From assembly GCF_001904725.1 (NCBI RefSeq), contig NZ_MRCE01000014.1:125449-189448 (forward strand): a DNA stretch of 64,000 bases, given 5' to 3'. The position numbers and the translations under genes are program-made. The stretch comes from Phormidium ambiguum IAM M-71. Its GTDB lineage: Bacteria; Cyanobacteriota; Cyanobacteriia; Cyanobacteriales; Aerosakkonemataceae. The notes below the pieces were generated by a model, which saw only the letters and a program-made list of their open reading frames with translations, did no database searches and had not been told where the DNA came from. Below, in pieces: positions 1-64,000 of the stretch (the stretch's first letter is position 1; every line of letters starts with the position of its first letter).

Positions 1-7
1 TTCTTGT

Positions 8-214
8 TCAATCTACGATTCTGATTATTCCTTTTTGAATAGCTTCATAAACTTGATTAATTTGGCGTTGATCTTTTTCGCTCAGAGAATCTTTAGATAA
101 CAAAGCTGCCATAAGAGTATGTTGATCTGTACGATTAATCTGGCGAATAGCAAAGATCCTTTCTAGGATGCTTTCCACAGAAGCTTTTGGTTGCGTTTCA
201 AATGTTTTCATCAT
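8..214 (-). CDS. small conserved cyanobacterial protein, function unknown
   Basis: Protein of 68 residues, predicted soluble, with no signal peptide or membrane segment. It opens with two consecutive ATG codons and then a charged helical stretch (SVESILERIFAIRQINR) followed by a second helix (SEKDQRQINQVYEAIQKG). The pattern resembles a family of roughly 60-70-residue cyanobacterial proteins of unknown function that I recognise only by appearance. It is transcribed away from mtnP, with about 185 bp of AT-rich DNA between the two starts, so that gap should hold both promoters. No catalytic or metal-binding motif is visible. A regulatory or adaptor role is possible but unsupported. Confidence 0.7.
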   Translation of the reverse strand: MMKTFETQPKASVESILERIFAIRQINRTDQHTLMAALLSKDSLSEKDQRQINQVYEAIQKGIIRIVD

Positions 215-399
215 TAATTCAATTAATCTTTACCTTATTCAACCAAAGTAAGTATTCCCAAATAAATCGTTATTTTCACCAGTCTACATATTAAATTTTA
301 TGTAAAAAAGAGTGATGACGATCGCTAAAAATACTGCTTTCGCGCATTGCCAAGAGAAAGGTAAAATGCTGGAGTTTAAAGCGAAAAACGATCGATTTT

Positions 400-1272
400 A
401 TGACTCAGGCTAAAATTGGGATTATCGGTGGCAGCGGTCTTTATAAAATGGAAGCTCTCACAGATGTAGAAGAGGTAAAAGTTGAGACTCCTTTTGGTTC
501 GCCGTCGGATGCTTTAATTGTCGGTACTTTAGCTGGATCTAAAGTGGCTTTTTTAGCTCGGCATGGTCGCAATCATACTTTATTACCTTCTGAATTACCG
601 TTCCGGGCGAACATTTACGCAATGAAGCAGCTGGGCGTTGAATACTTAATCTCCGCGTCAGCTGTTGGTTCTCTCAAGGAGGAAGCTAAACCTCTAGACA
701 TGGTGGTGCCGGATCAATTTATCGATCGCACCAAGAATAGAGTATCCACTTTTTTTGGCGAGGGAATTGTAGCTCATATTGCATTTGGCGATCCAGTTTG
801 TCAACAATTGGCTAATGTTTTAGCAGATGCAGTAGCTAGTTTAAATTTAGATAATGTTAATGTGCATCGTGGTGGTACATATATTTGTATGGAAGGCCCT
901 GCTTTTTCTACTAAAGCGGAGTCTCATCTTTATCGCAGTTGGGGTGCAACTGTGATTGGCATGACTAATTTACCAGAGGCAAAGTTAGCGCGAGAAGCGG
1001 AAATTGCCTACGCAACTTTAGCTTTAGTTACTGATTATGATTGTTGGCATCCCGAACATGACAGCGTAACTGTGGAAATGATTATTGATAATTTACAACG
1101 TAATGCAGTTAATGCTCAAAAAGTAATTCAAGAAACGGTGCGAAGAATTACGGAAAATCCTTTTGTTTCGGAAGCTCATTCTGCTTTGAAATATGCGATT
1201 CTCACGCCGTTGGATAAAGCACCAATCAAAACAAAAGAAAACTTAGCTTTGTTGTTGAAAAAATATCTTTAA
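400..1272 (+). CDS. mtnP: S-methyl-5'-thioadenosine phosphorylase
   Basis: Predicted cytosolic enzyme that splits 5'-methylthioadenosine with phosphate into adenine and methylthioribose-1-phosphate, in methionine salvage after polyamine synthesis. The 290 residues match the usual length of PNP/MTAP-family phosphorylases. Visible motifs are the N-terminal phosphate loop [25 protein letters not shown] near residue 52, the Asn-containing [13 protein letters not shown], and [16 protein letters not shown] with the substrate-binding Met-Glu. The [15 protein letters not shown] and VTDYDCWH segments fit the MTAP rather than the PNP branch, although specificity is an inference. The gene stands alone, divergent from the upstream small protein, with no other methionine-salvage gene nearby. 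Confidence 0.93.
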
Positions 1273-1331
1273 AAAGGTGAAAGGGGGAAAAATTTTATTT
1301 GCTAAATTTCCCTTTCCCCAGTACCTAGTTC

Positions 1332-1520
1332 CTAAACAGGTTTGCATTTTCCGGCGCGAATTAATCCGACGCGACGTGCGATCGCTTCTCCCTGCGAATT
1401 AAATGGCCCCCAATGTTCTAAAATATTAGTGTTTTCTTTTTTTTCTATTTCTTGACTGGAAACTATATCACAGTTACCTTCATTAAGTTTGATAATATAC
1501 CAGTCTTGAGAATCACTCAT
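1332..1520 (-). CDS. small conserved cyanobacterial protein, function unknown
   Basis: Protein of 62 residues with the pattern DWYIIKLNEGNCDIV, a short charged linker, then HWGPFNSQGEAIARRVGLIRAGKC at the C-terminus. The WGPF and EAIARRVGLIRAGKC segments look strongly conserved in a family of about 60-residue cyanobacterial proteins. I recall such proteins sometimes carrying a 'DDE transposase family' label in databases, but nothing here supports that: there is no catalytic triad and far too little length. It is convergent with mtnP, 60 bp from its stop. Function unknown. Confidence 0.7.
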   Translation of the reverse strand: MSDSQDWYIIKLNEGNCDIVSSQEIEKKENTNILEHWGPFNSQGEAIARRVGLIRAGKCKPV

Positions 1521-1871
1521 GATATTTCACCTTTTTTGTAAAAATTTGTAACTGCAACTAACCAGAAAAAAAGTGATATAGCAACTGCTAAAATTTAATA
1601 ATCGTTCTTAATTGCTAAAACCATTGCTTTTCTTCCCTTTTATCTTCTGCCTTTTGGCTTCTGCCTTCTTTCCTTTGTTGTTTTCTGTGATATTTAGGGT
1701 TATCATAAAATGATATTTGCAATTTTACTAGCTAATCTTCACTAACGCTTACAACATCAAGCACAAGTATTCTAAAACAATCATCCATAAATCTCAATCA
1801 TTAGTCAGTGATTACTCATCAGTGGCTAATGATGAGTAAAACATTACCAACAAAAGTTGAGCAGTTTCTAA
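1521..1871. other. intergenic region upstream of the helicase, with simple repeats
   Basis: About 350 bp with no convincing gene. It holds a short run of ttctgcc-type repeats near 1640-1675, the same motif that forms longer arrays near 44500 and 51680, and a hairpin at 1812-1839. The remainder is AT-rich and should contain the promoters of the divergent small protein and the helicase. Confidence 0.6.
1812..1839. repeat. inverted repeat (hairpin) upstream of the helicase
   Basis: Perfect 10-bp arms (ttactcatca and tgatgagtaa) around an 8-base loop, 33 bp ahead of the helicase start. It lies within a tract of cattagtcagt-like repeats that recur between phnC and phnD and near 34035. It could be a repeat relic or an operator; nothing decides between them. 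Confidence 0.55.
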
Positions 1872-4800
1872 ATGGCAGTTTTACACGGTAGTTGGATCGA
1901 TCGATCTCAAGGTAGTTATCTATTTATTTGGGGAGAAACTTGGCGCAGAGTTAATCCAACAAATTTAGAGGAATCAACAACATTTTTACCTCATCCACTG
2001 GCAATGAATAAGCAGGAATTAATTGCTTATTTACAGAATTTAGGAAAAATTAGCAAGGCGTTACCACCTGATACATTAACTGTTGAGAACAGTACAGCTA
2101 AGAAAGGCAAAAAGAAGCTTGAAGAAAGCCAAAACAATCGTTGGCAAATGCAAGTTTTAGGATTACCAACTCGAATCTTGGAAGCAGATAATAATTTGTT
2201 GCCTCTGCATTCGGGAACTATATTAAATGAAAATGAAGAAGGGATATCTTCTTGTTATTTGTATCCTTGGCAAGTGGAAGGAATTACTTTAAATAGACAG
2301 GAAGCGAGAGAATTTTTAACTGCTTTGCCACTGACAACTATTAATGAATCAGATTCTTTTTTGGGCAGAGATTTGCAGTTTTGGAGTCATATCGCCAGGT
2401 GGAGTGTAGATTTATTAGCAAGGTGCAAGTTTTTACCGAGATTGAAACAGTTAGAAAATGAATTCATTGCTGTTTGGCAACCTTTACTTGATAGTGGAGT
2501 GGATCAAGTTAGGTTGGAAAATTTTGCTAGACAAATGCCTGCTGCTTGTCGTACTTATCAAGCGTTGAGAAATGAGGATGATTCGTCATTTATTAGTTTA
2601 GTATTACCGCCAGAACCTAAAGAATTGCTGCTGAGTTTTTTAAGCAGCGCGATCGATCTACAAGTACGAACTGTAGCGAAAGGAAAATCTGTACCAACAA
2701 CAGAAAAATTGGTGCAAAAATGGTTAGAAGGATTGGGAAATGAGTCAGCGCAATTAACCGGAGAAAACCCAGAACGTTTAGCTGCAATTTTAAATTCTTG
2801 GATTGCACCTGTACAACCATTTTTAACAGGACAAAGTTTATTTCGCACTTGTTTTAAAGTGCATCCTCCCGGAGAAAATCAGCAAAATTGGACTTTAGAA
2901 TATTGTTTGCAAGCTGTTGACGATCCTGAATTTATTGTCGATGCTGCAACAATTTGGCAGAATCCAGTTGAACGTTTTATTTATCAAGGAAGAACTATAG
3001 AACGTCCCCAAGAAACTTTTCTGCAAGGGTTGGGTTTAGCTTCTCGATTAATGCCAGTAATTGAACCGAGTTTAGAAACTGCTACGCCGCTATTTTGTCG
3101 CTTGAATCCGTTAGAAGCTTATGAGTTTATTAAAGGAGGCGCGTGGCGTTTTCAAGATAGTGGTTTAGGGGTAATTTTACCACCAAGTTTGGCAAATCGG
3201 GATGGTTGGGCGAGTCGTTTGGGTTTAAGTATTCGCGCCCAAACTCCTGAATTAAAACCGAATCAACGCTTAGGTTTGCAAAGTTTATTAAATTTCAAAT
3301 GGCAGTTATCTATTGGTGGGCAAACTATTTCTAAAAAAGAGTTTGACAAATTAGCTGCACAGAATAGTCCGCTGGTAGAAATTAATGGAGAATGGGTGGA
3401 ATTACGCCCGCAAGATGTGAAGTCAGCGAAGAATTTCTTTGCTTCTCGAAAAGAGGAAATGTCGCTTTCTTTAGAAGATGCTTTACGTCTCAGTACAGGT
3501 GATACGCAAATGGTAGAAAAATTGCCTGTGGTGAGTTTTGAAGCTTCGGGAGTTTTGCAAGATTTGTTGAATGCTTTAACAAGTAATCGGGCGGTAGAGG
3601 CGATAGATCCTCCCCAATCTTTCAAAGGAGAATTACGCCCTTACCAAGCAAGAGGTGTAGGTTGGTTAGCATTTTTAGAACGCTGGGGATTAGGTGCTTG
3701 TTTAGCGGACGATATGGGCCTTGGAAAAACGATCCAGTTTATTGCTTTTCTACTACATTTAAAAGAAGAGAATGCACTAGAAAAACCGACTCTTTTAGTG
3801 TGTCCAACTTCAGTTTTAGGTAACTGGGAAAGGGAAGTTAAAAAGTTTGCCCCTAGTTTAAAAGTTGTATTACATCACGGTGATAAACGTCCTAAAGGAA
3901 AAACGTTTGCCAAAGCAGTTCAGGATAAAGATTTGGTAATTACTAGTTATCAATTAGTTTTCCGAGATGTTAAAGATTTACAAACTGTTTCTTGGCAAGG
4001 TGTGGTGTTAGATGAAGCGCAAAATATTAAAAATCCAGAGGCGAAACAGTCGCAAGCAGTAAGGGATTTAGAGGCGAATTTTCGGATTGCGCTAACAGGA
4101 ACTCCGGTGGAAAATAGGTTGGCGGAACTTTGGTCAATTTTGGATTTTCTCAATCCAGGTTATTTGGGGCCAAAGAATTTCTTTCAACGCCGATTTGCCA
4201 TTCCTGTGGAAAAATATGGGGATACTTCTTCGTTAAAAACTTTACGATCGCTTGTCCAACCTTTCATCCTTCGTCGCTTAAAAACCGATCGCAGTATTAT
4301 TCAAGATTTGCCCGAAAAACAGGAAATGAATGTATTTTGCGGGTTAACAGCGGAACAAGCAGAATTGTATCAAAAATTAGTCGAAGAGTCTTTGGCGGAA
4401 ATTGAAAGTTCGGAAGGGATTCAACGGCGCGGTCAAATTTTAGCATTGTTGGTTAAACTGAAGCAAATTTGCAATCATCCAGCGCAATTTTTGAAGGAAG
4501 CAAGTTTAGGAAATCAGCAGCGATCGGCAAAACTTCTGCGATTAGAAGAGATGTTAGAAGAAGTGATTTCGGAAGGCGATCGCGCTTTAATCTTTACTCA
4601 ATTTGCGGAATGGGGAAAACTGTTAAAACCCTATTTAGAAAAGCAATTTAATCGAGAAATGCTGTTTTTATATGGTAGCACTTCTAAGAATCAAAGGGAA
4701 GAAATGATCGATCGCTTCCAAAACGATCCGCAAGCGCCAAGAGTAATGATTCTATCTTTAAAAGCTGGTGGTACTGGGTTGAATTTAACTCGCGCCAATC

Positions 4801-5078
4801 ATGTTTTTCACTTCGATCGATGGTGGAATCCTGCGGTTGAAAATCAGGCAACTGATAGGGTATTTCGGATTGGTCAAACGCGCAATGTACAGGTGCATAA
4901 GTTTGTTTGTCAAGGTACATTGGAAGAGAAAATTCATGATTTAATTGAAAGTAAAAAGGCATTGGCGGAACAGGTTGTTGGTGGTGGGGAAAATTGGTTA
5001 ACGGAGTTAGATACTGACCAGTTAAGGAATTTATTGTTGCTCGATCGCAATGCAGTGATTGATAGTTCGGATTTTTAA
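1872..5078 (+). CDS. Snf2/Rad54-family DEAD/DEAH-box helicase
   Basis: Large SF2 ATPase of 1068 residues predicted to translocate on DNA or remodel nucleoprotein. The N-terminal ~550 residues are the variable Snf2-associated region. The helicase core begins near residue 580 (LRPYQARGVGWLAFLE). Walker A is in ADDMGLGKTIQ (about 613-621), the DEAQ box is in VVLDEAQNIKNP (about 715), and motif III is ALTGTPVENRL. The C-terminal lobe has IFTQFAEWGKLL, LSLKAGGTGLNLT, and motif VI ATDRVFRIGQTRNVQVHK. Bacterial members of this architecture are often followed by a SWIM zinc-finger gene, and one follows here. Both probably act in DNA transactions or repair; the exact substrate is unknown. Confidence 0.92.
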   Translation: MAVLHGSWIDRSQGSYLFIWGETWRRVNPTNLEESTTFLPHPLAMNKQELIAYLQNLGKISKALPPDTLTVENSTAKKGKKKLEESQNNRWQMQVLGLPTRILEADNNLLPLHSGTILNENEEGISSCYLYPWQVEGITLNRQEAREFLTALPLTTINESDSFLGRDLQFWSHIARWSVDLLARCKFLPRLKQLENEFIAVWQPLLDSGVDQVRLENFARQMPAACRTYQALRNEDDSSFISLVLPPEPKELLLSFLSSAIDLQVRTVAKGKSVPTTEKLVQKWLEGLGNESAQLTGENPERLAAILNSWIAPVQPFLTGQSLFRTCFKVHPPGENQQNWTLEYCLQAVDDPEFIVDAATIWQNPVERFIYQGRTIERPQETFLQGLGLASRLMPVIEPSLETATPLFCRLNPLEAYEFIKGGAWRFQDSGLGVILPPSLANRDGWASRLGLSIRAQTPELKPNQRLGLQSLLNFKWQLSIGGQTISKKEFDKLAAQNSPLVEINGEWVELRPQDVKSAKNFFASRKEEMSLSLEDALRLSTGDTQMVEKLPVVSFEASGVLQDLLNALTSNRAVEAIDPPQSFKGELRPYQARGVGWLAFLERWGLGACLADDMGLGKTIQFIAFLLHLKEENALEKPTLLVCPTSVLGNWEREVKKFAPSLKVVLHHGDKRPKGKTFAKAVQDKDLVITSYQLVFRDVKDLQTVSWQGVVLDEAQNIKNPEAKQSQAVRDLEANFRIALTGTPVENRLAELWSILDFLNPGYLGPKNFFQRRFAIPVEKYGDTSSLKTLRSLVQPFILRRLKTDRSIIQDLPEKQEMNVFCGLTAEQAELYQKLVEESLAEIESSEGIQRRGQILALLVKLKQICNHPAQFLKEASLGNQQRSAKLLRLEEMLEEVISEGDRALIFTQFAEWGKLLKPYLEKQFNREMLFLYGSTSKNQREEMIDRFQNDPQAPRVMILSLKAGGTGLNLTRANHVFHFDRWWNPAVENQATDRVFRIGQTRNVQVHKFVCQGTLEEKIHDLIESKKALAEQVVGGGENWLTELDTDQLRNLLLLDRNAVIDSSDF

Positions 5079-5085
5079 TATTTTT

Positions 5086-5118
5086 TTGAACCGCGAAGAC
5101 GCGAAGGACGCAAAGAAG
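5086..5118 (+). repeat. dispersed 'ttgaaccgc...gacgcaaagaag' repeat
   Basis: A copy of a dispersed repeat lies between the helicase stop and the SWIM start. It begins ttgaaccgcgaagacgcgaa and ends in gacgcaaagaag. Related copies occur at 30898-30931, 38803-38834, 38841-38862 and, inverted, at 59221-59253. The aagaag at its 3' end falls just before the chosen ATG and could act as a weak ribosome-binding site. Confidence 0.75.
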
Positions 5119-5994
5119 ATGAGAGAATACGATCCTGGGATGCAGAGGGTTACAAAGGAAGATAATACTGCTATTTCTGGTCGGGAATGGTGGGTGGAAC
5201 GATGGTTAGAATTGTTGGATAAGTATCGCTTTAAAAAGCGTTTGGAACGGGCGAGAATTTATGCTAGAGAAGGTAATGTTTTAAGTATTGATTTTCAAGA
5301 ACAAAAGGTTTTTGCTAAAGTTCAAGGTACGGAACCTGAACCTTATCAACTTTCGATATTTTTGGAACCTTTTAGCGATGAACAGTGGGATTATGTGATT
5401 GAAACTATGTCGGAAAAAGCGATTTTTTCGGCTAAGTTATTAGCTGGAGAAATGCCGAAAAATATTGAGGAAGTGTTTACTGCTAATGGTTTAAGTTTGT
5501 TTCCTTTTACTTTGGAAGATGTGCGGAGTCGTTGCAGTTGTCCTGATAAGGCAAATCCTTGTAAACATATTGGGGCGGTTTATTATTTGTTAGGCGATCG
5601 CTTTGGTGAAGATCCTTTTGTATTATTTCAATTGCGAGGACGTAGTAAAGCACAAATTATTGAAGCTTTACGCAAGTTTCGCAGCAAGGGGAAAGAGGAA
5701 CAAGGAGACAAAGAAACTGAGATTCCGGTAAATCAAAAGGTGCAATATCCTTTAAAAATTGAGGAGTTTTGGCAGTACGATCGACCTTTAGAATCAGGTT
5801 TAGTTGTAATTGCACCATCACCAGTTAGCGAAACAATTTTAGATGTTTTGGGTAGAATTCCTTTAGGTAATGATGAAACAGAAAAATCTCAAACAAATAC
5901 TACTCAATCTGATGCAGTAATGCAATATTTAGATTCAGTTTATAAGGCGGTTAGTCAACAAGCGATTATTTCAGCAATGACGGTGGGAGAATAA
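5119..5994 (+). CDS. SWIM zinc-finger domain protein
   Basis: Protein of 291 residues with a SWIM zinc finger, CSCPDKANPCKHIGAVYYLL (CxC...CxH), in the middle third. SWIM domains bind DNA or protein. The N-terminal part (GREWWVERWLELLDKYRF) is typical of the bacterial proteins that travel with Snf2 helicases. The reading frame stays open upstream to 5059, overlapping the helicase, but those extra 20 residues are encoded by a dispersed repeat. I therefore chose the ATG at 5119, preceded by aaagaag. It is probably co-transcribed with the helicase and acts as its DNA-binding partner, which is an inference from gene order. The C-terminal ~90 residues are charged and less distinctive. Confidence 0.85.
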   Translation: MREYDPGMQRVTKEDNTAISGREWWVERWLELLDKYRFKKRLERARIYAREGNVLSIDFQEQKVFAKVQGTEPEPYQLSIFLEPFSDEQWDYVIETMSEKAIFSAKLLAGEMPKNIEEVFTANGLSLFPFTLEDVRSRCSCPDKANPCKHIGAVYYLLGDRFGEDPFVLFQLRGRSKAQIIEALRKFRSKGKEEQGDKETEIPVNQKVQYPLKIEEFWQYDRPLESGLVVIAPSPVSETILDVLGRIPLGNDETEKSQTNTTQSDAVMQYLDSVYKAVSQQAIISAMTVGE

Positions 5995-6097
5995 GTTGTT
6001 AGAGTTGAAATAATGAGGGAGCGATCGCACTTTTCCCCTAACTTATAAGCGCGATCGATCTTTCCTCAATTTCCCGGTTTCAAAACATTGATAATCT

Positions 6098-7726
6098 TTA
6101 CTCGTGAACTGTGCCATCAGGCATAATTGCACCAACCAATTTAGTATAGTATAAGTTAGCTCCTCCGAGTTTAGCTCCAGTCAAATTTGCGCCAGATAAA
6201 TCTGCATTATTTAAGTCTGCTGCACGGAGATCAGCTTCTTTTAAATCTGCCCCTCTTAATTTGGCACTAGAGAGCTTTGCTTCACGCAGGTCTGTTTTAT
6301 TCAAAATAGCTACACTCAGATCAGCGCCAACTAACTCTGCTTTAATTAGATTGAATCCAGTCAGATTGGCACAACTCAAATTAATCTGATTCATATAGGC
6401 TCCCTGAAGGTTTACACCACTTAAATTAGCTCCACTCAAATTAGCAGAATTTAGTTTTGCTTTACTGAAATTTGCTCCTTTTAAGTTTGCTTCAGTTAAG
6501 TTTGCTCCACTCAGGTCTGCACCACTTAAGTCAGCATTTTGCAAGGATACACCAGGAGCGATTAAATATGCTCCTGCCTCGCTAGGATTAAAACCTACAG
6601 GAAATCTAGTATTTTCATCATAAAGAGCTTGTTGTAACTTCACTCCTTTAAGGTTAGCTCCGTAAAAGTCTACAACTTGGTTGTTGTATTGGCTAGTTCC
6701 TCGAAGGTTTGCTTTAGTTAGATCGGCTCCCATTAGGTTAGCATTTCTTAGTTTTGCCGAGCGTAAATCTGCCTCTATTAGTATTGCTTTACTGAGATTA
6801 GCGTTATTCAAGTTGGCGCTAATTAGTTTAGCTTTACTCAGGTTTGCATTTCTTAAGTTTGCTTCAGTTAGCTTTGCATCTTGTAGATTAACTTTACATA
6901 AATCTGTTTCAATGAGGTTAGCTCTTCTCATATCTGCATTAACTAGATTGACTTCACTTAAGTTGGCGTTTTTTAGGTTTGCATTTTCTAGATTTGATGA
7001 ATGTAAATGCGCCTTATAAAGATCTGCATTCTCTAGATTTGCTTCACTCAAATTTAGACTACTAAAGCTGCCATAACTTAAATTTGCTCCAGTTAAGTTA
7101 GCTCTACTTAAGTTAAATTCCCAACTAATACTTTTTTTACTAAAATCAGAGGTTGCTAGGTTAATTCCTGTAAAATCTTTCTCTCCTTCTTGACAACGCA
7201 TCAAAAATGCTTCAGCACTAATAGCACGGTTTTCATCAGTCTCATCTCTCATTAATAACAGCAACATTCTCTCAATTTTGAATTCTTCATCAGTAAAAAC
7301 TGTAAATTCTGTTTCTTGTTCAACAGCATCAATTTCTTCATTGGTAAAAGTTACAACCTGCTCATTATTATTCGTTAATTCCTGAGATGCTTCAAATGTT
7401 GGGGTGGGGGAATCTTGTTGTAATTGTCGATCGACCCTTGCAAAAAACTCCTTAACTATTTCCGCATCTTCTTTTGTATCATTGTTAGGAGGCAAATCGA
7501 GAGGTTGGGAGTTGAAAGTGCGATCGCTAAGCTGCTTTTTAAGCTCAGTAAACTCCCCTTTTAAAACATCCCATTCTTGTAATTCTGGTCTATTATTAAA
7601 CTGTTCTGTCACCAAGTCTAATTGACGTTTCAGCCCTGTATAATATTTTTTAACCATAAGAAGTTGCTGTTCGAGTTGTTCAATTCTCGAAAACAACGAG
7701 CCTAAATTCACTTGTTGCTCATTCAT
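6098..7726 (-). CDS. pentapeptide-repeat protein with N-terminal coiled coil
   Basis: Protein of 542 residues. Residues ~1-75 are a heptad-rich coiled coil (LFSRIEQLEQQLLMVKKYY). An acidic linker follows, then a helical region around 150-175 (ERMLLLLMRDETDENRAIS). From about 190 to 535 there are many A(D/N)LxX pentapeptide repeats, which fold as a right-handed quadrilateral beta-helix. The repeats are interrupted near residues 340-395 by a non-repeat module containing YDENTRFPVGF and GAYLIAPG. It ends in MPDGTVHE, an ending shared in part with the second pentapeptide protein of the window. There is no signal peptide, so it is presumably cytosolic. The biochemical role is unknown; the coiled coil suggests oligomerisation or a protein scaffold. 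Confidence 0.88.
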   Translation of the reverse strand: MNEQQVNLGSLFSRIEQLEQQLLMVKKYYTGLKRQLDLVTEQFNNRPELQEWDVLKGEFTELKKQLSDRTFNSQPLDLPPNNDTKEDAEIVKEFFARVDRQLQQDSPTPTFEASQELTNNNEQVVTFTNEEIDAVEQETEFTVFTDEEFKIERMLLLLMRDETDENRAISAEAFLMRCQEGEKDFTGINLATSDFSKKSISWEFNLSRANLTGANLSYGSFSSLNLSEANLENADLYKAHLHSSNLENANLKNANLSEVNLVNADMRRANLIETDLCKVNLQDAKLTEANLRNANLSKAKLISANLNNANLSKAILIEADLRSAKLRNANLMGADLTKANLRGTSQYNNQVVDFYGANLKGVKLQQALYDENTRFPVGFNPSEAGAYLIAPGVSLQNADLSGADLSGANLTEANLKGANFSKAKLNSANLSGANLSGVNLQGAYMNQINLSCANLTGFNLIKAELVGADLSVAILNKTDLREAKLSSAKLRGADLKEADLRAADLNNADLSGANLTGAKLGGANLYYTKLVGAIMPDGTVHE

Positions 7727-8005
7727 AATAGTTTCCCGCCAGATAAGATTATTTTCTCTAATCTGCCTACAACCTGGAAACAGAAGAATTACCCAATAAC
7801 GGGTAATATCAATTACCTAAAACTTCCCCACAAATGGTCGATCGCCCTAACCCCCCTAACCTGCGGGAAGGCTACGCCTATAAAAAAGGGGAGAACAATA
7901 AACAAACTATAAAAATCAGACACAATACTAAAAATAAAGTCCCCCTTACTAAGGGGGATTTAGGGGGATCTCTTGGCAGTAGAAATCAGAGAAATCGCAC
8001 TTTAT
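7727..8005. repeat. intergenic repeat-rich spacer
   Basis: Gap between the pentapeptide protein and the PCP_red protein. It contains two common cyanobacterial dispersed motifs: a gcgggaaggctacgcctata element near 7862 and an imperfect hairpin, cccccttactaaggggga, near 7941-7958. Open frames across this stretch follow repeat sequence and do not look like genes. Confidence 0.6.
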
Positions 8006-8191
8006 TTACTGTCCAAATTCCGATCGCGCTTGTTCCACAATTTCCGGTGTTACCACCTCTAATTCAGCTTCTCGCGCCAATTGTTCAATGCGTTGTCTTG
8101 CTTGAGTACGCACAAAAAAGGGAATATTTTTCAGCTTTATCTTCGCTTCAGCAGTCCACTGTAAACCACCAGTTAAATCAGAATCCGTCAT
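8006..8191 (-). CDS. PCP_red domain protein (ChlB C-terminal-like)
   Basis: Small soluble protein of 61 residues. After a short start ([11 protein letters not shown]) it has W-T-x-E-A-x-x-x-L-x-x-I-P-F-F-V-R and R-x-R-I-E-x-L-A-R-E, then [10 protein letters not shown]. This pattern matches the domain found at the C-terminus of ChlB/BchB, the light-independent protochlorophyllide reductase subunit, which also exists as free-standing small proteins in cyanobacteria. The isolated domain has no established catalytic role, and no chlL, chlN or chlB lies in the window. A link to chlorophyll metabolism or redox sensing is inferred from family alone. Confidence 0.82.
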
Positions 8192-8430
8192 AGTTCGCTA
8201 ATATTTTGATTTGTTATTTATTAACTTTTGTATCAAATCTGCTTCTATATATACCCTGTTAGTCTAAGCGCTTAAAACCGCAACTCCACAGACAAAATCC
8301 GCGAAGGATACAAACTAATCAAGAGCATATTCAAGCCAGATTTTAGATCGAATGATTGCGTTTATTATACTTAAATGTCATCATACATAAAAATATTAGC
8401 AAACAAAGAAAATAAAACCATAAACCCTGG

Positions 8431-10563
8431 ATGGAGAGATCTATGCGCCCAAATATCAGCAAAAATTTTGGCACTGCTCCTTTTTTGTCACGCGATCGAC
8501 AAATGAACAAGCGCACTCAATTAACATCCGGGATTTCTGCTTTCGCAACCAATCTACTCGCCAACGAACCACAACAACTCAACCAACCTGTATCAACCTC
8601 TTTAGACCTGACGCAAACCTTCTTTTTAAACAGTTTACCCGGAGCCAATCACACAATATATTTAGATTTCAACGGACATAGAACCACTGGTACTTACTGG
8701 AACACAGAATACGAAATAGGAGAAATTAACACCCCTGCGTTTGATTTAGACGGAGCAGCCGCCTTTAGCGAAGCTGAACAACAAAGAATTCAGCATATTT
8801 GGCAGCGTGTCGCAGAGGATTTTATTCCGTTTAATATTAACGTTACAACCCAAGAGCCAACAAATATCAATGACTTAATTAAAAGCGACGCAACACAAGA
8901 TACTCGCTGGGGCGTTCGTGTTGTAATAGGTGGCAGTAGCGCTTGGGCTGCTCAAAAATTGGGACAAGAAGTTGGAGGACTAGCTTACATTAATGAATTC
9001 AACAAGACTTCTTCAAATCAGCCAGGTATTGACACTCCTGCCTTTGTTTTTACTATCTTTCAAGACCCAGCAAATAACGCATTAGAAAAAAATACGGCTG
9101 AAACTATTTCCCATGAAGTAGGTCATACTTTGGGACTCGACCATCATGGACGATTTAAAATGGATCGATATGGCCGAATTATTATTAATGAAGAATACTA
9201 CGAAGGACATGGTAGTGGCGAAACTGGCTGGGCACCAATCATGGGAACTGGCTTCAATCGAAACTTAACCCAGTGGAGTAAAGGCGAATATGCTAACGCC
9301 GATAAAGGCCCTACTAAAAAATCATTTCAAGACGATTTACAAATTATTACCACTCGCAATGGATTTAGTTACCGCGTTGATGATACTAGCAATGACATAA
9401 GTAAAGCCAAGCCACTAAATACTTCCGTTGCATCTGCTCTTTCTGTAAGTGGTAATGGCATTATTGAGCGAAGTGAAGATGTAGATTTTTATAGTTTTAT
9501 CACCACTGGTGGCTGGATTACCTTGGATATACAGCCTGCTAATCGTGGCGCGAATTTAGACATTTTGGCGGAAATATACAATTATGACGGTCGAATTGCA
9601 TCATCTAATCCAGTCGATTCACTATCTGCAAATATATCCGTAAATCTCTCACCAGGAACTTATTATTTGAAAATTGATGGAGTAGGAAAAGGAGATCCTT
9701 TAACTACAGGTTATTCAGATTACGGTAGTTTGGGACAATATTTTATTAATGGTACTGGTAATTTTATTCCTTCCAGTGTTTTAGAAAGATGGGCAACTCG
9801 TCAAGGTGGTTTTTGGGACGGTCAACAATGGTTAGCTGGCGATTTTAATGGTGATGGCAAAGATGATGTAGCTAAAGCTTTTAATGACAATGGTTTAGCA
9901 AGTGTAGATGTTCATCTTTCTAATGGTTCGAGTTTTACCCCTCAAAGATGGGCTACTTATCAAGGTGGTTTTTGGGACGGTCAACAGTGGTTAGCTGGTG
10001 ATTTTAATGGCGATGGCAAAGATGATGTAGCTAAAGCTTTTAATGACAATGGTTTAGCAAGTGTAGATGTTCATCTTTCTAATGGTTCGAGTTTTACCCC
10101 TCAAAGATGGGCTACTTATCAAGGTGGTTTTTGGGACGGTCAACAGTGGTTAACTGGTGATTTTAATGGCGATGGCAAAGATGATGTAGCTAAAGCTTTT
10201 AATGACAATGGTTTAGCTAGTATGGATGTTCATCTTTCTAATGGTTCGAGTTTTACCCCTCAAAGATGGGCTACTTATCAAGGTGGTTTTTGGGACGGTC
10301 AACAGTGGTTAACTGGTGATTTTAATGGTGATGGTAAAGATGATATGGCTAAAGCTTTTACTGATGAAGGTTTAGCAAGTGTAGATGTTCATCTTTCTAA
10401 TGGTTCGAGTTTTAATATTCAGAGATGGGGAACTCGTCAAGGTGGTTTTTGGGATGCTCAACAGTGGTTAGCTGGTGATTTTAATGGGATAGGAAGGGAT
10501 GAAATCAGTAAAGCTTTTACTGATAATGGTTTAGCCAGCATTGATGTTCATACTTTTGTCTAA
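8431..10563 (+). CDS. metzincin-type metalloprotease with PPC-like domain and FG-GAP/VCBS-like repeats
   Basis: Protein of 710 residues. Zinc-binding motif HEVGHTLGLDH at residues 228-238 (HExxHxxGxxH) and a downstream Met-turn-like PIMGTG mark a metzincin-type peptidase. Residues ~320-445 resemble a bacterial pre-peptidase C-terminal (PPC) domain (EDVDFYSFITTGGWITLDI). From residue 453 there are five 53-residue repeats, each with DFNGDGKDD-like calcium-binding loops of the FG-GAP/VCBS kind; the fifth is degenerate (DFNGIGRDE). No classical signal peptide is visible, so secretion by a type I system is possible but inferred. An alternative start is the ATG at 8443. It probably acts outside the cell on protein substrates; the target is unknown. 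Confidence 0.88.
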   Translation: MERSMRPNISKNFGTAPFLSRDRQMNKRTQLTSGISAFATNLLANEPQQLNQPVSTSLDLTQTFFLNSLPGANHTIYLDFNGHRTTGTYWNTEYEIGEINTPAFDLDGAAAFSEAEQQRIQHIWQRVAEDFIPFNINVTTQEPTNINDLIKSDATQDTRWGVRVVIGGSSAWAAQKLGQEVGGLAYINEFNKTSSNQPGIDTPAFVFTIFQDPANNALEKNTAETISHEVGHTLGLDHHGRFKMDRYGRIIINEEYYEGHGSGETGWAPIMGTGFNRNLTQWSKGEYANADKGPTKKSFQDDLQIITTRNGFSYRVDDTSNDISKAKPLNTSVASALSVSGNGIIERSEDVDFYSFITTGGWITLDIQPANRGANLDILAEIYNYDGRIASSNPVDSLSANISVNLSPGTYYLKIDGVGKGDPLTTGYSDYGSLGQYFINGTGNFIPSSVLERWATRQGGFWDGQQWLAGDFNGDGKDDVAKAFNDNGLASVDVHLSNGSSFTPQRWATYQGGFWDGQQWLAGDFNGDGKDDVAKAFNDNGLASVDVHLSNGSSFTPQRWATYQGGFWDGQQWLTGDFNGDGKDDVAKAFNDNGLASMDVHLSNGSSFTPQRWATYQGGFWDGQQWLTGDFNGDGKDDMAKAFTDEGLASVDVHLSNGSSFNIQRWGTRQGGFWDAQQWLAGDFNGIGRDEISKAFTDNGLASIDVHTFV
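9787..10560 (+). repeat. five tandem 159-bp coding repeats
   Basis: Units begin with AGATGG (Arg-Trp) at 9787, 9946, 10105, 10264 and 10423, an exact 159-bp period encoding 53 residues. Units 1-4 are nearly identical at the nucleotide level, which points to recent duplication or gene conversion. The fifth is diverged and slightly truncated at the stop. Confidence 0.93.
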
Positions 10564-10574
10564 ATAACTGAAGT

Positions 10575-10648
10575 AGTGCGATCGCACTTTTATACCATAC
10601 TAAATCCGGGTTGAAAATCCTTGATAAGACTCGGCGGTTGAAACCGCC
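10575..10648. repeat. palindromes downstream of the metalloprotease
   Basis: An agtgcgatcgcact palindrome containing HIP1 lies at 10575-10588, directly after the protease stop and followed by a short T run. A second perfect hairpin, ggcggttgaaaccgcc, lies at 10633-10648; I recognise it as a common cyanobacterial dispersed motif. Either could help end transcription of the protease gene or of the convergent TerB-like gene. Confidence 0.5.
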
Positions 10649-10669
10649 AAATCTTGAACAAACATCCTC

Positions 10670-11125
10670 TTAAGAAAATGCTTCTTCGTCCTCATCAATT
10701 AACTCATCAATCATATCCTGTGCCACATCTTCAGAAATATCCAAGGCTTCCGCTAACTGAGACAAAAAGCTTTCCTCATCTTCATCAATTTTCTGATCGA
10801 CTAATACCATTTCTGCGACTGCTTGAAACGCAATTTCTCCCAAATCATCAGTAATTGATTCCGCTGCGGTTCTGAATAAAACGCCAATTCCTTCTTCATT
10901 CAAAAGTTTAGTAATTTTATCAATCATCTCTTGAAACTCATCAACTGAGTAACTGTCGAAAATATCTTGAGTATTGATAATATTAATCGCTTCCTCATTT
11001 TCTTCTTCCGAAGGTTGACCATTAGCGTAAACTGCTACCATGACGATCGCCGCCACCGCTTCTTCTGGAGTCAGCTTTTGTTTGCTAGTAATCTCTACAT
11101 CAAAGATTTCTTGATACTTCACCAC
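10670..11125 (-). CDS. TerB-family protein
   Basis: Acidic, all-helical protein of 151 residues. The pattern LTPEEAVAAIVMVAVYANGQPSEEE is followed by AFQAVAEMVLVDQKIDEDEESFL. These two helical units with D/N-G and D-x-K-I-D-E-x-E motifs are characteristic of the TerB (tellurite resistance / metal-binding) fold. The acidic residues could bind metal. There is no signal peptide. TerB-like proteins occur widely in cyanobacteria, and tellurite resistance itself should not be assumed. It is convergent with the metalloprotease and 60 bp downstream of the deacetylase-family gene on the same strand, so co-transcription is possible. Confidence 0.75.
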   Translation of the reverse strand: MVKYQEIFDVEITSKQKLTPEEAVAAIVMVAVYANGQPSEEENEEAINIINTQDIFDSYSVDEFQEMIDKITKLLNEEGIGVLFRTAAESITDDLGEIAFQAVAEMVLVDQKIDEDEESFLSQLAEALDISEDVAQDMIDELIDEDEEAFS

Positions 11126-11185
11126 TGTAATCTCCTTCTAAGTTGATTAGTTATCAGTTCTGCTCAATAAAAATGCCCTCATTTA

Positions 11186-12103
11186 CTAAACTAAACACTG
11201 TTCAATAGTTGCTACTACAGATTCAGCTAAAGCTGCTAAATCGTAACCTCCCTCTAAACCAAAAACAATCCGCCGAGTTAACTTTAAGCAATACTCTGTA
11301 AAGATAGCAAAATCATCAGGTTGCAAATCAATTCTGGCTAAAGGATCGTCAGCATTGGCATCATATCCGGCACTAACAATTAGCAAATCTGGGCGATAAA
11401 TGGATAAAAATGGCATTACTTCCAATTCAAATGCCTTTTGATATTCTCCAATAGCACTACCTGGTGGGAGAGGAATATTTAACACATTTTTATATTCACC
11501 TCGTTCGTCTGCTTTACCTGTTCCGGGATAACAAGGCGATTGATGCAGCGAACAATAGGCTAATTTAGGATGATGTTCGACAAAGTTTTGTGTCCCATTG
11601 CCGTGATGCACATCCCAATCTAAAATTGCTACTCGTTTAATGTCTGGTTGTTCTAAAGCGTAAACAGCTGCGATCGCAGCATTGGAAAATAAACAAAAAC
11701 CCATTCCCCGATCGCGTTCCGCATGATGTCCCGGTGGACGCGCCAACACAAAAGCCGGATCTTCCGTTGTCAAAACGCGATCGACTCCATCCAACCAAGC
11801 ATTTACCGCTAACAACGCAATATCATAACTATAAGCCGAAACCGGAGTATCACCATCCAAATTTCCCCCACCACGTTTAGCAATTGATTCCACCCTGTCA
11901 ATATGTTCCTGAGTATGTACTTTTTGTAGCCAAGGCATCACATCTCTATTTGCCACAGGTGTTGGTAATTGCCACTTTAACTGGTCAGCAAATGGAACAT
12001 CTTTCAACGCTTCCACAATTGCAGTCAAGCGTTGCGGACGTTCTGGATGAAATGAACCAGTATCATGCAATAAAAACTCGTCAGAATAAATTATTGGTAA
12101 CAT
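11186..12103 (-). CDS. histone deacetylase-family hydrolase (acetoin utilisation/APAH-like)
   Basis: Zinc-dependent amidohydrolase of 305 residues from the ATG at 12103. The open frame extends 26 residues further up, but homologues normally begin close to the motif IYSDEFLLHDTGSFHPERP, so I chose the internal ATG. Diagnostic motifs are ARPPGHHAERDRGMGFCLF (the HH catalytic pair), ILDWDVHHGNGTQ (Asp-x-His zinc ligands), and SAGYDANADDPLA (zinc Asp). The C-terminal GLEGGYDLAALAESV completes the family pattern. Bacterial members remove acyl groups from polyamines or protein lysines; the substrate cannot be read from sequence. No acetoin genes are nearby. Confidence 0.9.
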   Translation of the reverse strand: MLPIIYSDEFLLHDTGSFHPERPQRLTAIVEALKDVPFADQLKWQLPTPVANRDVMPWLQKVHTQEHIDRVESIAKRGGGNLDGDTPVSAYSYDIALLAVNAWLDGVDRVLTTEDPAFVLARPPGHHAERDRGMGFCLFSNAAIAAVYALEQPDIKRVAILDWDVHHGNGTQNFVEHHPKLAYCSLHQSPCYPGTGKADERGEYKNVLNIPLPPGSAIGEYQKAFELEVMPFLSIYRPDLLIVSAGYDANADDPLARIDLQPDDFAIFTEYCLKLTRRIVFGLEGGYDLAALAESVVATIEQCLV

Positions 12104-12610
12104 AGTTTCTAGTCGGTAAACAACACAAGCATTTTTCCACCTTAGCAATATAGAAGCACAGGTGAAGCTGACTGATTTCATCTAGTAACAAATTTTTGAA
12201 TATGACTGACTTAAGCAGTCTCCAAGCCAAATTCTGTAGGGTATTTGGCACTTCACAATCTGACCCTTTATTTCTCATAATTATATTTTCTTGATTTAAG
12301 CAAAAAATCCTGAATAAATTTACCGATCGCAGTCAAATAAATTTAAATCTAAAGCCCAAAAAAGAGAATTTACAAATCAACAATTAAAATATTTTTTAAC
12401 AACAAGTACTAACTTTAAAAATTACTAGTTATTGAGATACTAGGAAAACCATACTAATTAAAAGGAAAAAATAGTTTTACCCACCCAAAAACGGCAAAAT
12501 ATGATAAAATTTTAATGGTATTACTGCATTATTGAAAATCAGTTTAGCTGAATTTTCAATTACTTGCATTTTAGCAACATATATCTCTCATTTTTGGAGT
12601 TTTTCATCGT
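12104..12610. other. intergenic region between the deacetylase-family gene and gyrA
   Basis: About 500 bp of AT-rich DNA between divergent starts. I see no convincing gene; the small frames inside it have no recognisable protein pattern. The part just upstream of gyrA (12480-12610) should hold its promoter and leader. Confidence 0.5.
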
Positions 12611-15178
12611 ATGACCACTTCCCAGGAGCGGATTATACCCACAGATTTAGGGAACGAGATGTCCCGGTCTTACCTGGAATACGCGATGAGCGTGATTGTA
12701 GGGCGGGCACTCCCAGATGCTAGGGATGGTCTGAAACCAGTGCATCGACGCATTCTGTATGCAATGCACGAATTGGGACTGACCCCAGACCGCCCGTTTA
12801 GAAAATGCGCTCGTGTGGTAGGGGAAGTGTTAGGTAAGTACCACCCGCACGGAGACACAGCGGTATATGATGCGCTGGTGCGGATGGCGCAAGACTTTTC
12901 TATGCGATCGCCTTTAATCAACGGACATGGTAACTTCGGTTCGGTAGACAACGACCCACCAGCAGCAATGCGTTACACCGAATGTCGCTTGCAAGCACTC
13001 GCCACCGAAGCTATGCTGCGGGATATCGAAGCCGAAACCGTTGATTTTGCTGATAACTTCGACGGTTCTCAACAAGAACCAATAGTTTTACCCGCCAGAG
13101 TTCCCCAACTGTTGCTTAATGGTTCCTCCGGCATTGCAGTGGGAATGGCAACCAACATTCCCCCACACAATTTGGGAGAATTAATTGATGGTTTAATCGC
13201 CTTAATTCATAATCCAGAAATTACCGATCTTCAGTTAATTCGCTATATTCCCGGCCCTGATTTTCCCACAGGCGGACAAATATTAGGAACCTCAGCAATT
13301 AAAGAAGCTTACACCACTGGACGTGGTTCAATTACCATGCGAGGTGTTGCTAATATTGAAACTATTGAACATCGCGGTAGGCCCGATCGAGAAGCAATTG
13401 TAATCACTGAATTACCTTACCAAACTAACAAAGCAGCATTAATCGAAAAAATTGCCGAATTAGTCAATGATAAAAGATTAGAAGGCATTGCGGATATTCG
13501 GGATGAAAGCGATCGAGACGGCATGAGAGTCGTTATCGAATTAAAACGCGATGCTTACCCCAGAGTTGTCCTCAATAACCTTTACAAACAAACCCCATTA
13601 CAAGCAAATTTTGGTGCAAATATGCTGGCGCTAGTCAACAGCGAACCCCAGCTATTAACCATCAAACAATTCCTTGAGGTTTTCCTAGATTTCCGCATTG
13701 AATGTATTACCAGACGCACTCAATACGAACTACGAAAAGCAGAAGAAAGAGACCACATTTTACAAGGGTTATTAATTGCCTTAGCTAATTTAGATAGAAT
13801 TATCGCCTTAATTCGTCATGCTGCGGATGCCCCCACAGCACGCCAAGAATTAATTGATAATTACGGACTTTCTGATGCCCAAGCTGATGCAATTTTGCAA
13901 ATGCAACTACGTCGTCTCACAGCTTTAGAAGCGGAAAAAATCAGTCAAGAACACGAAGAATTACTCGCCAAAATTGCTGACTTACAAGACATATTGCAGC
14001 GTCGGGAACGCATCTTAGAAATCATTGAAACTGAAGCAGCACAGCTAAAAACTACCTTTGCTACACCCAGAAGAACAGTAATTGAACACGCCGAAGGCGA
14101 ACTCGACGACACGGATTTAATTGCTAATGAAAAAGCCTTGATTCTATTAACTGAACAAGGTTATATCAAGAGAATGCCAGTCAGTACCTTTGAAGCCCAA
14201 AGTCGCGGAACTCGTGGTAAAGCAGCTAACAAAATGAAAGATGATGATGTCGTCGAACATTTCCTCACTTGTTGCGATCACGACAGCGTTTTGTTCTTCA
14301 GTGATAAAGGCGTTGTTTACTCCTTAAAAGCTTACCAAATTCCGACTTCATCGCGCACCGCTAGAGGTGTTCCGATCGTGCAAATGTTACCTATTCCCGT
14401 TGATGAAAAAATCACCTCGATGGTAGCGGTAGCCGAATTTAGCAATGATGAATACTTGGTAATGTTAACCAAGCAAGCTTACATTAAGAAAACCCAACTT
14501 TCCGCATTTAGTAACATTCGAGCAAATGGATTAATTGCAATTTCCTTAGAAGAAGGCGACCAATTACGTTGGGTCAGACGCGCCAGAGTTGAAGATAGTA
14601 TTATTATCGGATCGCGTCAAGGCATGGCAATTCACTTCAAAGCAGATCATAATCAATTGCGTCCTTTAGGTCGCGCCACCAGAGGCGTAAGGGCAATGAG
14701 ATTAGAAAATGGCAATGAAGTAATTAGCATGGATGTTTTGCCCAGTTCAATTGTTGCTAACATTGCTGAAGTAAGTGAGGCTGAACCTGAATTAGAAGCC
14801 GAAGAAACTATTAGTAATGGAGAAGAAGTACTCAACGGAACACAAGGGCCTTGGGTATTAGTTGTCACCAATGGCGGCTATGGAAAACGAGTGCCAGTTT
14901 CCCAATTTAAGTTATATAGTCGGGCAACAAAAGGCAAAATTGCAATTAAATTCCGCAAGCAAAATGATACATTAGCCTCACTTTTAATCGTCAATGAAGA
15001 TGCTGAATTGATGATGGTAACAACGAGAGGAATTATTATTCGTCAAGCGGTGAATGCCATTCCTTCCCAATCTCAATATGCCACAGGTGTAAGAGTGCAA
15101 AGGTTGGATGAAGATGATGCGATCGCAGCCGTCGCCATAGTTCCTCCCACAAATGGCGAAGAAGAAGAAGCTGAATAA
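12611..15178 (+). CDS. gyrA: DNA gyrase subunit A
   Basis: Type II topoisomerase subunit of 855 residues that breaks and rejoins DNA, working with GyrB to introduce negative supercoils. The N-terminal breakage-reunion domain includes [19 protein letters not shown] and the catalytic tyrosine in AMRYTE at residue 122, the same number as in E. coli. The quinolone region reads HGDTAVYD, with Thr at position 83 and Asp at 87. The GyrA box QSRGTRG near residue 532 marks the wrapping C-terminal beta-pinwheel and favours gyrase over topoisomerase IV. An acidic insertion ([12 protein letters not shown]) lies between blades, and the tail is acidic. The ATG at 12611 gives the usual N-terminus. Confidence 0.96.
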
Positions 15179-15185
15179 TTATTTC

Positions 15186-15218
15186 AGATCCCCGACTTCT
15201 CTAAGAAGTCGGGGATCT
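15186..15218. repeat. perfect palindrome downstream of gyrA
   Basis: Inverted repeat with 15-bp arms (agatccccgacttct and its complement) and a 3-base loop, seven bases after the gyrA stop. It is followed by mixed sequence, not a strong T run, so it is not a textbook terminator. A close relative at 16788-16820 forms the end of lnt, so the two belong to one repeat family. Confidence 0.85.
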
Positions 15219-15235
15219 AAGTTTGCTTAAATTCA

Positions 15236-16822
15236 ATGAAAAATTCAACAAAATTGCGCTTAATTATTAGCTTCATCAGTGGGATTTTAATGGGAATGAC
15301 AGCCGCACCTTTTGGTGTTTGGCCTTTAGCATGGATTGCTTTAATTCCCTTATGGATTTTTACAGTAAAAAGCCAAAAATCAGAAAAAAGTCTCTACCTT
15401 TACGCTATACTTTGGGCGATCGGCTATCATGGTTTAACTATATCTTGGATTCTCGGACTTCATCCCTTGACTTGGTTGGGGATTTCTTGGATCGTAAGTT
15501 TAGCGATCGCACTAGGTGCACTACTATTATTTACAATTTGGGGCATTGCCTTAGTAACTATTTGGGCAATTGGTAGCAGAGCAATTTTCCAATTAATTCC
15601 CAATGATAAATCCCCAATTCCCAACAGTTTAATTCGCGTATTAGTCGGCACAACTTTGTGGTGCGTTCTCGAATATATTTGGAGTGCAGGCCCTTTTTGG
15701 TGGACTTCCTTATCCTTTACTCAAAGTCCCCATAACTTAGCAATTTTACATCTGAGTCAAATTTCTGGCCCAAATACAATTAACGCTGTAATAGTCGCCG
15801 TAAATGGTTTAATAGCTGAAGCTTTTATATCCGGTAAATCACAGACAAATTCGCCAATTTTTAGGTTTCATAAAAGCTATTTAAGTCTTGCTATTGGATT
15901 ATTAATCACCTCACATTTAATAGGTTGGGCAATTTACAGCCAACCATTAAACGAACAACCAAACAACGCTTTAAAAGTAGGAATCATTCAAGGTAATATT
16001 GCCAATAGAATAAAATTTACCCCCGAAGGTTTGCAACTTTCCGCAGCCAGATATACCAATGGATATCGCAATTTAGCGCAGCAAGGAGTAGCAGCAGTTT
16101 TAACTCCTGAAGGTGCTTTATCATCGCAATGGAGCGATCGACCATCAACAAATAACCCTTTTTATCAAGCTATTTTGGACGAAAAAGTAGTTGCTTGGGT
16201 AGGCGCACATCGTCGCAAAGGAAATAGTTTTACCAACAGCTTATTTACTGTTACTGGAACAGGCGAAAATTTCAGTCGTTACGACAAAGTAAACTTAGTA
16301 GCTTTTGGTGAATACGTACCTTTTCGAGACATTTTAGGGCGGATATTTCCCCAAGTTTCCGCAGTGGGATCGAATCAAATTCCTGGTGTACCGAATCAAG
16401 TATTTGATACACCTTTTGGTCGTGCCATTGTTGGTATTTGTTATGATTCAGCATTTACCCGTCATTTTCAACGCCAAGCAGCTTTAGGAGGGCAATTTAT
16501 CCTCACTTCATCTAATAACGATCCTTATAATGCAGCCATGCAATTTCAACATCATGCACAGGATGTGTTACGGGCAATTGAAAGCGATCGCTGGGCAATC
16601 AGAGCAACCAATACAGGTTATTCTGCGATCGTCAATCCTCATGGTCAAACTAAATGGATCTCCAAAACTAAAACCTTTCAAATTCACGCCGACACAGTTT
16701 ATCGCCGCCAAACTAAAACCTTATATGTGCGTTGGGGAGATTGGTTAACACTTCTTTTATTACTAATTTCCGCAGTTATTTTTGCCCAGATCCGCGACTT
16801 CTTCAAGAAGTCGCGGATCTAA
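15236..16822 (+). CDS. lnt: apolipoprotein N-acyltransferase
   Basis: Inner-membrane enzyme of 528 residues that adds the third acyl chain to lipoproteins. The N-terminal ~200 residues form several membrane segments (LIISFISGILMGMTAAPFG; WPLAWIALIPLWIF). The nitrilase-like catalytic domain starts near residue 240 (LKVGIIQGNI). Its catalytic elements are Glu in LTPEGALSSQ, Lys in YDKVNLVAFGEYVPF, and Cys in VGICYDSAF. SNNDPYNAAMQFQHHAQ and AIRATNTGYSAIVNPHGQ follow. A final membrane helix (LTLLLLLISAVIF) precedes the C-terminus. The last ten residues, IRDFFKKSRI, and the stop are encoded by a palindromic repeat. A lipoprotein RND adaptor elsewhere in the window is a likely type of client. Confidence 0.93.
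   Translation: MKNSTKLRLIISFISGILMGMTAAPFGVWPLAWIALIPLWIFTVKSQKSEKSLYLYAILWAIGYHGLTISWILGLHPLTWLGISWIVSLAIALGALLLFTIWGIALVTIWAIGSRAIFQLIPNDKSPIPNSLIRVLVGTTLWCVLEYIWSAGPFWWTSLSFTQSPHNLAILHLSQISGPNTINAVIVAVNGLIAEAFISGKSQTNSPIFRFHKSYLSLAIGLLITSHLIGWAIYSQPLNEQPNNALKVGIIQGNIANRIKFTPEGLQLSAARYTNGYRNLAQQGVAAVLTPEGALSSQWSDRPSTNNPFYQAILDEKVVAWVGAHRRKGNSFTNSLFTVTGTGENFSRYDKVNLVAFGEYVPFRDILGRIFPQVSAVGSNQIPGVPNQVFDTPFGRAIVGICYDSAFTRHFQRQAALGGQFILTSSNNDPYNAAMQFQHHAQDVLRAIESDRWAIRATNTGYSAIVNPHGQTKWISKTKTFQIHADTVYRRQTKTLYVRWGDWLTLLLLLISAVIFAQIRDFFKKSRI
16788..16820. repeat. palindrome forming the 3' end of lnt
   Basis: Perfect 16-bp arms (agatccgcgacttctt and complement) around a single base. It encodes the last residues of Lnt, and the stop TAA begins in its final base. 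It is the sister of the palindrome at 15186-15218, differing by two compensating base changes and a shorter loop. Because the convergent kinase gene ends only 6 bp beyond, it may also act as a bidirectional terminator. Confidence 0.88.
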
Positions 16823-16827
16823 TCCCT

Positions 16828-18240
16828 TTAGGTTAAAGGAATTTCAATAATAAATTCCGTTCCAACTCCCAGTTCCGAAAAACAACTCAGTTGACCACCA
16901 TGTTTTTCAACAACAATCTGATGGCTAATTGATAAACCCAGTCCCGTACCTTTTCCAGCTGGCTTGGTTGTAAACAGATAATCAAATATTTTACTGCGTA
17001 CCTCTTCTGACATTCCCAAACCGTTATCTTTAATCCGAATGCTGACACTTTTTCGGCTGCGATCGACTTCAGTGCGAATAATAATTCGACCTGGATTAGC
17101 TTTAATTTCTTCCGCAGTGCGCTCCAAGCAAGAAGATTCTAAAGCATCGTTCGCGGAGCGTGACTCTAAAGAGTCAATCGCATTGGCAATGATATTAATA
17201 AATACCTGATTTAGCTGCCCTGGAAAGCACGGTACTAAAGGTAAATCCCCATATTCTTTCACCACCTCAATTTTCAAACCTTTATCATTTGCTTTTAATC
17301 GATGTTGCAGAATTAGCAATGCACTATCAATCCCTTCATGCAGGTTAGTTTCCACTTTTGATATACTATCAGCACGGGAAAAATTCCTTAAAGATACACT
17401 GATTTGCCTAATCCGATCTGTGCCTACTTTCATGGAAGAAATAAGCTGGGGTAAGTCTTCTATTAGATACTCTAAATCCACTTCTTCGGTACGATCTTTA
17501 ATTGCTGCACCTGGAGAGGGAAACTGTTGCTGATAAAGTTGAACAATTTCTAATAAATCTTGAATATAATTTTCTGCATGACGGATGTTTCCCTGAATAA
17601 AACTCACTGGATTATTAATTTCATGAGCGACTCCAGCGACTAATTGACCGAGAGTAGACATTTTTTCGCTTTGAATTAATTGGAGTTGAGTTTGTTGTAA
17701 ATTTTGCAAAGTGTGTTTTAATTCAGAGGTTCTTTCCTCAACCCGGTTTTCTAATTCTTGATTCAATTGCTGTAAAGTTTTTTCTAGGGCTGTTTTTTCT
17801 TCTATTTTTTCTTGGAGCAATTGATTTTTAGTAGCCAATACTTTAGTCAAATTTCGCAAATTTAAATGAACTTTAATTCGAGCTAAAACTTCTTCTTTTT
17901 GAAATGGTTTAGTAATATAATCTACAGCACCAAGACTCAAACCTTTTACTTTCTGATCGGTGTTACCAAGAGCCGTCATAAAAATAATTGGAATTTCCGA
18001 TGTTGACGGTTTGGTTTTTAGTCGAGAACAAGTTTCAAATCCATCTATTCCCGGCATCATGATATCTAATAAAATTAAATCGGGAGTGACGTATTCTATT
18101 TTTTGTAGAGCACTTTCTCCATCTTGAGCCACTGAAACTTCTAGACCTGCTTCATCTAAAACGTTAAATATAACTCCTAAATTTGTAGGATTATCATCCA
18201 CTATTAAAATAGTATTCTTGGCAAATGATAAAGTGGTCAT
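16828..18240 (-). CDS. response regulator-histidine kinase (REC-HisKA-HATPase)
   Basis: Cytosolic signalling protein of 470 residues. An N-terminal receiver domain has the phospho-acceptor Asp59 in LILLDIMMPGIDG and Lys111 in KPFQKEE. A coiled coil spans ~130-195. HisKA follows with catalytic His206 in GVAHEINNP, then an HATPase_c domain with IKDNGLGM, KGTGLGLSISHQIV and a C-terminal GTEFIIEIP. The stretch SLESRSANDALESSCLERT in the N-box region is longer than usual and is encoded by a repeat insertion. The gene starts 11 bp after the upstream REC-GGDEF-EAL gene and is probably the last gene of a three-gene operon. It would relay phosphate from partner kinases; the signal is unknown. Confidence 0.9.
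   Translation of the reverse strand: MTTLSFAKNTILIVDDNPTNLGVIFNVLDEAGLEVSVAQDGESALQKIEYVTPDLILLDIMMPGIDGFETCSRLKTKPSTSEIPIIFMTALGNTDQKVKGLSLGAVDYITKPFQKEEVLARIKVHLNLRNLTKVLATKNQLLQEKIEEKTALEKTLQQLNQELENRVEERTSELKHTLQNLQQTQLQLIQSEKMSTLGQLVAGVAHEINNPVSFIQGNIRHAENYIQDLLEIVQLYQQQFPSPGAAIKDRTEEVDLEYLIEDLPQLISSMKVGTDRIRQISVSLRNFSRADSISKVETNLHEGIDSALLILQHRLKANDKGLKIEVVKEYGDLPLVPCFPGQLNQVFINIIANAIDSLESRSANDALESSCLERTAEEIKANPGRIIIRTEVDRSRKSVSIRIKDNGLGMSEEVRSKIFDYLFTTKPAGKGTGLGLSISHQIVVEKHGGQLSCFSELGVGTEFIIEIPLT
17141..17184. repeat. short palindromic repeat inserted in-frame in the kinase gene
   Basis: Contains gttcgcggagcg followed by gactctaaagagtc, whose gactct/agagtc arms flank two bases. It resembles short cyanobacterial dispersed repeats with a cgttcgcggagcg core. 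It sits in the ATPase domain of the REC-kinase and keeps the frame, adding about 14 residues (SLESRSANDALESS). Confidence 0.65.
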
Positions 18241-18251
18241 AAATGTTTTAG

Positions 18252-20099
18252 TTACTCCTTGTTTTCCATTAGAAATTTAGTGGCTTTTTCAACATTTAAA
18301 GGTCGGGCAAAGAAGTATCCTTGCGCCCAATTACATCCCAGTTTTCGGAGAATTTCTACTTGTTCTTGAGTTTCTACTCCTTCCGCAACGACTTCCATTT
18401 TTAAGTTTTTGCCTAATGAAATAATAGTTTCAATTAAAGTTGTATCATCAGGCTTATCGCTCAGATGTTGCACAAAAGAACGGTCAATTTTCAAAGCGTG
18501 AATAGGTAAATCTCTGAGCATATTTAAAGAAGAGTAGCCAGTGCAAAAATCATCGATCGATAAAGTAACACCAATTTGTTTTAAAGACTGGAAGTTAAAG
18601 CTTTCTACTTTTAATAAACAAGTTTCAATAATTTCTATATTTAAACTATTTTTAGCTATACCAGTTTGTTGCAAAATTTCTGCAATACCTTCAAATAAAT
18701 TAATTTGCTGAAATTGTACAGGAGAAAAGTTTACATTCATTATCAAATTCAGGTTAGGTAGTTGGTTTTGCCAAGATTTTAACTGGCTACAGGCTTCGTG
18801 TAAAATCCACCAACCTAAAGGATTAATTAATCCTGTTTCTTCCGCAATAGGGATAAATCGATCGGGTGAAATCATTCCTTTGGGATGCTGCCAACGTACT
18901 AAGGCTTCAAAGGCTTTAATTTTTCCGGTGTTCAGAGAGACGATCGGTTGGTAATGCAAACAAAACTCTTTTTGATCGTTGGCTACGCCTGCCGCAGGCA
19001 TCGCTTTTCGTAAGTCTTGTTCCAGTTCCAAGCGTGCGATCGCCTCTGCTTGCATCTGAGGATCAAAAACCTGATAACTGTTACCTCCTTGCTTTTTTGC
19101 TTTATACATCGCAATATCCACATCTCTGAGGATATCCATCGGTTGTTGATAACCCATCGAACTAGAAGTTATGCCAATACTAGCTTCTATAAAAACTTCA
19201 TAGTCATTAAAATTAAATGCTAACTTGAACTGTTCTAATAGCTGTTGAGCAACCTCAATTGCTGTTTCTGCTTCTACTAAAATGACAAACTCATCCCCAC
19301 CCATGCGCGTTGCTGTTTGGTCAGGTTTTAAACAAGCTTGTATCCGAGTTGCAACACTCTTTAATAGTTCATCTCCTGCTAAATGTCCCAAACTATCATT
19401 GACAATTTTAAAGCGATCTAAGTCAATAAACAAAACAGAATAACTTGAATTAGTTGCAATTAACTCCTGCAATCGTTTAATTAACCAATCTCGATTTTGC
19501 AAACCTGTTAAGGAGTCATGAAAAGCATTATGCTCCAATTGAGCTTGACTTTCGTACAAATTTTGCAGCGTTTGAGAAAGTTCTGCTGTTCGTTCTTTTA
19601 CTCGGGCTTCTAATTCTAGGGTTAGTTGTCGTAAAGCTGCACGAGCTTCTGCGTGTTCCTCAATAGCCTCTAATAAATGCAGATTTTTAATTTCAAGGGT
19701 TTTGCTTAAATGTCGCAGTTCTATATGGTTTCTTATTCTGGCTAAAACTTCTTCTTTTTGAAAAGGTTTAATAATATAGTCTACTGCTCCTAAAGATAAA
19801 CCTTTCACAAGGTTATTTGTTTCCGAAAGAGCCGAGATAAAAATTACAGGAATTTGACTATACAAAGGGTTTTCTTTTAACCGCTCATAAGTTTCAAATC
19901 CATCGATTCCTGGCATCATTATATCTAATAAAATTAGGTCAGGAATTGCATATTTTAATTTTTGGATAGCACTTTCTCCATCTTGAGCTACCAAAACTTC
20001 AAAATTAGCTTCGCTTAAAAAATCTGTTAATATTCCTAAATTAGCAGGAACATCATCGACTATCAAAATAGTCTTTGAATCAAACATCGAATTTTTCAT
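18252..20099 (-). CDS. response regulator with GGDEF and EAL domains
   Basis: Cytosolic protein of 615 residues that should make and/or break cyclic di-GMP under phosphorelay control. Receiver domain residues 1-125, with Asp59 in LILLDIMMPGIDG. A coiled coil spans ~130-190. The GGDEF domain has intact GGDEF at 267-271 and DLDRFKIVND for metal binding. The EAL domain has EAL at 398-400 (FEALVRWQHPKG) and later IDDFCTGYSSL and AEGVET, all consistent with phosphodiesterase activity. An extra MPAAGVAN segment before the EAL domain derives from a repeat. The ATG overlaps the stop of the upstream hybrid kinase by four bases (ATGA), implying translational coupling. Confidence 0.92.
   Translation of the reverse strand: MKNSMFDSKTILIVDDVPANLGILTDFLSEANFEVLVAQDGESAIQKLKYAIPDLILLDIMMPGIDGFETYERLKENPLYSQIPVIFISALSETNNLVKGLSLGAVDYIIKPFQKEEVLARIRNHIELRHLSKTLEIKNLHLLEAIEEHAEARAALRQLTLELEARVKERTAELSQTLQNLYESQAQLEHNAFHDSLTGLQNRDWLIKRLQELIATNSSYSVLFIDLDRFKIVNDSLGHLAGDELLKSVATRIQACLKPDQTATRMGGDEFVILVEAETAIEVAQQLLEQFKLAFNFNDYEVFIEASIGITSSSMGYQQPMDILRDVDIAMYKAKKQGGNSYQVFDPQMQAEAIARLELEQDLRKAMPAAGVANDQKEFCLHYQPIVSLNTGKIKAFEALVRWQHPKGMISPDRFIPIAEETGLINPLGWWILHEACSQLKSWQNQLPNLNLIMNVNFSPVQFQQINLFEGIAEILQQTGIAKNSLNIEIIETCLLKVESFNFQSLKQIGVTLSIDDFCTGYSSLNMLRDLPIHALKIDRSFVQHLSDKPDDTTLIETIISLGKNLKMEVVAEGVETQEQVEILRKLGCNWAQGYFFARPLNVEKATKFLMENKE
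18981..19004. repeat. short repeat inserted in-frame between GGDEF and EAL domains
   Basis: The motif ggctacgcctgccgcaggca with an internal gcctg/caggc hairpin resembles the element near 7862. It encodes AMPAAGVAN-like residues on the minus strand, at a position where I expect a short direct link (LRxAI...EFxLHYQPI) in related proteins. Confidence 0.65.
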
Positions 20100-22981
20100 A
20101 AATTTGCTTGGTTGTATTGATTCAGCATTTCTAATATTTTTTTCTCTTGAAATTCCATTGCCATTTGCCGCAATTTTGCGGCAAATGGCAAATATTTTTG
20201 ATCGGTTTCTTCAAGATATTTTGTTTGGTTTATAATTTCTTTTAAATTCCCTCGCAAAGCTAAATTAAACAATTTATCTAATGTTTCTCCTGGGGGAGGA
20301 ACGATCGCTTCGGCAGAGGATTTGATCCTTAACCCTGTGTCTGATTCAGCTTGATAAATCCACTCGATCGACAAATGCTGTGATAACTTTTCTAACAATT
20401 CTTCAGCTTGAACGGGTTTTTCTAAAAAATCAACCGCTCCTGCTTCTATGCTTTTACTTTGATGTTCTGCAAACACGCTAGCGGAAGAAACTATGATTTT
20501 GATATCTTTTAATTCCGAGATTTTTTTCCAATCTTTCATTAATTGAAATCCATCCATTTTAGGCATGACTAAATCTGTGATCGCTAAGTCTGGTTGATGC
20601 TCTATTGCTATTTTCAATCCTTCTTGACCATTGGCTGCTTCTATCACTTCAAATCCCAGAGGAGTTAGTAAATTTGCAATTACCGATCGATTTTCCCAAC
20701 GATCGTCAATTACAAGAATTTTCTTGTGATTTCCTTGAAATCCAACAATTTTACCTCGTTCATTCTTAGAGGCTGTATTTACCCAGTCGTTGACTTCTAA
20801 TAAATCTAGATCGAACCAAAAAACGCTGCCCATTTGTAATTGACTAGTGACTTCAATGGTACTACCCATTAATTGAATAATTTTTTGCGTGATTGCCAAT
20901 CCTAATCCCGTGCCTTCTGCTTGATTTTTGCGAGAACCAACCTGTTCAAAAGGTAAAAATATTCTGGCAATTTCTTCTGGCTTAATACCAATTCCTGTAT
21001 CTTTAACAATAAAGCGAATTTTATAAATAATTTGATTGTCGATATTAACAGTTTTTTCAATTAAACTAACGCTAAAACTTACTTCACCGATTTTAGTAAA
21101 CTTAATAGCGTTGCCAATGAGATTAATTAGCACTTGTCGTAAGCGTTTTTCATCAGCATTAATGCCAATAGGTAAATCTGGATCTGGTTGGTAGTTAAAT
21201 TTGAGACTTTTTTGTTCGGCGCGAATGCGACAAATTTCTGCAACTGCTTGTAGAAAAGCAGGAAAATGAAAGTCTATGGGGTTGAGTTCCATTTTCTGAG
21301 CTTCTATTTTAGACAAGTCGAGAATATCGTTAATCAACGTTAGAAGGTGCGAACCACACTGGTAAATAATCTCAACACTATTTTGTTCGTGTCCTCCTAA
21401 TTTTGGCGAACGTTGGAGGATTTGGGCGTAGCCTAAGATACCGTTGAGAGGGGTTCGGAGTTCGTGACTCATGTTAGCTAAAAACTCGCTTTTTGCTTTA
21501 TTAGCATTTTCAGCGGCTTCTTTGGCAGTATAAAGTTCTTGTTCGGTACGCTTGTACTCAGTAATGTCTTCTACTGTACCTTCGTAGTGGAGAATATTGC
21601 CATTTTCATCGTAAATAGCGCGAGCATTTTCTGAAATCCAGATAATACTTCCGTCACGACAATAAACTTGAGATTCAAAGTCGGTTACAGTACCGCGATC
21701 GCATATAATTTTGACAAATTCTTCTCGACAGTTAGGGTCTACATAAAGTTGTTGTTTAATATTGTTTAAGCTGGCAATTAATTCAGCAGGTGAATTGTAA
21801 CCATAAATTTTAGCCAAGGCTGGATTAGCACTAAAATATTGGCCTTCTGGCGTAATCTGGAAAATTCCGTTAATCGCATTTTCAAAAATACTGCGAAATT
21901 TCTCTTCAGTAATTTGCAATTCCTTAGCAATTTTTTGCTGTTTTTTGCGGCTGTTTTCCAAAGTTATAGAAACGTAAATAACTACTGCTAATACTATCAA
22001 TGCGAATCCGATAATTTGAAATTTCCTAATCACTAGCTGGTGAATCCGCTGTTCCAATAAATTATCTAAAATTGGAAAAGTTGTATCGTAAATTTTGAGT
22101 TGCGAATCAAGGGCTTTTTGTGCTACAGACTTATATTGTTCAGGTTGCAAGCTGATAGTCTTGGCATTAATAATTTCTTGGTTTAGTAAGTCAATTAATT
22201 TTTGGATATTAGGGAAATTTTCCCGGATATTAGTTGATATTTGCGGCTGAATTTGTCGATTAGTATTAGCAGAAACTTGCAAGCCTCTGCGTACTTCTTG
22301 CAAAGGCGGCGCAATTAAACTCTGAATAATCAAAACTTTTGCTCGTTCGCTCTCTGTAATATTTTTTCTGATGGCGATCGCTACACCTAAATCTTTAGCT
22401 TCAGCAGTATTAGCTATGGCTGATGGCAGTTGATTGACAACTGTATCCATTAAATAATAACTGTCTAAAGCAGGGTCAAGAATCAGATTAGAAACATCTC
22501 CGATCTCGTCAATTAAAGCCAGAATATTGTTAATAATATTTGTATGTGCTTGCCAGCTTTGGGTAGGAGATAAGTTGAATTTTTGCTCTTTTAATCGCTG
22601 CCAGTTGCTATTGATAGAACTTTTCAGTGCTAGCCATTGCGGGCTAATTTTAAGTTGGGGCGATATCTGCTTTTCCACTACATTGAGCTTTTGGATTGCA
22701 ATTTCGATCTTGTTTTCTTGAATAGCGATCGCAGAAGCTAAAGACTTATCCCCATTTAAATACTGATTAACTTGCGTGCGTTCCTCAATAACATAAACAA
22801 GAAAATTTTTCAAAGGATAGTTATAAGCTAAGCCTAGTTTTTCTTTGTGAGCAAAGTCAATCTTACTATCTATTTCAGCAATTAATTGATAAACTACTAG
22901 GGCAAACGGAAAAATAAAAATTAAAAGTAAGCTACTTAAATTAATAGTCTCTGCAAGGCGTTTGTACAGTGGTTTGTTCAT
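20096..22981 (-). CDS. membrane hybrid histidine kinase (sensor-PAS-HisKA-HATPase-REC)
   Basis: Protein of 961 residues. Membrane helix 1 is near residues 15-36 (LLLIFIFPFALVVYQLI) and helix 2 near 323-343 (IIGFALIVLAVVIYVSI), enclosing a ~285-residue extracytoplasmic helical sensor region. A PAS domain follows (SIFENAINGIFQITPEG...). HisKA has His506 in NMSHELRTPLNGILGY. The HATPase domain includes GNAIKFTKIGEV, KDTGIGIKP and GTGLGLAITQKI. The receiver domain has Asp803 in ITDLVMPKMDG. A ~70-residue helical tail (PPPGETLDKLFNLALRGNLK) matches the tail of the divergent kinase at 23447. First gene of an apparent operon with REC-GGDEF-EAL and REC-kinase. The signal is unknown. Confidence 0.91.
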   Translation of the reverse strand: MNKPLYKRLAETINLSSLLLIFIFPFALVVYQLIAEIDSKIDFAHKEKLGLAYNYPLKNFLVYVIEERTQVNQYLNGDKSLASAIAIQENKIEIAIQKLNVVEKQISPQLKISPQWLALKSSINSNWQRLKEQKFNLSPTQSWQAHTNIINNILALIDEIGDVSNLILDPALDSYYLMDTVVNQLPSAIANTAEAKDLGVAIAIRKNITESERAKVLIIQSLIAPPLQEVRRGLQVSANTNRQIQPQISTNIRENFPNIQKLIDLLNQEIINAKTISLQPEQYKSVAQKALDSQLKIYDTTFPILDNLLEQRIHQLVIRKFQIIGFALIVLAVVIYVSITLENSRKKQQKIAKELQITEEKFRSIFENAINGIFQITPEGQYFSANPALAKIYGYNSPAELIASLNNIKQQLYVDPNCREEFVKIICDRGTVTDFESQVYCRDGSIIWISENARAIYDENGNILHYEGTVEDITEYKRTEQELYTAKEAAENANKAKSEFLANMSHELRTPLNGILGYAQILQRSPKLGGHEQNSVEIIYQCGSHLLTLINDILDLSKIEAQKMELNPIDFHFPAFLQAVAEICRIRAEQKSLKFNYQPDPDLPIGINADEKRLRQVLINLIGNAIKFTKIGEVSFSVSLIEKTVNIDNQIIYKIRFIVKDTGIGIKPEEIARIFLPFEQVGSRKNQAEGTGLGLAITQKIIQLMGSTIEVTSQLQMGSVFWFDLDLLEVNDWVNTASKNERGKIVGFQGNHKKILVIDDRWENRSVIANLLTPLGFEVIEAANGQEGLKIAIEHQPDLAITDLVMPKMDGFQLMKDWKKISELKDIKIIVSSASVFAEHQSKSIEAGAVDFLEKPVQAEELLEKLSQHLSIEWIYQAESDTGLRIKSSAEAIVPPPGETLDKLFNLALRGNLKEIINQTKYLEETDQKYLPFAAKLRQMAMEFQEKKILEMLNQYNQANL

Positions 22982-23446
22982 AATGTAATGAGTAACAGAT
23001 TAATACATAGTTATGAGGTTAATTGTCAAACTACGCTCTAGCCTCATAGCGAAGTTTAGTAACCATCTCTTTAGTAGTTGTTTATCTACTCATTACGCAA
23101 AGAGATATACCTGTAATTCCTACACCTGCAAAAATCTGTAATATAAAAGGTGTAATTAAGAGTCAGCGTCAAGCAACTTTGGGAATTGCAGTCATTAACT
23201 GACTAGCTGAGGCTTCTTTATAATTTGTCCAAGTACTTGGTTAAAATCATTTTACTCTGTATTTAAGATAAAAAACTATTATAGTTGAACAAGGATACTA
23301 AACTATGTAATCTGATTTACATGAAAATTAAAATTAATGTTAAAAACTGTTATCAGATAATTCTTCTCTTCTCCACAGAAGAAACCTAAATCTGCTGCAT
23401 ATTCTATTGTTTTGGAGTCTAAACAGATTGTTTTTACTGTAAATTT
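22982..23446. other. divergent regulatory region between two hybrid kinases
   Basis: 465 bp between the starts of two oppositely oriented hybrid kinase genes. No gene or clear hairpin is recognised. It must carry both promoters, so it is the natural place for shared control of the signalling cluster. The sequence is AT-rich, with no obvious operator. Confidence 0.55.
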
Positions 23447-26400
23447 ATGTTCGCAAATGTTGCTCGCTCACGAAAAATTCCGTTACGCAGTGTCTTAATT
23501 CTTCCTTTTGTTTTACAAATCTTTGCAGCTGTAGGATTAACAGGTTATTTTTCGTTACAAAACGGACAGAAAGCAGTTAATGATGTAGCAGCACAGTTGC
23601 GCCGTGAAATTGCCACAAGAATTGAGCAGAATTTACATATTTATCTTGCTACTCCTCATTTAGTTAATCAAATTAATGCTGATGCTGTTAGTCTGGGTCA
23701 ATTGAGCATGGAAGATATGGCAGCATGGGAGCGTCATATTTGGCGACAAAAAAATCGATTTAACAGCGTAAATGGCATGGTAATAATAAATGAACAAGGT
23801 AAAGGTATAGCTATTCAGACTAAGGATGAAGGAAATCTAGAAATTCAGGCAACAGGTACAACAAATACGAATCAGCTATATATTTATTCTGTGGGCGAGC
23901 GAGGGGAGAGAAAGACATTACTCAAAGTTGTGAACAATTTCGATCCGCGAAAAATAACAGCTTATAAACAGATCGTACAATCTGGCAAACCTACCTGGGG
24001 TCCAATTTTTTTTGGCGAGACTATTCATACCCCTGTAATGGCGGCAAATCAGCCAGTTTTTGACAAAAACGGAAAAATTATGGGCGTTTTATTTACAAAT
24101 CTACGTTTATCTCTAATTGGGAATTTTTTACAAACTTTAAAAGTGGGAAAAACGGGACAGACTTTTATTATTGAGCGAAGCGGAATGTTAGTGGCGACTT
24201 CGACATCCGAAAAACCCTATCGAAATAAACAAAGATTTCTAGCTGCTGATAGCCAAGATATCTTAACCAAAACTACTGCTAAATATTTAACAGAGCGATT
24301 TAATAATCTTAATGAAATTAAAAGTTCTCAGCAGTTAGACTTCTTACTGAACGGACAAAAACAATTCGTACAAGTCGTTCCTTTTAAAGATAGTAAAGGT
24401 ATTGATTGGTTAATTGTAATTGCGGTTCCAGAAAATGATTTTATGGAACAAATTAATGCGAGCAGACATACAACTATTTTACTGTGTATTTTGGCGTTAT
24501 TTGTGGCAGCTGTTTTGGGAATAATTACTTCTCAGTGGATAGCGCAACCTATTGGAAGTTTGGGCGAAGCAGCAAGCGCGATCGCCAACGGGGACTTCGA
24601 GCAAAAAGTAGTTAATTCCTCAGTTAAAGAAGTTAGTGCCTTAGCTAGTTCTTTCAATCTCATGAGTCAGCAACTCAAACAATCTTACGAACAACTAGAA
24701 GATTATTCGCACTCTTTAGAACAAAAGGTCGCAGAAAGAACTCAAGAATTAGAGCAAGAAATACGCGATCGCAAACAAATACAAGAAATACTCCGGGAAA
24801 GCGAACAAAGGTATCATTTAACCCTAGAAAGTGTTAATGAGGGCATCTGGGACTGGCGAATCAAAACAAACGCGATCTATTTTTCACCTCAATGGAAAAC
24901 CATGCTAGGCTATCAAGACAGCGAAATTCCTAACGAATATAGTTCTTGGGACGAACTCGTTCACCCCGACGATGTACAACTAATATTAGACTCCGTAGTG
25001 GAGTATTTGAACAGTGGAAGTAACGAACCTTATAGTTGGGAATTTCGGATGCGACACAAAAACGGTAGCTACAGGTGGATACTATCCCGAGGTCGAGTTG
25101 TCGAGCGAGATGCAGAAAATCAACCCATACGTTTAGTAGGTTCTCACACCGATCTTACCGATCGCAAACAAGCAGAAATAGAATTGCAAATAGCCAAGGA
25201 AACCGCCGACGCTGCTAACAAAGCTAAAAGCGAATTTTTGGCAAACATGAGCCACGAACTTCGCACACCCCTCAACGGAATTTTAGGCTATGCTCAAATC
25301 CTTATGAGTTCAAAAAGTTTAGGTTCTCCAGATTTGAACAGTGCAAAAATTATTCATCAATGTGGCTCTCATTTACTCACCTTAATTAACGATATTCTCG
25401 ACTTTTCTAAAATCGAAGCGAGGAAATTAGAACTTTACCCATCCCAATTTCATTTCGGCTCATTTTTAGAGGAAGTCAGCCAAATCTTTTACCTCAAAGC
25501 CGAACAAAAATCTATTAGCTTGATTTGTCAATTTGATTCTTCTTTACCCAACAACGTACAAGCAGATGAAAAACGCTTAAGACAAGTACTCATGAATCTC
25601 TTAAGTAATGCCATCAAATTTACCGATCGAGGAGGCGTTACTTTCAAAGTTCAACTTACAAAATCAGTCGCCTTAAAACCAAACTCTAAGCAATTGAACA
25701 CCATCAACACTATCCGCTTTCAAATTGAAGATACTGGAGTGGGGATTAGTGAAGAACAAATGCAGAAAATTTTTCAACCTTTTGAACAGGTAGGCAACAC
25801 CCAAAAGATGGCAGAAGGAACAGGTTTGGGATTGGCAATTAGTTTAAAAATCGTCGAAATGATGGGTAGTAAAATTCAAGTTACTAGTCAATTAAATGCT
25901 GGCAGCCAGTTTTGGTTTGATTTAGATTTACCTTCTGCTCATAACTGGGAAGAATTGACAGTCCAGCCACAAGATACGCTTCGTGCGATCGCAGGTTATC
26001 AGGGAACTAAACTGACAATTCTCGTAGTTGATGATAAGTGGGAAAATCGCTCCGTCCTGGTTAATTTATTAACGCCTCTAGGTTTTGAAATGCTAGAAGC
26101 TGCAAATGGTCAAGCAGCTTTGAAACAAATTAATTCTTATCAAATTAACGCTATTATCACTGATTTACTCATGCCAGAAATGGATGGTTTTGAGTTAATA
26201 CACTATCTCCGCTCCCAACCTCAATTCCAAAATTTAGTTATTATTGTTTCCTCAGCCAGTGTGTTTCCATCTGCTCAAAATAAGAGTTTAGATTTCGGTG
26301 CCAATGCCTTTTTGTCTAAACCAATCCAGGTTAATGAATTATTATTACTACTCCAAAAACACTTAAACATATCTTGGATATATCAAGATTCATCTCACAT

Positions 26401-26653
26401 CGAGCCAAATGTCACTCAATCCGTGCCATCAAATTCAGGTTCTGATTTAGTGCCTCCACCAGATGAAGAACTCGTAATTTTATACGACTTGGTAATGAGA
26501 GGTAATTTAAAAGCAGTTAATAAAAAAGTTGAAGAATTAAAAAAATTGGATGGAAAATATATTCCCTTTGCAGAAAAAGTAGGTGATTTGGCGAGCAATT
26601 TTCAGGAAAAACAACTACGCTTATTTATCAACGATTACAAAACTGAAAAGTGA
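23447..26653 (+). CDS. membrane hybrid histidine kinase (Cache-HAMP-PAS-HisKA-HATPase-REC)
   Basis: Protein of 1068 residues. An N-terminal helix (VLILPFVLQIFAAVGLTGYF) starts a ~320-residue extracytoplasmic region with dCache-like features (GKPTWGPIF, VLFTNLRLSLIGNFL). A second helix (TILLCILALFVAAVLGII) leads to HAMP (IAQPIGSLGEAASAIANGD). A PAS domain with WDWRIKTNAIYFSPQWKTML follows. HisKA has His603 in NMSHELRTPLNGILGYAQI. HATPase has SNAIKFTDRG, EDTGVGISEEQ and GTGLGLAISLKI. The receiver has ITDLLMPEMDG. The helical tail PPPDEELVILYDLVMRGNLK matches that of the minus-strand paralogue. It probably senses a small extracellular ligand through the Cache domain (inference from family). Confidence 0.91.
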   Translation: MFANVARSRKIPLRSVLILPFVLQIFAAVGLTGYFSLQNGQKAVNDVAAQLRREIATRIEQNLHIYLATPHLVNQINADAVSLGQLSMEDMAAWERHIWRQKNRFNSVNGMVIINEQGKGIAIQTKDEGNLEIQATGTTNTNQLYIYSVGERGERKTLLKVVNNFDPRKITAYKQIVQSGKPTWGPIFFGETIHTPVMAANQPVFDKNGKIMGVLFTNLRLSLIGNFLQTLKVGKTGQTFIIERSGMLVATSTSEKPYRNKQRFLAADSQDILTKTTAKYLTERFNNLNEIKSSQQLDFLLNGQKQFVQVVPFKDSKGIDWLIVIAVPENDFMEQINASRHTTILLCILALFVAAVLGIITSQWIAQPIGSLGEAASAIANGDFEQKVVNSSVKEVSALASSFNLMSQQLKQSYEQLEDYSHSLEQKVAERTQELEQEIRDRKQIQEILRESEQRYHLTLESVNEGIWDWRIKTNAIYFSPQWKTMLGYQDSEIPNEYSSWDELVHPDDVQLILDSVVEYLNSGSNEPYSWEFRMRHKNGSYRWILSRGRVVERDAENQPIRLVGSHTDLTDRKQAEIELQIAKETADAANKAKSEFLANMSHELRTPLNGILGYAQILMSSKSLGSPDLNSAKIIHQCGSHLLTLINDILDFSKIEARKLELYPSQFHFGSFLEEVSQIFYLKAEQKSISLICQFDSSLPNNVQADEKRLRQVLMNLLSNAIKFTDRGGVTFKVQLTKSVALKPNSKQLNTINTIRFQIEDTGVGISEEQMQKIFQPFEQVGNTQKMAEGTGLGLAISLKIVEMMGSKIQVTSQLNAGSQFWFDLDLPSAHNWEELTVQPQDTLRAIAGYQGTKLTILVVDDKWENRSVLVNLLTPLGFEMLEAANGQAALKQINSYQINAIITDLLMPEMDGFELIHYLRSQPQFQNLVIIVSSASVFPSAQNKSLDFGANAFLSKPIQVNELLLLLQKHLNISWIYQDSSHIEPNVTQSVPSNSGSDLVPPPDEELVILYDLVMRGNLKAVNKKVEELKKLDGKYIPFAEKVGDLASNFQEKQLRLFINDYKTEK

Positions 26654-26710
26654 TTCGACTATACTTTTGGTAATAGGGAACTAGGAAAGTTTTGAGTTTT
26701 GAGTTGTAGA

Positions 26711-26768
26711 GGCGGGTTTAGCAGAAAATTTCCTGGTTACAGCAGAAGGGTTGACAACAAAACCCGCC
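26711..26768. repeat. inverted repeat downstream of the Cache hybrid kinase
   Basis: Nine-base arms ggcgggttt (26711-26719) and aaacccgcc (26760-26768) enclose about 40 bases that include cctggttacagcagaagg. I recognise this pattern as a recurrent cyanobacterial intergenic element. It lies between two convergent genes. Just beyond it, near 26791-26815, is a tract of cccctttgcccctctgcccc. Confidence 0.6.
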
Positions 26769-26812
26769 CTTATAGAGTTTTTGAATTCTCCTCCCCTTTG
26801 CCCCTCTGCCCC

Positions 26813-27442
26813 TCATTCCACTGGATGTTGACCGTAAAAAGGTAAAGCTTCTGACCAATGGGGACGTAACCCTTGTTGCCAATCTAAATATGCCAGTTCT
26901 AACAAATGAGAAACCGACGCACCCATATTGCCAGAAATTTCAATCAACTTGTAGGGGTAAGTCAAATTTGCCAAAGTTTGTTGCCAAACTTCCGGTTTCA
27001 TCACTGTGTCTGGTAATAATTCAACCTGCGTTAGATAGTTGACAGATTTTTGATAAACTGCTGCAAATACCTCACCGCGACTGGCAGGCATTTGAACTGC
27101 GATCGCTTGTCGATCGTTCCCAGGGTCATGCGCCCAAGCAACCGCCGCTAAAGTAGAAACCGCAAACAAAGGAACTTCTAACTGCTGCGCCAAAGTGCGG
27201 GCAGTGACTACACCAATGCGCGTACCCGTAAAACTACCAGGGCCTTTTGCAACCGCAATAAATGCCAAGTCTGACCAAGATTGCGGTTGGATAAATTCAG
27301 CTAAATATTGATGTAAGTGTGTTGATAAATCATGCCCTAAATTCCAGGTTTCACAGCGAATATCATCAGTAAAATTACTGATAATTATCCCTAATTCAGG
27401 GCTACTACTGTGAATACCCAAGCCATATCCCTTTAACTCCAT
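26813..27442 (-). CDS. tsaB: tRNA N6-threonylcarbamoyladenosine synthesis protein TsaB
   Basis: Actin-like ATPase-fold protein of about 209 residues that partners TsaD in transferring threonylcarbamoyl to A37 of ANN-decoding tRNAs. The diagnostic region is FIAVAKGPGSFTGTRIGVV, followed by ARTLAQQLEVPLFAVSTL and, later, MPASRGEVFAAVYQ. The open frame begins at 27454 with MERC, but the ATG at 27442 (MELKGYGLGIHSSSPELG) gives the expected N-terminus with the G-x-x-x-H-S/T-S motif, so I prefer it. No tsaD, tsaC or tsaE is in the window. Confidence 0.9.
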   Translation of the reverse strand: MELKGYGLGIHSSSPELGIIISNFTDDIRCETWNLGHDLSTHLHQYLAEFIQPQSWSDLAFIAVAKGPGSFTGTRIGVVTARTLAQQLEVPLFAVSTLAAVAWAHDPGNDRQAIAVQMPASRGEVFAAVYQKSVNYLTQVELLPDTVMKPEVWQQTLANLTYPYKLIEISGNMGASVSHLLELAYLDWQQGLRPHWSEALPFYGQHPVE

Positions 27443-27856
27443 ACACCTTTCCATGAATTTAACTACTACGCAGATTCTTGACTACGAAAATTTTCTGTAA
27501 TACCCCCAGTATAATTCCCATTACAACAGAAAATTTGCGTTAATTTAACTAGATACCTTACCTTTATATATTGAATTTATCTTATTATTCCTTAATAGTG
27601 AAAAGACTTTTTAAAGATTAGCCAAAATTTAGATTCTTTCCTTGTAGTTTGCCAATGGATATGGGTAACATAGAACTAGCTTAGAACATAGCTTTGTTCA
27701 ATCGATTCCAGCCAAAATACCACTTTGTTACAAGAACAAATAGAGTTAAGTTTTAAATTTTTTCCTTCAATCTAGCTAAGATCTAGATCACAAAATAAAA
27801 AAAAAAGGGCATTATTATCGTAGTTGATTGTGGGGAACACAATAAGGAGCAACAAA
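27443..27856. other. intergenic region upstream of the first PEP-CTERM gene
   Basis: About 410 bp of AT-rich sequence between divergent genes, with no gene recognised. A good ribosome-binding site, aaggag at 27843-27848, sits 8 bases before the ATG at 27857 and decides that start over the upstream in-frame ATG at 27824. Confidence 0.6.
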
Positions 27857-28735
27857 ATGAAATTACAACGTACCGCAACTTTTCTAGGCTTAGCTTGCAG
27901 CACTGTTTTAGCAGTTTCTACTGCGGCTCAAGCTGCTAGCTTCACCAATAATGTTAGCCAAACATCAGACCCTGAAGCTGATATTTGGTTAAACTCGATT
28001 ACTCAGAACGGCGTTACATTTAACGATTTTAATCTGGTCAAACAAGCGACAATTCTCAAGAATGATTCGATTAAGTTAACAGGTAACGCGGGAGAAACTT
28101 CTAATCCAGAACTCGGCGGATATGTAAATAATACTGGTGCTGCCAGCACAGAACGAGGTGATAAAGCAACTGCACCAGGTGGTAGAGAAGTATCTGGCTT
28201 AAATAACCCTACTGGTGATGACATTGCTGCATATTTAGGCAACACCAACCTCAACAATATCATTGACGTTGAAGATGGTGGAACCACCAAGATGAACCTT
28301 TTCTTTGAAAAAACAATTGTTGCAGATAACACAGGATTAGATAACTTGTTTTTCTGGGAACGGGGTGAAGGACAGTGGAATGCTAGCGATATGTTAATTC
28401 AAGCAATTGATGCTAGCGGAAATTTGATTGGTAATGCTTTAACGCTTTTAGGCGCTGAGAAACAATACGCAGGTTTTAGCATTGATACGCTGGAAATTGG
28501 TAGCGCACAAAAAGTAGGAACTTGGGGAGTTAAACTCAGCCAATTGGGAGTAACATCTGCTGCGGGTATCCGAATCTTTGCTGATTGGAATTACAGAGGA
28601 CCCGATTTCAAGGTGATGGCTCGCTCCAGCGCACCAGAAAGTGTACCAGAACCTGCAACCCTCGCTGGTTTAGGATTAGTAGCTGCTTCTTTAGCTGCTG
28701 TTCGTCGTCGTAAAGTCAGCAAATTATCTCAATAG
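27857..28735 (+). CDS. PEP-CTERM surface protein, paralogue 1
   Basis: Secreted protein of 292 residues. A Sec signal peptide (RTATFLGLACSTVLAVSTAAQA, cut after AQA) is followed by a beta-rich body with WLNSITQNGVTFNDFNL, NTGAASTERGDKA and NLNNIIDVEDGGT. The C-terminus is a classic PEP-CTERM sorting signal: VPEPATLAGLGLV, hydrophobic helix, then RRRK. Such signals are processed by exosortase and link proteins to the outer surface or exopolysaccharide. The body resembles a cyanobacterial exosortase-dependent surface protein family (XDP-like), which I assign tentatively. The gene at 29516 is a paralogue. No exosortase gene is in the window. Confidence 0.88.
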   Translation: MKLQRTATFLGLACSTVLAVSTAAQAASFTNNVSQTSDPEADIWLNSITQNGVTFNDFNLVKQATILKNDSIKLTGNAGETSNPELGGYVNNTGAASTERGDKATAPGGREVSGLNNPTGDDIAAYLGNTNLNNIIDVEDGGTTKMNLFFEKTIVADNTGLDNLFFWERGEGQWNASDMLIQAIDASGNLIGNALTLLGAEKQYAGFSIDTLEIGSAQKVGTWGVKLSQLGVTSAAGIRIFADWNYRGPDFKVMARSSAPESVPEPATLAGLGLVAASLAAVRRRKVSKLSQ

Positions 28736-28770
28736 ATTTTTGGAATACACTTCAAATTTGTTAGGGCAAC

Positions 28771-28811
28771 CAAGAGGTACATTACGGAAGTATGTACCTC
28801 TTGATTTTTTT
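28771..28811 (+). terminator. rho-independent terminator after PEP-CTERM gene 1
   Basis: Perfect 11-bp arms, caagaggtaca at 28771-28781 and tgtacctcttg at 28793-28803, with an 11-base loop and an immediate A-T8 tail. It lies 36 bp past the stop and has the textbook form. Confidence 0.85.
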
Positions 28812-29515
28812 TGCCAGCAACCCGCTTGTTGAAGCTCGCGTTAATTTGTCATGACTTACGCAAATTATGAGAATAAACGACTACTTGTAGGGGCAATCCC
28901 CCTGTGGTTCCCCCTGTATTTAGAGTTTCTGCGTAAATTCATAGAGAATTGGTATAAGCTAGCAATTTCTCAAGAAACTAATAATAAAGTCATAAATTAT
29001 TTAAATATATTTTACGTATGTTTAGATCCATATTTCCGTAAAATTACTAGCTACATTACCGAATTTAGTTTCATTATTGCAAAAACTGAATTTATATCAC
29101 CTTTTTTACATACCACATCAATTCAATTAACATAAAACTTAAATTTTACTTCCATGTTTTCCGAAATATATTCTCGATAAATATGGATTTAAAGTTCACA
29201 TTACTCCGCGCATAACAAGTTTTGTTATAAGTAAATACGTAGAAAATAAAATCCGTATTTCTTTCTTTTATTTGAGTTATTAAAAAACAAACAAATTTTC
29301 TTTTTGTCACTTGTCAATTGATTGTTTTATGCTTAAGATTGACTTGTGTGTAAATCCAATGATGACTTTCGGTAAGTAGAGAAACTTTATCATTTGGTTA
29401 ATAAACTAAAGCAAAGTTATTAACTGTTTTATCTACAAAGGTTCAGTCCTAAAAAAATCATATTAATTAGGAAAAACATTCTTAATTACATCAAAACCAC
29501 GAAGGAATAAAACAG
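28812..29515. other. intergenic region between PEP-CTERM paralogues, with a repeat-like element
   Basis: About 700 bp. Inverted ttacgca (28856-28862) and tgcgtaa (28930-28936) bracket an ~80-bp unit containing taggggcaatccccct, probably a small dispersed or MITE-like repeat. A 94-residue open frame across it (28851-29135) looks spurious. The rest is AT-rich. A ribosome-binding site, gaagga at 29501-29506, precedes the next ATG. No gene recognised. Confidence 0.5.
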
Positions 29516-30400
29516 ATGAAACTTACCAATACAGCCACGATTTTTGGAATTGCTTGCGGAACAATTCTTGCAATTTCCACAACAGCGCAAGCGGCTTCTT
29601 TTTCTGTTGGTGTTAGCCAGAAAACCGATCCGAAAGCAGATATTTGGTTGCAGTCAATTACTCAAAATGGCATGACGTTTAATCAATTTAACTTGATTAA
29701 TGAAGCTAAAGGCAATATTCTCCACAATGATATGATCAAATTGACTGGTAAAGAAGGAGAATCATCCGATCCTACTAAAGGTGGCCTCAACAACAATACA
29801 GGTGCAGCCAGTACAGATAGAGGCGATAATGCCAGTAAACCCAATGGTTTAGAAGTATCTGGTGTGCAAGACCCCACAATGTCTGATATTGCCACTTACT
29901 TGGGTAACACCAACTTGAACAATATTATAGATACTGAAGATAATGGTAGTTTTGAAATGAATTTATTCTTCACCTACCTAATTCAGGAAGATAACAAAGG
30001 ATTGGATAATATCTTTGTTTTTGAACGGGGTAGAAATAGTGATTTAGTTGTCCAAGCGATCGATGCCAAAGGCGATCTGATTGGTAATTACATCAAATTA
30101 GAGGATACAAAAAATCAAGTCGATCTGGGCTACAGTATTGACACCACAGAAATTAATGGCGCACAAAAAGTAGGTGGATGGGGAATTAGCCTCAAGGAAT
30201 TGGGAATTACTTCTGCTGCTGGTATTCGGATTAGAACAGAAAATGGTTTTAATGGCCCTGATTTCAAAATGATTGCTCGTTTAAATGACGATCCTATTTT
30301 ACGGGAAAGAGTTCCCGAACCAGCAACTTTACTTGGATTAGGATTAGTTGCAAGTTCTTTCGTAGTGTCTCGTCGTCGCAAAGCTAGTAAAGCTTGTTAA
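29516..30400 (+). CDS. PEP-CTERM surface protein, paralogue 2
   Basis: Secreted protein of 294 residues with the same plan as its upstream paralogue. Signal peptide ATIFGIACGTILAISTTAQA is followed by matching blocks: DPKADIWLQSITQNGMTFNQ, NTGAASTDRGDNA, YLGNTNLNNIIDTEDNG, and INGAQKVGGWGISLKELG. The C-terminal sorting signal is VPEPATLLGLGLVASSF then SRRRK. Expected fate is Sec export and exosortase processing at the surface (family knowledge). The start is fixed by gaagga ten bases upstream and by the signal peptide. It has its own long leader and terminator, so it is likely transcribed separately from paralogue 1. Confidence 0.88.
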   Translation: MKLTNTATIFGIACGTILAISTTAQAASFSVGVSQKTDPKADIWLQSITQNGMTFNQFNLINEAKGNILHNDMIKLTGKEGESSDPTKGGLNNNTGAASTDRGDNASKPNGLEVSGVQDPTMSDIATYLGNTNLNNIIDTEDNGSFEMNLFFTYLIQEDNKGLDNIFVFERGRNSDLVVQAIDAKGDLIGNYIKLEDTKNQVDLGYSIDTTEINGAQKVGGWGISLKELGITSAAGIRIRTENGFNGPDFKMIARLNDDPILRERVPEPATLLGLGLVASSFVVSRRRKASKAC

Positions 30401-30500
30401 TTCTCAAAGCTAAGCTGTTTCATGAGTATTTTTTTTAATTACATCAGGCTTATAAAGTTGCATCTATAAAATATTTAGTTTTAAATAAAAACTAGTATTA

Positions 30501-30535
30501 AAAAGGGTTCAGTGAAAATGAACCCTTTTCTGTTT
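30501..30535. terminator. bidirectional terminator between PEP-CTERM 2 and ycf34
   Basis: Perfect 10-bp arms, aaaagggttc (30501-30510) and gaaccctttt (30520-30529), with a 9-base loop and a T-rich tail (tctgttttt). The A run on the other arm lets it work for the convergent ycf34 gene, which ends at 30549. Confidence 0.82.
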
Positions 30536-30548
30536 TTACCTTTGTTTT

Positions 30549-30797
30549 TTATGTCGGTACTAATTCACCAGGACGTAATTTTGCCCATTTTCCCATTTCT
30601 TGTTTAAAGCTAACGCAGCCAACAACATCCCATTCCATTTCCACATAATCTTGTTGCGGACGAATGTTAACATTAATGCTGGGTTCAATTGGTTCAAAGT
30701 CAGGATCTTCGTTAAGGTGTGGTACTTCATGCTGCGTTTCTACGGCGTGGTAGGTGATGCAGCGATCGACATAATGGCAGTTAACGCAAATACACAT
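30549..30797 (-). CDS. ycf34: Ycf34 family protein
   Basis: Protein of 82 residues starting MCICVNCHYVDRCITYHAVE, with the CxCxxCxxxxxC cysteine spacing that defines Ycf34. In Synechocystis this protein has been reported to bind an iron-sulfur cluster and affect photosynthetic electron transport; homologues are found in cyanobacteria and red-algal plastids. The C-terminal half (EMEWDVVGCVSFKQEMGKW) is also conserved and adds another cysteine. It is convergent with PEP-CTERM paralogue 2 and divergent from the CCA enzyme. Its start is unambiguous because the first cysteine follows the initiator Met. Confidence 0.92.
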   Translation of the reverse strand: MCICVNCHYVDRCITYHAVETQHEVPHLNEDPDFEPIEPSINVNIRPQQDYVEMEWDVVGCVSFKQEMGKWAKLRPGELVPT

Positions 30798-30897
30798 AGC
30801 GTCTTCTCCAGTGGCTTTTTTGTTAATCTAGCTTAGACGAGTAGGCGATCGCTTAGTCCCTTGGTTGATTTTTGTTGCGACAATCTGAAAAATTAGT

Positions 30898-30931
30898 ATG
30901 AACCACAGAGACACAGAGAACGCAGAGAAAG
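30898..30931 (+). repeat. dispersed 'accacagagacacagagaacgcagag' family repeat at a gene start
   Basis: Copy of the repeat also seen at 5086, 38803, 38841 and 59221. It begins at the annotated ATG (atgaaccacagagacacaga) and encodes MNHRDTENAEK. It therefore either supplies the start codon of the CCA enzyme or makes annotation start too early. Confidence 0.75.
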
Positions 30932-32199
30932 AATTTTCTGCTTTGTCTGCTGAAAATTGGCCTTTTGATTTAAAATTCTTGCCGGAATCTGCTTACATGG
31001 TAGGTGGCGCGGTACGAGATGCGCTTTTGGGGAGAAAGCGCGATTATTTAGATTTGGATTTTATTATCCCGGAAACAGCGGTGAAGGTCGCTCGGAAAAT
31101 TGCTACTCACTACAAAGCTGGGTTTGTTTTGTTAGATCCCCAAAGACAAATTGCTAGGGTAGTTTTTCCCCATGCTACAGCTGATTTTGCTCAGCAGGAA
31201 GGTGATTCTTTAGAAACCGATCTGCGGCGACGAGACTTTACGATGAATGCGATCGCCTATCACCCTCACACTAACCAACTAATCGATCCCCTGCAAGGTT
31301 ACACTGATTTGAAGCAAAGTCTCATCCGCATGATTTCTCCTGCTAACCTACAAGATGATCCTTTGCGTTTACTCAGAGCATACCGTCAAGCTGCTCAATT
31401 AGGTTTTACTGTTGAACCAAAAACTCGTTTTGTTATTCAAGAAATCGCACATTTACTGGGTAAAGTAGCGGCAGAAAGAGTGCGAGTAGAATTAGGTTAT
31501 CTCCTCAATTCTTCCAGTGGAATTCCCTGGTTAACGGCTGCTTGGGAAGATGGATTAATTAATATTTGGTTGAGTCACGCCACAGAAAAAAGTTTCCGTC
31601 AACTTGTCGCCGTTGACTCCGCCGCTACAACATTAGTCAAAATTTGGCCTCAATTAGAAATCGAACTTTCCCAAGCAATTAAAGATACTATCAAAACTCC
31701 TTGGTTAAGTCTTGCCAAACTTGCTTGTTTAGTTACGAACGATCCGATTTTAGCAGAAGCAGAATTACAAAAACTATCTTACAGTCGGGCTGAAATCAAA
31801 GGAGTTACTGCGATATTAAAACTTTTACCACAGTTGCATTTAAAACAAGACTTAACTACTGAAATGTCTTTAAGAGAGCAATATTTCCTCTTTCGAGAAG
31901 CCGGAAAAGCTTTTCCTATTGTTGCAGTTTCAGCTTTAGCTACTGGAATTTCGCTAGAAGGTATTTCACCTTTAATTAACCGTTATCTTACTCCAAACGA
32001 TCGAGTTGCTCATCCCATTCCCTTAATTACTGGTAACGATTTAATCAAGGCGCTGGATCTTAAACCTAGCCCAAAACTGGGGGAATTACTCACAGAAATT
32101 CAAATTGCTCGCATAGAAGGGAAAATTTCTAGTTTAGAGGAAGCGATCGCATTTGCTACACACCTAAACAAGCAGGAAAGCAGTGGAACAGTGGAGTAA
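30898..32199 (+). CDS. CCA tRNA nucleotidyltransferase
   Basis: Class II nucleotidyltransferase of up to 433 residues that adds or repairs the 3' CCA of tRNAs. Motifs: MVGGAVRDALLGRKRDYLD with catalytic Asp-Leu-Asp, then RRRDFTMNAIAYHP, and DDPLRLLRAYRQAAQLGF, the base-recognition helix. The C-terminal half is helical and includes a late ITGNDLIKALDLKPSPKLGE motif. It could be a full CCA-adding, A-adding or CC-adding enzyme; sequence alone does not tell. The first ~11 residues (MNHRDTENAEK) come from a dispersed repeat. The native start may be a TTG codon near 30941 (before SAENWPF), so the true N-terminus is uncertain. Confidence 0.88.
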   Translation: MNHRDTENAEKEFSALSAENWPFDLKFLPESAYMVGGAVRDALLGRKRDYLDLDFIIPETAVKVARKIATHYKAGFVLLDPQRQIARVVFPHATADFAQQEGDSLETDLRRRDFTMNAIAYHPHTNQLIDPLQGYTDLKQSLIRMISPANLQDDPLRLLRAYRQAAQLGFTVEPKTRFVIQEIAHLLGKVAAERVRVELGYLLNSSSGIPWLTAAWEDGLINIWLSHATEKSFRQLVAVDSAATTLVKIWPQLEIELSQAIKDTIKTPWLSLAKLACLVTNDPILAEAELQKLSYSRAEIKGVTAILKLLPQLHLKQDLTTEMSLREQYFLFREAGKAFPIVAVSALATGISLEGISPLINRYLTPNDRVAHPIPLITGNDLIKALDLKPSPKLGELLTEIQIARIEGKISSLEEAIAFATHLNKQESSGTVE

Positions 32200-32349
32200 T
32201 AAAGGTTTTTCTTAATATATAAATCAGAAAAGCATTAATTCTTAATACTCTCAATACAAATCCCCATTTAGCACTAAATGATAGTATTGCTCTAATCTCT
32301 CCTAACAAATTTCTCCCCTGCCCCTCTGCCCCTCTGCCCCCCTGTCTCT

Positions 32350-32952
32350 ATGCCTTCCCCAATTTGGCCTTATATTACCCCAGGAATCCCGGATGATTTG
32401 TTCGATCGCTTACCGGGCATTCCTCTAAGCAAAAGAGAAGTACGATTGCTGTTAATCTCGCATCTGCGTCTCACCCCAGAAACAATTTTGTGGGATATTG
32501 GCGCAGGCACAGGTACAATTCCGGTTGAAGTCGGGCTGCTTTGTCCGCAGGGTAAGATTATTGCCGTAGAACGAGATGAGGAAGTCGCAACTTTAATCAG
32601 ACGGAATTGCGATCGCTTCAGTGTGCCCAACGTAGATATAATCGTAGGAAGCGCTCCTGAATGTCTCAAAGACTTATCAGCACCACCCAATCGAGTTTGC
32701 ATTGAAGGTGGTCGCCCAATCAAAGAGATTCTGCTTGACGTTTGGCATTACTTGCCACACCAAGGCAGAGTTGTAGTGACAGCAAGCAACTTAGAAACCC
32801 TTTACAGTGTTTCTGAAACCTTTGCTCAGTTACAAGTACGGAACATAGAAGTTGTACAATCAGCTGTTAACCGTCTGGAGAAGCGAGGAAATAATCAAAC
32901 ATTTGCCGCTGTCGATCCGATTTTCATCCTCAGTGGCGAAAAGTTAGAGTAA
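32350..32952 (+). CDS. cbiT: precorrin-6B / cobalt-precorrin methyltransferase subunit CbiT
   Basis: SAM-dependent methyltransferase of 200 residues in corrin ring synthesis, responsible for methylation at C-15 with decarboxylation. It starts with TPGIPDDLFDRLPGIPLSK, where PGIPD...F...PLSKREVR is the signature of CbiT, then LRLTPETILWDIGAGTGTIP (SAM-binding motif I) and VERDEEVATLIRRNCDRF. VVVTASNLETLYSV is the later substrate-side motif. The 200-residue length fits the stand-alone CbiT rather than fused CobL. A run of cccctctgcccctctgcccc repeats precedes the start. cdsA follows in the same direction after 74 bp. Confidence 0.9.
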   Translation: MPSPIWPYITPGIPDDLFDRLPGIPLSKREVRLLLISHLRLTPETILWDIGAGTGTIPVEVGLLCPQGKIIAVERDEEVATLIRRNCDRFSVPNVDIIVGSAPECLKDLSAPPNRVCIEGGRPIKEILLDVWHYLPHQGRVVVTASNLETLYSVSETFAQLQVRNIEVVQSAVNRLEKRGNNQTFAAVDPIFILSGEKLE

Positions 32953-33026
32953 AACCAAAGAGATTTTAGATTTGCGATCCACTCTAAAATCTAAAATCTA
33001 AAATCTAAAAATTAAAAGAATGTCTC
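32953..33026. repeat. short aaatcta tandem tract before cdsA
   Basis: Contains cactctaaaatctaaaatct and further ctaaa units, a simple repeat also present upstream of the Nudix gene near 38340-38370. Such tracts are common in cyanobacterial spacers. No start-specific signal is evident. Confidence 0.55.
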
Positions 33027-33896
33027 ATGTCTTGGCCTAGAATACTTAGCGGAATTGTTGCGATCGTCCTAGCTTTAGGAATGATTTTCCTGGGAGGTTG
33101 GTATTTCACCCTTTGCTTCTGCATCATCATTTATTTAGGTTTATTAGAATACTTTCAACTAGTACGCGCTACAGGAATTGCTCCCGCAGCTAAAACCACA
33201 CTCGCAGTTAGTTTAGCACTATTAATAATTGCTACATTTTCTTCTACACTGGCTGATGCAGTATTACCAGTAGCCGGAACTTTTATCTGTTTTTATCTTT
33301 TATTTCAACCAAAATTAGCCACTATTGCCGATATTTCTACTTCAATATTGGGATTATTTTACGGTGGTTATTTACCTAGTTATTGGGTACGCTTACGCGC
33401 TCTAGGTCAAGCAGAATGCAGTAATTTAATATTAGGTGGTTATTGGCCAGAAAATTGGACAAACATCAAAGATTGGCCACAAGGACTTACGATTACATTA
33501 CTTGCTTTTGGTTGTATTTGGGCAGCTGATATCGGTGCTTATTTTATTGGTAAATTCTTTGGCAAAACTAGCTTGTCTCACATTAGTCCGAAAAAGACTG
33601 TAGAAGGAGCAGTTTTTGGCGTTAGTGCCAGTGTAGCCGTAGCTGTAGCTGGAGCGTGGTATCTCAATTGGCATTTTTGGCCGATCGCTGGAGTCGCATT
33701 AGGTCTTTTAATTGGTATTGCCAGTCTCTTAGGAGATCTCACCGAGTCAATGATGAAACGCGATGCAGGTGTCAAAGACTCAGGACAACTTATCCCTGGA
33801 CACGGCGGAATTTTAGACCGCGCTGATAGCTACGTTTTCACTGCTCCCTTAGTCTATTATTTTGTCACTTTGCTATTACCTTTATTACCGAAGTAA
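33027..33896 (+). CDS. cdsA: phosphatidate cytidylyltransferase
   Basis: Integral membrane enzyme of 289 residues converting phosphatidic acid and CTP into CDP-diacylglycerol, the precursor of phosphatidylglycerol. Several hydrophobic helices are visible (ILSGIVAIVLALGMIFLGGW; LAVSLALLIIATF). The C-terminal signature is present: ISPKKTVEGAVFGV, LGDLTESMMKRDAGVKDSG and PGHGGILDRADSYVF. AADIGAYFIGKFFGK precedes it and matches the cation-binding segment. All key family residues appear intact. It follows cbiT but there is no functional link. Confidence 0.94.
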   Translation: MSWPRILSGIVAIVLALGMIFLGGWYFTLCFCIIIYLGLLEYFQLVRATGIAPAAKTTLAVSLALLIIATFSSTLADAVLPVAGTFICFYLLFQPKLATIADISTSILGLFYGGYLPSYWVRLRALGQAECSNLILGGYWPENWTNIKDWPQGLTITLLAFGCIWAADIGAYFIGKFFGKTSLSHISPKKTVEGAVFGVSASVAVAVAGAWYLNWHFWPIAGVALGLLIGIASLLGDLTESMMKRDAGVKDSGQLIPGHGGILDRADSYVFTAPLVYYFVTLLLPLLPK

Positions 33897-34031
33897 GGCA
33901 GAAGGGAAGAAGAGGTGGGGAGGTAGGGAGGTAGGGAGAGTAGAAGAGAAGAGATAGTTAAATTATTTCTCCCCATCCCCTTTTCCCCTTTTCCCCTTTT
34001 CCCCTTTTCCCCTTTCCCCAGTCCCTAGTCA
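33897..34031. repeat. purine/pyrimidine simple-repeat tract
   Basis: Begins with aggtagggaggtagggaga runs (near 33916) and then tandem ccccttttcccc units (33970-34020), ending at the tagtcactagtcactagtcactg tract (34026-34047) that overlaps the 3' end of the DUF2993 gene. This is the same repeat vocabulary as at 44400 and 51660. It separates two convergent genes. Confidence 0.7.
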
Positions 34032-34784
34032 CTAGTCACTAGTCACTGAAATGCTACCTCGACAGATCAGTTGACCATTACTAAAGGTTAATTCCTGAAT
34101 ATCAACATCTGAACCTAAGTCTATGGTTAAGCTGGTTAAATTGGGGGAATTTAAACCTAAATTTCCTTGCATTTGAGGATTATCTAAATGTAGTTGATTG
34201 CCGTCGGAAACACTTACTCCAGTAGTAATTACGATCGGGGAATTATTTTCTACCAAACTCCCTTTTAGATGAATTTGATTGCCGTCAACTAAAATTTTTT
34301 GCCAATGAATCTGTTGATTTGGGAAAGTGGGAGAATTTGCGCCTGCTGTTTTGAGTAACATTCGGCAGAATTCATTTAAACCGCTAATTAGTAAATCGCT
34401 GTTTAAAGAAGCATTTAAGTCATCTTCTGATAAAAGTAACTCACCTTGGGCGCGGATGGGTTCGAGTAAACGTAAAGGTTTACCTTTGATGACTTGACCC
34501 AAGTTAATCCGAATATTTTCGGCAATTAACTTTATTTGTTGCAGGTGTAGACCTTGGTATATGGCACGACTGGTAAAAAGTGTTACTTTGGGGATGTAAC
34601 CAGATAAGATTTGTCGATCGCCTCCCTCAATCTGAAGTTGCAGGTCTGCTACTTGTTCCACTTGCGATCGCAGCCACAATTTTACCGCAGGTGATAACAC
34701 CTTACTAATAATTCGACTGCGTTGCTGGGGTAAGGTTTCTGTACTTTCTGTAGCTTGAGCTTCATTTGCTGGGAGTTCGATCAT
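34032..34784 (-). CDS. DUF2993 (LmeA-like) domain protein
   Basis: Protein of 250 residues from the ATG at 34784; upstream GTG codons would add three residues. The body matches DUF2993: VLSPAVKLWLRSQVE, ADLQLQIEGGDRQILSG, IRINLGQVIKGKPLRLLEP and LLLSEDDLNASL. It then has beta-rich segments (HLDNPQMQGNLG, LTSLTIDLGSDVDI). Members, including mycobacterial LmeA, are thought to be lipid-binding proteins of the cell envelope. No clear signal peptide is visible here; cyanobacterial members often lack one. Precise role unknown. Confidence 0.82.
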   Translation of the reverse strand: MIELPANEAQATESTETLPQQRSRIISKVLSPAVKLWLRSQVEQVADLQLQIEGGDRQILSGYIPKVTLFTSRAIYQGLHLQQIKLIAENIRINLGQVIKGKPLRLLEPIRAQGELLLSEDDLNASLNSDLLISGLNEFCRMLLKTAGANSPTFPNQQIHWQKILVDGNQIHLKGSLVENNSPIVITTGVSVSDGNQLHLDNPQMQGNLGLNSPNLTSLTIDLGSDVDIQELTFSNGQLICRGSISVTSD

Positions 34785-34880
34785 AAACACCACCGATGAC
34801 GATACATTTTTTAATGTAATATTTGTACATAGTTTACTGATTCTGGTAAAAACTCGTTAGCTAGGCAGTCAAAGTTAGGT

Positions 34881-35621
34881 ATGGAAAGGCTGCAAAAATT
34901 ACTTTCACAGTGGGGGATTGCCTCCCGCCGTCACGCAGAAGAAATGATCCAAGCAGGTCGAGTGCGTGTCAACGGCGAAATTGCTCATTTGGGGCAAAAA
35001 GCCGACCCCCAGAGCGATCGGATTACCGTAGATGGTAAACAGATTAAATCCACTAATCGTCCTGAACAGGTTTACTTGCTACTCAATAAACCAGCAGGAA
35101 CCGTTTCTACCTGTAGCGATCCCCAAGGACGACCTACTGTGATCCATTTATTACCGACCTCACTGCAAACAGGACAAGGAATTTATCCTGTAGGACGCTT
35201 GGATGCTGATTCGACAGGAGCCCTACTGCTAACTAACGACGGCGATCTCGCCTTCCGCCTCATTCATCCTCGCCATAGCGTGCCGAAAACCTATCAAGTT
35301 TGGGTGGAGGGAAAACCGCCAGAAAATGTTCTGCAAAAGTGGCGCGAAGGAGTTATCCTAGAGGGCAAAAAAACCTTACCCTGTCAAATCAAGGTACTAA
35401 AAACAGGTTCTAAAGACGAAAGCACTCTTTTAGAAGTCATTTTGAAGGAGGGGAGAAATCGTCAAATCCGGCGAGTTGCTGAACAATTAGGATATCCTGT
35501 GATTCAGCTGCACCGCAGTGCGATCGGCCCAATTCAACTACAATTACCCAACCAGAGGCTTTTACCAGGAGAATACCGATATTTGACAAATGTGGAAATT
35601 AATTTTTTACAAAGTCGGTAA
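34881..35621 (+). CDS. RsuA/RluB-family pseudouridine synthase
   Basis: rRNA-modifying enzyme of 246 residues. An N-terminal S4 RNA-binding domain ([20 protein letters not shown]) is followed by the catalytic domain: [19 protein letters not shown], then [17 protein letters not shown] with the catalytic Asp, [14 protein letters not shown], and [18 protein letters not shown]. This set is typical of the RsuA/RluB/RluE/RluF group; RluB-like modification of 23S rRNA is most likely, but the target base is not decided by sequence. It is divergent from the DUF2993 gene, with about 95 bp between starts. Confidence 0.9.
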
Positions 35622-35732
35622 ATCCAGGGTAGATTTTTCTGTTATCAGTGTAGAGTTTTCTTTGATGACAACTTTGCACAAAAAAGTTAAAAATATTTAC
35701 CTAACCACTTGAGTGAGTAGATGAGCTAGTAA

Positions 35733-36536
35733 ATGTCAAGGATGCAGTTTATGAAGACCAATAAAAGAGAAGATCTAGCTTCTTATTTAGAAGAGCAAAG
35801 AGCCAAAAAGCTAGCAGAAATGGGTGAATATCTACGTCACTTACGGGAAGAACAAGCTCTGTCCTTAGATGATGTAGCTTCTTTAACTAAAGTTCCCGCT
35901 CGAATGCTCAATGCTATTGAAGAAGGTAGATTAGAACCATTACCGGAACCAGTCTATACCAAGGGTTTTATTAAACGTTATGCTGATGCCCTTGGTTTGA
36001 ATGGTTCTGAGTTTGCCAGCGTCTTTCCTACAGCGCAAGTTTCTTCTGCAAAAAGGCCATTATGGGGAGAGTTACCAGCGGCTCAATTAAAACCAATTCA
36101 CCTTTATCTTTTTTATCTAGCATTGATTATTGCGGCGGTAACTGGATTGTCGCAAATGGTCGATCGATCTGCTCAACAAGCACTACTTCCCGGAACCGAA
36201 AAACCAACTACTACTAAAAAGCCCGAACCGTCGAAAAACGACAAAGCTGAAGATAAAGTAGCATTTGTCAGCATGAAAGACAGCAAAAACAGTTCTGAAC
36301 CTGTAAAAGTTGGTTTAAATGTCACCTCTGACTCTTGGGTGCGAGTAGTTGTTGATGGTAAAAAAGAGTTTGAAGGTACTCTTCCCCAAGGAACTCAGCG
36401 CACATGGACAGCAAAACAAGAAATAGTTTTACGTGCTGGTAATGCCGGGGGAGTCATGGTTGCTTATAATGACGAGCAAGCCAAAAAACTCGGAACTCCC
36501 GGAACTATTAAACAAGTGATTTTCAAAGCTAATTAA
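35733..36536 (+). CDS. RodZ-like helix-turn-helix membrane protein (DUF4115)
   Basis: Protein of 267 residues or slightly fewer; ATGs at 35733, 35742 and 35751 are all possible. An N-terminal xenobiotic-type HTH (MGEYLRHLREEQALSLDDVA; ARMLNAIEEGRLEPLPEPVY) is followed by FIKRYADALGLNG, one membrane segment (LYLFYLALIIAAVTGLSQM), a Lys/Pro-rich linker and a C-terminal beta domain (DSWVRVVVDGKKEFEGTLPQ) typical of DUF4115. This is the RodZ layout: a cytoplasmic HTH that binds MreB, and a periplasmic sheet. A cell-shape role is inferred; a regulatory role is an alternative. Confidence 0.85.
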   Translation: MSRMQFMKTNKREDLASYLEEQRAKKLAEMGEYLRHLREEQALSLDDVASLTKVPARMLNAIEEGRLEPLPEPVYTKGFIKRYADALGLNGSEFASVFPTAQVSSAKRPLWGELPAAQLKPIHLYLFYLALIIAAVTGLSQMVDRSAQQALLPGTEKPTTTKKPEPSKNDKAEDKVAFVSMKDSKNSSEPVKVGLNVTSDSWVRVVVDGKKEFEGTLPQGTQRTWTAKQEIVLRAGNAGGVMVAYNDEQAKKLGTPGTIKQVIFKAN

Positions 36537-36603
36537 CAGGGGGTAGGGGGAAGAAGTCGAAATTTTTTCCTTCAACCTTCCCCTCAGTGTCCCTAATTGT
36601 TTC

Positions 36604-38100
36604 TCAAGCTCGACCAAAAGTTTCAGTCAATTTTCGGAACATTTCAATTTCTCTGTAAGTTAAAGCGCCTGGTAGATAGCGCCACTCCCAGTTACCTTCC
36701 CCTGCACTAGGAACATTCATCCGCGCTTCAGTTCCTATACCTAAGATGTCTTGTAAGGGAATAATGGCTTGATTTGCGATCGAACTCAGAGCTAGTCGAA
36801 TTAAATCCCAATGAATCCCTTCTTCAGAAACACATCCCATGTATGCAAGTAAACCTTGCTTTTCATGGTCGGGTATTTTATCGTACCAACCTACAGTAGT
36901 ATCGTTGTCATGAGTGCCTGTATAAACTACACTATTGCGCTCATAGTTGAAAGGCAAATAAGGATTACCTGCACCAGAACCAAAAGCAAAGTGTAAGATC
37001 TTCATGCCGGGGAATTCAAAATCATCCCGCAATTTTTCCACTTCTGGGGTAATTAAACCCAAATCCTCGGCTAAAACTGGTAATTTGCCAAATTTATCCC
37101 GAATTACTTGGAATAATGCTTCCCCCGGTGCTTGAATCCATTCCCCATTAATGGCGGTTTCTTCGCCTCTTTCCACCGCCCAATATGCTTCAAAACCTCG
37201 GAAGTGGTCAATGCGAACAATATCAACGTAATCTAATAAAGATTGGAAACGCTCTACCCACCATTTAAAATTATCTCTTTGCAGGGTTTCCCAATCGTAA
37301 ACTGGATTACCCCACAATTGTCCGGTTTCGCTGAAGTAATCTGGTGGTACTCCTGCCATTAATGCGGGTTCTTTGGTTTCTTCATCTAAGCAAAAGTATT
37401 CGGGATGTGCCCAAACATCAGCGCTATCATGGGCGACATAAATGGGGATATCGCCGATAATTTCAATGTTGCGATCGTTAGCAAAACGCTTAATATCAGA
37501 CCATTGCCGGAAAAACTCAAATTGTAGGAATTTGTGGTAGATAATTTCATCTGCTAATTGCTGTCTGAATTTATCTAATGTAGCCGGATCTCTTTCGGCT
37601 AATTCTGGTTCCCATTTATGCCAACTTTCTCCTTCGTTTGCATCTCGCAACGCCATAAAAAAGGCGTAATCATCTAACCAATAAGCTTTACTGGTACAGA
37701 ATGATTTAAATCGCTGTTGGAACTTGGGCGAAGTCTCTTTTCTAAAGTTTTCGCAAGCTTTTTTTAGTAAAGGAGTTTTGACTTCGATTACCTTTTCAAA
37801 ATCTACTTTGTCAGCGGAAAATTCTGGTAAGTCGCTAAAGTCTTCTTCACTCAATAACCCTTCATCTCGCAACCGTTCCGGGCTAATCAATAGTGGGTTC
37901 CCAGCCATCGCTGAAAAACACATATATGGAGAGTTACCATATCCTGTGGGGCCTAAAGGTAGAACTTGCCACAGTTTTTGTCTACTTTCAGCTAAAAATT
38001 CTACAAAACGATAGGCTTCTGAGCCTAAGTCTCCAATACCAAATCGACTGGGAAGTGATGTAGGGTGTAATAAAACCCCACTGGATCTAGGAAACGGCAT
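36604..38100 (-). CDS. malQ: 4-alpha-glucanotransferase (amylomaltase)
   Basis: GH77 enzyme of 498 residues that transfers glucan segments between maltooligosaccharides in glycogen breakdown. It opens with SGVLLHPTSLPSRFGIGDLG. The catalytic nucleophile Asp is in VDIVRIDHFRGFEAYW, the acid Glu in LPVLAEDLGLITPEV, and the third carboxylate in YTGTHDNDTTVGWY. The C-terminus has PSAGEGNWEWRYLPG. Full family length with no breaks. It is convergent with the RodZ-like gene and stands alone; no other glycogen gene is in the window. Confidence 0.95.
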   Translation of the reverse strand: MPFPRSSGVLLHPTSLPSRFGIGDLGSEAYRFVEFLAESRQKLWQVLPLGPTGYGNSPYMCFSAMAGNPLLISPERLRDEGLLSEEDFSDLPEFSADKVDFEKVIEVKTPLLKKACENFRKETSPKFQQRFKSFCTSKAYWLDDYAFFMALRDANEGESWHKWEPELAERDPATLDKFRQQLADEIIYHKFLQFEFFRQWSDIKRFANDRNIEIIGDIPIYVAHDSADVWAHPEYFCLDEETKEPALMAGVPPDYFSETGQLWGNPVYDWETLQRDNFKWWVERFQSLLDYVDIVRIDHFRGFEAYWAVERGEETAINGEWIQAPGEALFQVIRDKFGKLPVLAEDLGLITPEVEKLRDDFEFPGMKILHFAFGSGAGNPYLPFNYERNSVVYTGTHDNDTTVGWYDKIPDHEKQGLLAYMGCVSEEGIHWDLIRLALSSIANQAIIPLQDILGIGTEARMNVPSAGEGNWEWRYLPGALTYREIEMFRKLTETFGRA

Positions 38101-38204
38101 AATTTACCCAAAAAAGGTTGAGCAAGTGATATCAGTGAGATTATCACGGTAGAGTTAGCTTTTAACCTGACTCCCGAAAGGTTTTTTCTCTAACGTTTGG
38201 TAGA

Positions 38205-38262
38205 GTGCTGGGGACTGGGGACTGGGGATTGGGGACTGGGAATGACAGGCAAGATGCCTGTC
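38205..38262. repeat. ggggactgggg tandem tract and hairpin
   Basis: Spacer upstream of the Nudix gene carries tandem ggggactggggactgggg units, then a hairpin with arms gacaggca (38244-38251) and tgcctgtc (38255-38262). The same ggggactgggg vocabulary, in complement, forms part of the insertion in the RND adaptor near 53045. I recognise the hairpin as a frequent cyanobacterial intergenic motif. Confidence 0.65.
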
Positions 38263-38371
38263 CTACGAACTAGGGATTGCGATTTTTGCTTGTTATTTGT
38301 GGGTTCGATCGCACTTGCTGGATTTCTGGTTCGGATCAATCTAAAATCTAAAGTTTGAAATCTAAAATCTT

Positions 38372-38806
38372 ATGGCTTACCGCAATCCTACTCCTACTGT
38401 TGACATTATTATTGAGTTGGTTGATCGATCGCAACGTCCGATTATCTTAATTGAACGCAAAAATCCTCCTTTTGGTTGGGCTATTCCTGGCGGTTTTGTT
38501 GATTATGGTGAGTCTGTAGAAACTGCTGCTGTTAGGGAAGCTGAGGAGGAAACAGGGGTGAAGGTGGAGTTGGTGGAACAGTTTCATGTTTATTCTGACC
38601 CGAATCGTGACCCGCGACAGCATACTTTAAGTGTGGTTTTTATTGCGATGGGTAAGGGGGAACCTCAAGCTGCTGATGATGCGAAAAATTTGGGGGTTTT
38701 TGAGTTTTGGCAGTTGCCAGAAAATCTCTGTTTCGATCACGATCGGATTATGAGAGACTATTGGCGTTATCGGTTTTATGGTTTGCGTCCTAGTTTAAGT
38801 TTTTGA
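38372..38806 (+). CDS. Nudix hydrolase
   Basis: Protein of 144 residues with a complete Nudix box: [18 protein letters not shown] then EEETGV, fitting Gx5Ex7REUxEExGU. The region before it ([19 protein letters not shown]) is typical of ADP-ribose or general NUDIX pyrophosphohydrolases. The substrate cannot be assigned: ADP-ribose, dihydroneopterin triphosphate and oxidised nucleotides are all possible. The C-terminus ([13 protein letters not shown]) is conserved in cyanobacterial members. The stop codon TGA (38804-38806) lies inside the ttgaaccgc edge of a dispersed repeat, so the repeat fixes the end of the protein. Confidence 0.88.
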
Positions 38807-38862
38807 ACCGCTCCAGACGCAGAGGACGCAGAGAGTTTTTTTTGAACCGCAAAGGACGCACT
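38803..38862 (+). repeat. two tandem copies of the 'ttgaaccgc' dispersed repeat
   Basis: Copies at about 38803-38834 (ttgaaccgctccagacgcag then aggacgcagagag) and 38841-38862 (tttgaaccgcaaaggacgca). A further palindrome-rich stretch (cactagcgaagcaatgcgcg) follows. The first copy includes the Nudix stop codon. Confidence 0.75.
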
Positions 38863-38997
38863 AGCGAAGCAATGCGCGATAGCGCTATAGAGCGCGAAGA
38901 GAAGAGAAAAGAAGAGAGTAGAAGAAGGATTTTGGGAATACTTGTTGATGGAGCGATCGCAAGTGTTATTTTTTAGGGTGCGATCGAATATTGAATT

Positions 38998-40245
38998 ATG
39001 GATGCTAGTGAACTTTTAGAAAGATACGCCCAAGGTGAACGGAAATTCCATTCTGCAAAGCTTGGTGGAGAAGACTTAAGAGGTGCAGACCTCAGAGAGG
39101 TAGACTTACAAAATGCAGATTTAACTGGGGCAGATTTAAGCGAAGCAAACTTGAGCAAAGCAAAACTGTACAGTGCAAACCTCAGTAAAGCATCTCTAAA
39201 TAGTGCAAATTTGTCTGGAGTACAGATATCTTCTGCAAATATAAGCTTTGCAGATCTTGGGGGTGCTAATTTAAGCAATGCCTCAATAGAAAGCTCTAAC
39301 TTAAGTAGTACCAACCTAGATAAGGCAAATTTGAATGATGCAAATCTGTATTATGCAAATTTAAGTGGAGCGTCTTTAAATGGGACAGTTCTCAATGGAA
39401 CAAACTTAAGTGGAGCAAATCTTACAAATTCAGATTTATATGAAGCAAATCTCAGTAGAGCAAATCTACGTGGTGCAAAGCTTCAAAATGCAAATTTAAC
39501 TGCAACTAAACTTAGGGTTGCCAATCTGGAAAGTCTCGATCTTTCTGGCTTAAACTTAGCTGGTGTAGAGTTAATAGCCGCAGACCTGAGCAAAACTAAT
39601 TTTACTAATAGCTGTTTACAAGGAGCAAACTTAGAAAGAGCTAATCTAAATGGAGCAATTTTAATTGGTTCAGATCTAAGTCAAGCCATTTTAAAAAGGG
39701 CTGATTTGACAGGTGCAAATATTTATGGCGCTAATCTTCAAGATGCAGATTTAAGCGGTGCAAGAATGCCTGATGGAAAAGTCTACAATCAGGATAATCT
39801 TAAAAGAGAAAATGCTAAATTAGTTTCGCAAAAAGATACAGAAAAACCAATGTCACTAGAGCGCAAAGTTATCTTTACAGAATCGGCCCCTTCACCTGTT
39901 GGCCCTTATAATCAAGCAATTCTTGCTAGTGGACAAATGCTGTTTGTTGCTGGACAAATTGCGATCGATCCCAGATTAGGCGATGTCGTCTACAAAGATG
40001 ATGTCACAAAACAAACAGAACGAGTCATGGCTAACATTGAAGCCATCTTAACAGCCGCAGGTGCTAAATGGTCAAACGTAGTAAAAACCTCTGTCTTCCT
40101 GGCAAACATGAATGATTTTGCCGCCATGAATGCAGTCTATTCCAAATACTTTGACGAAGCAACTGCCCCTGCACGCGCTTGTGTAGAAGTCTCCCGTCTA
40201 CCCAAAGATGTCTTAGTAGAAATTGAGTGTATTGCCATGATTTAA
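38998..40245 (+). CDS. pentapeptide-repeat protein fused to a RidA (YjgF/UK114) domain
   Basis: Single open frame of 415 residues. Residues ~20-256 are A(D/N)LxX pentapeptide repeats (right-handed beta-helix). That part ends MPDGKVYNQ at ~257, close to the MPDGTVHE end of the other pentapeptide protein in this window. A polar linker of ~20 residues follows. From Met285 (ATG at 39850) a complete RidA domain runs to the end: [27 protein letters not shown], and [19 protein letters not shown] with the substrate-binding Arg. RidA hydrolyses reactive enamine/imine intermediates from PLP enzymes. RidA proteins are normally stand-alone at ~130 residues, so the RidA part could also be made from the internal ATG. 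The fusion looks genuine in this sequence but needs confirmation. Confidence 0.82.
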
Positions 40246-40249
40246 AATT

Positions 40250-40302
40250 GGTACGTAGTTGGGCTTTAGCCCTTCTTTAGGGCTAAAGCCCAACTACGTA
40301 CC
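40250..40302. repeat. REP palindrome, left of RAYT
   Basis: Perfect inverted repeat, 24-bp arms starting ggtacgtagttgggctttag, 5-base loop tcttt. It begins 4 bases after the stop of the pentapeptide-RidA gene, so it could also act as its terminator. Confidence 0.88.
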
Positions 40303-40330
40303 TTTACCTTTACTTCCTACCAAACTAATT

Positions 40331-40921
40331 ATGTATATATATCGGAAATTGACACCAGAACAACGGGTAAAAGTTGTAGAAGAAAGGTTGGCGAAAGGAT
40401 ATCCTCCTCATTCTCCACCTCATCCAGTGCAAGATGCTGAATTTTACCATATCACTGTCAGTTGTTTTGAGCATAAACCTCGGATTAATACTCAGGAACG
40501 TCGTCACCAAATTTTAGATATTATATTTAATAAATTTATTTTAGATGGTATACAAATTGATGCTTGGGTGGTGTTACCAAATCATTATCATCTGTTAGTT
40601 CGTAATATTAATATGTCACAGTTAAGTGTGTTATTTCGTTCTATTCATGGCCCGTTAGCTCGACAATGGAATCTGGAGGATAATATTAGAGGTCAAGTAT
40701 GGTTTTCGTTTAGCGATCGCGCAATTCGTTCCGAAAGGCACTATTACACAACTATTAATTATATTCACTATAATCCTGTCAAACATGGTTGGACAAAATC
40801 TCCTTATGATTGGTCATCGAGTAGCGTACATTGGTATTTGGAGTATCAAGGGAGAGAATGGCTAAGAAGTACTTGGGTAGAATATCCGGTAAAAGATTAT
40901 GGAAAAGGTTGGGATGATTAA
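40331..40921 (+). CDS. REP-associated tyrosine transposase (RAYT, Y1/HUH family)
   Basis: Protein of 196 residues from the ATG at 40331; an open frame extends upstream into the REP palindrome but that is not protein-like. HUH motif HYHLLV in VVLPNHYHLLVRNIN and the RAYT signature INYIHYNPVKHGW, with the catalytic tyrosine upstream (HYYTTINYIHYNP). FYHITVSCFEHKP is the N-terminal beta strand of the Y1 fold. RAYTs nick single-stranded REP DNA and are usually single-copy, immobile or slowly mobile. The gene looks intact. Its REPs directly border it on both sides. Confidence 0.88.
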   Translation: MYIYRKLTPEQRVKVVEERLAKGYPPHSPPHPVQDAEFYHITVSCFEHKPRINTQERRHQILDIIFNKFILDGIQIDAWVVLPNHYHLLVRNINMSQLSVLFRSIHGPLARQWNLEDNIRGQVWFSFSDRAIRSERHYYTTINYIHYNPVKHGWTKSPYDWSSSSVHWYLEYQGREWLRSTWVEYPVKDYGKGWDD

Positions 40922-40922
40922 G

Positions 40923-40984
40923 GCACGTAGTTGGGCTTCAGCCCTTCTTTAGCGCTAAACAGGGGCTAAAGCCCAACTACGTAC
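40923..40984. repeat. REP palindrome, right of RAYT
   Basis: Imperfect inverted repeat starting gcacgtagttgggcttcagc, second arm ending cccaactacgtac, two mismatches; the middle carries a small ttagcgctaa palindrome. It lies directly between the transposase stop and the carB stop and may terminate both transcripts. Confidence 0.85.
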
Positions 40985-40985
40985 T

Positions 40986-43900
40986 CTACACCAAATATTC
41001 TTGAATTGCTTTCACATCTAATGGTGCAGATTGTAACCGAGAAATTGCTGCTGCAACTGCTTTTGCACCCGCAATAGTTGTGATTACAGGTACTTTATAA
41101 GATAACGCAGTTCGCCGCAACAAACGCGCATCTGTTTGCGCTTCTTCTCCAGATGGGGTGTTAATAATCAACTGGATTTTCTCGTTTTTAATTGCGTCTA
41201 CAATGTGCGGACGACCTTCATGTACTTTTAACACTAATTCCACACCTTGTAATCCGCTATCTTTTATGACTCGACGAGTTCCATCGGTAGCGACAATATG
41301 AAATCCTAATTCCATGAATTGTTTCACCACTGGAACTACTGCTTGTTTGTCACGATCGCTCATCGATACAAATACTGTACCTGATAATGGTAGCTTTTCT
41401 CCGGCACCTGATTCTGCTTTTGCAAAGGCTTTTCCAAAGTCAGTATCTATTCCCATTACTTCGCCAGTAGAACGCATTTCTGGGCCAAGTAATGTGTCTG
41501 TTCCGGGGAATTTATTAAATGGTAATACGGCTTCTTTAACTGCAATATGATTGGGAATAATTTCGTGCGTTAATCCTAATTCCGCCAGGGTTTTTCCTGA
41601 CATAATTAAAGAAGCAAGTTTCGCTAAAGGTTTACCAATTGCTTTGGAAACAAATGGTACAGTTCTTGATGCTCTGGGATTGGCTTCTAGAATGTAAATT
41701 TTTGGTGCGTAGCTGTATGCGTCGGCGATCGCATATTGTACGTTCATTAAGCCAATTACATTCAAAGCTTTGGCTAATCTGATAGTTTGATCGCGGATTA
41801 CTTGCAAAACTGCTGGTGATAAAGAAGTGGTTGGTAAGGTGCAAGCAGAGTCACCAGAGTGAATTCCTGCTTGTTCAATGTGTTCCATGATTCCACCGAT
41901 GATTACATTACCATCGGCATCTGCGATCGCATCTACGTCTACTTCGACAGCGTTTTCTAAGAATTTGTCAATTAACACTGGTTTGTCGGGTTCAACTTGC
42001 ACCGCCAATGTCATATAACGCTGTAAATCAGCATCAGAATAGACGATTTCCATCGCCCGTCCACCTAATACGTAACTAGGACGTACTACCACTGGATAAC
42101 CGATTTTTCCCGCAATTGTAATTGCTTCTGATTCGGAACGGGCAATTCCATTTGGTGCGGTTAATAATTGCAGTTTTACGACAATTTCATCGAATCTTTC
42201 TCTGTCTTCGGCGATGTCGATCGAATCCGGTGAAGTTCCCCAAATTTTAGTTTCAGCGACGTTGTGTTTTGTCAGGTATTCTTGTAAGGGAACTGCTAAT
42301 TTTAATGGAGTTTGTCCGCCAAATTGAATAATAATTCCGGCTGGTTTTTCCGTTTCAATGATGTTGAGAACATCTTCTTTTGTTAGAGGTTCAAAATACA
42401 AGCGATCGCTAGTATCATAGTCAGTGGAAACTGTTTCTGGGTTGGAGTTAACCATGATGGTTTCAAATCCACCATCGCGTAAAGCATAGCTGGCATGACA
42501 ACAACAATAGTCAAACTCAATTCCCTGTCCAATTCGGTTTGGCCCACCGCCTAAAATCATTACCTTCTGTTTGGTTGAAGGCATTACTTCTGATTCGGGT
42601 GGCAATAAAGTAGCACTATTTTCCTCTTCTGTAGTACTAACACAACCTAATTCATAAGCTGAGTAATGATAGGGAGTGAAAGCTTCAAATTCTGCGGCGC
42701 AAGTATCAACGGTTTTATATACTGGAATTACTCCCAAATCTTTGCGGTAATGGCGCACTTCGTCTTCATGAGTTTTGGTGGCAAAGGCAATTTGGCGATC
42801 GCTAAATCCTTGCTGTTTAATTGCATACATTTTATCTTTGTCAATCTCTGACAAAGGTGTACGTTTCAAGAATTTCTCGGTTTCCAGTAATTCCTGCATT
42901 TTATCCAAAAACCAAGGATCGATTCCCGTCAGTTCGTAAATGTCTTCTACTGACATTCCTAGCTGCATGGCATGGCGGACTGTGAAAATTCTTTCTGGGT
43001 TTGGAGTGCGTAATTGGGCGCGAATATGTTCTAAAGATGGCAGTTTTTCCTGTTTGTCGCAACCCCAACCAGAACGCCCAGTTTCTAAACCGCGCAATGC
43101 TTTTTGAAAGGACTCTAAAAATGTCCGTCCAATTGCCATTGTTTCCCCAACCGATTTCATTTGAGTTGTTAATACTGGTTGAGTTCCGGGGAATTTTTCA
43201 AAGGTAAATCGGGGGATTTTTGTAACTACATAGTCAATGGTTGGCTCAAAAGATGCTGGGGTTTTTTTGGTAATATCATTATTAATTTCATCCAGCGTGT
43301 AACCAACTGCTAACTTAGCTGCAAATTTGGCAATTGGGAAACCAGTTGCTTTGGAAGCTAAGGCGGAAGAACGGGAAACACGGGGGTTCATTTCAATGAC
43401 AACTATTTCTCCATTTACCGGATTTACGGCAAACTGAATGTTAGAACCTCCAGTCTCAACGCCTATTTCTCGAATGATTTTGATTGAGGCATCCCGCAAG
43501 CGTTGATATTCTTTATCAGTTAACGTTTGGGCAGGGGCAACAGTAATAGAATCTCCGGTGTGAATGCCCATTGGATCGAGGTTTTCAATGGAACAGATAA
43601 TTACTACGTTATCTGCCAAGTCTCGCATTACTTCTAGTTCGTATTCTTTCCAACCCAAAAGTGATTTTTCAATCAAAATTTGGGAAACTGGACTAGCATC
43701 AATACCTGATTGGGCAATTTCTTCAAATTCTTCTTGGTTGTAGGCAATACCACCACCTGTTCCGCCTAATGTAAATGCAGGACGAATAATTAAAGGATAC
43801 GATCCAATTTGATGTGCGATCGCTCTCGCTTCGTTAAGATCGCAAGCAATCCCAGAAGGACAAACATCTACCCCAATCTTCTGCATTGCTTCTTTGAATA

Positions 43901-44291
43901 ATAAGCGGTCTTCCGCTTTTTCGATCGCTTCCAATTTCGCCCCAATTAATTCCACACCATAGCGTTCTAAAGCCCCATTTTTTGATAAAGCTACAGCTAA
44001 GTTTAATGCCGTTTGTCCGCCCATCGTCGGCAATAAAGCATCAGGTCTTTCTTTGGCGATTACCTTTTCTACAATTTCTGGCGTTAAAGGTTCGATGTAG
44101 GTGCGGTCTGCTGTCTCTGGATCGGTCATAATGGTGGCTGGGTTGGAGTTGATTAACACCACCTCATAGCCTTCACTCCGTAACGCCTTACAAGCCTGGG
44201 TGCCAGAATAGTCAAATTCACAGCCTTGACCAATTACAATCGGGCCAGAACCCAACAGCAGAATTTTCTTAATGTCGTTGCGACGAGGCAT
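40986..44291 (-). CDS. carB: carbamoyl-phosphate synthase large subunit
   Basis: Enzyme of 1101 residues that makes carbamoyl phosphate from bicarbonate, ATP and ammonia delivered by CarA, feeding arginine and pyrimidine synthesis. Two homologous ATP-grasp halves are visible: the first from [20 protein letters not shown] with [15 protein letters not shown], the second from [20 protein letters not shown] with [15 protein letters not shown]. Each has E-x-NPR ([35 protein letters not shown]). The C-terminal MGS-like allosteric domain includes [16 protein letters not shown] and [18 protein letters not shown]. No carA is in the window. Length is normal. Confidence 0.96.
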
Positions 44292-44399
44292 ACTTTTGTC
44301 TTTATGGTAGAACTATAGAAATCCCAATCATTTTAAAGGCTTTCCCTCCGTTCAGCCCCTCGATTTCATTCTTGTTTTACAACTTTCGATGACAATTGA

Positions 44400-44585
44400 T
44401 CGGGAAAGGGGAAAAGGGGAATGGGGAAAAGGGGGAAAGGGGAAAAGGGGGAAAGGGGAAAAGGGGAAAAGGGGATTTTTACCTTCTGCCTTTCTTACCT
44501 TCTGCCTTCTGCCTTCTGCCTTCTGCCTTCTGCCTTCCTTACCTTCTGCCTTTCTTACCTTCTGCCTTCTGCCTTTCTTACCTTA
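44400..44585. repeat. composite simple repeat: ggggaaaa array joined to ttctgcc array
   Basis: Purine-rich ggggaaaaggggaaa units, a junction ggggatttttaccttctgcc, then many ttctgcc heptamers broken by ccttctgcctttcttacc. The same composite is present inverted at 51662-51775. Overlapping small frames in all three frames here are products of the repeat, not genes. Confidence 0.85.
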
Positions 44586-44684
44586 AAGCTATGCAACTTA
44601 GTATTAAATCTCTTGCAAGAATTGCATAAGGTTTAAAGTTAATGGTATAGGCTAGAAACTAGATATGCTGGGTAACAATTTTTT

Positions 44685-45407
44685 ATGGTTAACTTGGATA
44701 CTTTTATTTCTGATGAGATTTTGTTGGCTCAATCTCATCCGTTGATGGAAAATAACAGTTTATCTGTAGCGAGTTTTCAAGGTGTAACTTCTCCCGCAGC
44801 AGTTTGGGAAATCCAAAAACGCGATCGCATTTCCGGTTTACATAAACGCATCTCACCTTTAGATTATGCAACTTCTTGGGAATATTGGTGGTGTGTTCCC
44901 GGCAGAATGCTGTTACCAGAAGATATGGAAGTTCTGCGAAGCGATCGGCCCAGAATTGAAAGTATCTTAGAAAAATTAGTTTGGTTATTAGGCGGACATT
45001 GCTTAGGCATAAACTCCCACTTTGATGGGCAAAATCAACCGCTTTACGATTGGCAAGAAGTTTTACAATTTGTTACGGAATCGGGCATCAATGCTGATGT
45101 TATAGATATTGACTTTTTTCCCACAAGTTTGCAAAAAAATAATAAGCCGATCGCAGGCATTCCTTTAGAAGAAATCTCTCAATACGTTGCCATTGAACCT
45201 GCACATTTACATATTGAATTTTTCTCATTGCAAGCAATAGATGGAGGATTTAAACTACAAGAACCAAAACCTTTGTGTAGCTGTCAAATTTGGACTGGTA
45301 AACCCTTGCTTAAAAACATGAAAACCGGAGCAACTTACACTCGTTACGATTTGTGTATTTCCACTCCTTATGATACTATGGGTATCCCTCCCGTAATCTG
45401 TCTCTAA
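44685..45407 (+). CDS. conserved hypothetical protein
   Basis: Soluble protein of 240 residues that I do not recognise. Segments that look conserved are DYATSWEYWWCVPGRMLLPE, VWLLGGHCLGINSHFDG, PIAGIPLEEISQYV and EPAHLHIEFFSLQAIDGGF. The C-terminus YTRYDLCISTPYDTMGIPPV has an ordered, beta-rich look. No signal peptide, membrane segment or known catalytic motif. Tandem aromatic residues (EYWWCVPG) and clustered cysteines (PLCSCQIW) are distinctive. Codon use matches the neighbours, so it does not look recently acquired. Function unknown. Confidence 0.75.
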   Translation: MVNLDTFISDEILLAQSHPLMENNSLSVASFQGVTSPAAVWEIQKRDRISGLHKRISPLDYATSWEYWWCVPGRMLLPEDMEVLRSDRPRIESILEKLVWLLGGHCLGINSHFDGQNQPLYDWQEVLQFVTESGINADVIDIDFFPTSLQKNNKPIAGIPLEEISQYVAIEPAHLHIEFFSLQAIDGGFKLQEPKPLCSCQIWTGKPLLKNMKTGATYTRYDLCISTPYDTMGIPPVICL

Positions 45408-45540
45408 AAAATCTAATTTGTTTCTTTGCCAAAGGCAGCGTTATATTTATTAAGTTCTGAAAGTCAGCAAGTTTTTTCGATCGGATTTCTTAAAATATAG
45501 ATTGTTCAACTGAATGTTGCATCTAATTTCAAGCGAAACA

Positions 45541-46542
45541 ATGATGACATTAAATAACCCAAAACAAGCCAGCACTTTGGGCGACTGGGCTTATATTGCC
45601 GTTGAGAAACACTTCAACAAAACAATTAAGCATGAAGCAGAAGTACTCAAAGATGAAGATCCAGAAGCCTTACACCAAATGCGCGTGGGAATGCGTCGTC
45701 TGAGAACAGCAGTCACAGGTTTTGCACCAGCCTTAGACTTGCCATTAGCCGCCCAAGAAAAACAAATTGGTAGAATAGCTCGGATTTTAGGCGAACTACG
45801 CGATTTAGATGTACTCAAAGAAGCATTAGAAAATCAATATCTTCCTGCTTTACCGAAATCAGAAAAAAAAGTCATTAACACTGCCTTAGATTATCTAGAA
45901 AAAAAACGCATTGATACTTTTAAAAAGGTAAAAAAAACATTAGCAGGAAAGTCAAATTACCAAAAACTAACACAAGCTTTTCACGACTGGTTTAAAGAAC
46001 CCAAATACCAAGTAACCGCTCAATTACCAATTTTAGAAGTTTTACCAGATTTACTTTTACCTGAAATTAGTAACATTCTCTTACATCCAGGTTGGTTAGT
46101 CGGAATTGAACGCGATGAAAACGGAATTCGTCCAAAAGCAAATTTAGATCATCAAGCAGTAGAAGAACAACTGCACCAACAAGGAGAATTGTTGCACGAC
46201 TTACGCAAACAAGCAAAGCGAGTTCGCTACCAAATGGAATTATTTATCGATTTTTATAGCGAAACTTATGACGCTTATTGCAAAGATGTAAAAAAGATCC
46301 AAGAAGTGTTAGGAAATATCCAAGATAGTGTGGTTTTAGGAGAATTTCTCATGGAAGCTTTACAAACTGAAAAAGCTAAATTACCTGACAATTTAAGTAA
46401 AGAATTAGCCGAAACTCGCTATCAAGCATGGCAAGAATGGCAAGTTTTGCAAGAAAAATATTTAACTTTTTCAGTTCGGCAAAGTTTCCATTTAGAACTT
46501 TTACAACCAACAGGCTTACCAGTTAAAGTTGCTGAAAATTAA
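45541..46542 (+). CDS. CHAD domain protein
   Basis: Protein of 333 residues from the ATG at 45541 (the frame is open from 45514, with a second ATG at 45544). CHAD domains are helical bundles with conserved histidines and basic residues that bind inorganic polyphosphate. The two half-domains show HQMRVGMRRLRTAVTGF, RILGELRDLDVLKEAL, then LLHDLRKQAKRVRYQMELF and QEVLGNIQDSVVLGEF. No CYTH triphosphatase domain is attached. The last 20 bases overlap the 3' end of the convergent ATPase-GGDEF gene. Polyphosphate binding is inferred from family. Confidence 0.9.
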   Translation: MMTLNNPKQASTLGDWAYIAVEKHFNKTIKHEAEVLKDEDPEALHQMRVGMRRLRTAVTGFAPALDLPLAAQEKQIGRIARILGELRDLDVLKEALENQYLPALPKSEKKVINTALDYLEKKRIDTFKKVKKTLAGKSNYQKLTQAFHDWFKEPKYQVTAQLPILEVLPDLLLPEISNILLHPGWLVGIERDENGIRPKANLDHQAVEEQLHQQGELLHDLRKQAKRVRYQMELFIDFYSETYDAYCKDVKKIQEVLGNIQDSVVLGEFLMEALQTEKAKLPDNLSKELAETRYQAWQEWQVLQEKYLTFSVRQSFHLELLQPTGLPVKVAEN

Positions 46543-48439
46543 TTTGGTTTCTTCCTAAATTTTTAGCTTGAGAAAGAGCTTCTTTAGCTCTACGCAGCAA
46601 GCTATCTGGATTAATATTACTATTAGGAATAGTGCTAGCAACTCCTAAACTAACCGTCAAAATTGGTGCGGGAAGTCCGCCAATTTTGGGATCGTGATTA
46701 ATGGCTAAACCGATTACCCTTTCTCGAATTCGTTGAGCAACTTCACAAGCAATATTAGCATTAGCATTAGGTAAAATAATCGCAAATTCATCTTCTTGAT
46801 AACGAGCGACAACATCATGAGATTTTCTCACTAATTGACGCAATACTTCTGCTATTTGCCTTAAAGAATTATCTCCAGCTTCATTCCCTTGAGTTTTATT
46901 GTAAACTTTGAAAAAGTCAATATCACATAAAATTATAGATAAAGGAGAAGTTTCCTTAGCTAAATTTTCCCACTGTAGTTCGAGATATTCCTCAAAGTAA
47001 CGACGATTAGAAAGTTGGGTAAAATCATCTAAGTTTTGTCGGCGACGCAATTCTAAATTTTCTCTTTCTAATTGATTTAAACTATCATTGAAAGAATCAT
47101 TATTAACAGTTTGTTCCTGATTAGGTGATAATTTGTCGTTAAAATAGAGGCGATACAATTCACAACTGGGAACTATGCGATCGCCATCGATATTCACCAA
47201 TCCAATACTCTCTAATTTATAAGCCATTTCCGCATCTAACTTCACAGGTTCTTCACTACTCATTACCTGTTGCAAAGCTACTTCCAATCTTGGTTCTGCT
47301 TGTACCGTTGCTAAAGTATAACGGAGATATTCTTCATAAATTCCTGATTCTGTCGCCGCTTGTTGCAATAATGTTTTTAATGAGACATCTTGGCGATATA
47401 AATGATAAAAAGCTAATTGCACTAAATAAGGATGTCCTCCCAATAAAGTAGTCAATCTTTTAAGTTTTGATTGATCGCTCCAATCTAAGTTATAGCGTGT
47501 TGCTAATTCTTGAACTTGCTCAGGTGTGAAAGGTGGCAATTTTAGCGGTAAGCCAATATTAAAAGGCGATTGATTAAGCTTGATAGGAACATAAATTTCT
47601 GTAGAATATACTACTAAGAAACGCAGTTTTTGCCAACTTGGATTATATTTAGCTTGTTCGTGCCAATAACGCAGTAAAGGCAAAAATTCTTGAGCAATTT
47701 CTGGATACTTAAAAATTCGATTAACTTCGTTCAAAATTAAAACTACTGGAGTTTGAATTTGCTGTAATAAATAAGATTGCCAGTAAACTGTGCAACTTAC
47801 CTTACTACCAATTTCATCATTCCAGTAATTATCTAATTTTGATTCTATTTCCAACTCGCGGCTAACATTAGCACTAAACCAACGTAAAAATTTGTCGGTG
47901 CGATCGAAAATTTCTCTGTCAGCTTGGCGAAAATCGATACTGACAGTGCGATATTTTAAACTATCTGCATGAGCAACAACACGCAAAACTAAAGAACTTT
48001 TTCCCATTTTCCGGGGAGCTTTAATTCGTACTAAACTTCCAGGTTTAGTAATTTCCTCATATATCAGTTCTTCTATTGGTGGTCGAGGAATGTAGAATGT
48101 AGAATCAATTGCTAAAGGAGTTCCAGGGAACTCAATAGGTGAAGAACTATTAGAATAACTAAAATCTCTGATTAATTGTTGCTGCGCTTTAGTCAGTTTT
48201 CGGGGTTCTAAAGTAGCCCGAAAGTTATATTTGGTAATCGATTCCCCCAAAAATTCACTGAGCAACGCCCATAATTCAGCAGCAGTTTTTCGCAGATATT
48301 CATCGACGTAGTTACCTTCTGCTGCCATCCGTGAGTATGTTTTTCCTTCCCATGCTTGATGCAATACCCATTCTTGCAGTGCTGTTAAGGGTTTTTTCTG
48401 AGTAGCATTTAATAATTGAACTAATTCATAGATAGTCAT
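46523..48439 (-). CDS. STAND-like AAA ATPase with C-terminal degenerate GGDEF domain
   Basis: Protein of 638 residues from the ATG at 48439. The N-terminal ~80 residues form a helical, possibly winged-helix segment (LTALQEWVLHQAWEGKTYS). The ATPase (AAA-like type common in cyanobacteria) begins PLAIDSTFYIPRPPIEELIY with Walker A APRKMGKSSLV (~139-149). Walker B reads VVLILNEVNRIF, with Asn237 where Asp is usual and Asn240 also changed. A winged-helix-like region follows. The GGDEF domain (DDFTQLSNRRYFEEYLE; CDIDFFKVYN) has its signature changed to QEDEF at 548-552. I infer a sensor or signalling protein whose ATPase and cyclase activities are reduced or lost. Confidence 0.85.
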   Translation of the reverse strand: MTIYELVQLLNATQKKPLTALQEWVLHQAWEGKTYSRMAAEGNYVDEYLRKTAAELWALLSEFLGESITKYNFRATLEPRKLTKAQQQLIRDFSYSNSSSPIEFPGTPLAIDSTFYIPRPPIEELIYEEITKPGSLVRIKAPRKMGKSSLVLRVVAHADSLKYRTVSIDFRQADREIFDRTDKFLRWFSANVSRELEIESKLDNYWNDEIGSKVSCTVYWQSYLLQQIQTPVVLILNEVNRIFKYPEIAQEFLPLLRYWHEQAKYNPSWQKLRFLVVYSTEIYVPIKLNQSPFNIGLPLKLPPFTPEQVQELATRYNLDWSDQSKLKRLTTLLGGHPYLVQLAFYHLYRQDVSLKTLLQQAATESGIYEEYLRYTLATVQAEPRLEVALQQVMSSEEPVKLDAEMAYKLESIGLVNIDGDRIVPSCELYRLYFNDKLSPNQEQTVNNDSFNDSLNQLERENLELRRRQNLDDFTQLSNRRYFEEYLELQWENLAKETSPLSIILCDIDFFKVYNKTQGNEAGDNSLRQIAEVLRQLVRKSHDVVARYQEDEFAIILPNANANIACEVAQRIRERVIGLAINHDPKIGGLPAPILTVSLGVASTIPNSNINPDSLLRRAKEALSQAKNLGRNQINFQQL

Positions 48440-48942
48440 TGTAAAAAAAATTAAATACAATTTACGCCCTGGTTAATATACTTTTGTAAAAATATTTATT
48501 GCAGTTTTCCTAGTTTATGAAGTTATAAGTTTCTAGTTTTTGGGAATAGCTTACCGAGAATATAACTAAGGTGTACTTCATAATTTTGACAAGTGCTATA
48601 CAGTGAGTAGCTTCGCACCTGAAGTCTAATAACTCCAAGAATCAAGTTTGTACCAAGCTTTTGTACTTGTCGATCGCTAGTTGTGATTTCTGCTAAATTG
48701 AAACAATTTGTTACTTTTTAGTAGGCCATATAAAATGGTTGGTAGAATTACTCACCTTTATAAATGGGAAAATTTATTTTATATTCGACCAGTATTATAA
48801 CCTTGTCATGAGATCTGCGATCGCTAAAATTTAATCCAAATTGAATACATTTCTTAATAGTTATTAAAAATGGGAGATTTCATGGATATTATAAGTAATA
48901 AACTATACACACTTTTGTTTTTTAGAAAGTAAAAATTTAACC
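48440..48942. other. intergenic region upstream of the ATPase-GGDEF gene
   Basis: About 500 bp of AT-rich DNA between the ATPase-GGDEF start and the phnE stop. No gene, strong hairpin or repeat is recognised. It holds the promoter of the ATPase-GGDEF gene. Confidence 0.5.
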
Positions 48943-49770
48943 TTACTTGTTTTTTGGACTAAAACGATAAGTAGCCTCCAAACGCTGGCGAAATTTGCTA
49001 CTGATAGCATCAATTACCGTTACCACAACTAGTAATACTAGCATCATGGTTGTCGCTTTATTATACTCAAAGCCTTTAATGTAATTAACTAATTCAAAAC
49101 CGATACCTCCTGCTCCCACCACTCCCAAAACAGAAGCAGCCCGAATATTGTACTCAAACATATACAACGTATAACCCAAACCTAAAGGTAAAACTTGAGG
49201 CAGGATGCCATATTGTGCTATTTGTAACCAGGAAGCGCCACAAACCTGCAAGGATTCTATAGAGCGGGGATCGACTGATTCTATTGCTTCTTGATAAAAT
49301 TTTGCAAGATATCCAATTGTATAAATACCAAGAGCTAAAGTTCCCGCAGGTGCGCCAAGTCCAGTAGCAGCAACAAACAATAAACCTAAGACAATGGAGG
49401 GAACAGAGCGCACTAAATTCTGTAAGAAATTAGCAAATAATCGCAGCCAGCGCGGTGCTAAATTTCGCGCCGACAGAACTGCCAAAGGTAAAGACAAAAT
49501 TGCGCCAATGGTAGTTCCCCAAATGGACATTTGTATTGTCTCAATTAAACGCACAATGGCAATATCTAAAATAGATAGATCGGGAGGCCATAAGCGAGTA
49601 ATAAAATCTATTATGTAAGGCCAGCTATCTTTAAGAAGTTTTAAGTCAACTTGTAAGCCTTGTAATGCCCAAGCATAAACTGCAATAACGGCTAATAAAA
49701 TTAATAACCGTTTAACTAATTTAAACAACAAAGGATTCTTAAATTTGATGGTTTTAAAAGTTTTTGTCAT
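48943..49770 (-). CDS. phnE: phosphonate/phosphite-type ABC transporter permease
   Basis: Inner-membrane permease of 275 residues from the ATG at 49770, which sits 16 bp after the ATPase stop; a longer frame would overlap phnC and has no better signal. Hydrophobic helices include LLILLAVIAVYAWALQGL and SIVLGLLFVAATGLGAPAG. The EAA coupling loop is EAIESVDPRSIESLQVCGAS. The late AASVLGVVGAGGIGFELVNY is characteristic of PhnE. It forms the pore of a phnD-phnC-phnE importer. The substrate could be phosphonate, phosphite or phosphate ester. Confidence 0.88.
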   Translation of the reverse strand: MTKTFKTIKFKNPLLFKLVKRLLILLAVIAVYAWALQGLQVDLKLLKDSWPYIIDFITRLWPPDLSILDIAIVRLIETIQMSIWGTTIGAILSLPLAVLSARNLAPRWLRLFANFLQNLVRSVPSIVLGLLFVAATGLGAPAGTLALGIYTIGYLAKFYQEAIESVDPRSIESLQVCGASWLQIAQYGILPQVLPLGLGYTLYMFEYNIRAASVLGVVGAGGIGFELVNYIKGFEYNKATTMMLVLLVVVTVIDAISSKFRQRLEATYRFSPKNK

Positions 49771-49786
49771 TGCTTTAATTTCTGTT

Positions 49787-50500
49787 TTAACCAGCTTGCA
49801 TAAGTTCTGGTAAATTATGGCATTTACCATCGTAAATAATGCGTCCGGCATCTAAAACGATCGCCCTTTGAGCATAAGCAGCAGCCAACGCTAAATCATG
49901 CAAAACCACAACAATTGTCATGCCTTGTTCAGCGTGTAAATCTGCTAAAGTTTCCATTACTTGTTTAGCCGCCAAAATATCCAAACCTGTGATTGGTTCA
50001 TCTGCCAATAATATACGGGGATTTTGAATTAAAGCTCTAGCAATAGCCACCCTTTGTTGTTGTCCACCACTTAAATAAGCCGTTTTTTGATAAGCGTGTT
50101 CTTTTAAACCTAAGCGTTCCAGAAGTTCTAAGGCTAAACGGCGATCGTGCTTGGGAAACCCCCACAAACTCTGCCATGCCGATAAACTACCCAACCTCCC
50201 ACAGAGGACATTTTCAATTGCCGTTAACTGCCGAATTAACCCACCACCCTGAAATAACATTGCTACATCAGGATGATGTTTTTGCTGCTGATTTTGGATA
50301 ACATTATTAACTTTAATAACTCCCTTTTCTAAGGGAATTAAACCAACTATAGCCCGTAGTAAAGTAGATTTCCCCGCTCCATTTAAACCTAATAAACTAA
50401 CAAATTCACCCTGCTCAATTTTGCAACTAATTCCATGCAAGATTGGCCGCTTTAGTGCTGCGCTATAGGGAGTTATTATGTTTTCGCATTCGATCGTCAT
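49787..50500 (-). CDS. phnC: phosphonate/phosphite-type ABC transporter ATP-binding protein
   Basis: Cytosolic ATPase of 237 residues powering the PhnE permease. Walker A is GLNGAGKSTLLRAIVG, the signature is LSGGQQQRVAIARALI, and Walker B is ILLADEPITGLD, with the switch His in VVLHDLALA. The family pattern fits PhnC. The gene lies between phnD (upstream) and phnE (downstream) on the same strand, with the gap to phnD filled by cattaatcattaatcatt repeats (50513-50575). Confidence 0.9.
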   Translation of the reverse strand: MTIECENIITPYSAALKRPILHGISCKIEQGEFVSLLGLNGAGKSTLLRAIVGLIPLEKGVIKVNNVIQNQQQKHHPDVAMLFQGGGLIRQLTAIENVLCGRLGSLSAWQSLWGFPKHDRRLALELLERLGLKEHAYQKTAYLSGGQQQRVAIARALIQNPRILLADEPITGLDILAAKQVMETLADLHAEQGMTIVVVLHDLALAAAYAQRAIVLDAGRIIYDGKCHNLPELMQAG

Positions 50501-50591
50501 TGGTCAATTAATTATGAATCATTGGTCATTAATCATTAATCATTAGTCAAGATGTTAAAAATAACAAAATGACTAATGACTATTAACAAAA

Positions 50592-51563
50592 TTATGGTTC
50601 TATTCCAGCGCGTTTCAGTGCTTCCCGCATTGGATTTAAATGATTGGTACCATCAACTTTTACCAACCGGGTAGAATTGTACAAATTCCTCAACAATTGA
50701 TTATTTTCTGGTTTATTCAATTCCATCAAAGCGTTAATGATTTTATCACGCATTGCTGGAGAAACGCTATCATCAATTGCTACACCATGAGCAGGTACGC
50801 CTGAAATCCCATAAAGAATCCGCAAACGACTGGCTTCTTGAGGAGTGATATAAGGTGCGCCAAGGGTATATTCGGAAACAGCTGCGACATCTGCTTGTCC
50901 GCGCAAAACAGCTTGTAATGCGCCACTGTAGCCATTTCCATAACTAACTTGACCGAAGAAAGTGTTGAGGCGATCGCGGTTTGGCACTAAACCCAACTTC
51001 ACTAATTCTCCCACAGGGAAAATAAATCCACTACCAGAAGTTGGAGAAGTGAAAGCGATTTTTTTGCCACGTAATTGTTGAAGAGTCGCTGGAGAAGTTC
51101 CACTACGTAAAGCACTATCTTTAGGAACTACAAATATAGACCTGTAAGTGTGTCCGCCAGAATAATTCGGACGTACTTCAGCTAAATACAACCTAGCATT
51201 TGCTAACTGTTCTGCTTTAATTGCTGGACGACTACTTAAAAAAGCTACTTCCGCGCGATTTGCCCGTAACGCTTCTACCGCAGCCGTATCATCAGCTACG
51301 ATCGCTTGTACTGGCGTTCCCATCTTTCGGGACAGGAATTGCGCGACAGCATTAGCTTTTCTCTGTAAATCCGCCTGATCTCCACGACCAGGAAAAGCAA
51401 TTCTAATTGTCGTGCTACCAGCTTGGGCAATGGTATATTCGTTACCATTGGGAATATTTTGCGCTTCCGCCTGTTGTTGTTTGTCTGTAGTGTTCAACGT
51501 CAAACTGCTTAGGGCTATCAGTGCCGCACCCACACCAAGTAAAAAGTTTTTTCTCAGACTCAT
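50592..51563 (-). CDS. phnD: phosphonate/phosphite-type ABC transporter substrate-binding protein
   Basis: Protein of 323 residues with an N-terminal signal region (KNFLLGVGAALIALSSLTLN) leading to a periplasmic binding domain. IRIAFPGRGDQADLQRKANA opens the domain. AVEALRANRAEVAFLSSRPA and ATLQQLRGKKIAFTSPTSGS follow; the Ser/Thr-rich GSG region usually contacts the phosphorus oxyanion. ADVAAVSEYTLGAPY is the second-lobe motif. It precedes phnC and phnE in the same direction. No C-P lyase, phosphonatase or phosphite dehydrogenase is nearby, so the ligand is open. Confidence 0.87.
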   Translation of the reverse strand: MSLRKNFLLGVGAALIALSSLTLNTTDKQQQAEAQNIPNGNEYTIAQAGSTTIRIAFPGRGDQADLQRKANAVAQFLSRKMGTPVQAIVADDTAAVEALRANRAEVAFLSSRPAIKAEQLANARLYLAEVRPNYSGGHTYRSIFVVPKDSALRSGTSPATLQQLRGKKIAFTSPTSGSGFIFPVGELVKLGLVPNRDRLNTFFGQVSYGNGYSGALQAVLRGQADVAAVSEYTLGAPYITPQEASRLRILYGISGVPAHGVAIDDSVSPAMRDKIINALMELNKPENNQLLRNLYNSTRLVKVDGTNHLNPMREALKRAGIEP

Positions 51564-51876
51564 TAGTAACCTTACGATTAAGAAAAATTTTAGACAGCCA
51601 CTATATTATATGAACCAGTTGAAAACTATTATCACTTGATTATGAAATTAATTGAAAATTTACCGCAATAGGAAAGGGAAAGGCAGAAGGCAGAAGGCAG
51701 AAGGCAGAAGGTAAAAATTCCCCTTTCCCCTTTTCCCCTTTTTCCCCTTTTCCCCTTGTTCCCCTAAACCACTCTAAAGGTATAAGGCAAAAGTCTTGTT
51801 TTGCCGTTATTCTAGTTATTATTAAGTTTTGTAAAGTGTTTGAGCTTGGCAACCACGAGCAAAGTCTAAAGGAAAC
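51564..51876. repeat. intergenic composite simple repeat upstream of the RND operon
   Basis: About 310 bp between divergent starts. At ~51662-51775 it carries ggcagaa heptamers, a ggtaaaaattcccctttccc junction and ccccttttcccc units, the exact complement of the composite at 44400-44585. The promoter of the RND operon must lie between this and 51877; none is evident by eye. Confidence 0.8.
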
Positions 51877-53373
51877 ATGAAAAAAGCCAAGTTGAAAGTT
51901 TCATATTCGTATATTTTGGGTTTTGCGTTTTGCTTACCGTTGTTGGTTAATTTAACCAGTTGTGGTGAAATGCCCAAAGCGGAAGCGGAGGCGCAAAATC
52001 AACGACCTGGAGCACAGAGGGGGCCGACCTCGACACCAGTGGATGTGGCGATCGCACGTCCAGGTGTTCTCCAAGAAGCGCCAACATATATAGGTACAAC
52101 CAGACCTGCGCGGGAAGTTTCGCTGCGATCGCAAGTCGAAGGGCGATTGCTGAACTTGAGCGTTAACGTAGGCGATCGCGTACAGCAAGGTCAGCAAATA
52201 GGACAATTAGATAACACCTTGCTATATACATTAGTCACCCAGGCAGAAGCCGAACTAGCTACCCGTGACTCAGAAGTAGCACGCGCCAGAACCCAAGTCA
52301 GCAACGCCAAAGCTAGAGCCGAACAAGCTAGAGTCGCTCTCAGACAAGCTCGGACAACCGCAGCCAGACGAACATTTCTGCAAAAACAAGGAGCAATTTC
52401 CCTGCAAGATGCAGAATTAGCTCAAACCGACGTTCGCAGTAATGAACAAGCAGTCCTAGCCGCAGAAGAACAAATCCGCACCGAACAACAAGCAGTTGCA
52501 GCCGCCCAAGGCAGAGTGGCAGCCCAAAGAGCCGTAATTGCTGAGTTAAAAGAGCGGTTATCTTACGCCAAACTCAACTCTCCGATTAATGGCGTAGTTA
52601 TCGAACGAGTCAGCGAACCGGGAAATTTAGTTCAACCGGGAGGAGAGGTTTTAAAACTAGGTGAATACAACCAAGTAAAAGTTGTAGTTCCCCTTTCTGA
52701 ATTAGAACTCCCAAATGTCCGAGTCGGGCAAGCCGTACAAGTCAAATTAGATGCCTTTCCTAATCAAACTTTTGCAGGCACAGTTGCCAGAATTTCTCCT
52801 GCTGCCGATCCCACAGCAAGACAAATTCCCGTCGAAATTTTAATTCCGAATCGAAATGGGCAAATTGGTAGTGGGTTATTGGCAAGAGTCAATTTTGCTC
52901 AAGAAGCAGCACCGAAATTGTTGATCCCGCAAACTGCTTTGCAAGTCTCCAGAGGTGCGGGGCAGAGGGGCAGAGGAGCAGGGGCGCAAGGAAGCCGGGG
53001 TGCAGGGGCGCAGGGGGGCAGGGGAGAAAGGGCTAATACCCAATCCCCAGTCCCCAGTTCCCAGTCCCCAACTCCCAGTACCCAGTCTCCTAACCAAGGG
53101 ACAATTTTTGTTGTAGCGGGTGAAGGTAGGGAAGCGAAGGTGGCGGCGCGTCAGGTGCAATTAGGCGATCGCGCTAACAACAGAGTGGAAATAGTTTCCG
53201 GTTTACAAGCTGGAGAACGGTATGTAGTGCGTAGTGGTAGACCTTTAAACGATGGGGATGCTGTGCGCTTTAGCATTTTGTCCGAAGGTGTGGGGCGGGA
53301 AAATGGCGATCGAACTCGTCAATCATCTGCACCAACACAAGAAGAAAACACTCAATCAAAAGGTCAACAATGA
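51877..53373 (+). CDS. RND efflux periplasmic adaptor (HlyD/MFP family lipoprotein)
   Basis: Protein of 498 residues. Lipobox LTSC puts the lipidated cysteine at residue 29, so the adaptor is anchored as a lipoprotein. The lipoyl/barrel halves include REVSLRSQVEGRLLNLSVNV and INGVVIERVSEPGNLVQPGG, separated by a long alpha-hairpin (residues ~110-230, Ala/Arg/Gln-rich). The beta-barrel follows (KVVVPLSELELPNVRVGQAV). In the membrane-proximal region, residues ~359-405 are a low-complexity insertion rich in G, R, Q, S and P, encoded by dispersed repeats. It partners the RND pump, whose start overlaps its stop by 4 bases. Confidence 0.9.
   Translation: MKKAKLKVSYSYILGFAFCLPLLVNLTSCGEMPKAEAEAQNQRPGAQRGPTSTPVDVAIARPGVLQEAPTYIGTTRPAREVSLRSQVEGRLLNLSVNVGDRVQQGQQIGQLDNTLLYTLVTQAEAELATRDSEVARARTQVSNAKARAEQARVALRQARTTAARRTFLQKQGAISLQDAELAQTDVRSNEQAVLAAEEQIRTEQQAVAAAQGRVAAQRAVIAELKERLSYAKLNSPINGVVIERVSEPGNLVQPGGEVLKLGEYNQVKVVVPLSELELPNVRVGQAVQVKLDAFPNQTFAGTVARISPAADPTARQIPVEILIPNRNGQIGSGLLARVNFAQEAAPKLLIPQTALQVSRGAGQRGRGAGAQGSRGAGAQGGRGERANTQSPVPSSQSPTPSTQSPNQGTIFVVAGEGREAKVAARQVQLGDRANNRVEIVSGLQAGERYVVRSGRPLNDGDAVRFSILSEGVGRENGDRTRQSSAPTQEENTQSKGQQ
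52952..53090. repeat. simple repeats inserted in the adaptor coding sequence
   Basis: A G-rich part (ggggcagaggagcaggggcg repeated in variants) followed by ccccagtccccagttcccag units. Both parts match spacer repeats elsewhere in the window. The frame is kept, yielding a Gly-Arg-Gln then Ser-Pro-Gln-rich stretch. Confidence 0.8.
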
Positions 53374-56300
53374 TGCAGAATGTCAATACATCTGGCTCTG
53401 GTTTTAGCCTGAGTGCTACTTCTATTCGTCAGCACATTGGTACTTTAATGCTGACCATAGCAGTATTAGTAATGGGAATTTTCTTTCTCACTCAACTGCA
53501 AGTTGATTTATTACCTTCTATTACTTATCCCCGTATTGGTGTGCGTTTGAGTGCCCCTGGTGTTTCCCCAGAAGTGGGAGTTGACGAAATTACTAAACCT
53601 TTGGAAGAAGCATTAAGTGCTACCGAAGGAGTTGTACAAGTTTATTCCCAAACTCGTGAAGGACAAGTCAGTTTAGACTTGTACTTTGAACCGGGAGGAA
53701 ATATTGACCAAGCACTTAACGATGCGACTGCGGCATTCAACCGTGCGCGGGGAAGATTACCAGAAAATATTGAAGATCCGCGCTTATTTAAAATCGACCC
53801 TTCCCAATTACCTGTATATGAGTTTGCTTTGCAATCTCCATCTTTAAGTGATGCTGATTTACGGGTGTTTGCTGATGAGGAATTATCCCGTGAATTAAAC
53901 GTAGTTTCAGGGGTAGCATCAGTTGATGTTTCTGGAGGTGTACAAGAGGAAATTAGAGTCAAAATTGACTTAAAACGTTTACAAGCGTTAGGGGTGAGTT
54001 TAACTGATGTTTTAAATGGGTTAGAAGAACGCAATCAAGATGTTTCTGGTGGGCGGTTACGAGGACAGGATGCTGAACCTTTAACTCGGACTGTTGGCAG
54101 ATTTCGAGATGCGGAAGAAATTAGAAATTTATCATTTAATGTGTCAGGAACCGGGGCAAGTTCTGGGTCAATAAATCCCGATCGCCGAGTTTATTTACGC
54201 GATTTCGCTGAAGTAATTGACGGGACGGAAGAACAAAGAGTTTTTGTATTTTTAAATGGGGAACCAGCCGTTAAAGTTAGTATCACTAAACAACAAGATG
54301 CTAATACTATTGCGGTTGTAGATGGAGTTAAAAAACGCTTAGAAGAACTGCGGAAAGGCGGATTAATTACTGAAGATATGCAAATAGTGGCGACTTTAGA
54401 TGAATCGAGGTTTATCAATAACTCGATCGCTAACGTCACTAGTTCCGGTTTAATTGGTGCAGGATTAGCTGCGATCGCGGTTCTGTTATTTTTAGGTTCA
54501 CTGCGGCAAACTTTAATTATTGTAATTGCGATTCCTTTAGCCACAATTGCCGCCATTATTTTAATGCAATTATTTGGCCTTTCGATTAACATTTTTAGTT
54601 TAGGTGGTTTGGCGCTTGGTGTGGGGATTGTGGTCGATAACTCGATCGTCATGATGGAGACAATTGCCGAAGGCGCTGGGTTAACTCCCGGAAAAGATTC
54701 TCGGACTCGTCTGAGTTCTAAACAGTTAATTGAAAGTGCAGTTAGTAGCAGTCAAAGTGTAGAATCTGCTTTACTTGCTTCCACAACTACTAACTTAGTT
54801 TCAGTTTTACCATTCTTGTTAATTGGTGGTTTCTTTTCCCTACTTTTCAGTGAATTAATTCTTACCATTAGTTTCTCTGTTGCTGCTTCGATGATTGTCG
54901 CTTTAACAGTTGTACCAATGATCTGTTCTCGACTATTAGCGATTCGTTGGTCTAGTAGAGTAGGTAACTTTTGGTTTTTGCGAAAATTCAACGAACGATT
55001 TGAAGCAGCAATGGGGAGTTACAGGCGTTTTTTAGGATTTATATTGCGGTTTCGAGTCATAGTAATTTTGACAGCTTTCCTGGTTTTGGGTGGTGGTAGT
55101 TTGTGGATGGTAGGACAAATTCCTCAAGAAATTTTGCCGAGAATTAATACTGGACAAGCAAATTTGATTGCTATATTTCCTCCCGGAACTACCCTAGAAA
55201 CTAACCGGAAAGTAATGACAATTGTGGATGAAATTATCCGCAAACAACCAGAAACAGAGTATGCTTTCTCTACTGCTGGTGGTTCTTTATTTGCAGGGAA
55301 TACTAATGCTAATCCAACTCGGAGTACGAGTACAATTACTTTCAAACCGGGAACAGATGTAGCTGCTTTCGTGCAAAAAGTTACGCGGGAATTTGACAAA
55401 TTAAATTTAGCTGGAATTCGTTTGCGCGTCAGTCCGGGTCAGGTTAGAGGTATTATTTTAAGTAATTCACCTGTGAGAGGTGCAGATGTGGATATTATTC
55501 TGCAAGGTGAAGATGAACAAAGTTTGCAACGTGCAGGAAGACAAGTATTAGCTGCATTGGATGAAAAGGCAACTCTAGTACAGTTTCGTCCTGATGCAGA
55601 CGATCGCCAACCGGAAATTCAAATTCGTCCTGATTGGGAAAGAGTTGCTAGTTTAGGATTAAATACCAGAGAAATAGGCGATACCATTCAAACTGCGATC
55701 GAAGGTTCTATTCCCACACAATTACAAAGAGGTAATCGTTTAGTTGATGTGAGAGTGCAGTTAAATCAAGAATCTGTACAACGCGCTTCTCAAATCGAAC
55801 AAATTCCCTTATTTGTTAACAATAATGCCTTAATTCGTTTGGGTGATGTCGCCACAATTGCAGACGGACAAGCACCTGGCGAAGTGCAAAGAATTAACCA
55901 AAGACAAGTTTTCATTATTGCGGGAAGTTTGAACAAAGGTGCTAGTTTAAGTGAAGCTTTAAAACAAGTAGATTCTGTTTTAGCAGAAACTAAATTACCA
56001 GAAGGTGTTTCAATCTTACCTAGTTCCAACGCAGAAACTAATCGACAGTTGCAAAATTCTTTAAAGATTTTGGGAGGTTTAGCAGCTTTCTTAGTATTTG
56101 TAGTAATGGCGGTGCAATATAACTCGCTGATCGATCCGTTAGTAATTATGTTGACTGTACCGTTAGCTTTGGCGGGGGGAATTTTCGGACTTTATATTAC
56201 CCAAACTGCGATCGGTGCTACGGTGTTAGTTGGTGCAGTGTTATTGGTGGGAATTGTTGTTAACAATGCGATTATTTTGGTGGAAATGGCGAACCAAATT

Positions 56301-56567
56301 CGAGATCAAGAAGGACTCGATCGCACTACTGCAATTTTACAAGCTGCACCCCAACGTTTACGCCCAATTTTAATGACAACTATCACCACTGTTTTAGGTT
56401 TATTCCCCTTAGCTTTGGGAATGGGTGAAGGTTCGGAATTTTTACAACCTTTGGGTGTAGTTGTGTTTTCTGGTTTATCTTTAGCAACGTTATTAACGTT
56501 GTTTATTATTCCCTGTTTTTACACCTTGCTGCATGATTTCCCCTTCGGAAAAAGGTTGTTTGGGTAA
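53370..56567 (+). CDS. RND efflux transporter (AcrB/HAE1-type inner-membrane pump)
   Basis: Proton-driven pump of 1065 residues. TM1 region IGTLMLTIAVLVMGIFFLTQ is followed by the porter domain (ITYPRIGVRLSAPGVSPE; TREGQVSLDLYF). The TM4 motif GVGIVVDNSIVMMETIAEG carries the paired acidic/Asn proton-relay residues, and the second half repeats it as VGIVVNNAIILVEMANQ. Two large periplasmic loops are intact. It forms an operon with the upstream adaptor (ATGA overlap at 53370-53373). No outer-membrane TolC-like gene is adjacent; a shared one elsewhere is likely. Substrate unknown: drugs, metabolites or organic ions are all possible. Confidence 0.93.
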   Translation: MMQNVNTSGSGFSLSATSIRQHIGTLMLTIAVLVMGIFFLTQLQVDLLPSITYPRIGVRLSAPGVSPEVGVDEITKPLEEALSATEGVVQVYSQTREGQVSLDLYFEPGGNIDQALNDATAAFNRARGRLPENIEDPRLFKIDPSQLPVYEFALQSPSLSDADLRVFADEELSRELNVVSGVASVDVSGGVQEEIRVKIDLKRLQALGVSLTDVLNGLEERNQDVSGGRLRGQDAEPLTRTVGRFRDAEEIRNLSFNVSGTGASSGSINPDRRVYLRDFAEVIDGTEEQRVFVFLNGEPAVKVSITKQQDANTIAVVDGVKKRLEELRKGGLITEDMQIVATLDESRFINNSIANVTSSGLIGAGLAAIAVLLFLGSLRQTLIIVIAIPLATIAAIILMQLFGLSINIFSLGGLALGVGIVVDNSIVMMETIAEGAGLTPGKDSRTRLSSKQLIESAVSSSQSVESALLASTTTNLVSVLPFLLIGGFFSLLFSELILTISFSVAASMIVALTVVPMICSRLLAIRWSSRVGNFWFLRKFNERFEAAMGSYRRFLGFILRFRVIVILTAFLVLGGGSLWMVGQIPQEILPRINTGQANLIAIFPPGTTLETNRKVMTIVDEIIRKQPETEYAFSTAGGSLFAGNTNANPTRSTSTITFKPGTDVAAFVQKVTREFDKLNLAGIRLRVSPGQVRGIILSNSPVRGADVDIILQGEDEQSLQRAGRQVLAALDEKATLVQFRPDADDRQPEIQIRPDWERVASLGLNTREIGDTIQTAIEGSIPTQLQRGNRLVDVRVQLNQESVQRASQIEQIPLFVNNNALIRLGDVATIADGQAPGEVQRINQRQVFIIAGSLNKGASLSEALKQVDSVLAETKLPEGVSILPSSNAETNRQLQNSLKILGGLAAFLVFVVMAVQYNSLIDPLVIMLTVPLALAGGIFGLYITQTAIGATVLVGAVLLVGIVVNNAIILVEMANQIRDQEGLDRTTAILQAAPQRLRPILMTTITTVLGLFPLALGMGEGSEFLQPLGVVVFSGLSLATLLTLFIIPCFYTLLHDFPFGKRLFG

Positions 56568-56593
56568 TCAGCTAATTTATTGACTAAATATTG

Positions 56594-56645
56594 AGGCACG
56601 TTGTTGAGCTTTACCTCTAATGCTTAACAACGTGCCTTTTTTAGA
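56594..56645 (+). terminator. hairpin terminator after the RND operon, similar in design to the RAYT REPs
   Basis: Arms aggcacgttgttgagc (56594-56609) and gcttaacaacgtgcct (56622-56637) pair with one G-T wobble; a T run follows directly. It is a good intrinsic terminator for the pump. Its cacgttgttgagctt arm resembles the cacgtagttgggctt arm of the REPs at 40250 and 40923. Confidence 0.8.
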
Positions 56646-56704
56646 TTAATATACTTAAGATAGCTGACTCAAGCTATCTTAATTACTTAAAAAATCTGCA
56701 AAAT

Positions 56705-57622
56705 ATGTCTCCCGATCGAGTTAGTGAGTATTTAGAAACAATCAAAAAATTTTTTAATTTCAATACTATTATTGAGGAATCAGTTGACGAAAATACAACT
56801 GTAAAGTATTACGAACAAAGTGAATACGGCTATCGGGTTTATCACTCCGGTCAAGGTTATATTCACATGGCAATAAATTATGATGGAGTATTTAATAGTG
56901 ATGGATATTACGAACAAGCCAGAATCGTCAATCGGCAAATCCAAGAAATTCAAGCTGTAAAGGTTTTAGAATTAGGTTGTGGTAAAGGGGTTAATAGTAT
57001 TTTTCTTGCCAATCAAAACCCAAATGTTAATTTTAGGGGTATAGACTTAACGCCGTTACATATATCTTATGCACAGAAGAAATCAAAAGATTTAAAAAAT
57101 GTTCACTTTAGTCTGGGTAACTTTCAAAACCTTAATTTTATTAGTGAACAAAGTTTTAACTTAATATTTGAAGTTGAAAGTATTTGCCATGCAACAAATA
57201 TGAAATTAATGCTTGATGAAGCTTATCGGGTGCTAAAACCAGGAGGACGTTTAATAGTTATTGATGGCTTTCGGGAAAATCATTTCAGTCAACACAGTTC
57301 AGAACTGCAAACTGCTGCTGTACTTGTGGAAAAATGTATGGGTGTTGCTAAAAACTTCCTAGAAATTGACGAATGGTTGGAGATTGCGAAAGCAAGTAAG
57401 TTTAAAATTTTAAGTGTCGAAAATTTGTCGGATGCGGTTATGCCAACTATGTTAAAGTTACAAAATTTGGCTCAAAGATACTTTAAAAAAAGTCTCCGCG
57501 CCCGCTTTTTAAAGTTAGTCATGCCACCTTACTTGGTGAGAAATTCTGTTGCTGGACTTTTGATGCCAGAAACGATCGCAGCTAAGGTTCATGGCTACTA
57601 TGTAATTATTCTAGAACGGTGA
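56705..57622 (+). CDS. SAM-dependent methyltransferase, substrate unknown
   Basis: Protein of 305 residues with a class I methyltransferase core: motif I VLELGCGKGVNSIFLA, motif II acidic loop FRGIDLTPLHISYAQ, and AYRVLKPGGRLIVIDGFRE at motif post-III. The N-terminal ~90 residues (KYYEQSEYGYRVYHSGQGYI) form a cap typical of small-molecule methyltransferases. The C-terminus is helical and basic (KKSLRARFLKLVMPPYL). The substrate cannot be read from sequence. It is convergent with the amidohydrolase, 12 bp between stops, and is not obviously part of a biosynthetic cluster. Confidence 0.8.
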   Translation: MSPDRVSEYLETIKKFFNFNTIIEESVDENTTVKYYEQSEYGYRVYHSGQGYIHMAINYDGVFNSDGYYEQARIVNRQIQEIQAVKVLELGCGKGVNSIFLANQNPNVNFRGIDLTPLHISYAQKKSKDLKNVHFSLGNFQNLNFISEQSFNLIFEVESICHATNMKLMLDEAYRVLKPGGRLIVIDGFRENHFSQHSSELQTAAVLVEKCMGVAKNFLEIDEWLEIAKASKFKILSVENLSDAVMPTMLKLQNLAQRYFKKSLRARFLKLVMPPYLVRNSVAGLLMPETIAAKVHGYYVIILER

Positions 57623-57634
57623 ACTGTTACCTGA

Positions 57635-59116
57635 TTAAACTGTAACTTGCGATCGCTTTAAATAACGCCCTTGAGGAGAACCGATTATTTGAGTGCGATC
57701 GTAAATCAAATTCCCGCGCAAAAATGTATTTTTGACTCTTCCTGTTAACTCCATTCCCTCAAAAGGAGTGTAACCTTGTTGGGAAAAAGATTCCGCAGCA
57801 CGTACCACAAAAGTTTCATTGGGATCGACTAAAACTAGATCGGCATCATAACCAATAGCGATGTCTCCTTTTTGCGATAAACCAAATCTTTGGGCGGGAT
57901 TCCAACATAGTAATTTTGCCATTTGATTGTAAGACATTCCCCTTTTGCTTCCTTCACTAATCAAGCCAGAAAGCAAATATTCTGTTCCACCAAAGCCAGA
58001 TTTAGCTAACCAAATATTGTTCGGATCTCGCAAACTAGCTTTTTGTTCCGCCGAACAGCAAGCGTGATCGCTGACAATCCAATCTATCTGATTTTCTAAT
58101 ACTGCATTCCATAAAAATTCCACATCTGCACGAGGACGAATCGGGGGATTAACTTTAGCCCATTTACCTGTAGGCGCATTTACATCTAATAGTAAATGAC
58201 CGATCGTAACTTCTCGTTTAAAGTTAATATGAGGAAAAGTTTTTTGCATCATTAACGCTGCTTCGACAGCTTTGCGAGAACTAAGATGCAGCAAGTTAAT
58301 GTTGACACAATTCGTTTCGTGAGCCAAATAAGATGCAATACAAATTGCTAATCCTTCTGAGTGGGGAGGACGGGCGGCGCTATAAGCATTAAGTCCTGTT
58401 AGGCTAGTATCTTGCTGCACAATTTTCGTGTAAGCATTGAGAATTTCCGCGATTTCACAATGCAAACTGAGGCTAATTATGTTTTGTCGATCGGGATAAT
58501 GTTCTCTAAGTTTAGACAATCCTCGCATGATAAATTCAAAGTGGGCTAAGTCGTAGCGATCGTCCTTATTAATCATTAAAAACAAATTTTGCTGATCGGA
58601 AAGTCCATGTAAACCATATCCGCCATAAAACATAAAAATTTTGAAGGAAGCAACGCCGTGTTCCTCAAATAACCATTGCATTTCGTCAATATGCTGCGGG
58701 CTAATTGGCGCGATATGATAACCGTAATCAACAAAAAAATTGCCCGATGACAAAGCTAATACTTCGGGAAAAAATTCCTTGTAAGATCCACCTTTATTCA
58801 GGTAATATTTACCTGTGCGAATATAGTTTAAAGTAGTAGTGACTCCTCCCATTGCAGCTGCTTTGCTTTCGCTAATTGCATCTTGCTCCAGAGGTTGATA
58901 AATCCCAATATGTGTATGAGCATCAACCACTCCGGGAAAACCAAGTAAATTTTGTGCGTCGAACACCTCTTTACCCTGTTCTGGGCTAATTTGTGGCGAA
59001 ATTTGACTAAATTTACCATCCTTAATTCCCAGATCCAAACATTCTACTGATGATTCATTGGGACGAACTACACGGACATTTTTGATAATTCTATCCAGCA
59101 ATAGAGTTTCAGACAT
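57635..59116 (-). CDS. cyclic amidohydrolase (dihydroorotase/hydantoinase family)
   Basis: Binuclear-metal amidohydrolase of 493 residues from the ATG at 59116 (MSETLLLDRIIKNVRVV); the frame is open 7 residues further up. HxH metal ligands are in VDAHTHIGIY, the carboxylated Lys in SFKIFMFYGG, later His in SLHCEI and LLHLSS, and the catalytic Asp in SDHACCS. The C-terminus has GYDADLVLVDP, the family's beta-sandwich motif. It may hydrolyse hydantoin, dihydropyrimidine or allantoin-like rings. Classical dihydroorotase would lack the long DRYDLAHFEF section, so PyrC is less likely. Partner genes for pyrimidine breakdown are absent. Confidence 0.85.
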   Translation of the reverse strand: MSETLLLDRIIKNVRVVRPNESSVECLDLGIKDGKFSQISPQISPEQGKEVFDAQNLLGFPGVVDAHTHIGIYQPLEQDAISESKAAAMGGVTTTLNYIRTGKYYLNKGGSYKEFFPEVLALSSGNFFVDYGYHIAPISPQHIDEMQWLFEEHGVASFKIFMFYGGYGLHGLSDQQNLFLMINKDDRYDLAHFEFIMRGLSKLREHYPDRQNIISLSLHCEIAEILNAYTKIVQQDTSLTGLNAYSAARPPHSEGLAICIASYLAHETNCVNINLLHLSSRKAVEAALMMQKTFPHINFKREVTIGHLLLDVNAPTGKWAKVNPPIRPRADVEFLWNAVLENQIDWIVSDHACCSAEQKASLRDPNNIWLAKSGFGGTEYLLSGLISEGSKRGMSYNQMAKLLCWNPAQRFGLSQKGDIAIGYDADLVLVDPNETFVVRAAESFSQQGYTPFEGMELTGRVKNTFLRGNLIYDRTQIIGSPQGRYLKRSQVTV

Positions 59117-59220
59117 AGCGTTTCTTGTTACACTCAATTAAACTAATTATTTAAAATAAAACTCCTAGCACCAAAATTATATAGCAATCCTAAATCAATT
59201 GTAAGAATTTCTCCTTTTCT

Positions 59221-59253
59221 TCTCTCTGCGTCCTCTGTGCCTCTGCGGTTCAA
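59221..59253 (-). repeat. inverted copy of the 'ttgaaccgc...gacgcagagag' dispersed repeat
   Basis: Reads tctctctgcgtcctctgtgc then ctctgcggttcaa on the plus strand, the complement of the family at 5086, 30898 and 38803. It is intergenic here, between the divergent amidohydrolase and hydroxylase-like genes. Confidence 0.78.
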
Positions 59254-59319
59254 AAAAAATCTTTTTCACAAATCATTTAGACTTACTATAACACTTACAC
59301 AAATTCAGGAGAAAAGACA

Positions 59320-60114
59320 ATGACAACATTTACCGAATATAACTTAGACCCGAAACAGTTTACCTTTCTCAAGGATTTACAAGAAAAATGGCAAACAATT
59401 AGAGATGAATTCACAAACTTTAAAAATCAAGCTTCCCAGGAAGAATTGCAGTTTACCTTGGATGTCATGGGGCCAAAAAATAAAACCATTAAGACAAAAG
59501 GTAACTCTAAATATAGTGCTTTTGGAGTGTTATTTCAAGGGATGTTTATTGAAAAATTTATTCAATGCTATCAAATTCAATATCCTCAATATGAATCACA
59601 AGATGTTCCTCACAAAGCACTAGAATTAAGAGAAAAATATTTTCCTCAGTTATGTAGTGCGATCGCCAAAACCAACGATATCAACGATGATATTCTCAGA
59701 AACGTCTACTTTGGTACATTTCATCCAGGGTTAGATGTCAAACTTCATATTAACTATAATCTCCATACAAATCGCGGATATTTAGGATTAATTGTTCCGG
59801 CTGGAGATGTGGCGATGAAAATCTGTCACGATAAACTTTATTGGCATGAAGGAAAATTTTTAGTTTTAGATCATAGCTATCCCCATTGCCCTCATAATTA
59901 CACAAATTACGATCGAACTGTGTTGGTTGTAGATTTCTTTAAAACTGATAAACCTAGAGCCGAAGTAATACAGTTTGAACAGGAATCAGTCAAAGACAGG
60001 ATGCAAGAAAATCCTTATAGTTTAGGTGTTTTTGGAAAGAACGATAAAGCTACAGAAGAAGACTTTATTAAATATGGTTTAAGTCATCAATTGGAATGGG
60101 ATAAAGCTATGTAA
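59320..60114 (+). CDS. aspartyl/asparaginyl beta-hydroxylase-like protein
   Basis: Fe(II)/2-oxoglutarate-type protein of 264 residues. The core motif region is FHPGLDVKLHINYNLHTNRG, which contains the first iron-binding His, followed by RGYLGLIVPAGDVAMKICHD. HPHCPHN... occurs as LDHSYPHCPHNYTNYDRTVL, with the second His and the Arg that binds 2-oxoglutarate. These match AspH-family and LpxO-type dioxygenases. The N-terminal ~100 residues are helical and charged. It is divergent from the amidohydrolase. The substrate could be a peptide, lipid or free amino acid; none is indicated. Confidence 0.82.
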   Translation: MTTFTEYNLDPKQFTFLKDLQEKWQTIRDEFTNFKNQASQEELQFTLDVMGPKNKTIKTKGNSKYSAFGVLFQGMFIEKFIQCYQIQYPQYESQDVPHKALELREKYFPQLCSAIAKTNDINDDILRNVYFGTFHPGLDVKLHINYNLHTNRGYLGLIVPAGDVAMKICHDKLYWHEGKFLVLDHSYPHCPHNYTNYDRTVLVVDFFKTDKPRAEVIQFEQESVKDRMQENPYSLGVFGKNDKATEEDFIKYGLSHQLEWDKAM

Positions 60115-60117
60115 TAT

Positions 60118-60174
60118 AAGTAAGTTGTTGCTCTTTATCGCTCTTATCTGGCGCTAAAGCAAAACAACTTACTT
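60118..60174. repeat. hairpin of RAYT-REP-like design
   Basis: Perfect 12-bp outer arms, aagtaagttgtt (60118-60129) and aacaacttactt (60163-60174). The interior has ctcttta and gctaaagc, echoing the RAYT REP core. It begins four bases past the stop of the hydroxylase-like gene and may end its transcript. Confidence 0.7.
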
Positions 60175-60436
60175 CTTTAACAGTCTTGTCATGAAATTGT
60201 GACTAAATTATCAACTTACTAGGGAAGAGTTCGATATGATAAGAAGAGGAACTTTACTTTTTATTCAGCCCCTTCGGGTAACTTGGGTTTAACCAATTTA
60301 CTAATGTTTGGGGCTGTTTTGTTAAAATTATAATTACCTATTTATTTCAATTAGCTAGACATTAAAATTAGTCTAAGTGGATGTAAATGAACTTGCCAAG
60401 GAAAGGGTGAGTCTTTTAATTGTGTCCATTTTTCTT
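60175..60436. other. spacer with possible gene fragments
   Basis: Plus strand 60223-60331 is open and encodes a peptide ending SAPSGNLGLTNLLMFGAVLL-KL-stop, which looks like the end of a membrane protein but lacks a start. Minus strand, just below the mod remnant, is open down to a stop at 60351 (EKWTQLKDSPFPWQVHLHPL ...). I cannot identify either; both may be relics of deleted genes. Confidence 0.4.
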
Positions 60437-60873
60437 TAAAAACTTCTGCAAAAAGCTAAAGTAGCTCCAGCTAAAATTCCAGGTAAAGCCAAAGGAAAAC
60501 TTACTCACCAAAAAACATGAAATTCCGAAGCTCCCAAAGTTCTAGCTACTCTTGGTAAATTACCATCAATTTGCTCAAAAGCTCATTTTTTCCCAATAAC
60601 ATCAGCAATAAAAAACCGACAACTGTTGGCGGTAAAACCAAGGGAGCAATAAAAATTCCTTCAATTATTGCTTTTCTTTTTTTCCGATAGTCTAACATCC
60701 AATATGCCGCAGATTTCTTCCAGAGAATCTTTCAAACTAGCAGCAGTAGAAACCAGTATTGTAGAGTTAGTTTCAGCAATAATCAATTTTTGCGTAAGCA
60801 TCCTAATACCAACTACCAAAATTAAGCTAGCAAGTATCCAGCCTACGAAAGCAATAATGCGTCTTTTGGTCAT
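60437..60873 (-). pseudogene. fused and decayed modA-modB (molybdate ABC transporter) remnant
   Basis: From the ATG at 60873 the first ~50 residues match the start of ModA, ending in ILVSTAASLKDSLEEI. Around 60711-60716 the sequence switches, with a frame change, to the interior of the ModB permease: AAYWMLDYRKKRKAIIEG, then APLVLPPTVVGFLLL. A further deletion and shift lead to FEQIDGNLPRVARTLGASE. A stop then interrupts FHVFW-VSFPLALPGILAG, and the frame ends after ATLAFCRSF. So most of ModA, parts of ModB and any ATPase are missing. The 70-residue open frame 60661-60873 is not a functional gene. Confidence 0.85.
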
Positions 60874-60957
60874 TTTTTAGTAAAAGAAAGCCGTTAATTG
60901 ACTATTTTAAAATCTTAGTTTGTTGTAAGTATTTAATTACTTACAACAAACTTGTAA

Positions 60958-61539
60958 CTATGCTTTCAATTTAGCGACAACATTCGCCACACTTGCCCCT
61001 AAACTTTTTACTGATTCTTGTTGTTTGGGGTCTACCAAAGTCCCATCAACATTGAAAGCTTCATAAGCTTTTGGAACAGCTATTTGATCGGGAAGGACAA
61101 TTACTTTAATGTTACCTAAGATCGATCGCACAGTCACCAACCCCCGCAAACCGCCCAATGCCCCTGGAGAAGCACTCATAATCGCCGCTACCTTATTAGC
61201 AAAAGCTGCCAAAGGTGGCTCATTTTCCCCTGGACGAGAAGCCCAATCAATAGCATTTTTCAAAACTGGAGTAATCGAACTATTATACTCAGGACAAGCA
61301 ATTAAAAGCCCATCATGAGCAATCATTAACTCCTTAAACTTTCGCGCATTTTCTGGCATTCCCTCAGCCTGTTCTAAATCTTCATCAAATAGCGGCATTG
61401 GCAAATCACGAAAATCAATATAAGTCACTTCCGCACCCACTGCACGCGCTCCATTAGCAGCAACTTGCACTAATTTTTTGTTATAAGAATCCGTGCGAGC
61501 ACTGCCTGCAAAAGCCAAAATTTTGGGCGTATAAGCCAT
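60958..61539 (-). CDS. NAD(P)H-dependent FMN reductase
   Basis: Flavodoxin-like reductase of 193 residues. KILAFAGSARTDSYNKKLVQ is the FMN phosphate-binding loop, DFRDLPMPLFDEDLEQ is the typical second motif, and ACPEYNSSITPVLKNAIDWA with SRPGENEPP contacts FMN, where the YN pair is diagnostic. SASPGALGGLRGL follows. These enzymes reduce quinones, chromate or azo compounds, and some protect against oxidative stress. It is on the same strand as the pirin and Q-rich genes, near an HxlR-type regulator, in a likely redox or electrophile response neighbourhood. Confidence 0.9.
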   Translation of the reverse strand: MAYTPKILAFAGSARTDSYNKKLVQVAANGARAVGAEVTYIDFRDLPMPLFDEDLEQAEGMPENARKFKELMIAHDGLLIACPEYNSSITPVLKNAIDWASRPGENEPPLAAFANKVAAIMSASPGALGGLRGLVTVRSILGNIKVIVLPDQIAVPKAYEAFNVDGTLVDPKQQESVKSLGASVANVVAKLKA

Positions 61540-61613
61540 AAATACTGTTCCGTTGCTATGAGTTTATCAATGAACAATTGTTAATTGCTCAGGGCAATTA
61601 TACTATAATCAAA

Positions 61614-62030
61614 TCATCGCTTTTGGCGAGAATTTTGCATGATTTGTTGCAATTGTTGTACCAATTGAGGATTGTCCCGCAATAACTGAATGATCTGTTG
61701 ACTTTGTTTTCCCACTTGTTGTACAAGTTGCGGATTACTTTGAATTTGTTCGAGCAACTGAGGATTTGTTTCCATCAATTGTTGCACTAACATCAGGACT
61801 AATTCAGGATTTTGCAAAAGCAATTGTTGAGCTTGTTCAACTAAAGCAGGATTTTGTTTAATCAACTGTTGTACTTGCTGTAAATCAATACTGCTAGGCG
61901 ATAAATCAGTATTATTAGAGTTTACATTTTGAGCTTTAATTACAGCATCCCCAAAAATTCCGATCGCAGGAAATGCCCAAATAGTCCCCGCCAAAACAGT
62001 AATTAATCCTAACTTAGTAAGTTGCATCAT
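61614..62030 (-). CDS. secreted Gln-rich protein with NP-x-L repeats
   Basis: Protein of 138 residues from the ATG at 62030; a longer frame would start inside a hairpin and is less likely. An N-terminal signal peptide (TKLGLITVLAGTIWAFPAIG) is followed by a spacer and then helical repeats around QNPALVEQAQQLL, QNPELVLMLVQQLM, TNPQLLEQIQS, NPQLVQQVGKQ and DNPQLVQQLQQ. The N-P-x-L-[VL]-x-Q pattern resembles STI1/ubiquilin-type repeats, although homology is not established. It is likely periplasmic. The gene lies between pirin and the FMN reductase on the same strand. Function unknown. Confidence 0.72.
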   Translation of the reverse strand: MMQLTKLGLITVLAGTIWAFPAIGIFGDAVIKAQNVNSNNTDLSPSSIDLQQVQQLIKQNPALVEQAQQLLLQNPELVLMLVQQLMETNPQLLEQIQSNPQLVQQVGKQSQQIIQLLRDNPQLVQQLQQIMQNSRQKR

Positions 62031-62063
62031 TTTTGTTAATCCAGCGAAAAATAGTTTAACCAA

Positions 62064-62103
62064 GTACATAGTTGCACTTTAGCTCTAAAGCGCAACTATG
62101 TAC
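62064..62103. repeat. hairpin of RAYT-REP-like design
   Basis: Arms gtacatagttgcacttta (62064-62081) and taaagcgcaactatgtac (62086-62103), 18 bp with one mismatch, loop of four. Same layout as the REPs at 40250 and 40923, with gta-tagttg outer parts and ctttag inner parts. It lies between pirin and the Q-rich gene and may limit read-through. Confidence 0.8.
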
Positions 62104-62108
62104 CTAAT

Positions 62109-62807
62109 CTAGGCTAGATCAAATAACAAAAATTCGGCAGAATTTGTTGCCTCAATAGTCACACGGTTTTGTTCGCTGATAGCAGCACCATCACCAGCTT
62201 TTAAAGGCAAATCATTGAGCATAATTTGTCCTTTAATTACTTGTATCCAAGCATGGCGTTCTGGTTCCAGGTTATGTACTACCTGTTCCCCTGGCTCAAG
62301 TACACTAGCGTAGAGATTCATATTTTGGTGAACAGTAACAGAACCATTGCGACCATCGCCAGAAGCAACTAAACGCAGTTGACCGCGCTTTTCTTCATTT
62401 GCAAACATTTTTTGTTCATAACCTGGTTTGATACCTTTTTCATTAGGTAAAATCCAAATTTGTAAAAGATGCACCAGGTCAGTTTGAGAATGATTGTACT
62501 CGCTGTGAGCAATTCCAGTTCCTGCGCTCATTCTTTGTACTTCACCAGGACGAATTACCGAACTAGTACCGAGTGTATCTTTGTGTTCTAACGCACCTTC
62601 AACCACATAAGTAATAATTTCCATGTCTCTGTGAGGATGAGTTCCAAAGCCCATTCCCGGCGCAACTCGGTCTTGATTTATTACTCGTAAATGACGAAAT
62701 CCCATAAAATTTGGGTCATAGTAAGAAGCGAAAGAAAAAGTGTGATAAGTATCAAGCCAGCCATGATTTGCGTGTCCTCTTTCTTCTGCTGGACGGATGG
62801 TAATCAT
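62109..62807 (-). CDS. pirin-family protein (quercetin 2,3-dioxygenase-like)
   Basis: Bicupin protein of 232 residues. [20 protein letters not shown] starts the first cupin, where [18 protein letters not shown] gives the metal-binding His-x-His and Glu. [15 protein letters not shown] holds the fourth ligand. The second, less conserved cupin has [15 protein letters not shown]. Bacterial relatives such as YhhW can oxidise quercetin, and some respond to quinones or oxidative stress. The divergent HxlR regulator, about 110 bp away, is the likely controller. Physiological substrate unknown. Confidence 0.92.
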
Positions 62808-62916
62808 AGTAATTTCCTGTTACTTACTGCGTTTTATTTCTATATCTACTTTAAACGCTATAAAGCTAAAATGAAAAGTATGCACTTTAAAGTAAGATAG
62901 TACCCAAAAAGTTACT
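62808..62916. promoter_or_regulatory. divergent pirin-hxlR promoter region with candidate operator
   Basis: A perfect palindrome, actttaaagt, is at 62884-62893, and its half actttaaa recurs at 62848-62855. HxlR-type repressors bind AT-rich inverted repeats near their own starts, so this is a candidate operator for both divergent genes. Binding is inferred only. Confidence 0.45.
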
Positions 62917-63246
62917 ATGGAAAGTTTTGATACTTCAGAAAGATTGTCTTGTTCGGTAGAAATCACCTTAAAAATAATAGGTGGACGCTGGAAAGTATTG
63001 ATTTTAAGAGAACTTTTTGTTGGTATAAAACGGTTCGGAGAACTCCACCGTGCTTTGCATGGAATTACACAAAAAATGTTAACGCAACAATTAAGAGAGT
63101 TGGAGCAAGATGGGATTATTAATCGTCATGTTTATTTACAAGTTCCGCCAAAAGTTGAGTATTCGCTGACAGAATTGGGGGAAACTTTAAAACCAATTCT
63201 TGATGCTATGCACGAATGGGGGTTGAAGTATTTAGAGAAGAGATAG
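62917..63246 (+). CDS. HxlR-family transcriptional regulator
   Basis: Winged-helix regulator of 109 residues. [20 protein letters not shown] is the family start with a conserved Cys at position 12, which in HypR/YodB-type members senses quinones or disulfide stress. [20 protein letters not shown] and [16 protein letters not shown] form the recognition and wing regions. [20 protein letters not shown] completes the fold. It is divergent from pirin and near an FMN reductase, matching known HxlR-controlled detoxification sets. It probably represses pirin and itself until oxidised (inference). Confidence 0.9.
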
Positions 63247-63372
63247 TAATAAAGCTGGTTCTTTGTTGGAAAAACTGCGCCAAAAGTTTCACGATCTCAG
63301 CTAACCTAATCACTGTTTTAGAGTAAAATATAGTTAATATTTCCTACTCTAAACTCATGCCATAAGCTGCTT

Positions 63373-63702
63373 GTGTTTTTGCCACAGGATGCGATAATTG
63401 CAGAAGAAAAGCTAACCAAATATCTACTTGTATTACTGCCAAAAGATGATAAGTCCAAGTTCCTTGCTCAAGTGGGGTATACATTGGAAAATTGGCAGCA
63501 ACTTGAACAAGATTTACGAACTCAAGTCTTAACTCAGCCTGCTGAACTCATTGAAACTAATCGTTATGGTGAGAAATATGCTATTCGTGCGCGTCTTCGA
63601 GGAAGCAATGATGTTGAACTCAATATCCTAACTATTTGGATGGTTAAAAACGGTACAACCAGATTTGTAACCCTAGTGCCAGATAAAGGAGCTAATCTAT
63701 GA
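63373..63702 (+). CDS. DUF6883-like protein
   Basis: Protein of 109 residues with a probable GTG start at 63373; TTG codons nearby are alternatives. EKLTKYLLVLLPKDDKSKFL and VGYTLENWQQLEQDLRTQVL are followed by NRYGEKYAIRARLRGSNDVE and LNILTIWMVKNGTTRFVTLV. This looks like DUF6883, small proteins of unknown function found beside DUF4926 proteins. The next gene starts within its stop (ATGA overlap), so the two are translated together. A toxin-antitoxin-like partnership is a possibility, but not shown. Confidence 0.7.
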   Translation: MFLPQDAIIAEEKLTKYLLVLLPKDDKSKFLAQVGYTLENWQQLEQDLRTQVLTQPAELIETNRYGEKYAIRARLRGSNDVELNILTIWMVKNGTTRFVTLVPDKGANL

Positions 63703-64000
63703 AAGTAAAGTATCCTCTATTTTCTCAAGTTGCTTTAGCTGAGGATTTACCGGAATATAATCTGAAACGGGGAGATATAGGAACAATTGTAGAGCATTAT
63801 TCTATGCCTGAAGGGGAAGAAGATGGGTATAGTTTGGAAGGGTTTGATTTACCTAATGTGACAATTGAAGTGGCAGCTTCACAAATTATTTCAGTCAATC
63901 AATTGCAGCAAGAACAAATAATTTTAGCGAAACTACGTCAGTTATCTAAAACAAGGTTGCTGCAACTGGAAGACTACCTTGATTTTCTGCTGCAAAAAGA
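63699..64000 (+). CDS. DUF4926-like protein, partial at window end
   Basis: Open from the ATG at 63699, overlapping the preceding stop by 4 bases, to the end of the window (100 residues, no stop). YPLFSQVALAEDLPEYNLKR with GDIGTIVEHYSMPEGEEDGY is the compact DUF4926 core. IEVAASQIISVNQLQQEQ follows, then an extension LRQLSKTRLLQLEDYLDFL that is helical and longer than the minimal family. The 3' end is missing. Function unknown; pairing with the DUF6883-like gene is the main clue. Confidence 0.72.
   Translation, partial: MKVKYPLFSQVALAEDLPEYNLKRGDIGTIVEHYSMPEGEEDGYSLEGFDLPNVTIEVAASQIISVNQLQQEQIILAKLRQLSKTRLLQLEDYLDFLLQK

Follow-up and report, generated by a model that had tools for sequence, protein, structure and literature searches.

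RidA forms trimers, with the ligand bound between subunits, and belongs to a family of imine deaminases (PMC4960622). Domain combinations comparable to the gene analyzed here, which joins a pentapeptide-repeat β-helix to RidA, have been described in DUF71 (Dph6) proteins, which possess two RidA domains at their C-terminus (PMC3541065), and in SopA-type proteins, in which a pentapeptide domain is joined to a catalytic domain (PMC8145042). As far as the accessible parts of these sources go, DUF71 proteins share with our gene the C-terminal fusion of RidA to another protein but are eukaryotic and have a different partner, whereas SopA-type proteins share the N-terminal pentapeptide domain on an enzyme but differ in that both the enzyme and the setting are unrelated. 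We know of no nested start in DUF71 (Dph6)-RidA proteins. The N-terminal part of CcmM is a β-helix trimer. CcmM with its internally started short form is, to the extent covered by the available part of its description, the nearest parallel in kind: CcmM58 and CcmM35 are the long and short forms of one gene, and the short form has been attributed to an internal ribosome entry site (PMC5784247). Our gene resembles CcmM in having a conserved in-frame internal start codon (102 of 102 fusions that are their genome's single RidA copy). It differs in that the domains are unrelated, the short form would be a complete housekeeping enzyme, and the start is lost just where a second copy exists.

No paper describing a pentapeptide-RidA fusion was found in the literature searched, including under the L-PSP, YjgF and reactive-intermediate naming, in line with the sequence-only reading of this locus, to which no such description was known. 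Publications naming both pentapeptide repeats and RidA appear unrelated by their titles and the beginnings of their abstracts. The words deaminase, endoribonuclease and fused are absent, by word search, from the available text of a review on pentapeptide proteins (PMC8145042), and no mention of RidA was found in the available part of PMC8557916. Protein databases probably list these fusions as predicted entries, so the architecture may be on record without comment.

The window, i.e. the whole 64,000-nucleotide stretch of Phormidium ambiguum IAM M-71 DNA that was analyzed, contains the fusion as a single open frame from ATG to stop (Table 1), as had been read from the sequence alone: one uninterrupted frame with a β-helix up to residue ~256 and a full RidA domain. 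Both parts score far above their curated cut-offs. Nine stretches of the protein match Pentapeptide PF00805 (229.8 bits versus a cut-off of 20.2), residues 295-414 match Ribonuc_L-PSP PF01042 (149.3 bits versus 27.3), and the NCBIfam model of Rid family detoxifying hydrolases, TIGR00004, scores 160.4 bits (cut-off 106.25). The RidA domain (residues 285-415) is complete and contains both the PAR motif and the GPY loop, as does free RidA (YjgF/YER057c/UK114), from which the fusion differs in its 284-residue N-terminal extension and nested start, the internal ATG being in frame with the fusion ORF. Judging by the motif, R393 would correspond to R165 of AtRidA.

Table 1. Features of the fusion locus in window coordinates.
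Feature	Positions	Strand	Size	Basis
NUDIX gene directly upstream of the fusion	38372..38806	+		PF00293
Pentapeptide β-helix-RidA fusion ORF	38998..40245	+	415 aa, 44.0 kDa	Fused homologs
Pentapeptide-repeat β-helix, residues 1-256, exchangeable cassette	38998..39765	+		PF00805, AF2, Foldseek, exchange data
Linker, opening with the conserved MPDG motif (residues 257-260)	39766..39849	+		Alignment, pLDDT
Internal ATG at the RidA start, putative second translation start	39850..39852	+		Met rule, synonymous-site structure signal
RidA domain and nested ORF with PAR motif (Arg393)	39850..40245	+	131 aa, 14.2 kDa	PF01042, TIGR00004, PDB relatives

A monomer model was computed with AlphaFold2 (AF2) from an alignment of 67 fused proteins. 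Read in ten-residue blocks, pLDDT is 94-99 for residues 1-260 and 74-93 from residue 311 on, where the RidA fold is predicted, while values below 50 at residues 267-304 mark most of the linker as a low-confidence, disordered stretch. The predicted β-helix, presumably of the right-handed quadrilateral type, has a strand position at each fifth residue up to ~256 and an N-terminal cap helix at residues 3-11. Foldseek matched the RidA part to YjgF/RidA structures and the β-helix part to pentapeptide structures, the best being HetL (3du1, E = 1.1e-16). The other 66 fused ORFs in the alignment are 47-64% identical to the window's fusion, and M257 and P258 are invariant across the 67 sequences, a statement valid for this selection, in which 20 of the 86 available fused relatives, several of them degenerate, were left out. 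The repeat consensus, the cap helix and the best structural match thus recall the cyanobacterial pentapeptide proteins HetL, Alr5209 and Np275/Np276, but the fusion has a C-terminal enzyme domain, its β-helix is exchanged between species, and it scores 160.2 with the HetL profile NF047416, under the curated cut-off of 260. The score for the Alr5209 family NF052603 (162 versus a cut-off of 125) is made up of four stretches of a 113-position repeat profile in a 415-aa protein and may be inflated. The net charge of the β-helices (median -4, range -16 to +9) lends no clear support to DNA mimicry.

The neighborhood upstream of the fusion also holds a 4-alpha-glucanotransferase gene on the opposite strand, and the downstream neighbor, again on the opposite strand, encodes the carbamoyl-phosphate synthase large chain. 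Short repeats of the type ACGCAGAGGACGCAGAGAG occupy the gap between the NUDIX gene and the fusion (38807-38997). Right behind the RidA stop there is a perfect 24-base inverted repeat with a 5-base loop (40250-40302), and the ORF after it (40259-40921, 220 aa), which has no Pfam match at E ≤ 0.001, presumably resembles a REP-associated tyrosine transposase. Elsewhere in the window, the minus strand carries a second pentapeptide-repeat ORF (6098-7726, 542 aa), which is extended at its N-terminus and has AIMPDGTVHE as its tail; MPDG tails are seen again in several of this genome's pentapeptide proteins. When the RidA protein is used as a query, the fusion is the sole match in its genome at E ≤ 1e-22. 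The second PF01042 match there is a 144-aa Rid-superfamily protein without the PAR motif (L002, 1312-1746, minus strand), whose neighbor we take to be an alcohol-dehydrogenase-like gene. By these sequence criteria, no true RidA other than the fusion was found in this genome.

Proteins with both domains had been proposed as a search target in cyanobacterial proteomes. In 100 relatives, a RidA search yielded 103 places in 96 genomes (E ≤ 1e-22); the four genomes with no RidA at this threshold are G025, G039, G073 and G080, and G025 and G080 are 98-99% complete. An open fusion of at least 300 codons is present in 28 of the 100, being the sole RidA in 22 of the 28, and in a 29th (G093) it is cut at a contig end. 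Across the order, 129 of 388 genomes match the fusion at E ≤ 1e-60. The 97 of these outside the first 100 relatives were chosen for that match and then censused for RidA; the 259 genomes without such a match were censused only where they belong to the first 100. Two of the 208 RidA entries, in G040 and G062, were below 45% identity and were dropped, leaving 206 entries in 193 genomes. Also not counted as RidA were weak Rid relatives at 35-36% identity in G357, G244 and G142 and the 144-aa relative in the window's genome. In G040 (locus L191) and G062 (L194), of family f32, a second Rid-like gene of 34-35% identity lies downstream of the free ridA. Overall, 120 fused copies were found in 116 of the 193 genomes examined, 97 of the 193 having been chosen for a match. 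The β-helix is long in 106 copies (102 genomes) and reduced to a short remnant in 14. The column analysis around the ATG used a stricter cut (118 copies), the genus test and final counts all 120 copies, and the thresholds for class and Met were set by us.

Among 386 genomes sampled across the phylum, the 47 that match at E ≤ 1e-60 all belong to the same order; as far as sampled, the fusion appears to be order-specific, at a threshold that could miss weaker fusions elsewhere. We give negligible probability to an artefact of assembly or sequencing or to a frameshift error, since the same architecture occurs in 116 genomes, including the named records of Argonema antarcticum (L003) and Richelia sinica (L004); these fusions, with the 66 aligned relatives, rule out chance as well. 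The same count led us to reject the fusion as a lineage oddity. Two genes kept separate in all close relatives would have spoken against the sequence-only reading; instead, the fusion is conserved.

A NUDIX gene lies upstream of ridA in 26 of 75 free-RidA loci, within 50 bases in 18 of the 26, and upstream of the fusion in 13 of 28 fused loci, some loci being cut short. Because it abuts free ridA in several relatives, the NUDIX gene marks the probable ancestral ridA site, and the simplest reading of the sequences is that a pentapeptide gene arrived between NUDIX and ridA and then fused with ridA. In G005 and G068, the adjoining pentapeptide gene is separate from ridA. In-frame remains of the β-helix end (e.g. 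AIMPDGE) precede the start of free ridA in G065, G029 and G017, and the same fossils occur in second copies of G093 and G076 and in a Nostoc MAG locus (L005). The RidA tree, a weak one of ~127 residues, implies a minimum of 16 changes between the fused and free states. In Argonema antarcticum (L003, 2107-2280 and 3368-5635), a truncated RidA start, a pentapeptide-only gene with an MPDGE tail and an intact fusion stand in a row.

The suggestion, made from the window's sequence, that the internal ATG might give free RidA is backed comparatively, by a Met rule that held in all 80 single-RidA genomes of the hold-out and by the synonymous-site signal described below. The Met pattern was first seen in the first 100 genomes, and the 97 further genomes served as the hold-out. 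All 102 fusions that are their genome's only RidA (22 discovery, 80 hold-out) have an ATG at the RidA start, and 91 of them have a long β-helix. Fourteen genomes have a fusion together with a further RidA copy; in 12, a fused copy lacks the Met, and each of these genomes has another, ATG-bearing RidA. G372 is only an apparent exception, since a second fused copy with the ATG exists there, cut by a contig end, and the tandem fusions of G277 and G291 keep the ATG in both copies. Counted by genus, Met loss occurred in 8 of 9 multi-copy genera and in none of the 37 with a single copy (Fisher p = 3e-8; the genera are not independent). Five supported independent pairs in the RidA tree bear on the rule: on average 4.1 agree, 0 contradict and 0.9 show no difference (sign test, median p = 0.125). 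Conservation is 100% in the Met column, compared with 60% at position -1 and 91% at +1, and in 4 of the 102 copies, the window's included, the register of the ATG is shifted yet the codon is kept (PMSLERK here, NMTTRK elsewhere).

These observations may be set against an explanation in which only the full-length fusion is made and the Met is a structural residue or a relic of a two-gene fusion. Joining two ORFs naturally leaves a Met, and each of the 102 single-copy fusions has an intact GPY loop and an intact PAR motif, both as this explanation would have it. We nevertheless consider it improbable. Met-less fusions with an intact GPY loop do exist (G076, G093, G244, G249 and G372), just where another RidA is present in the genome; the Met stays while its register shifts and the surrounding linker changes; and a signal at synonymous sites is not expected from constraint on the residue. 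Moreover, by the methionine aminopeptidase rule the N-terminal Met of a protein starting with MT is expected to be removed. A structural role for the Met is therefore unlikely: free RidA starting with MT would be without it, and some Met-less copies still have an intact GPY loop.

The predicted fold of the 60 bases around the internal ATG has a median energy of -2.9 kcal/mol in the 102 single-copy fusions. These ORFs contain 556 further in-frame ATGs, at which the median is -9.7, and at the starts of 80 free ridA genes it is -3.5. Met-less copies are almost as open at the RidA start (-4.0 kcal/mol, n = 12, p = 0.40), so the AT-rich linker itself accounts for part of the low structure. For this reason, we resampled synonymous codons, with offsets and Met-less copies as controls. 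The mean z of the folding energy is +0.95, +1.00 and +1.12 at -15, 0 and +15 from the ATG, positive in 90-92% of genes near it, and drops on both sides, lying between -0.94 and +0.23 at every offset of at least 60 bases; in the 12 Met-less copies it is just +0.13. Because the genes are related, these z values are given without a p value. By these predicted folds, synonymous codons keep the mRNA open around the internal ATG, and not so in copies lacking it. There is no strong Shine-Dalgarno sequence at the internal ATG (median -1.8 versus -2.0 at control ATGs; -1.1 in the window's own gene), and free ridA starts are likewise without such a signal (+0.2).

The Met rule and the open ATG would be accounted for equally well if free RidA were translated from a short mRNA of its own, transcribed from an internal promoter, rather than by initiation inside the long mRNA, and internal transcription starts are numerous in cyanobacteria. 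However, the linker and the end of the β-helix differ between close relatives, and a conserved promoter within such fast-changing sequence would be surprising; we therefore regard this route as rather unlikely. We consider it likely that the locus is a nested dual-product gene, encoding a 44-kDa fusion and a 14-kDa free RidA, with the β-helix as an exchanged, locus-specific module.

Evidence for exchange comes from 266 pairs of fused genes with RidA dS < 0.3, in which the β-helix is less than 70% identical in 217 and at least 75% identical in 41 (here and in all exchange comparisons, the pairs counted are not independent). In 161 of the 217 differing pairs β-helix identity is 50-60%, and the median dS in the 217 is 1.37 for the β-helix and 0.23 for RidA. 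We followed nucleotide identity along the locus in two group profiles and seven individual pairs. For 79 pairs of different β-helix class with RidA dS < 0.25, the median identities in order along the locus are 0.82 (300 bases upstream), 0.63-0.73 (β-helix without its first 20 and last ~20 codons), 0.81 (linker), 0.95-0.96 (RidA) and 0.67 (200 bases downstream). The corresponding values in 19 same-class pairs are 0.76, 0.85-0.93, 0.88, 0.94-0.96 and 0.65. Taken together, the profiles show that the flanks are not specially similar overall and that the β-helix is the outlier. Between the window's genome and its congener G001, identity is 0.91-0.92 upstream, 0.61-0.80 in the β-helix, 0.94-0.95 in RidA and 0.70 downstream. 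In family f12, G020 and G087, of one genus, have RidA and flanks in common but not the β-helix, whereas G087 and G047, of two genera, have a β-helix dS of 0.04 and a RidA dS of 0.62. With the β-helix nearer than RidA across genera, transfer between lineages is needed. At 70% core identity, the 106 long copies fall into 46 classes, 15 of them among the 42 copies of family f2. The sequence comparisons thus indicate that the β-helix is exchanged between species as a cassette beside a near-identical RidA.

As a control we used another pentapeptide gene, built similarly, which was found in 20 of the 27 genomes searched for it. It is 88-100% identical across 38 pairs that differ in the class of the fused β-helix, so exchange as a general habit of pentapeptide genes is not supported. 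A second control gene, present in just 8 of the 27, allowed one comparison (G000/G001, 92%). Nor is another pentapeptide gene of the same genome supported as the donor in the case of G000, the best among the matches listed being 46% identical.

Such a pattern might also arise without selection for variety, if the β-helix were dispensable baggage at a recombination-prone site, with tandem duplication and differential loss (birth and death). This neutral account is a serious rival to recognition, of real if lesser probability: tandem pentapeptide or fused copies occur in G003, G004, G007, G277, G291, G357 and G372, the β-helix has been lost or shortened in several lineages, with fossils left behind, and the RidA tree requires its 16 fused/free changes. 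Set against it are the β-helix of G087 and G047, which points to transfer and not merely to sorting of old copies, the stability of the control gene, the long β-helix kept in 102 genomes, and purifying selection within classes, the median dN/dS being 0.34 in the β-helix (41 same-class pairs) and 0.05 in RidA. Between classes (22 pairs), variation is greatest at the outward positions i+1 and i+2, which are 38-39% identical, and smallest at the inward position i (84%). This variable outer face, together with the exchange, suggests recognition of something variable. Most likely, the β-helix recognizes a variable partner or tethers RidA to a partner, and we infer that on the RidA trimer it serves as an exchangeable module for recognition or scaffolding.

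Fusions in genomes with a second RidA are informative in this respect. Of the 120 fused copies, 7 lack the GPY loop (GPY[NS]Q) and 5 lack the exact triplet PAR; every one of these is a Met-less copy from a multi-copy genome. Most of the long frames with a changed GPY loop are still open (e.g. ~440 codons in G002 and G008, whose RidA parts show a dN/dS of about 0.18, with dN 0.025 and dS 0.14), which suggests that the long protein may have a use of its own, independent of RidA catalysis. Counter-cases are G006 and G325, in which the β-helix frames are shortened or broken by stops. A more specific proposal, which we offer tentatively and hold to be doubtful, is that the β-helix is a specificity determinant selected for variety, in partner, phage or kin recognition, and RidA a constant trimerizing anchor; the nested start would then guarantee the enzyme under any cassette, and the anchor role would outlast loss of the start and, in 7 of 12 cases, loss of the GPY loop where a second RidA exists.

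In the dual-product reading that we prefer, the ancestral NUDIX-ridA site would have seen a pentapeptide-repeat ORF join ridA in frame, with the ridA start codon retained. The gene would then give the long β-helix-RidA protein and, from the internal ATG, free RidA supplying the cell's imine deaminase. Three β-helices on one RidA trimer, as pictured in the sequence-only reading, are plausible; should free RidA be produced as well, mixed trimers become the likelier form, long and short subunits joining in trimers that would bear zero to three β-helices. The short product would secure the deaminase supply whatever cassette stands upstream, the long product would display the β-helix, and the β-helix with its variable outer face would be swapped between species by recombination.

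If true, a widely conserved detoxification enzyme would here be encoded by a nested gene that is itself conserved, and in which the loss of the internal start just where a second RidA exists amounts to a natural experiment. The exchange of a repeat-domain cassette beside a nearly invariant enzyme, which these loci show, is otherwise associated with recognition systems. The fusion also links one of the many cyanobacterial pentapeptide proteins, most of which have no known function, to a partner whose function is known, and so makes a function testable.
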